DNA of 21,638 nt from Anaerolineales bacterium (lineage in GTDB: Bacteria; Chloroflexota; Anaerolineae; Anaerolineales; Villigracilaceae): assembly GCA_016789485.1 (NCBI GenBank), contig JAEURE010000010.1:1-21638 (forward strand), in the 5' to 3' direction. The notes under the pieces were generated by a model, which did no database searches, was not told the origin of the DNA, and saw only the letters and a program-made list of their open reading frames with translations. Below, piece after piece: positions 1 through 21,638 of this stretch. Every line of letters begins with the position of its first letter. Position 1 is the stretch's first letter. Both the position numbers and the translations under genes were made by a program.

Positions 1-7
1 GGAACTT

Positions 8-709
8 ATGAAACGCATCGCTCTGCTTACAGGGTTTATATCCATTATCTTAATGGCGTGTAGTCGTTCTACGGCTGTTGTTTTGCCAACTGTCCCTATT
101 CCAACTTCAACAAATATCCCTGTCGCTCCCAGCATAACCCCCACTCCACCACCCATACGGGTGAAATTGACGGTCATCAATGAATTGATTAACTGTCGAA
201 AGTGCCCGGGGACGGTATATCAACTTGTCAATGAATTTTCTCAGGGACAAATCCTGACTGCCGTTGGACGCAACGAAGCATTTACCTGGTGGTATATTCA
301 GGACCCCGGCAAGCCCGGTGGTTTCTGTTGGGTTTCAGCAGACGTGACTCAGCCGCAGTCGCCAACCAGCGAGCTGCAAGTTGCGCAGCCTCCATTTGTC
401 AACATTACCAAGGTTGAACTGCGTGTCGAACCAAATCGCATTGTTGTTGGCTGTGGACAATTCCCACAAACTGTTTTCTTTGAAGCGAAAATTACCGCTG
501 ATGGACCAACCCTGTTGAAGTGGCGCTGGGAAGTTAGTACCGGTGTTTCATCGAATGAAGGAGCAATGGTCTATGAAGAGGCCGGCACACAAATCATCAA
601 CGAGTATTACCAAATTAACGCACCCGGCGATTACTGGGTAAAACTCGTGATCCTTGCTCCAAGCGAACAAGTTGACCAGGTGACCTTTCCCGTCACCTGC
701 ACTCCCTAA
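8..709 (+). CDS. Lipoprotein with SH3-like and Ig-like regions
   Basis: The N-terminus is a typical lipoprotein signal: Lys-Arg, a hydrophobic stretch, then the lipobox LMAC with Cys18, so the mature protein should be lipid-anchored on the outer face of the membrane. A Pro/Thr/Ser-rich linker (about residues 24-50) follows. Residues about 50-115 resemble a bacterial SH3 (SH3b) domain, with the pattern INCRKCPGT...G..L...GR...WW.I......GFCWV and Cys residues that could pair. Residues about 130-233 look like a beta-rich Ig/PKD-like domain with two more cysteines (VGCGQF and VTCTP). SH3b lipoproteins usually bind cell-wall or other surface ligands; the ligand here is unknown. The start is the ATG seven bases from the window edge after GGAAC. 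It is followed by a hairpin and a minus-strand tRNA, so it ends a plus-strand unit whose upstream part lies outside the window. Confidence 0.8.
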   Translation: MKRIALLTGFISIILMACSRSTAVVLPTVPIPTSTNIPVAPSITPTPPPIRVKLTVINELINCRKCPGTVYQLVNEFSQGQILTAVGRNEAFTWWYIQDPGKPGGFCWVSADVTQPQSPTSELQVAQPPFVNITKVELRVEPNRIVVGCGQFPQTVFFEAKITADGPTLLKWRWEVSTGVSSNEGAMVYEEAGTQIINEYYQINAPGDYWVKLVILAPSEQVDQVTFPVTCTP

Positions 710-718
710 GAAGTACAA

Positions 719-743
719 AACCGCCTCATTCCTTGCGGCGGTT
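719..743. terminator. Bidirectional terminator hairpin
   Basis: AACCGCC (719-725) and GGCGGTT (737-743) form a 7-bp GC-rich stem with an 11-base loop. The stem lies 10 bases after the lipoprotein stop codon. Read on the minus strand it is followed by TTTTGT, so it can also end the tRNA-Gly/tRNA-CAT transcript. Confidence 0.65.
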
Positions 744-810
744 AATTAAGCAAATGAAATTTTATCTACATGTTAACGGGATTCAATAAAATAAACTGTA
801 GCCAAACTAG

Positions 811-883
811 TGGGCCCGGCAGGATTCGAACCTGCGACCAAGCGATTATGAGTCGCCTGCGCTAACCGCTGCGCCACGGGCCC
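811..883 (-). tRNA. tRNA with CAT anticodon, probably tRNA-Ile2
   Basis: The minus strand folds as a complete cloverleaf: acceptor GGGCCCG/CGGGCCC, D arm GCGC/GCGC, anticodon arm GGCGA-CTCATAA-TCGCT, T arm GCAGG-TTCGAAT-CCTGC and discriminator A. The anticodon is CAT. The anticodon arm is the same as I remember for E. coli ileX, whose C34 is changed to lysidine by TilS so that it reads AUA as Ile. I therefore favour Ile2 over elongator Met; there is no initiator-type 3-GC anticodon stem. CCA is not encoded (the genomic bases are CTA), so it must be added after transcription. It is co-oriented with and downstream of tRNA-Gly(TCC). Confidence 0.9.
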
Positions 884-888
884 TAAAA

Positions 889-949
889 CGATTAGCGATT
901 AGCAGGTAGCGTTACTACAAAATTTGCAAAACGCTAATCGCTAACCGCT
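889..949. repeat. Inverted and tandem GATTAGC repeats between two tRNAs
   Basis: The 70-base spacer between the two minus-strand tRNAs holds CGATTAGCGATTAGC (889-903) and the opposite-orientation CGCTAATCGCTAACCGCT (932-949). GCGATTAGC and GCTAATCGC are perfect complements, so the spacer can fold into a hairpin in the tRNA precursor. Within each arm the 6-7-base unit is repeated in tandem. It may be a processing structure or remnant repeat DNA; function unknown. Confidence 0.6.
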
Positions 950-955
950 AAACAG

Positions 956-1027
956 AGCGGGAGATGGGATTCGAACCCACGAATATCAGCTTGGAAGGCT
1001 GATGCCTTACCACTTGGCGACTCCCGC
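956..1027 (-). tRNA. tRNA-Gly(TCC)
   Basis: The minus strand folds as a 72-base cloverleaf: acceptor GCGGGAG/CTCCCGC, a short D arm, anticodon stem TCAGC/GCTGA with loop CTTCCAA (T33, anticodon TCC, A37), T arm GTGGG-TTCGAAT-CCCAT, and discriminator T as usual for glycine. It would read GGA and GGG. CCA is not encoded. It is the promoter-proximal gene of a two-tRNA minus-strand unit, and the -10 box of its promoter ends 9 bases upstream. Confidence 0.95.
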
Positions 1028-1036
1028 GAGAACCCG

Positions 1037-1065
1037 ATTTTACTGTGATGCCCCAAGTCAGTCAA
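1037..1065 (-). promoter_or_regulatory. Promoter of the tRNA-Gly/tRNA-CAT unit
   Basis: On the minus strand TTGACT (1065-1060) is followed by exactly 17 bases and then TAAAAT (1042-1037). This is a near-consensus housekeeping sigma promoter, and it ends just before tRNA-Gly. Confidence 0.8.
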
Positions 1066-1070
1066 GCACC

Positions 1071-1099
1071 TTGACCGCCCCCCTACATTACAGTAAAAT
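1071..1099 (+). promoter_or_regulatory. Promoter of tRNA-Arg
   Basis: TTGACC (1071-1076), a 17-base spacer and TAAAAT (1094-1099) place the predicted transcript start near 1106, about 12 bases before the mature tRNA end. Its -35 box lies 5 bases from the -35 box of the opposite promoter, so the two polymerases face away from each other. Confidence 0.8.
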
Positions 1100-1117
1100 A
1101 CCACCCGCACAAAAAAC

Positions 1118-1194
1118 GCTTCCGTAGCTCAGTGGATTAGAGCGCTTGCTTGCGGAGCAATAGGTCGCAGGTTCGAGTCCTGCCGGGAGCACCA
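1118..1194 (+). tRNA. tRNA-Arg(GCG)
   Basis: The cloverleaf has acceptor GCTTCCG/CGGGAGC (one T-G pair), D arm GCTC/GAGC, an anticodon loop TTGCGGA with T33, anticodon GCG and G37, T arm GCAGG-TTCGAGT-CCTGC, discriminator A and an encoded CCA at 1192-1194. The adenosine in the D loop (GGATTA) fits the A20 identity element known for bacterial tRNA-Arg. The first anticodon-stem pair (C27/T43) does not match. GCG would read CGC and CGU. Most bacteria use ACG, deaminated to ICG by TadA, for these codons, so this anticodon is unusual. It is the only one of the three tRNAs here with encoded CCA. Confidence 0.85.
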
Positions 1195-1195
1195 T

Positions 1196-1230
1196 AACAA
1201 AAGAAGCGGATATATCCGCTTCTTTTGTTT
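1196..1230. terminator. Perfect palindromic terminator after tRNA-Arg
   Basis: Bases 1196-1229 are a perfect 34-base palindrome (17 + 17 bp, centre ATAT/GATATATC) ending in TTTTGTTT. It starts two bases after the tRNA CCA and fits an intrinsic terminator. The -10 box of surE begins at its last base. Confidence 0.85.
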
Positions 1231-1235
1231 ATAAT
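1230..1235 (+). promoter_or_regulatory. -10 box of surE (near-leaderless)
   Basis: A consensus TATAAT sits directly behind the tRNA-Arg terminator and ends 8 bases before ATG 1244. No Shine-Dalgarno and no room for a normal leader are present. No good -35 box is visible, because the spacer region is the terminator stem. Confidence 0.55.
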
Positions 1236-1243
1236 GGATGACT

Positions 1244-2053
1244 ATGACAAAGAAAAAACCACATATCTTACTAACAAACGACGATGGCATCCGTTCCCCG
1301 GGTCTATGGGCGGCCGCAAGTGAATTATCCAAAATCGGGTATGTTACCGTGGCGGCGCCGCGTGAACAATCCACTGGCATGGGACGCAGTTTACCCAGCA
1401 CGTCAGATGGGATCATTAAAAAGGAGCAGATGCAGGTCAACGGTCAGGAATGGAGCGTGTATGCTGTTGGCGGCTCCCCGGCCCAGGCTGTCCTGCATGG
1501 TCTTTTGGAGATTGTTCCGCACAAACCGGATCTTGTCGTTTCAGGAATCAACTATGGCGAAAATGTCGGTCTGGGCATCACGATTTCCGGGACGGTTGGG
1601 GCGGCGATGGAAGCCGCTTCCCTGGGCTTCCCTGCCATGGCGGTCTCACTGCAAACAGAGGCGCATTTTCACCTGAGTCATTCGGAAGATATCGACTTTA
1701 AAACAGCGGGATATTTCACCCGTTATTTTGCAAAACTGCTTTTGGAAAAAAAACTTTCAACCGGTGTGGATTTGATCAAAGTGGAAGTGCCGGCTCATGC
1801 CACGCCTGAAACGGAGTGGCAAATGGCGAGGCTTTCACGCCACCGATACTATGAGCCCTTCCCCGTTGAAAGAGAATCATGGGATCTACCCGGCTCGATC
1901 TCGTATCGTCACGATAGCACTATTGACCATGAGCCTGAAGGCACGGATGTATATGTCTTGCGAAAGAAAAGCATGGTGGCAGTCACGCCCATCAATCTGG
2001 ATATGACTGCGCGGGTGGACTTGAACGATTTGGAGAAATACCTTCGAGCATAA
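1244..2053 (+). CDS. surE: 5'/3'-nucleotidase SurE
   Basis: SurE is a divalent-metal-dependent nucleoside monophosphate phosphatase of the cytoplasm, linked to nucleotide salvage and stationary-phase survival. The family signature is clear: LLTNDDGI near the N-terminus with the metal-binding Asp pair (Asp13/Asp14 from this start), the Ser in AAPREQSTGMG, SGINYGENVG with the metal-binding Asn, and SGTVGAAMEA. The length (269-271 aa) is normal. I prefer ATG 1244 to ATG 1238, because TATAAT ends at 1235 and transcription should begin near 1242-1244; the residues between the two starts carry no family sequence. The gene is transcribed alone and faces the cupin gene across a shared terminator. Confidence 0.95.
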   Translation: MTKKKPHILLTNDDGIRSPGLWAAASELSKIGYVTVAAPREQSTGMGRSLPSTSDGIIKKEQMQVNGQEWSVYAVGGSPAQAVLHGLLEIVPHKPDLVVSGINYGENVGLGITISGTVGAAMEAASLGFPAMAVSLQTEAHFHLSHSEDIDFKTAGYFTRYFAKLLLEKKLSTGVDLIKVEVPAHATPETEWQMARLSRHRYYEPFPVERESWDLPGSISYRHDSTIDHEPEGTDVYVLRKKSMVAVTPINLDMTARVDLNDLEKYLRA

Positions 2054-2086
2054 AAATACGGTCACTTTGATAAGTGACCGTATTTT
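2053..2086. terminator. Bidirectional terminator between surE and cupin
   Basis: A 15-bp perfect stem (2053-2067 and 2072-2086, core TACGGTCACTT) closes a 4-base TGAT loop, flanked by A-rich and T-rich ends on both strands. It starts on the last base of the surE stop codon and ends 3 bases before the stop of the opposing cupin gene, so it serves both transcripts. Confidence 0.9.
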
Positions 2087-2088
2087 AT

Positions 2089-2412
2089 TCATGCGCGGAT
2101 CATCGTCAATAGCATTTTGAATTTTTGAAGTCCCTTTAATGCGTGCGGCTCATTCGCAGGCATGATGATCGCATCTCCCGTTTTCAATTGAAACGGCTTG
2201 CCTGAAATTGTCACTTCGGCTTCGCCTTCAAGGATATGGACCAGCGCATCGAATGGTGCGGTGTGTTCGCTTAAGCCCTGGTTTATATCAAAAGCAAATA
2301 ATGTGACATTGCCTGCTTCCGCCTTGGTAATCTGGCGGCTGACCACGGAACCTTCCTGATAGTTGACCAATTCCGCGATCTGTAAAACCTGTGATTTTGG
2401 GGTGATGGACAT
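2089..2412 (-). CDS. Small single-domain cupin protein
   Basis: This 107-residue protein is a single cupin_2-type beta barrel. Motif 1 appears as EHTAPFDALVHILEGEAEVTISG (residues about 48-70) and motif 2 as GDAIIMPANEPHAL (about 79-92). The usual HxH of motif 1 is reduced to one His in EHTAPFDAL, with Glu in LEGEAE and the motif-2 His in PHAL, so a metal site is possible but not canonical. The substrate cannot be told; such proteins range from isomerases to ligand sensors. The start ATG has GGAG with a 5-base spacer. It is the last gene of the minus-strand operon, 17 bases after the MFS transporter, which hints at a link to the transported compound but does not show one. Confidence 0.85.
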   Translation of the reverse strand: MSITPKSQVLQIAELVNYQEGSVVSRQITKAEAGNVTLFAFDINQGLSEHTAPFDALVHILEGEAEVTISGKPFQLKTGDAIIMPANEPHALKGLQKFKMLLTMIRA

Positions 2413-2429
2413 GTTTTCTCCGATTGTGA

Positions 2430-3653
2430 TTATGGTTTTTCTTCCGGTGGTTTGACGGAACGAAATTCCCTGAACAACAAAATATCATAAACGATTTTAA
2501 GACCGCCTGAAAAGAAAAAAGGCGCACTGAACAAAAACGGGATGCTGAAGAATAACCCTGTTAATGATGGGGATATGGCTGCGCCTACAGAACGGGCAAT
2601 GGCAGTGACTCCTGCAGCAGCGGACCGTTCGTCGGGGTCTACAACAGCCACCGTGTAGGATTGACGCGTAGGCACATCCATTTGAGAAATGCTGAAGCGC
2701 AGGAGCAGGACTCCGATGGCAAGGGGCAGGGTAGGCATCAGCGGCACGAGCATCAACAGAATGTTGGATGGAATGTGCGTGAAGACCATCGTATTGATCA
2801 GACCGATCTTTTCTGCGATCTTCACTGCCAGTAAAGCGGAGATGCCTGCAAGGACATTGGCGAAGAAAAAGATACTGCCCAGCATTCCTGCATCTACTCC
2901 AAATTTGATGTGGAACCAATAGGCCATCATACTTTGCAGAATCAAGCCGCCTGCGAAAGCATCCAGTGCAAACAACATGCTGAGTTTCATGACCATTTTT
3001 TGTGACTTATGCAGACCAAAGAGTTTTTTAACATCAACTTCGGTGCTGGCTTTTGTGATTTCGATGACAGGGGATACAGATAGAAAAAGGATCGTCAGCA
3101 GCAGGCCGCCAAAAGCATATCCCATCAGAATGAAGCGATAAGCCTCCAATGCAGACCAGCCATTGGATTGTAATATCTGTGCGAGCCAGCCGCCCGCCAG
3201 TGCGCCGCTTGCCGTGGAGAATGAACCGACGAGGTTGTACCATGCAAACGTTTTTGTGCGCGCTCCGTCTGAGACAAGCTGCGAAAGTCCTGCCTGTTCC
3301 ACGGAGAGAAAGGGACCGATCTCATTGCCGCTCGGGCTGATGACACCTATGATGGCGGCGGCCATTAAGATAATCACATTATTTGTGAGAATGAAAATAA
3401 CGCCTGCACTTAGCATCAGCAGCGCGCCAACTAGCAGGGTACGTTTTCGGCCAAAGCCATCGGCATGGGTGGTGAGCCAGAGCGATATGCCTGCATCACC
3501 CACAAGCGTGAATGTGAAAAGCAAACCAATCTGTTTTTCGGCAAGTCCTGTTTCTGCCAGATAAAGCACAAGTACAACAGAAAGAAATCCGTAGCAAAAC
3601 ATGCGGATGATGCGGGTTGCAAAAAGCAGGATGATGTCTCTGCGATGAATCAT
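2430..3653 (-). CDS. Major facilitator superfamily transporter
   Basis: This 407-residue integral membrane protein has about twelve hydrophobic segments. The MFS motif A is present in the first cytoplasmic loop as DGFGRKR (about residues 65-71), and a second family signature, P-x-x-R-Q-S-Y near residue 330 (DVPTRQSYTVAVV), lies in the C-terminal half. This is a proton-driven exporter or importer; nothing in the sequence fixes the substrate. The start is well set: AGGAGAATA precedes the ATG, and the A and G of that ribosome-binding site overlap the TAG stop of the upstream helicase gene, so translation is probably coupled. The cupin gene follows after 17 bases. Length and hydrophobic profile are normal for the family, with no sign of truncation. 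Confidence 0.9.
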   Translation of the reverse strand: MIHRRDIILLFATRIIRMFCYGFLSVVLVLYLAETGLAEKQIGLLFTFTLVGDAGISLWLTTHADGFGRKRTLLVGALLMLSAGVIFILTNNVIILMAAAIIGVISPSGNEIGPFLSVEQAGLSQLVSDGARTKTFAWYNLVGSFSTASGALAGGWLAQILQSNGWSALEAYRFILMGYAFGGLLLTILFLSVSPVIEITKASTEVDVKKLFGLHKSQKMVMKLSMLFALDAFAGGLILQSMMAYWFHIKFGVDAGMLGSIFFFANVLAGISALLAVKIAEKIGLINTMVFTHIPSNILLMLVPLMPTLPLAIGVLLLRFSISQMDVPTRQSYTVAVVDPDERSAAAGVTAIARSVGAAISPSLTGLFFSIPFLFSAPFFFSGGLKIVYDILLFREFRSVKPPEEKP

Positions 3654-3660
3654 TATTCTC

Positions 3661-6204
3661 CTAAATGATTTCCTTCAAAATTGCCAGCGTTTCCGCTTTG
3701 CCCCCGTATCCATTTTCACCGCCTGGCCCCACACATGATGGACAGCCATCTTCGCATTCGCATTGACTTACCAACTCAAATGCGCGTTGAATTAACTCAT
3801 CATGAATTTCAAATAGTTTCTGGCTGAAACCAATTCCCGCAGGCACAAGATCGTACACAACGACGGATGGCAAACCTTCCACCGCCGACCACGCAGGATC
3901 GGAAAAGACTCCGAGATCGCGGGGATCGCACATCAAAAACAATGGCGCTAGGTTGCCAAGCACAAAGCCAAGCCCGCCCAACCCGCTGCGGATGCGGACA
4001 TTCTGTTCCACCTTGTGATGGCAGCTACTGCAAAGCGTGGTGAGATTTTCCAAACGGTTCGCTTGTTCGCGGTTGATGACTCCATTTTGGATGAAGGCGC
4101 GGAACGGCGTTTTGTGATGAACATCATGTTCGCGGATAGTCTCCACCGCGCCGCATACTTGACATTTGAACTGATCCCGTTTTCTGACAGCGAGTCGAAT
4201 CTTTTGCCAGCCGGGGCCGTAGTCGTTTGGGTCGTTGGTCCAAATGCCAGCGTCGCGCAGATGCGCGAGAGTCTTCTCGGAGAGAGTGAGCCAATAGCCG
4301 GTAGTCTGTAATTCGGAAGGGGGCAGATCCAGCGGTTCCTGTCCCAATGTCTCGTAGGTGAACCAGCGGATCTTGCGGAAACCAGCCACCTGTGTGGTGA
4401 CCTGAATTTCGCCGTAACTTTTTTCACAGCCTTGCGCCGCGGAATTTTCATTGACAGACAAAACCTGAATTTCAGAGCGACGCTGTGCTTCGGTGTAGTA
4501 ATCCAAACCGACGGGCACAAGCTGGGCTACATGATTTTCGAGATTGAGTTCCTGCACAAAATATTGCTGTGCCTCGTGCATGTAAATTGCACCCGGGTGA
4601 ATCATCCACATGGCAGACTCGCCATCGACAGTGCCGATGGTAATCGGGCGGCCATCTTCCGCCGTGGCTTGCAGCACAAAACTTTGCGGCGAAGCGGAAC
4701 GCAGCGAAATGTTCGCGGCGGGATAGGCGTCTTTCATCCAATAATATTTTTCATTGGAAAAATGCGATTCCTGATTGGCAACGAGGAACTCAAGATATTC
4801 ATCAAGCAATTCGTCAGAGATGCTGCCAAAACCTTCGCCTTTTTGAAATGGCAATTCAAACAAAGCACAGCGCAAATGCTCAAGAAGAATCAAAAGATGA
4901 TTCGGATTTACCAATGCCATCTCTGGCGAACTGCCGAAAAAATATTCAGGATGATGCGCGAGGAACTGATCCAGCGGATTGGGCGACGCGACCAGCAAAG
5001 ACAGCGCTGGAGCATCGCCGCGCCCCGCCCGCCCCGATTGCTGCCTTGCGCTTGCGATGGTGCCTGGATACCCGACAAGGATCGCCGCGCCAAGCCCGCC
5101 AATGTCAATTCCCAGTTCAAGTGCGTTCGTGGCAACTACGGTTTTGACAGAGCCGTCGCGCAAGCCTTGTTCGATTTCGCGGCGTTGCGCGGGGAGATAG
5201 CCAGAGCGATAACCGCGAATTTGATTTACAACTTGTGATTTACGATTTTCGATCGGCGAATCGGGATGATGTCCTTGAAGATAGGTGAGAATAATTTCCA
5301 CACTTCTCCTCGTCCTTGCAAACACCACGGATTGAATATCCCGCGCAAGCAGGTGACTTGCAAGACGCACACTTTCCAACAAGGCGCTTTTTCGCAAACC
5401 AAGAGCCGCGTCTGTTACAGGCGGGTTATAGATGATGAAATGCCGTTCGCCGCGTGAAGAGCCGTCGTTGTCAATAAGCTCAACTTCTTCTTCGATCAAT
5501 TTCTCAGCAAGCTCTTTGGGGTTTCCGATGGTCGCAGAAGCCAGAATGAATTGCGGCTTTGCACCGTAGAAACTTGCCACGCGTTTGAGTCTGCGCAGGA
5601 CATTGGCAACATGCGACCCGAAAACTCCGCGATAGGTGTGCGCTTCGTCAATGATGATGAATTTAAGATTGGAGAAGAAATCGCTCCAGTTGGCGTGGTG
5701 CGGAAGAATACCTGTATGCAGCATGTCAGGGTTGGATAAAACGATACGGGCATTTTTGCGAATGAAGGGTCGATTGGATTGGGGTGTGTCGCCATCGTAA
5801 ATGGCAGGTGCCAAGTGCCAGATTTCAAGCTTCAGATTTGCGAGTGTGGATAGCTGATCTTGTGCGAGAGCTTTTGTGGGAAACAAATACAATGCGCGTG
5901 CTTCAGGGTTATGCAGCATTGTCGAAAGCACAGGCAGGTTGTACGAAAGAGTCTTTCCGCTGGCGGTACCTGTGGCAAGGATGATATTTTTGCCAGCTCG
6001 GGTTTGATTCCATGCCGAGAACTGATGGGAATACAGCGAGTGGATGTTGCGGGTGGATAATGTCTCTCGAAGCGCATCAGGCAGATCGGTCGGAAAGGGA
6101 TGCGTCTGTGCGGCGCGCGCAGGAGTTGTCCGCCAGGCGAAAAAGTTCGGCGCAGTGTCGGGATCCTCCTTCCAAAAATCAAATAAAGCGAAAAGGTTGT
6201 TCAA
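3661..6204 (-). CDS. MrfA/YprA-type DEAH helicase with inserted HNH domain
   Basis: This is an 847-residue superfamily-2 helicase. RecA domain 1 has Walker A ATGTASGKT (77-85), FPTKALAQDQ (108-117), SNPDMLH (157-163), DEAH (186-189) and SAT (223-225); RecA domain 2 has VFARTRR (294-300), ATNALELGID (358-367) and QQSGRAGRG (388-396). The C-terminus carries a DUF1998-type cysteine cluster CECEDGCPSC (815-824). This arrangement matches MrfA/YprA, a 3'-5' DNA helicase known in Bacillus for mitomycin-lesion repair. Between the halves, residues about 665-735 form an HNH-type zinc module: CQVC (681-684), DVHHKTP (694-700), Asn720, and CSSCHH (725-730). The frame opens with TTG at 6204, because a TAA lies two codons upstream and no earlier start exists. 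There is no Shine-Dalgarno, and the previous gene stops 6 bases away, so translational coupling is likely. No MrfB-like exonuclease gene is adjacent. Confidence 0.9.
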   Translation of the reverse strand: MNNLFALFDFWKEDPDTAPNFFAWRTTPARAAQTHPFPTDLPDALRETLSTRNIHSLYSHQFSAWNQTRAGKNIILATGTASGKTLSYNLPVLSTMLHNPEARALYLFPTKALAQDQLSTLANLKLEIWHLAPAIYDGDTPQSNRPFIRKNARIVLSNPDMLHTGILPHHANWSDFFSNLKFIIIDEAHTYRGVFGSHVANVLRRLKRVASFYGAKPQFILASATIGNPKELAEKLIEEEVELIDNDGSSRGERHFIIYNPPVTDAALGLRKSALLESVRLASHLLARDIQSVVFARTRRSVEIILTYLQGHHPDSPIENRKSQVVNQIRGYRSGYLPAQRREIEQGLRDGSVKTVVATNALELGIDIGGLGAAILVGYPGTIASARQQSGRAGRGDAPALSLLVASPNPLDQFLAHHPEYFFGSSPEMALVNPNHLLILLEHLRCALFELPFQKGEGFGSISDELLDEYLEFLVANQESHFSNEKYYWMKDAYPAANISLRSASPQSFVLQATAEDGRPITIGTVDGESAMWMIHPGAIYMHEAQQYFVQELNLENHVAQLVPVGLDYYTEAQRRSEIQVLSVNENSAAQGCEKSYGEIQVTTQVAGFRKIRWFTYETLGQEPLDLPPSELQTTGYWLTLSEKTLAHLRDAGIWTNDPNDYGPGWQKIRLAVRKRDQFKCQVCGAVETIREHDVHHKTPFRAFIQNGVINREQANRLENLTTLCSSCHHKVEQNVRIRSGLGGLGFVLGNLAPLFLMCDPRDLGVFSDPAWSAVEGLPSVVVYDLVPAGIGFSQKLFEIHDELIQRAFELVSQCECEDGCPSCVGPGGENGYGGKAETLAILKEII

Positions 6205-6210
6205 AGTTTA

Positions 6211-7230
6211 TTATGCCGTCTGCACTGATGGTTCTTCGCCGCCCGTATGCAGGGAGCGGAACGCCCATGCGCCGACCCCAAACGGGACCCAAAATGTGAT
6301 TGTGCGATAGATCAATGTGATGAGAACAGCCTGACTCCAATTTACATTCAAAGAAGCCAGCGCAATTGGCATAAGGCCTTCCACCACACCGATGCCCGAA
6401 GGTGTGGGTGAAACGATCAGGAAAAGATAGGCGAGTGAAAATCCTGCGATAATGGTGCCTGCCGAAAACGGGACTTCAAAGGATAAGAATGCGCAGATCA
6501 AAATCAGCATCAACAAACCTTTGTTAAAAATCCCCCAGAGGATCGGTCTGATCAAACTTGTTGGTTTTTCTGTCAACCCTGCAAAGCCTTCTGAAATTTC
6601 GTGCGCGTACGATCTTGCGCGAACCTCGCTCAGGTATTCGTTCTTGCGAAAAAATTTCACCAGGCGGTTGATCATCCGTGCCATATTTGCGAGCATATTG
6701 CCGAGCTTTTCCTCTGAGCGATAACCGAGGTAAAGAACAAAAGCATAGGTGATTGCAATGCAAAGCAGAAAAAACGAAGCGGAAATTTCGCCGGCGTTCA
6801 GGTCGTTGCGGCGGACGAGCACGATCAGTCCCAATGCGAGGATGACTAGAAATGCGGCTTGATCAAGCAGGAGGAACAAGGCTGCGGCAACAGTAACTTT
6901 GCCTGCGGGATGTCCACGCCTGCGCGCTTCTGACGCGAAGAGCGCGACTCCTCCCACGCCCGCAGTGGGTGCCACCACGTTGACAAAGTTCGCGGCTGTG
7001 GCAATGCGGCTCAAGGTTGATATCCCCTCATGCACTCCCAGCAAATGAAAAATGGACTGGTACATGCGTCCTGTGCTGATGAACCAGATCAATTGAATGA
7101 AAATGGCAAGGATGAAGAATCCCAAATGTGCTTTCCTCAAGGTCAGCATGATCGTTTCCAGTTCGCTGAAACTGATTGCAATAACAGCTATGCCAAGGAA
7201 TAAAATAATAATGGGAGCCAGTTTTTTCAT
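6211..7230 (-). CDS. YbhN/LPG-synthase-type membrane protein (UPF0104)
   Basis: This is a polytopic membrane protein of about 339 residues and eight hydrophobic segments. It matches the lysylphosphatidylglycerol-synthase transmembrane / YbhN (UPF0104) family, seen in the conserved VNVVAPTAGVGGVALFA (about 86-102) and SPTPSGIGVVEGLM (about 277-290). It lacks the soluble aminoacyl-transfer domain of MprF, so it should act alone as a lipid or lipid-linked-substrate flippase or transport-like protein; the substrate is unknown. I place the start at ATG 7230 rather than GTG 7233: a minus-strand TATAAT ends 7 bases before the ATG, giving a leaderless message with no Shine-Dalgarno. It heads the operon with the helicase, MFS and cupin genes, whose functions do not obviously match. 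Confidence 0.85.
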   Translation of the reverse strand: MKKLAPIIILFLGIAVIAISFSELETIMLTLRKAHLGFFILAIFIQLIWFISTGRMYQSIFHLLGVHEGISTLSRIATAANFVNVVAPTAGVGGVALFASEARRRGHPAGKVTVAAALFLLLDQAAFLVILALGLIVLVRRNDLNAGEISASFFLLCIAITYAFVLYLGYRSEEKLGNMLANMARMINRLVKFFRKNEYLSEVRARSYAHEISEGFAGLTEKPTSLIRPILWGIFNKGLLMLILICAFLSFEVPFSAGTIIAGFSLAYLFLIVSPTPSGIGVVEGLMPIALASLNVNWSQAVLITLIYRTITFWVPFGVGAWAFRSLHTGGEEPSVQTA

Positions 7231-7237
7231 CACAGGG

Positions 7238-7243
7238 ATTATA
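7238..7243 (-). promoter_or_regulatory. -10 box of the YbhN-helicase-MFS-cupin operon
   Basis: On the minus strand TATAAT is followed by CCCTGTG and then ATG. The transcript should begin within a base or two of the start codon. It sits just downstream of the terminator of the preceding gene. Confidence 0.6.
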
Positions 7244-7248
7244 CATAA

Positions 7249-7278
7249 AAAAAGAGCAGGCTTATGCCTGCTCTTTTT
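7249..7278 (-). terminator. Terminator of the YugP-like peptidase gene
   Basis: A 13-bp stem (7249-7261 with 7266-7278, core GAGCAGGC/GCCTGCTC) closes a 4-base loop and ends in a U-run on the minus strand. It lies 12 bases after the peptidase stop codon. The run is symmetrical, so it could also work on plus, but no plus-strand gene ends here. Confidence 0.9.
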
Positions 7279-7290
7279 ACTTTTCGTTGT

Positions 7291-7986
7291 TTAATCTCTG
7301 CGCCTGCCGCCACCAACAAGAGTGACGTAGTACAGCAATTGCAGGATGGCCGTGATGAGACCGGCTACGTAGGTCAATGCGGCGGCGTTGAGAACATTGT
7401 TGACACCGCGCATCTCTTCGTCAGTTTGGATGATGCCGGTTTGGGCAAGCAGTTGTTTCGCGCGGGAGGAGGCGTTAAATTCAACGGGCAGGGTTGCAAG
7501 TGCAAAGACTGCGCCGCCGGCAAAGACCATCACTCCGAGCCAGGCGAGTTCTGTAAAACGCAGGAACAAGCCGATCATGATCAGGAACCAGCCAAGGTTC
7601 GAGCCGATGTTGACGATGGGCACAAGCGCCGAGCGGAATTTGAGCGGGAAGTATTCCTCCGCATCCTGCATGGCGTGGCCGAGTTCGTGTGCGGCAATGG
7701 CGAGCGAGGCAACCGATGTGCTGTTGGCAACTCCGTTTGAAAGAAAGAGGGTCTTGTTGCGCGGATCGTAATGGTCGGTCATTTCACCTGCGACGCCCTG
7801 AATCTGTACGCCGTACAAGCCGCCGCTGGAGATTAATTTCTGGGTGGCCTGGACGCCGGTCAGGCGGCTTTGGGCAGGGACTTTGCTCCATTTGTTATAG
7901 GCTGCCTTGACATACCATGACGTGATCGCCATAAGTATGAAGGCTGGGATCATGTATATCAAATAGGTCGGGCTGAATAGAAACAT
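7291..7986 (-). CDS. YugP-family zinc metallopeptidase
   Basis: This 231-residue membrane protein matches the YugP-type neutral zinc peptidase family (Zn_peptidase_2). It has an N-terminal membrane segment (about residues 8-24), the HELGH zinc motif with His100, Glu101 and His104, two further hydrophobic segments (about 122-166), the family signature LPVEFNASSRA whose Glu169 is probably the third zinc ligand, and a C-terminal segment ending in GGGRRRD. The conserved DPRNKTLFLS before the active site is also typical. Members are membrane-bound peptidases of unknown target. The start ATG has AGGAG five bases upstream. It follows the S41 protease gene after 12 bases, so two membrane proteases are probably made together. 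Confidence 0.9.
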   Translation of the reverse strand: MFLFSPTYLIYMIPAFILMAITSWYVKAAYNKWSKVPAQSRLTGVQATQKLISSGGLYGVQIQGVAGEMTDHYDPRNKTLFLSNGVANSTSVASLAIAAHELGHAMQDAEEYFPLKFRSALVPIVNIGSNLGWFLIMIGLFLRFTELAWLGVMVFAGGAVFALATLPVEFNASSRAKQLLAQTGIIQTDEEMRGVNNVLNAAALTYVAGLITAILQLLYYVTLVGGGRRRD

Positions 7987-7998
7987 GTTTCTCCTTTT

Positions 7999-9258
7999 TT
8001 ACTTTCCGATCATTTCCATCAAAACTTCCACGGCTTTATCAAGCTGCGGATCAAGTTCGGCGGTTCGATCTTCATCAGTGATTTCCACTGGATAATCAGG
8101 GGTCAATCCTATCTCGTGGATGGTGTTTTCGTTCGGCGTAAGCCATTTGGCAATGGTAATGCGGACTGCACCATTATCGTTGGAGAGCGGAATCCAGTTT
8201 TGTACGGAACCTTTTCCGTATGAAACTGTGCCGACCAGTTTGGCGCGGCCAAGGTCTTGCAAGGCGCCGGCGACAATTTCAGAAGCGGAAGCCGAACCTT
8301 CGTTGATGAGTACTACCATCGGGATATTAACATCGGTGGCGAGTCCGCCGGGAATTACATCATATGTGGTGCGGGTACCGTCGCCGTATTCTTCATAAAG
8401 GACAACGCCTTCTCCAACGAATTGCGAGGTGACTTCCACAGAAGTGGATAAGAATCCGCCGCCATTATTTCGCAGGTCTAGGATAATTCCGCTCGGGTTT
8501 TGTGCCATCAAATCCTTGAGGGCGGCAAGAAGTTCAGGTGTGGTGTTGCTGCCAAAAGTTGTCACTTGCACATAGGCAATATTATTTTCGAGCATTTTTC
8601 CACTGGCAGATGCAATGGTGATCTTTTGACGGACGATATCGAGTTCGATCAAATCCGCTTCGCCTTTGCGCAAGATCGAAAGATGGACGGTTGTTCCGGC
8701 TGGGCCAAGCACTTTCAAACGGGCTGCTTCCGCCGTGGAATCGGTCATGTCTTCACCGTCAATTTCAATGATCTGGTCGCCGGGTTTCAGCCCCGCGCTT
8801 TCGGCAGGGGAGCCGGGGATCGGGCTGATAATAGTGAGATAGGGAGTGGTGGTGTCTACATAAGCGCCGATGCCTTCATAGGAACCATCGAGGCTTGCAT
8901 TTGCATCTTCATAATCCTGCGGATCCATATAGGATGAATGCTGGTCGCCGAGCGCCTGCATCATACCGCTGATAGCGCCGCGCATAAGCGCGATATCATC
9001 CACTGGTTGGTCTACGTAATTTTCGTGGACGAGATTCCATGCCTCCCAAAATGGGGCAAAGAGGGTCTTCATGTCTTCTGGCGTGGCAGATTGCTGGTCC
9101 GGGGAGGTGGTCGGCGGCGCCGAGACAGCAGGTTCCTGCAGGCCGGGGATTCCCGCAAACGGTACAAGATGACCTGTCACAAAGCCGCCCGCGAAAGAGC
9201 CAAGCGCGACTACGATCACAACCAGGACGACCAGGATAGTTTTTAAGGTTTTATTCAC
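7999..9258 (-). CDS. C-terminal processing protease, PDZ-S41 family
   Basis: This extracytoplasmic serine protease belongs to the CtpA/CtpB (tail-specific protease) family. From the chosen start it has a signal anchor (about residues 2-28), a low-complexity linker, a PDZ domain (about 127-211, with SPAESAGLKPGDQIIEIDG) and an S41 catalytic domain with LDLRNNGGG, the nucleophile Ser324 in NEGSASASEI and the general base Lys349 in YGKGSVQ, 25 residues apart as in the family. The longest frame begins at TTG 9270, but that codon lies inside TTGGAGG. GGAGG stands 5 bases before GTG 9258, so I take the GTG as the start (419 aa). The YugP-like peptidase follows 12 bases later. CtpA-like proteins trim or degrade envelope proteins from the C-terminus. 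Confidence 0.93.
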   Translation of the reverse strand: MNKTLKTILVVLVVIVVALGSFAGGFVTGHLVPFAGIPGLQEPAVSAPPTTSPDQQSATPEDMKTLFAPFWEAWNLVHENYVDQPVDDIALMRGAISGMMQALGDQHSSYMDPQDYEDANASLDGSYEGIGAYVDTTTPYLTIISPIPGSPAESAGLKPGDQIIEIDGEDMTDSTAEAARLKVLGPAGTTVHLSILRKGEADLIELDIVRQKITIASASGKMLENNIAYVQVTTFGSNTTPELLAALKDLMAQNPSGIILDLRNNGGGFLSTSVEVTSQFVGEGVVLYEEYGDGTRTTYDVIPGGLATDVNIPMVVLINEGSASASEIVAGALQDLGRAKLVGTVSYGKGSVQNWIPLSNDNGAVRITIAKWLTPNENTIHEIGLTPDYPVEITDEDRTAELDPQLDKAVEVLMEMIGK

Positions 9259-9360
9259 AAGAGCCTCCAATTTGGCTAAATTACTCTGAAAGATACCATT
9301 CAGGGATTAATGTTTGCTGAATTCTTTATACGATTTTCGTAAGAGGGGAAGTACGCTTAA

Positions 9361-9603
9361 TTATTCAGAATCCCCCGTTCGGTCTTTCTTACTTTTCTCC
9401 AACTCCTGTATCCGCTGGCGCAATTCTTCCATAGACTCGTCTTTCTTTTTAGGAGAAGTGTTCAAAGAGCGGCTTAATGTCTCCAGAAAGCCCTTTTGAT
9501 TGGAGCGTGCTGCTCCCCTCGCGACGGCATACATAATGAAATTCGAACCAAGCACTAGTAGGATGAAAAGCAAAGCGCCGATTAATACTTTATTTTCTTC
9601 CAT
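9361..9603 (-). CDS. Small one-TM protein with charged coil
   Basis: I do not recognise this 80-residue protein. One hydrophobic segment (about residues 7-27) is followed by a basic stretch and a strongly charged, heptad-like helix (about 52-73, KKKDESMEELRQRIQELEK), suggesting a membrane-anchored coiled coil facing the cytoplasm. The gene begins 3 bases after the HAD hydrolase stop codon, with a GGAG eleven bases before its ATG, so translation probably depends on coupling. Its operon position supports it being real. Codon use matches its neighbours. Confidence 0.65.
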   Translation of the reverse strand: MEENKVLIGALLFILLVLGSNFIMYAVARGAARSNQKGFLETLSRSLNTSPKKKDESMEELRQRIQELEKSKKDRTGDSE

Positions 9604-9606
9604 GGG

Positions 9607-10242
9607 TTATTCGTTCTCCAAAATATCCGCCAGATCATTCCAGTCCGTCAGGTGAGCGTCTGCGGCGCTGTCATCAAAGGAACTGTGAGCCAAAATGCTG
9701 AACCAGCCTGCCTCACGCGCGGCGCGCGTGGTGCGGTGGATATCGTCTATCATCACACATTTCGATGGGTCGGTTTCCCCTGCAACGTTCATCGCGATCT
9801 GGAATGACTCGGGCATGGGTTTGCAATATGGCGCGACAGTATTTACATCTACAACTGCTTCGAAGAGGTCGGCAAGTTCCAGGGCGGTCAACACTCTTTT
9901 CGCGTGGGCGCTGTCTGCATTTGTAAAGATCAGCTTGCGGGTTGGCAGCGAGGCGATGATCGAGCGCAGAGTCGGGTTGGGAGTCAGGTATTCCTTCAAT
10001 GGCAGGTCATGCACATAGGCGAGGAAATCATCTGTGTCAATATTATGGTTCGCTTGCAAGCCACGCATGGTTGTGCCGTATTGCAAAAAATATTTTTCGC
10101 GCAAGGTCCCGATCTGATCTTCGGGAATATGCATGCGCTCACGCATGTATTCATTCATGCGTCCCTTGATGGCTTTCCATAAACCGGTTGTGGGTGGATA
10201 TAAGGTGTCGTCGAGGTCGAAGAAAATGGTGGTAAATCGCAT
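9607..10242 (-). CDS. HAD-family hydrolase, pyrimidine 5'-nucleotidase type
   Basis: This 211-residue haloacid-dehalogenase-superfamily phosphatase resembles the Sdt1/pyrimidine 5'-nucleotidase group. Motif I is FFDLDDTLYP with nucleophile Asp9 and acid/base Asp11; motif II is IFTNAD; the motif III Lys lies in YCKPMPESF; motif IV is CVMIDD. The helical cap lies between motifs I and II. It would remove phosphate from UMP/CMP-like or other small phosphates; the substrate is inferred from the family. The open frame runs back to 10278, but TATAAT followed by exactly six bases and then the ATG of MRFTTIFFDLDDT sets the start at 10242 and implies a leaderless message. It is divergent from mutL and leads a two-gene unit with the small one-TM protein. 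Confidence 0.88.
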   Translation of the reverse strand: MRFTTIFFDLDDTLYPPTTGLWKAIKGRMNEYMRERMHIPEDQIGTLREKYFLQYGTTMRGLQANHNIDTDDFLAYVHDLPLKEYLTPNPTLRSIIASLPTRKLIFTNADSAHAKRVLTALELADLFEAVVDVNTVAPYCKPMPESFQIAMNVAGETDPSKCVMIDDIHRTTRAAREAGWFSILAHSSFDDSAADAHLTDWNDLADILENE

Positions 10243-10248
10243 CAGGTC

Positions 10249-10301
10249 ATTATATATTACTGCCTGCAAATTGAACAATTTGTGAGCGTCGTGGGTATAA
10301 T
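10249..10301. promoter_or_regulatory. Divergent leaderless promoters of HAD gene and mutL
   Basis: The minus strand has TATAAT (10254-10249) six bases before ATG 10242, and the plus strand has TATAAT (10296-10301) six bases before ATG 10308. Between them lies AAATTG-AA-CAATTT (10268-10281), a perfect 6+6 palindrome that supplies the candidate -35 boxes of both: TTGAAC on plus with a 19-base spacer and TTGTTC on minus with an 18-base spacer. Confidence 0.7.
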
Positions 10302-10307
10302 CGCGCC

Positions 10308-12056
10308 ATGCCTATTCGATTGCTTTCCTCCGAAGTCTCATCTCAAATCGCCGCCGGTGAAGTGGTGGAACGTCCAGCTTCAGTTGTGAAAGAGTTGACC
10401 GAAAATTCACTGGATGCAGGGGCGAAAAATATTTCCATCGCCATTGAAGATGCGGGGCGGACATTGATCGAAGTGGCGGATGATGGACACGGCATTCCCG
10501 CGGCTGAATTGGAACTGGCGGCCTCGCGTCATGCAACTTCGAAGTTGATTCAGTCCGAAGACCTCTTCCACATCCAGACATTGGGGTTCCGAGGCGAAGC
10601 ATTGGCTTCGATCGGCTCTGTCTCTCACATGACCATCACTTCACGGGTGGAGTCAGCAAAGGAAGGCGCGCGCCTGAAAGTGAATGGCGGCGTTTCAGGC
10701 AAAGTGGAAAAAGTTGGCGCACCCGTGGGAACTGTGCTGCGTGTGGAAAATCTTTTTTATAACGTGCCTGCTCGTTTAAAGTTCTTGAAAAGCGATGTGA
10801 CCGAACGCCGCGCCATCGACTCATTGGTCACGCGCTATGCGTTGGCCTATCCAAATGTCCGTTTCAAAGTAACCGACGGAAAACAATCTACATTGCAAAC
10901 CGCTGGCGACGGCGATAGACGCGCGATTCTTGCGGCTTTGTATGGCGTGGATGTTGCCAAGCAAATGCTTGAAGTCATGGCTTCGGAAGACGGTTTTTCA
11001 TTATCTGGTTTTATCAGCCCCACTTCATTGACACGCTCCAATCGAAAAGAGATCACCTTCTTTGTAAACGGCCGCTGGGTTCAGGAATTTTCCCTGACCA
11101 CGGCTTTACTGCAGGCGTATCACACCTTGTTAATGGTGGGGCGTTATCCGCTGACCACTTTGTTTTTGGATATTGCGCCTGAAGATGTGGATGTGAATGT
11201 ACATCCCACCAAGGCAGAAGTCCGTTTTAGGAATCAGGATAAGGTTTTTAGTTTTATGCAGCGTTCGGCGCGTAAAGCTTTGCTGGCGTACACACCTGTC
11301 CCGTCCGTTTCGCCGCAGTTGTGGGGATCGCGCCCTGCGCCTTCGGAGCCGCGAGAGATTGGGATCGATTGGAGCATCGCACACGATGAGTCTGTGACGG
11401 TGGAAACACAGGCTGCGGATGAAAGCATTTCACCGTCAACGGCCAATGGTCAACGGTCTTTTTCCACAGGTGTTCCTCTCCTTCGCCTCATCGGACAGAT
11501 CGGTTCAACATATCTCGTTGCCGAAGGTCCGGATGGACTGTATTTGATCGATCAACATGCTGCGCATGAAAGAGTGCTGTTCGAGAAATTAATGGCACAA
11601 CATGACACAAAAAATATTCCATCGCAGGCGCTGCTTTCACCAGAGGTTGTCACTCTGCCGCCGCAATCTGCAAAGACGCTTACTCAGCAGCTGCCTTTCT
11701 TGAATCATTTTGGTTTTGAAGTGGAAGAATTTGGCACGAATACGTTTCAAGTCCGTGCCATGCCGACTTTGTTTTCCGGCGGCGACCCTGCCTCCGCGCT
11801 CAGGGCTTTGGTGGAGGATTTTGAAGAGGACGAGAGTCCGCTTCAGGCGGAGGTGGAGGCGAAGCTTGCGGCGCGCGTCTGCAAACGGCTCGCTGTCAAA
11901 GGCGGGCAGACTCTTACTGTCGATGAACAGCGCAGCCTCCTGAACGATCTCGAAGCTTGCCAATCTCCGCGCACCTGTCCGCATGGCAGGCCGACGATGA
12001 TCCATTTATCCGTCGATTCGCTCGAGCGTCAATTTGGCAGAAAAGGCGCGCGGTAA
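10308..12056 (+). CDS. mutL: DNA mismatch repair protein MutL
   Basis: MutL couples mismatch recognition by MutS to strand removal. The N-terminal GHKL ATPase is intact: IAAGEVVERPASVVKELTENS (14-34, Glu32 catalytic), ADDGHGIP (57-64), RHATSKL (74-80) and GFRGEALASI (93-102). The C-terminal domain has the endonuclease motif DQHAAHERVLFE (415-426) and CPHGRP (557-562), so this is a nicking MutL as in bacteria without MutH, not the E. coli type. The length (582 aa) is normal. The start is ATG 10308, six bases after TATAAT; no Shine-Dalgarno is present. No mutS is in the window. It is divergent from the HAD hydrolase, and the next gene starts 61 bases downstream behind its own -10 box. Confidence 0.97.
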   Translation: MPIRLLSSEVSSQIAAGEVVERPASVVKELTENSLDAGAKNISIAIEDAGRTLIEVADDGHGIPAAELELAASRHATSKLIQSEDLFHIQTLGFRGEALASIGSVSHMTITSRVESAKEGARLKVNGGVSGKVEKVGAPVGTVLRVENLFYNVPARLKFLKSDVTERRAIDSLVTRYALAYPNVRFKVTDGKQSTLQTAGDGDRRAILAALYGVDVAKQMLEVMASEDGFSLSGFISPTSLTRSNRKEITFFVNGRWVQEFSLTTALLQAYHTLLMVGRYPLTTLFLDIAPEDVDVNVHPTKAEVRFRNQDKVFSFMQRSARKALLAYTPVPSVSPQLWGSRPAPSEPREIGIDWSIAHDESVTVETQAADESISPSTANGQRSFSTGVPLLRLIGQIGSTYLVAEGPDGLYLIDQHAAHERVLFEKLMAQHDTKNIPSQALLSPEVVTLPPQSAKTLTQQLPFLNHFGFEVEEFGTNTFQVRAMPTLFSGGDPASALRALVEDFEEDESPLQAEVEAKLAARVCKRLAVKGGQTLTVDEQRSLLNDLEACQSPRTCPHGRPTMIHLSVDSLERQFGRKGAR

Positions 12057-12105
12057 TTCGGGTTGCTAATTTTGTAAGGTGGGTAAAAAAATAAAGCGAA
12101 TACGC

Positions 12106-12111
12106 TAAAAT
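12106..12111 (+). promoter_or_regulatory. -10 box of PAS-GGDEF gene (leaderless)
   Basis: TAAAAT is followed by TGCATC and ATG 12118, the same six-base spacing as at mutL. There is no Shine-Dalgarno. No convincing -35 box is seen. Confidence 0.5.
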
Positions 12112-12117
12112 TGCATC

Positions 12118-13086
12118 ATGATAAAGTTGGCGGAAATCATCACAACACAAGATGTGGAAACCATCTTCGATGCCATCCATGCCATGGTGGCGCTTGTGGA
12201 AAGCGATGGCAGGCTGGTTTCGTGGAATTCCGCTTTTGAATCCTGTAAAAAAACAATCCCATCTGCTGTTAATTTAAATGAGTTGTTTTCCCCGAACGAT
12301 AAAAGCCTTTTGCATGGCAAATTATCCAACAGATTACTGAATCACTGGGCGGTGGAATTTCCACTGAACGGTGCGGGACCTTCCAAATACTGTGATTGCA
12401 TGTTTATCCCAATCGACGATGAACGCGTGTTGTTCATTGCCGAACGCATGGAATCGGATATTGCCTTGCAGGAAATGATCGAACGCCTGGACCGGCGTGT
12501 GAAGTTGTTCCAGATCGAAAGCGAGTTCAGCAAGAAGATCGCCCGTAATAAACAGATCGAAATGGATGCAGTCATGGTGCAGGCTAGTGAAGTTGCCCAC
12601 GTTGACCCGTTGACGTTCCTCGTCAACCGCCGAACGATCATCAGGGAACTTCAGGATGAAGTGATGCGTGCTGAACGATACCAATCCATGCTGTCTGTTT
12701 CTGTTGTCGATGTGGATAATTTCAAGGCGGTGAATGATACATTCGGTCATCCGGTGGGGGATGAGGTTCTCAGGCAGGTTGCCCATCAATTACGCGAGAG
12801 CATTCGTCACCCGGATACGGTTGGGCGATATGGCGGCGAGGAATTCCTGATTATTCTGCCAAATTCGAACTCTGCTGCGGCTTCCGAGCAGGCTGCGCGT
12901 CTGTGCAAGCAGGTCCGTGAGACAGTGGTGCGCGTGAAGGAACATGAGGTTAATATCACGTTGAGTGTTGGTGTGGCTCAATTCCGGGTTGGAGTGGATA
13001 CCTGGGATACTTTGCTTAACCATGCAGATAACGCCATGTATGAAGCCAAGAGGAATGGGCGAGACCGCTGGCACATCGCAAAATAA
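12118..13086 (+). CDS. Diguanylate cyclase with PAS-like sensor
   Basis: This 322-residue soluble protein should make cyclic di-GMP from two GTP. Residues about 14-110 look like a PAS-type sensor (ESDGRLVSWNSAF at 28-40), about 112-155 a helical linker, and about 157-322 a GGDEF domain. The active-site signature is canonical, GGEEF (239-243), with the upstream metal-binding Asp in VVDVDNFK. Arg-His-Pro-Asp (230-233), five residues before the signature, is the RxxD inhibitory site, so product feedback is expected. No membrane segment is present, and the ligand of the PAS-like part is unknown. The start is set by the leaderless -10 pattern. It shares a palindromic terminator with the opposing lipB. 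Confidence 0.92.
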   Translation: MIKLAEIITTQDVETIFDAIHAMVALVESDGRLVSWNSAFESCKKTIPSAVNLNELFSPNDKSLLHGKLSNRLLNHWAVEFPLNGAGPSKYCDCMFIPIDDERVLFIAERMESDIALQEMIERLDRRVKLFQIESEFSKKIARNKQIEMDAVMVQASEVAHVDPLTFLVNRRTIIRELQDEVMRAERYQSMLSVSVVDVDNFKAVNDTFGHPVGDEVLRQVAHQLRESIRHPDTVGRYGGEEFLIILPNSNSAAASEQAARLCKQVRETVVRVKEHEVNITLSVGVAQFRVGVDTWDTLLNHADNAMYEAKRNGRDRWHIAK

Positions 13087-13112
13087 AACTCCCGAATTCG
13101 GGAGTTTTATTT
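13081..13112. terminator. Perfect palindromic terminator overlapping two stop codons
   Basis: Bases 13081-13112 are a perfect 32-base palindrome (16+16, core AACTCCCGAATTCGGGAGTT). It contains the TAA of the diguanylate cyclase gene on plus and the TAA of lipB on minus. T-runs lie on both sides, so it serves both transcripts. Confidence 0.9.
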
Positions 13113-13814
13113 TGCATCAAACACTTCATGAAACGCCGACCGAATTTTCTCTTTCACATTTTCCTTGGATGGCACAGGATTAAGCAAATCAGCAAGCGAA
13201 ACGACGGGTTCGCTCAAGCCGCAGGCAATGATGCCGTCCCAGTATCCCATGTCTGGATCCACATTCAGTGCAAAGCCGTGACGTGAGATTCCGTGTACAT
13301 CCACTTTGACCCCGATGGCGGCTAGTTTGGCGGGTTTCCTTTTATCTTCGGGTTTGCAGCGTGGACAGCGCGAATGCACATCGGCCTGAATCCACACCCC
13401 GGTCAAGCCTGACCGTTGACCTGTCACAATTCCGAATTGCGCCATCGCCACGATCAACATTTTCTCCAATTTGCGGACATAGCCCACATAATCTGCATCA
13501 GGGAGTTTATTGTCTGTGTTTACTGTCCCAAGCGGGAGAAGAGGGTATCCCACCAATTGGCCCGGGCCGTGATACGTTACGTCGCCGCCGCGGTCCACCC
13601 AATGAATTGAAATACCCTTTTGCTTTAACTTTTTCTCTCCCCACAGTAAATTCTCGGCGCGGCCCTTTCTTCCAAATGTATAAACGTGAGGATGTTCCAG
13701 CAGCAACAGTGTCGGCGGACGTTTTCCTTCCGCAATTTCCGCCGCGTATTCATCCTGTAATTTCCAGGCGCGCTCGTATTCGATCAATCCCAAATCAATA
13801 ATGTCGAGGTTCAT
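13107..13814 (-). CDS. lipB: Octanoyltransferase LipB with CxxC insert
   Basis: LipB moves octanoyl from acyl-carrier protein to lipoyl domains of the glycine cleavage and 2-oxoacid dehydrogenase complexes, the first step of lipoate synthesis. From the chosen start (235 aa) the family motifs are HPHVYTFGRKG (41-51), DRGGDVTYHGPGQLVGYPL (74-92), AAIGVKV (165-171) with catalytic Lys163, SRHGFALNV (177-185) and the nucleophile Cys198 in IIACGL. A stretch ADVHSRCPRCKPEDKRKPA (144-162), where the usual protein has a few residues, adds a CPRC pair. The frame extends to 13850, but those extra codons translate the GCAGGGGCG hairpin, and MNLDIIDLG at 13814 is the natural start. The DprE1-like gene precedes it on the same strand with a hairpin between. 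lipA is not in the window. Confidence 0.92.
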   Translation of the reverse strand: MNLDIIDLGLIEYERAWKLQDEYAAEIAEGKRPPTLLLLEHPHVYTFGRKGRAENLLWGEKKLKQKGISIHWVDRGGDVTYHGPGQLVGYPLLPLGTVNTDNKLPDADYVGYVRKLEKMLIVAMAQFGIVTGQRSGLTGVWIQADVHSRCPRCKPEDKRKPAKLAAIGVKVDVHGISRHGFALNVDPDMGYWDGIIACGLSEPVVSLADLLNPVPSKENVKEKIRSAFHEVFDAK

Positions 13815-13828
13815 ACCATTAAATTTTG

Positions 13829-13849
13829 CAGGGGCGCAACGCCCCTGCA
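13829..13849. repeat. GC-rich hairpin between FAD oxidase gene and lipB
   Basis: GCAGGGGCG and CGCCCCTGC form a perfect 9-bp stem around a 3-base loop (CAA on plus, TTG on minus). On plus it is followed by ATTTTTC; on minus by AAAATTT. It may be a terminator or attenuator for the minus-strand pair, but its sequence type (AGGGGCGnnnCGCCCCT) also resembles small dispersed palindromes of Chloroflexi and cyanobacteria. Only this copy is in the window. Confidence 0.6.
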
Positions 13850-13855
13850 TTTTTC

Positions 13856-15250
13856 TTATCCGAAAATCCTTCGATACAAGTCCGATTCCAATAATCCGTT
13901 CGGGTCGCAGCGTTTTTTCAATTTTTTGAATTTGTCCACTGTCTCTTTTCCGTAAAACGCAAGCGCGGTCTCTGAGGTGGTTTCACTGTTCTTTGCAAAA
14001 TAGAATCTGCCTCTGTTCGCCAGCACGATCTTGTCGAAGTCCAACAGCATGGAGCGAAGCTTTGCGCGATTGCCGTCCGTCACTTTGAAATCCATGGCGA
14101 GGGAGAAACCATCCACGGCGTGAGTGAGAAGGAAATTATCCGGGCGATGGCGTTTCGTCACACCCAGGTAGGAAGGCAGACGATTCTTGATCGAGAGTTG
14201 GAGCAGTTCCATCCACGCGGTTTCAGCGGTCTCTTTTGGCAAAAAGGATTGATATTGGATCAATCCACCACGCCCATAGGAAAGTTCCCAGTTGGGCACA
14301 TAATCCAACAGGAAATGAAATGCTGCATGGGGTTGGCGGAAGGTATGTTTACGTAGAGAGGCTATATATTTTGCTGTGTTAACTCCCCACCACCCCAGAT
14401 TATTTCCAAAAGGCCGCATGAAATAATGCAGCATTCCTTTTGGAAATACACCAAAAATACGAGGTGGAAGAATCTGATTCTTCAATTTCATTGTCTCTTG
14501 CGGATTGGGGTCTTCACCTTCGTGCAGGTAGCGTGCGGCATGGATCTGTCCGCGACCAAGCGAACTTCCACCCGTCATCGTATCCAGCCAGCCGACAATA
14601 TAATCGTGTTTCGGAGCGCCGTCGTGCAGGGCAGTCAGTTGTTCGTGTAAATTCCTGACAGGGAACGCATCCACAGACAAAAGGCCGGAGTAGATGCGCT
14701 TCATCTGCATCGTGATCGATGTAAAAATGCCGAGCATCCCGTATCCGCCGATCATCGCATAAAACAGATCCGCATTCTTTTTTGGCGTGCAGATGACCTC
14801 TGCCCCCGTGGGCAGAACCGCCGTGAACTCGACAACATGTTCGCCAATCGGTCCCATTTTGAAATTATTTTTTCCGTGAATGTTCGCCGCCAGACAGCCC
14901 CCCAAAGTTGTCTTCATCGTGCCAGAGACGACAGCCGGCCACCAGCCGCTCGGTTCGACATGCTGCCAAACCTGTTCGAGCGTGACGCCGGACTCGCATC
15001 GAATCTGACCTGTAACCGGATCCCACTCGAGGATCTGGTTCATTGCTGACATATCCAGCACAATACCGCCGCCGGAAAGTGCTGCATCGTTGTAGCTGCG
15101 CCCCGCTCCGCGCGCTGTAACAGTGACGCCCATCTTTTTGGCTTGTTGGAATGCCGAGTAAATTTCCTCGGCAGATCTGGGTTGAATGAGATAAGCGGGG
15201 GCGCTGAGGGAATGTCCGAAGTTTTCGAGTTGAGTGAAGTTTTTTTGCAT
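13856..15250 (-). CDS. DprE1-like FAD-dependent oxidoreductase
   Basis: This 464-residue FAD_binding_4 (VAO-family) enzyme closely resembles DprE1, which oxidises the 2'-OH of decaprenylphosphoryl-ribose in mycobacterial arabinan synthesis. Matching features are ARGAGRSYNDAALSGGGIVLDM (about 45-66), GTMKTTLGG and AANIHGKNN (about 108-125; the HGKN motif of DprE1), GRGGLIQYQ, a late SETTSETALAFYGK, and the C-terminal CDPNGLLESDLYRR. The position of the Cys targeted by benzothiazinones in DprE1 appears to be non-Cys here (GFSLAMDF). The frame reaches 15373 but overlaps the SDR gene; MQKNFTQLENFGHS at 15250 matches the family N-terminus and length (DprE1 is about 460 aa). No Shine-Dalgarno is seen. 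The SDR partner lies directly upstream, as dprE1/dprE2 do in actinobacteria. An alditol-oxidase-like role is the main alternative. Confidence 0.85.
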   Translation of the reverse strand: MQKNFTQLENFGHSLSAPAYLIQPRSAEEIYSAFQQAKKMGVTVTARGAGRSYNDAALSGGGIVLDMSAMNQILEWDPVTGQIRCESGVTLEQVWQHVEPSGWWPAVVSGTMKTTLGGCLAANIHGKNNFKMGPIGEHVVEFTAVLPTGAEVICTPKKNADLFYAMIGGYGMLGIFTSITMQMKRIYSGLLSVDAFPVRNLHEQLTALHDGAPKHDYIVGWLDTMTGGSSLGRGQIHAARYLHEGEDPNPQETMKLKNQILPPRIFGVFPKGMLHYFMRPFGNNLGWWGVNTAKYIASLRKHTFRQPHAAFHFLLDYVPNWELSYGRGGLIQYQSFLPKETAETAWMELLQLSIKNRLPSYLGVTKRHRPDNFLLTHAVDGFSLAMDFKVTDGNRAKLRSMLLDFDKIVLANRGRFYFAKNSETTSETALAFYGKETVDKFKKLKKRCDPNGLLESDLYRRIFG

Positions 15251-15264
15251 ATGGTTTGGAAAAG

Positions 15265-15297
15265 AAACCCTAAAGAGCCAAAAGACTTTTAGGGTTT
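15265..15297 (-). terminator. Hairpin between SDR gene and FAD oxidase gene
   Basis: On the minus strand AAACCCTAAA and TTTAGGGTTT pair in a 10-bp stem (15288-15297 with 15265-15274) followed by CTTTT. It starts 9 bases after the SDR stop codon and ends 14 bases before the FAD oxidase ATG. It could be a terminator that the downstream gene partly escapes, or an attenuator in that gene's leader. Confidence 0.7.
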
Positions 15298-15306
15298 TTA
15301 TAAGGG

Positions 15307-16098
15307 TTAGAACGACATTCGGCGGAAGATTACCGATGGCACGTGTTGAATTACAAGCATGATCCAGCGCCATAAGGATGCAGTGTAAATTAATTGTTTG
15401 CGTTTGCGCATGGCGGCGTAAATATCGTCTGCGGCTTTTTCGGGGGAGATGGCAAAGGGGGTTGCGCCTTGCGCGGCTTTGAGCATTTCGGTTTTCACGA
15501 ACCCCGGCTTGACGGTTAACACATTCACACCATATCTTGTGAGTCGATTGCGAAGCGCTTCAAGATACGTGGCAAACCCCGCTTTGGATGTGTTGTAGCC
15601 TGGGTTGCCTATCCGCCCGCGGTCTCCGGCAACCGAACCAATGCCAACGATCTGCCCTGCCTTTGCATTTTGGAACATCTCGGCTACTGGGGTAAGCCAG
15701 GCCATCCCGCCAATGAGGTTGACCTCGATCATTTTGCGGTCGTTCTCAAAGTTGTATTTATCCGCGCCGCCCGGTGGATAATTGACGCCTGCCATGAAAA
15801 CAACAGTATCCAATCCGCCAAGGTCTGCAATGATCTTGCGCAGCAGATCGGGGACTTCATCATAGTTGGATACATCATGTACATATGAAAGAGCGCGTGT
15901 CTCATTCGATGATGAATTGATCTCCACGCACAAGGCATTCAATTTATCCTTTTGGCGGGCGACCAGGGCAAGTGCATATCCCTCTTTTGCAAGTTTACGA
16001 GCAAGGGCAGCACCAATCCCTTCGGATGCACCGACGATGATTCCCCGTCGGCGAGGAGATAGTGGGGTGGCTGGGGCAAGCTTGGGTAAGTCAGACAC
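15307..16098 (-). CDS. DprE2-like short-chain dehydrogenase/reductase
   Basis: This 263-residue Rossmann-fold oxidoreductase has the SDR cofactor motif GASEGIG (23-29), the NAG-type position read as MAGVN, the active-site Ser155 in GIGSVAG, and Tyr168-x-x-x-Lys172 in YNTSK. Arg after the second strand (VARQ) suggests NADP(H). The open frame reaches 16299, but no conserved sequence lies there. GTG 16098 has GAGG six bases upstream, and a TAGAAT box on the minus strand (16135-16130) would start the transcript about 25 bases before it, so I use the GTG; ATG 16131 would overlap that box. Beside a DprE1-like oxidase it probably reduces a keto intermediate, giving a two-step sugar epimerisation on a lipid carrier. 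That role is inferred from the pairing. Confidence 0.85.
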   Translation of the reverse strand: MSDLPKLAPATPLSPRRRGIIVGASEGIGAALARKLAKEGYALALVARQKDKLNALCVEINSSSNETRALSYVHDVSNYDEVPDLLRKIIADLGGLDTVVFMAGVNYPPGGADKYNFENDRKMIEVNLIGGMAWLTPVAEMFQNAKAGQIVGIGSVAGDRGRIGNPGYNTSKAGFATYLEALRNRLTRYGVNVLTVKPGFVKTEMLKAAQGATPFAISPEKAADDIYAAMRKRKQLIYTASLWRWIMLVIQHVPSVIFRRMSF

Positions 16099-16129
16099 GA
16101 AAGACCTCGTTAATCGGTGTTGAGATTTC

Positions 16130-16135
16130 ATTCTA
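16130..16135 (-). promoter_or_regulatory. -10 box of SDR/FAD oxidase genes
   Basis: The minus strand reads TAGAAT, placing a transcript start near 16123 and a leader of about 25 bases that contains the GAGG ribosome-binding site of GTG 16098. The -35 region is weak. Confidence 0.45.
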
Positions 16136-16166
16136 ACACAATCCAAATCGCGGTAAAAATAACCGT

Positions 16167-16172
16167 TATAAT
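16167..16172 (+). promoter_or_regulatory. -10 box of GAF-GGDEF gene
   Basis: TATAAT predicts a transcript start near 16179 and a leader of about 32 bases before GTG 16211. The leader contains GGAG at 16203-16206. It is divergent from the SDR promoter, about 30 bases apart. Confidence 0.55.
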
Positions 16173-16210
16173 CATCAAATCTCTGTGCGTAATAGTACAA
16201 ACGGAGTCTT

Positions 16211-17485
16211 GTGTTGTTCGTTAATGATGATACAAAGGGTATCATGGAAAATAACGAATTGGACCGTAGCGACGTATTTCGTCGTGCTTGGGATATCATC
16301 GCTCAGGATAAATCAATCGCGCCTGACGAGAGAGAGGGAATCCTCAAGCTTATTCAGGTGTTGGTTGAAGCCACGGAATCCAATACTTCCCAAAGTAAAA
16401 AAGATCAGCAGGTGGAAGGGTATACACAGGAGATCATCTCCAAACATTCCCTGATGACGCTTGTCAAGCAGCAGGCGGATGAGTTGGATGCTTTGAAGCG
16501 TATTAGTTTGAACCTCACTTCCAGCTTGAATTTGCAGACCGTGCTTGAGACCGTTGTCACCGAAGCAATGAGGCTGATAAAGAATTCGCGCGCAGCTCAT
16601 ATCTATTTATATTCACACGGGGTTTTGGAATTTGGCGCCGCATTGAATTCAGAAGGCGAGAGTAACAAGCCCATCGCAATTCCAAGATCCAACGGACTTA
16701 CCTATATGGTGGCTAGAAATGGAATGCCCATCATTGTCGAAAACATGCTTGAGCATCCATTGTATAAAGGGACCCCGGCGGAGTGGAGCGGCTCCATTAT
16801 CGGCGTTCCCTTGAAGTTCGGCAGTTCGATCGTGGGTGTAATGAATATTTCAAAATCCACCCTGGGCGGGTTTACAAGATCGGAAATGCGTTTGATTGGC
16901 TTGCTTGCGGATCAGGCTGCCGTGGCGATCTCCAACGCGAGTTTACACAAGGGCGTGACCGAGCTTGCAAATACCGACAGTGTGACGGGGCTTCCCAACC
17001 GCCGCGCCTTGGATGAACGTCTGCAGGACGAAATTCGATACGCCCGCAGTATGAATTCAAAATTCTCAGTTGTCATGATGGATCTGGATGGATTCAAAAA
17101 TGTGAATGACACTCTGGGTCACAGCATTGGGGATGATGTCCTTCGCCATGTATTCAATTACCTTGCGGAGAAGATGCGCGCAACAGACTTCCTTGCACGT
17201 TATGGCGGCGATGAACTGACGTTGATCATCCGCGACAGCGATGTGGAGGTGGCGCAGATCGTTACGAACAAGATCATTGAATTGATGAAGGCGTATTCCT
17301 TCCCGATCTCAGGCGGCAGGCCCATTCAATTGGGAATCACCGCCGGCGTTGCGGTCTATCCGCTGCACTCTCACACTGCGAGCGATCTGTTGCGTACTGC
17401 GGATGCGGCTCTCTATCAGGCAAAAAAATACAACCGCGGAAAATTTCTGGTTGCAAAACTCAATACAGGCCCATTGACCTCTTAA
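16211..17485 (+). CDS. GAF-GGDEF protein, probable diguanylate cyclase
   Basis: This 424-residue soluble protein has a helical N-terminal part (1-105), a GAF sensor domain (about 108-242, with GRAAH-like core and VPLKFGSSIVGVMNIS) and a GGDEF domain (about 252-416). The metal-binding region MDLDGFKNVNDTLGH is canonical and RATD (323-326) is the RxxD inhibitory site, five residues before the signature. The signature itself is GGDEL (332-336), not GGDEF, so catalysis may be reduced; it could also act mainly as a c-di-GMP sensor. The GTG at 16211 has GGAG with a 4-base spacer; ATG 16244 (MENNELDRS) is an alternative. It is the second c-di-GMP protein in the window and is transcribed alone. Confidence 0.88.
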   Translation: MLFVNDDTKGIMENNELDRSDVFRRAWDIIAQDKSIAPDEREGILKLIQVLVEATESNTSQSKKDQQVEGYTQEIISKHSLMTLVKQQADELDALKRISLNLTSSLNLQTVLETVVTEAMRLIKNSRAAHIYLYSHGVLEFGAALNSEGESNKPIAIPRSNGLTYMVARNGMPIIVENMLEHPLYKGTPAEWSGSIIGVPLKFGSSIVGVMNISKSTLGGFTRSEMRLIGLLADQAAVAISNASLHKGVTELANTDSVTGLPNRRALDERLQDEIRYARSMNSKFSVVMMDLDGFKNVNDTLGHSIGDDVLRHVFNYLAEKMRATDFLARYGGDELTLIIRDSDVEVAQIVTNKIIELMKAYSFPISGGRPIQLGITAGVAVYPLHSHTASDLLRTADAALYQAKKYNRGKFLVAKLNTGPLTS

Positions 17486-17512
17486 GGCCGTCCGGAAAGA
17501 CAAGAGAAATTC

Positions 17513-17540
17513 AAACACCCCAAAATTTTTGGGGTGTTTT
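17513..17540 (+). terminator. Terminator after GAF-GGDEF gene
   Basis: AAACACCCC (17513-17521) and GGGGTGTTT (17531-17539) form a 9-bp stem that can extend through AAAA/TTTT in the loop and is followed by a T. It lies 27 bases after the stop codon. Confidence 0.85.
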
Positions 17541-17597
17541 GCAACCAATGGCAGGCAGGCGGGGTTATATCCATACAAACCAAAATAGGAGCCGAGC

Positions 17598-18521
17598 ATG
17601 CCCCGCAAAGTAAAACTTATCCTTAATCCCATGGCAGATATGGGACGCGCCTGGAAGACAGCCAATGACCTGAGACCGATCGCACAGGAATTTCAAGGCG
17701 AACTCACCTGGAGCGGAACGGTCTATCCCACACATGCCATTGAACTTGCCCGTCAGGCTGCCGAAGAAGGCTGTGACCTGGTCATTGCGATGGGTGGCGA
17801 CGGAACTGTCCATGAAGTGATGAATGGACTCATGCAGGTCCCTGAAAACAAACGTCCCGTTATGGGGGTGGTGCCCATCGGCTCCGGCAATGACTTTGCC
17901 TACTCCATGGGCATTACACAAAAATCCGCGCATGCGCTTGCACATGCCCTGAAGGCGGAGAATACCGAGCTTGTGGATATTGGCTTGATGACCGATGAAC
18001 ATGGCCGCCAGGAATATTTTGACAACACCCTCGGCATTGGTTTTGATGCGGTGGTCACCATCCGCTCGCACAAACTACCCATCGTCAAAGGCTTTCTAAT
18101 GTATCTCACGGCGGTGATTCAAACCATCCTGTTGAATCACAATCCCGCCAAGGTAAAAATAGAAATGGATGCTGAAGCGTGGGAAGGTCATACGCTCATG
18201 GTCACATTGTGTAACGGTCCGCGGGAAGGAGGCGGTTTTATGCTCTCCCCCGAGTCGAAAAACAATGATGGAAAAATGGAGTACCTCATCGTTGACAAAG
18301 TCTCACGCGGTATGATGTTCCGCCTTGTGCCTGAGTTTATGAACGGAACTCACATGCGCTTCAAACAGATCCGTATGGGTGAATTCAAAAAATTCAAGCT
18401 GTCTTCAGACCTGCCGCTTTACATCCATGCCGATGGCGAGATCTTCACCAGCTTCGGCAGTAATTTGAAAAAAGTAGAGTTTGAGATCCTGCCGCAAGCG
18501 CTAAAAGTGGTTCGCGGTTAA
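17598..18521 (+). CDS. Diacylglycerol-kinase-family lipid kinase
   Basis: This 307-residue protein has the DAGK catalytic fold of the YegS/DgkB/BmrU group, which phosphorylates diacylglycerol or related lipids with ATP at the inner membrane face. The seen motifs are LILNPMADMGRA (8-19), MGGDGTVHEVMNG (65-77) with the nucleotide-binding GGDGT, and VPIGSGNDFA (92-101), followed by the beta-sandwich C-terminal domain including LSPESKNNDGKMEYLIV and a final HADGE. AGGAG stands 7 bases before the ATG. Which lipid it uses cannot be told; a role in recycling diacylglycerol into phospholipid synthesis is the default. It is a single gene between two terminators. Confidence 0.9.
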   Translation: MPRKVKLILNPMADMGRAWKTANDLRPIAQEFQGELTWSGTVYPTHAIELARQAAEEGCDLVIAMGGDGTVHEVMNGLMQVPENKRPVMGVVPIGSGNDFAYSMGITQKSAHALAHALKAENTELVDIGLMTDEHGRQEYFDNTLGIGFDAVVTIRSHKLPIVKGFLMYLTAVIQTILLNHNPAKVKIEMDAEAWEGHTLMVTLCNGPREGGGFMLSPESKNNDGKMEYLIVDKVSRGMMFRLVPEFMNGTHMRFKQIRMGEFKKFKLSSDLPLYIHADGEIFTSFGSNLKKVEFEILPQALKVVRG

Positions 18522-18525
18522 ATAA

Positions 18526-18552
18526 AACAGCGGCTGATTTTCAGTCGCTGTT
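18526..18552. terminator. Bidirectional terminator after lipid kinase gene
   Basis: A 12-bp stem (18526-18537 with 18541-18552) with one G-T pair and a 3-base loop ends the lipid kinase gene and faces the minus-strand membrane protein gene whose stop is at 18568. Confidence 0.75.
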
Positions 18553-18567
18553 CGTTTCAGGACAGGG

Positions 18568-19074
18568 TTAACCGAACAAGCGTGCCGACGCCATCAACGC
18601 GATGGCGATCAGTATGAAGACCATATTCCATCTCGTGGACATGGCTTGCCGTTTAAGAAGCGCCTGCATGGCAGACATTTGCTCCGTGGTCGGTTTTCCT
18701 TGAATCTGCGCGCCGAGCGCCCCCAATGCCTTGTTTGTATTACCAAGCATCACCCCGAATATAAATGCCAGAATGCCTGCCACTGCTCCGATTCCAAAAC
18801 CTATTCCCGTTGGGGTCTGCATCCATGCGGAGCGGAACCAGTTCGAATCAAAACCATACAAGATCGAACCAGCCACTACCGTTGTCAACCCGTTGACCAT
18901 CATAAAAGTGGAAAATCGGGTCTTCCCTACCAAATGTCCGATAAACTGTTTCCCCGCATCGCCGGTGGCGTTGATGGTTGGCGCGATGAAAAAAGCCAGC
19001 ACCAGCGCACCGCCCGCCCAAAGTATTCCAGCGATAATGTGAGCAAAACGCAAAATTGAAAACAATAAAGTCAT
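18568..19074 (-). CDS. Small four-TM membrane protein
   Basis: This 168-residue integral membrane protein has about four hydrophobic segments (residues about 3-27, 54-76, 88-112 and 146-166). I do not assign a function. The first segment, LRFAHIIAGILWAGGALVLAFF, resembles the start of CopD/DUF2269-type membrane proteins, where the His and the WxGG turn recur; this is a loose match. The frame is open to 19200, but AAGGAG with a 9-base spacer before the ATG at 19074 (MTLLFSILRF), and the lack of hydrophobic or conserved sequence upstream, fix the start there. It is divergent from the XPB/Ssl2-N-like gene and faces the lipid kinase across a terminator. Confidence 0.75.
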   Translation of the reverse strand: MTLLFSILRFAHIIAGILWAGGALVLAFFIAPTINATGDAGKQFIGHLVGKTRFSTFMMVNGLTTVVAGSILYGFDSNWFRSAWMQTPTGIGFGIGAVAGILAFIFGVMLGNTNKALGALGAQIQGKPTTEQMSAMQALLKRQAMSTRWNMVFILIAIALMASARLFG

Positions 19075-19143
19075 GGCATATCTCCTTTTTTCAATAAAAC
19101 ACCGCAAATTCATTTCGCTACGCTCAATTTTACAGCGTAATGA

Positions 19144-19149
19144 TAAAAT
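19144..19149 (+). promoter_or_regulatory. -10 box of XPB/Ssl2-N-like gene (leaderless)
   Basis: TAAAAT is followed by CCCGCC and ATG 19156, matching the six-base spacing found at mutL, the HAD gene and the PAS-GGDEF gene. No Shine-Dalgarno lies in that space. Confidence 0.55.
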
Positions 19150-19155
19150 CCCGCC

Positions 19156-20799
19156 ATGCCTTTGCTTCAACAAAGCCTGCTCAAACAGGATATCGGACAT
19201 CTTCGCATCATTGCCGGATTCTGGGGAATCGAATTGGAATCTGCCGATTCAGACTCCGCCCTCGAAGAACTTTGCGCCTCTCTGCTGGACCTGGAAGCCA
19301 TTACCGAGACAATGGACATTCTCCCCGCTGAAGCACGCTCGGCGCTGAACGTCCTTGTAGAATCCAGCGGCAAAATGGAGTGGGTGATCTTTGCCCGCAA
19401 ATACGGCGAGATCCGCGAGATGGGCGCAGGCAGGCGGGACAGGGAACGCCCGCACATGAAACCGATCTCCGTTGCGGAGATACTTTTTTATCGCGGCTTC
19501 ATTGCCAAGGCATTCTTCGACTCTGGCAAAGGCGCTCAGGAATTTGCCTATATTCCCGAAGACCTTTTGGAATTGATCGGCGAATTGGAAAACGTCAAAG
19601 AAGGCGAGGAAATAAAGAAAGTCTCCGAGCCGCTGGGCCGCCCGGCAACCCCGCTGGAAAAAGCCTTCGAAATCCCCGCTACCGATCATATCCTCGATGA
19701 GGCCACCACCTATCTTGCAGCCTTGCGCATGGGCAAAACAGATTTCATGCCTGACCCGCAATTGATTGCGTTATTGACTTCTGCAAAGCTGGTCAATAAA
19801 GATATCCCCCAAACCGAAGCGGTGAAAAAATTCCTCGAAGCCCCCCGCTCCGAAGCGCTGGGGATGCTTTTCTCTGCCTGGCTTGATTCGCCGACGTTTG
19901 ACGAACTGCGCCTGATTCCCAGTTTGGTTTGTGAAGGCGAGTGGAAGAATCAGCCGCTGGTCACCCGCGAATTTCTCATGGACCTGGTCAATTCCATTCC
20001 GCAAAATAAATGGTGGAGCCTGCCTGCTTTTCTGCGCGCCATCAAGGAAAAATTCCCGGACTTTCAAAGACCCGCAGGCGACTATGACTCGTGGTTCATC
20101 AAACGCGCTTCCGATGGACAATTCCTGCGCGGCTTCGCCTATTGGGACTCTGTAGACGGGGCCTTGGTGAAATATTTTATTCAACTGCTGCATTGGCTGG
20201 GTCGAGTAAACCTGGCTGCCCCCGAAGAAGGAAAAGAGGCGACCGCCTTCTTCCTTCCTGCACCTGCCCTGAGTTCAATCGAAGGGTCTTTCGATGAGAA
20301 GAAAGAAGAGAACGACGCCCTGAGGTTCTCGAAGGGAGGAAAGATCGTTGTCTCTTCAAATGGACGCATTTCTGTCTCGCGCTATTTCTCCCGCGCCGTG
20401 CGCTATCAAATTTCGCGCTTTTGCGAATGGGATGACCAGAAGCAGGACGATTACATTTATTCGGTCAGCGCACGGTCTTTGAGGCGGGCTGGGGAGCAGG
20501 GACTGAAAGCCGAGCAATTGCTTGCCATGCTGGTCAAATATACGAACGGGACGGTCCCGCCTGCGATGGTGAAAGCGCTCAAGCGCTGGGAGGAGCACGG
20601 AGCGGAGGCCCGGGTGGAGAATCTGCTTGTGCTGCGAGTCAGCAGGCCCGAGGTTATGGAAGAGATGCGCAGTTCGAAGGCGGGAAAATTTTTGGGCGAG
20701 TTGTTGAGTCCAACGGCGGTGATCGTCAAAAGTGGAGCCATCGAAAAAGTAATGGCGGCGCTGGCAGAGTTGGGGCTGCTTGCGGAAGTGAAAGAGTAA
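19156..20799 (+). CDS. XPB/Ssl2 N-terminal-domain-like protein
   Basis: This 547-residue soluble protein has no helicase motor: no Walker A or DEAD-type motif is present. The C-terminal region (about 395-547), with IVVSSNGRISVSRYFSRAVRYQISRFCEW, a YSVSARSLRRAGEQGL turn, LPP-like TVPPAMVKALKRWEEHG and a long helical tail, resembles the XPB/Ssl2 N-terminal (Helicase_C_3) domain that precedes helicase motors or stands alone in actinobacteria and Chloroflexi. The N-terminal part has an alpha-helical, winged-helix-like layout (LPAEARSALNVLVESSGKMEWVIFARKYGEIREM, about 56-89), fitting DNA binding. Residues 371-394 are encoded by two repeat units in frame. A DNA-repair or transcription role is inferred from the domain only. 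The start follows a leaderless -10 box; a terminator follows directly. Confidence 0.75.
   Translation: MPLLQQSLLKQDIGHLRIIAGFWGIELESADSDSALEELCASLLDLEAITETMDILPAEARSALNVLVESSGKMEWVIFARKYGEIREMGAGRRDRERPHMKPISVAEILFYRGFIAKAFFDSGKGAQEFAYIPEDLLELIGELENVKEGEEIKKVSEPLGRPATPLEKAFEIPATDHILDEATTYLAALRMGKTDFMPDPQLIALLTSAKLVNKDIPQTEAVKKFLEAPRSEALGMLFSAWLDSPTFDELRLIPSLVCEGEWKNQPLVTREFLMDLVNSIPQNKWWSLPAFLRAIKEKFPDFQRPAGDYDSWFIKRASDGQFLRGFAYWDSVDGALVKYFIQLLHWLGRVNLAAPEEGKEATAFFLPAPALSSIEGSFDEKKEENDALRFSKGGKIVVSSNGRISVSRYFSRAVRYQISRFCEWDDQKQDDYIYSVSARSLRRAGEQGLKAEQLLAMLVKYTNGTVPPAMVKALKRWEEHGAEARVENLLVLRVSRPEVMEEMRSSKAGKFLGELLSPTAVIVKSGAIEKVMAALAELGLLAEVKE
20266..20336 (+). repeat. Two intragenic GCCCTGAG-TCGAAGGG repeat units
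   Basis: Unit 1 (20266-20286) is GCCCTGAG-N5-TCGAAGGG and unit 2 (20317-20336) is GCCCTGAG-N4-TCGAAGGG, in the same orientation and separated by 30 bases. Both are read in the gene's frame, as PALSSIEGS and DALRFSKGG. This is the same kind of small element that yields ALSLSKG/ALSEVEG peptides in many Chloroflexi and other bacterial proteins. Confidence 0.75.
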
Positions 20800-20835
20800 A
20801 TGGAAGTCACGCGGAAATAATGACTTCCATTTTTT
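20798..20835 (+). terminator. Terminator after XPB/Ssl2-N-like gene
   Basis: AAATGGAAGTCA (20798-20809) and TGACTTCCATTT (20821-20832) pair perfectly over 12 bp around an 11-base loop and run into TTTT. The stem begins on the last two bases of the stop codon. Confidence 0.9.
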
Positions 20836-20845
20836 ATTTAATCGC

Positions 20846-20851
20846 TATAAT
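20846..20851 (+). promoter_or_regulatory. -10 box of kbl-type gene
   Basis: TATAAT places the transcript start near 20858, giving a leader of about 22 bases with AAGGAG before ATG 20880. The -35 region would lie inside the preceding terminator and shows no consensus. Confidence 0.5.
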
Positions 20852-20879
20852 GAAAATACATTTTCAATAAGGAGTTTCC

Positions 20880-21638
20880 ATGTCTAAAACGGATTGGATT
20901 CAGCAAGAGATCGACAGCTTGAAATCGCAGGGACTTTATAACAACATCCGCACCATCGGCTCGCCGCAAGGGGCATGGTTGACCGTGGACGGCAAGAAAG
21001 TTTTGAACTTCTGCTCGAATAATTATTTGGGTCTGGCGAATCACCCCGCGCTGACGGCTGCCGCGAAAAAGGCAACCGATGAAATGGGCGTGGGGCCCGC
21101 CGCCGTGCGCTCGATCGCAGGGACAATGACCCTGCATGTGGAACTCGAAAAACGGCTCGCGCAATTCAAAGGTGTGGAAGCGGCGATCACGTTCCAAAGC
21201 GGCTTTACTGCAAATTTAGCGACCATCCCTGCCTTGGTTGGAAAAGAAGATGTCATTTTTTCAGATCGATTAAATCACGCTTCCATCATTGACGGCTGCC
21301 GTCTCTCGGGCGCGAAGATCATTGCCTACGAACACAACGATGTGAAATCGCTCGAAGAACAGATTCAAGCAAACCTGAAAGAGTATCGCCGCGCGCTCAT
21401 CATCACGGACGGTGTCTTCAGCATGGACGGGGACATTGCTCCGCTGCCCGATATTTATGAAGTGGCGAAGAAGTACGATATCCTTTTGATGGTGGATGAT
21501 GCGCATGGGGAAGGCGTGCTTGGCAAGGGCGGACGCGGCATCGTCGATCACTTCGGCTTGCATGGCAAAGTGGACGTGGAAGTAGGCACGATGTCGAAGG
21601 CGTTTGGCGTGGTGGGCGGCATCGTCGCGGGCAAATCG
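20880..21638 (+). CDS. kbl: Glycine C-acetyltransferase (partial)
   Basis: Partial gene: 253 codons, cut by the window edge; the family is about 395 residues. It is a PLP-dependent alpha-oxoamine synthase, best matched to 2-amino-3-ketobutyrate CoA ligase, which cleaves the product of threonine dehydrogenase into glycine and acetyl-CoA. Seen motifs are [15 protein letters not shown] (42-56), a glycine-rich [16 protein letters not shown] (75-90), the PLP-ring His in [10 protein letters not shown] (130-139), [11 protein letters not shown] (205-215) with Asp206 and His209, and GTMSKAFG (237-243) with Lys240 as the PLP lysine. The related BioF and HemA enzymes share this fold, but [14 protein letters not shown] and [11 protein letters not shown] fit Kbl better. 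AAGGAG stands 6 bases before the ATG. Whether a threonine dehydrogenase gene follows lies beyond the window. Confidence 0.88.

Follow-up and report, generated by a model that had tools for sequence, protein, structure and literature searches.

An HNH nuclease-like domain inserted in an MrfA-type helicase of Chloroflexota as a candidate incision function in MrfAB-type excision repair

The window, the whole stretch of 21,638 nucleotides of DNA analysed here, carries a gene for a DEAH helicase of the MrfA type in which an HNH endonuclease-like domain is inserted just before the zinc-binding domain. We give a probability of about 0.5 to the reading that this gene encodes an MrfA-type repair helicase whose HNH domain is an added incision function in MrfAB-type excision repair. 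The domain itself, its position and the purifying selection acting on it are established by the data presented below, whereas its fold is a prediction from a structural model.

The body of the protein (Table 1) resembles MrfA throughout. Pfam matches over the cut-off were obtained for DEAD, Helicase_C, ResIII, WHD_HRQ1, HNH and MZB; both RecA domains are present with intact Walker A, DEAH and motif VI, and the MZB (DUF1998) domain retains its four cysteines in a CECEDGCPSC cluster at residues 815-824. The best solved structure by sequence was Bacillus subtilis MrfA (6znp; 675 bits, E 1.3e-201), and this full-length similarity together with the Pfam domains bears out the preliminary description of the protein as an MrfA/YprA-like SF2 helicase with two RecA domains and a C-terminal cysteine cluster. 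In the alignment to 6znp, residues 20-642 pair with MrfA 20-633 and residues 742-840 with MrfA 648-744, leaving a gap at the insert; because the alignment flanks the insert on both sides, the HNH stretch is the part of the protein that has no MrfA counterpart. The score against NCBIfam TIGR03817 (helicase/secretion neighborhood DEAH-box helicase), 664.2 bits, lies below the curated cut-off of 874.1 and places the protein outside that family.

Table 1. Coordinates of the helicase gene and its domains in the window.
Feature	Position	Strand	Basis
MrfA-like DEAH helicase with HNH insert	3661..6204	-	ORF of 847 aa, TTG start
RecA domain 1 (DEAD), residues 59-230 (K84; DEAH 186-189)	5515..6030	-	Pfam PF00270, E 5.6e-31
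RecA domain 2 (Helicase_C), residues 287-395	5020..5346	-	Pfam PF00271, E 7.9e-13
Hrq1-type winged helix (WHD_HRQ1), residues 432-504	4693..4911	-	PF22982, E 6.6e-7, over cut-off
Inserted segment, about residues 655-737	3994..4242	-	Absent from MrfA 6znp and 32 insert-less MrfA-like loci
HNH nuclease-like domain, residues 681-732	4009..4164	-	PF01844, model, structure comparison, 5h0m alignment
MZB (MrfA zinc-binding domain), residues 748-825, CxCxxxCxxC 815-824	3730..3963	-	PF09369, E 1.6e-20

The HNH module comprises about 83 residues between the two MrfA-like parts, with borders set by eye from the alignment. The Pfam HNH model matched it with 29.5 bits against a cut-off of 21.4 (E 8.4e-7), and the motif consists of CQVC (681-684), DVHHKTP (694-700), N720 and CSSCHH (725-730), in which C681/C684 and C725/C728 are the candidate zinc pairs and H696, H697, N720 and H729 the HNH residues. 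The complete HNH-like module noticed at first inspection was thus recovered with every signature residue in place; its coordinates stood for the motif residues and had to be amended for the segment, as residues 665-735 correspond to 4000-4212, whereas the range first given, 4000-4197, covers residues 670-735. In a model of residues 636-846 (pLDDT 86), beta-beta-alpha elements are predicted at the HNH motif, in keeping with the betabetaalpha-metal fold proposed for the insert, and the HNH helix runs on into the MrfA zinc domain; a full-length model built from 17 close relatives had a pLDDT of 35. Sequence alignment to GVE2 HNH (5h0m) gave an E value of 0.0024. In the fold comparison, the rows for LuxS, M16 peptidases and lactate dehydrogenase were taken to have no relation to the HNH part. 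The segment is absent from B. subtilis MrfA and from 32 other fetched MrfA-like loci, so that it is not the ordinary zinc linker of MrfA proteins, and this absence together with the invariance of the HNH residues also ruled out a chance motif or a degenerate linker.

Conservation of the insert was followed in an alignment of 110 homologous ORFs from 111 loci, in which some rows are one contig under two locus ids. C681, C684, H696, H697, P700, N720, L721, C725, C728 and H729 were kept in all of the 108 ORFs that reach the segment, and the other two (L102 and L109) are gapped there because their contigs end. When 43 diverse copies were compared (<90% identity; lowest pair 37%, median 51%), both CxxC pairs and H696, H697, N720 and H729 were invariant (43/43). 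It could be argued that the module is catalytically dead and acts as a zinc-stabilised structural or DNA-gripping part of the helicase; zinc binding would need the four cysteines, yet the three histidines and the asparagine are equally invariant, and their neighbours 698, 699 and 730 vary, so that we regard this alternative as unlikely. Judging from the invariant catalytic positions, the HNH domain is probably an active one. Among the well-filled columns of the 43 copies, those without variation numbered 16/65 for HNH, 10/77 for MZB, 30/188 for RecA1 and 6/137 for the preceding beta region; K84, D186, D367, R392 and R395 of the motor were invariant as well, E187 and H189 each deviated in a single copy, and the four MZB cysteines were invariant in the 43 insert-bearing and in 32 insert-less copies. 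Furthermore, the median dN/dS of close pairs was 0.147 for HNH (243 of 287 pairs usable), 0.143 for the helicase (287 pairs) and 0.089 for MZB (247 pairs), and the ratio of sums over these non-independent pairs was 0.176, 0.193 and 0.137, respectively; selection on the HNH domain is thus similar to that on the helicase. Among the homologues (the top 120 of 8000 scored matches, window's protein included) PF01844 was annotated in 116, and the other four (P0011, P0012, P0013 and P0016), whose loops are longer, retain the motif when aligned. The Pfam annotation of homologues indicates that domain databases already register the fusion. In one locus (L072, about 8200-8458) the helicase frame departs from the usual sequence right after HNH through an apparent frameshift, and the HNH residues are kept.

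The fusion is the common form of MrfA within its class and is not peculiar to the window's genome. In a sample of 301 Chloroflexota genomes, which includes the window's own, HNH-MrfA was found in 35 of the 38 members of the window's own class (all except G046, G240 and G262) versus 1 of 263 others; this single carrier (G011) has a listed contamination of 8%, and weaker matches from beyond the class do not represent HNH-MrfA fusions. Elsewhere in the phylum, among the matches listed, MrfA matches mostly stop near residue 643. In a second sample of 199 genomes of the class, partly overlapping the first, the HNH fragment was matched at E 1e-15 in 136. We take the carrier class to be Anaerolineae from the titles of the named loci (the best 80 of 109), which are of Chloroflexota type, many of them Anaerolineales or Anaerolineae and one Herpetosiphon (L049).

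Regarding the history of the insert, insert-bearing rows did not form one clade in a FastTree run. In a second tree, made from the rest of the protein with 64 rows, the 25 ordinary insert-less MrfA formed one group (SH-aLRT 99), and the insert label takes two changes because a distant group of insert-less paralogues roots inside the insert-bearing side, a weak placement whose branches are below star level. This tree omits L172, which Ns interrupt, L187, a stretch of 101 bases, and, after manual thinning, 12 further insert-bearing rows (L004-L007, L010, L012-L014, L031, L049, L058 and L173). As far as these trees go, the insert may have been gained once, or gained and then lost. The distant MrfA-like paralogues (L168 from G088, L169 from G011, and L179-L183) have a GGLHAAEH-type sequence at the start of MZB and no mrfB within the fetched stretch, and G088 and G011 hold such a paralogue besides an HNH-MrfA.

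In Bacillus, MrfA takes part in the repair of mitomycin C damage and unwinds DNA in the 3'-5' direction, MrfB is an exonuclease and Mrf repair is independent of UvrABC; no endonuclease is known to be assigned to this route. The preliminary description saw no mrfB-like gene beside the helicase and proposed that the nuclease was built in where Bacillus uses MrfB. The first statement is right for the window's contig and does not extend to the genome, in which three PF13482 matches were found. One of them, a 416-residue reading frame (P0122) on a separate contig of 4,543 bases, is a homologue of MrfB (8un9; E 2e-34 over residues 99-274) that keeps DTET, NGKAFD and HN..MD. In the phylum sample, MrfB was matched in 36 of the 38 genomes of the class and in all 35 of those with HNH-MrfA; G262 has MrfB only and G046 and G240 neither gene, and the copy of G064 has an in-frame TGA. 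In the class sample (n=199, MrfB matched at E 1e-25), both genes were found in 118 genomes, HNH-MrfA only in 18, MrfB only in 14 and neither in 49, an association (odds ratio 23, Fisher p 5e-19) calculated with no correction for ancestry or for gaps in the assemblies. In G104, G168, G200, G216 and G290 the two genes lie side by side on the same strand, and in 16 of the 118 genomes with both they are at most 6 kb apart. Their joint lack in G046 and G240, and in the 49 genomes of the class sample, looks as if the pair were gained or lost together.

These data contradict the idea of a built-in substitute. A replacement of MrfB by the HNH nuclease, with both jobs in one polypeptide, would agree with the window's contig and with the 18 of 136 HNH-MrfA genomes that have no MrfB match at that threshold, some of which are incomplete assemblies; against it stand the conserved motifs of the homologue in the same genome, the 35/35 co-occurrence, the positive association and the adjacency in several genomes, and we consider it highly improbable. 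Because MrfB co-occurs with the fusion and partly adjoins it, the HNH domain is better seen as an addition to the MrfAB pair. For ordinary insert-less MrfA loci, mrfB was found alongside in 20 of 25 hand-picked cases, in stretches that were set with the MrfB matches already seen. A motif scan of 40 loci (209,236 bases) found no separate HNH gene beside an insert-less MrfA, its seven matches all being inside insert-bearing helicases. In addition, UvrC was over the cut-off in 30 of the 31 genomes of relatives searched, so HNH-MrfA is no stand-in for UvrC in these; the window's own assembly, which is 75% complete, gave a weak match and no full-length UvrC.

In the mechanism that we favour, an HNH endonuclease domain would have entered the helicase directly ahead of the MrfA zinc domain at an early stage of the class, taken as Anaerolineae. 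The helicase would open damaged DNA, the HNH domain, linked to the zinc domain by the continuous helix, would nick one strand using a bound metal ion, and the separate exonuclease MrfB would then degrade the DNA starting at the nick, so that MrfAB-type excision repair with an added incision would run beside UvrABC. Catalysis, DNA as the substrate, a link between helicase and nuclease action and the part played in incision are what we infer here. The narrower proposal, that HNH-MrfA acts as the incising nuclease in an excision repair that does not need UvrABC, opening the helix at the lesion, nicking it and passing the end to MrfB, is put forward more tentatively, as a possibility that is less likely than not. 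The HNH domain might instead cut in another transaction of the helicase, for example on branched DNA or at stalled forks by analogy with ZRANB3, rather than at lesions; a helicase body akin to MrfA and the association with MrfB point to excision repair, and we hold this other use to be rather unlikely.

The setting of the gene looks like an ordinary chromosomal one. Upstream of the helicase, 6211-12056 of the window holds, going outwards from it, genes for an LPG synthase, a Zn peptidase, an S41 peptidase, a HAD protein and a divergent MutL, a gene order that is met again in the named loci. With flanks of 6 kb where contigs allow, the best 80 of 109 loci had LPG synthase upstream in 54, Zn peptidase in 40, S41 in 39, HAD in 32 and MutL in 30, and MFS downstream in 25 and MrfB in 3. 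The neighbours annotated by Pfam are ordinary genes in a recurring order, and the defence activity suggested at first as a possibility found no support. That the fusion might be an anti-phage helicase-nuclease is also at odds with the PADLOC matches, of which 25 are listed of 67, all inside residues 44-431, with none listed beyond the generic motor part. The class-wide presence (35/38 genomes) is likewise unlike that of patchy defence genes, yet 49 of 199 genomes of the other sample lack both HNH-MrfA and MrfB; on balance a role in defence seems very unlikely. A mobile element was also rejected, no protein-level match covering at least 80% of residues 600-847 being found among matching plasmid (0/81) and phage (0/59) records, and a scan of viral contigs with two search patterns, both from the MZB part only, found no relative. 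Among separate HNH modules in plasmid and phage records, the nearest found come from haloarchaeal viruses and plasmids, such as HJTV-4 (OP374082.1) and Natrinema (CP031304.1), with 48.8% over 78 residues, a likeness that we read as kinship between modules and not as an origin. The window also contains tRNA genes for Met (810-883, minus), Gly (955-1027, minus) and Arg (1118-1194, plus), and the ORF listed at 1129-1440 (minus) overlaps the latter and is probably spurious.

If the incision reading is true, the class has fused to its helicase the very step that is not known to have an assigned enzyme in Bacillus MrfAB. This widespread form of MrfA, whose HNH appears intact and which mostly still occurs with MrfB, lends itself to asking whether MrfAB repair normally includes an incision. 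Moreover, an active HNH domain would make HNH-MrfA a further way of coupling DNA opening to cutting, and proteins filed merely as 'DEAD/DEAH box helicase' may be nucleases.

Compared with known systems, B. subtilis MrfA (YprA; 6znp, 6znq, 6zns) differs from the window's helicase in having no HNH insert, and in the window's genome mrfB does not adjoin the helicase gene. The homologue of B. subtilis MrfB is a candidate partner of the fusion; MrfB is an RNase H-like exonuclease encoded by its own gene and unrelated to HNH. None of the HNH endonucleases GVE2 HNH (5h0m, in which an Asp occupies the position of H696), Cas5-HNH (8zlu), EcoKMcrA (6ghc) and Cap5 (8fmf) lies inside an MrfA helicase. The eukaryotic ZRANB3, a SNF2 helicase with a C-terminal HNH, offers an analogy, as it likewise carries a DNA motor and an HNH nuclease on one polypeptide; it belongs to another helicase family and its HNH is C-terminal, whereas that of the window's helicase is internal.
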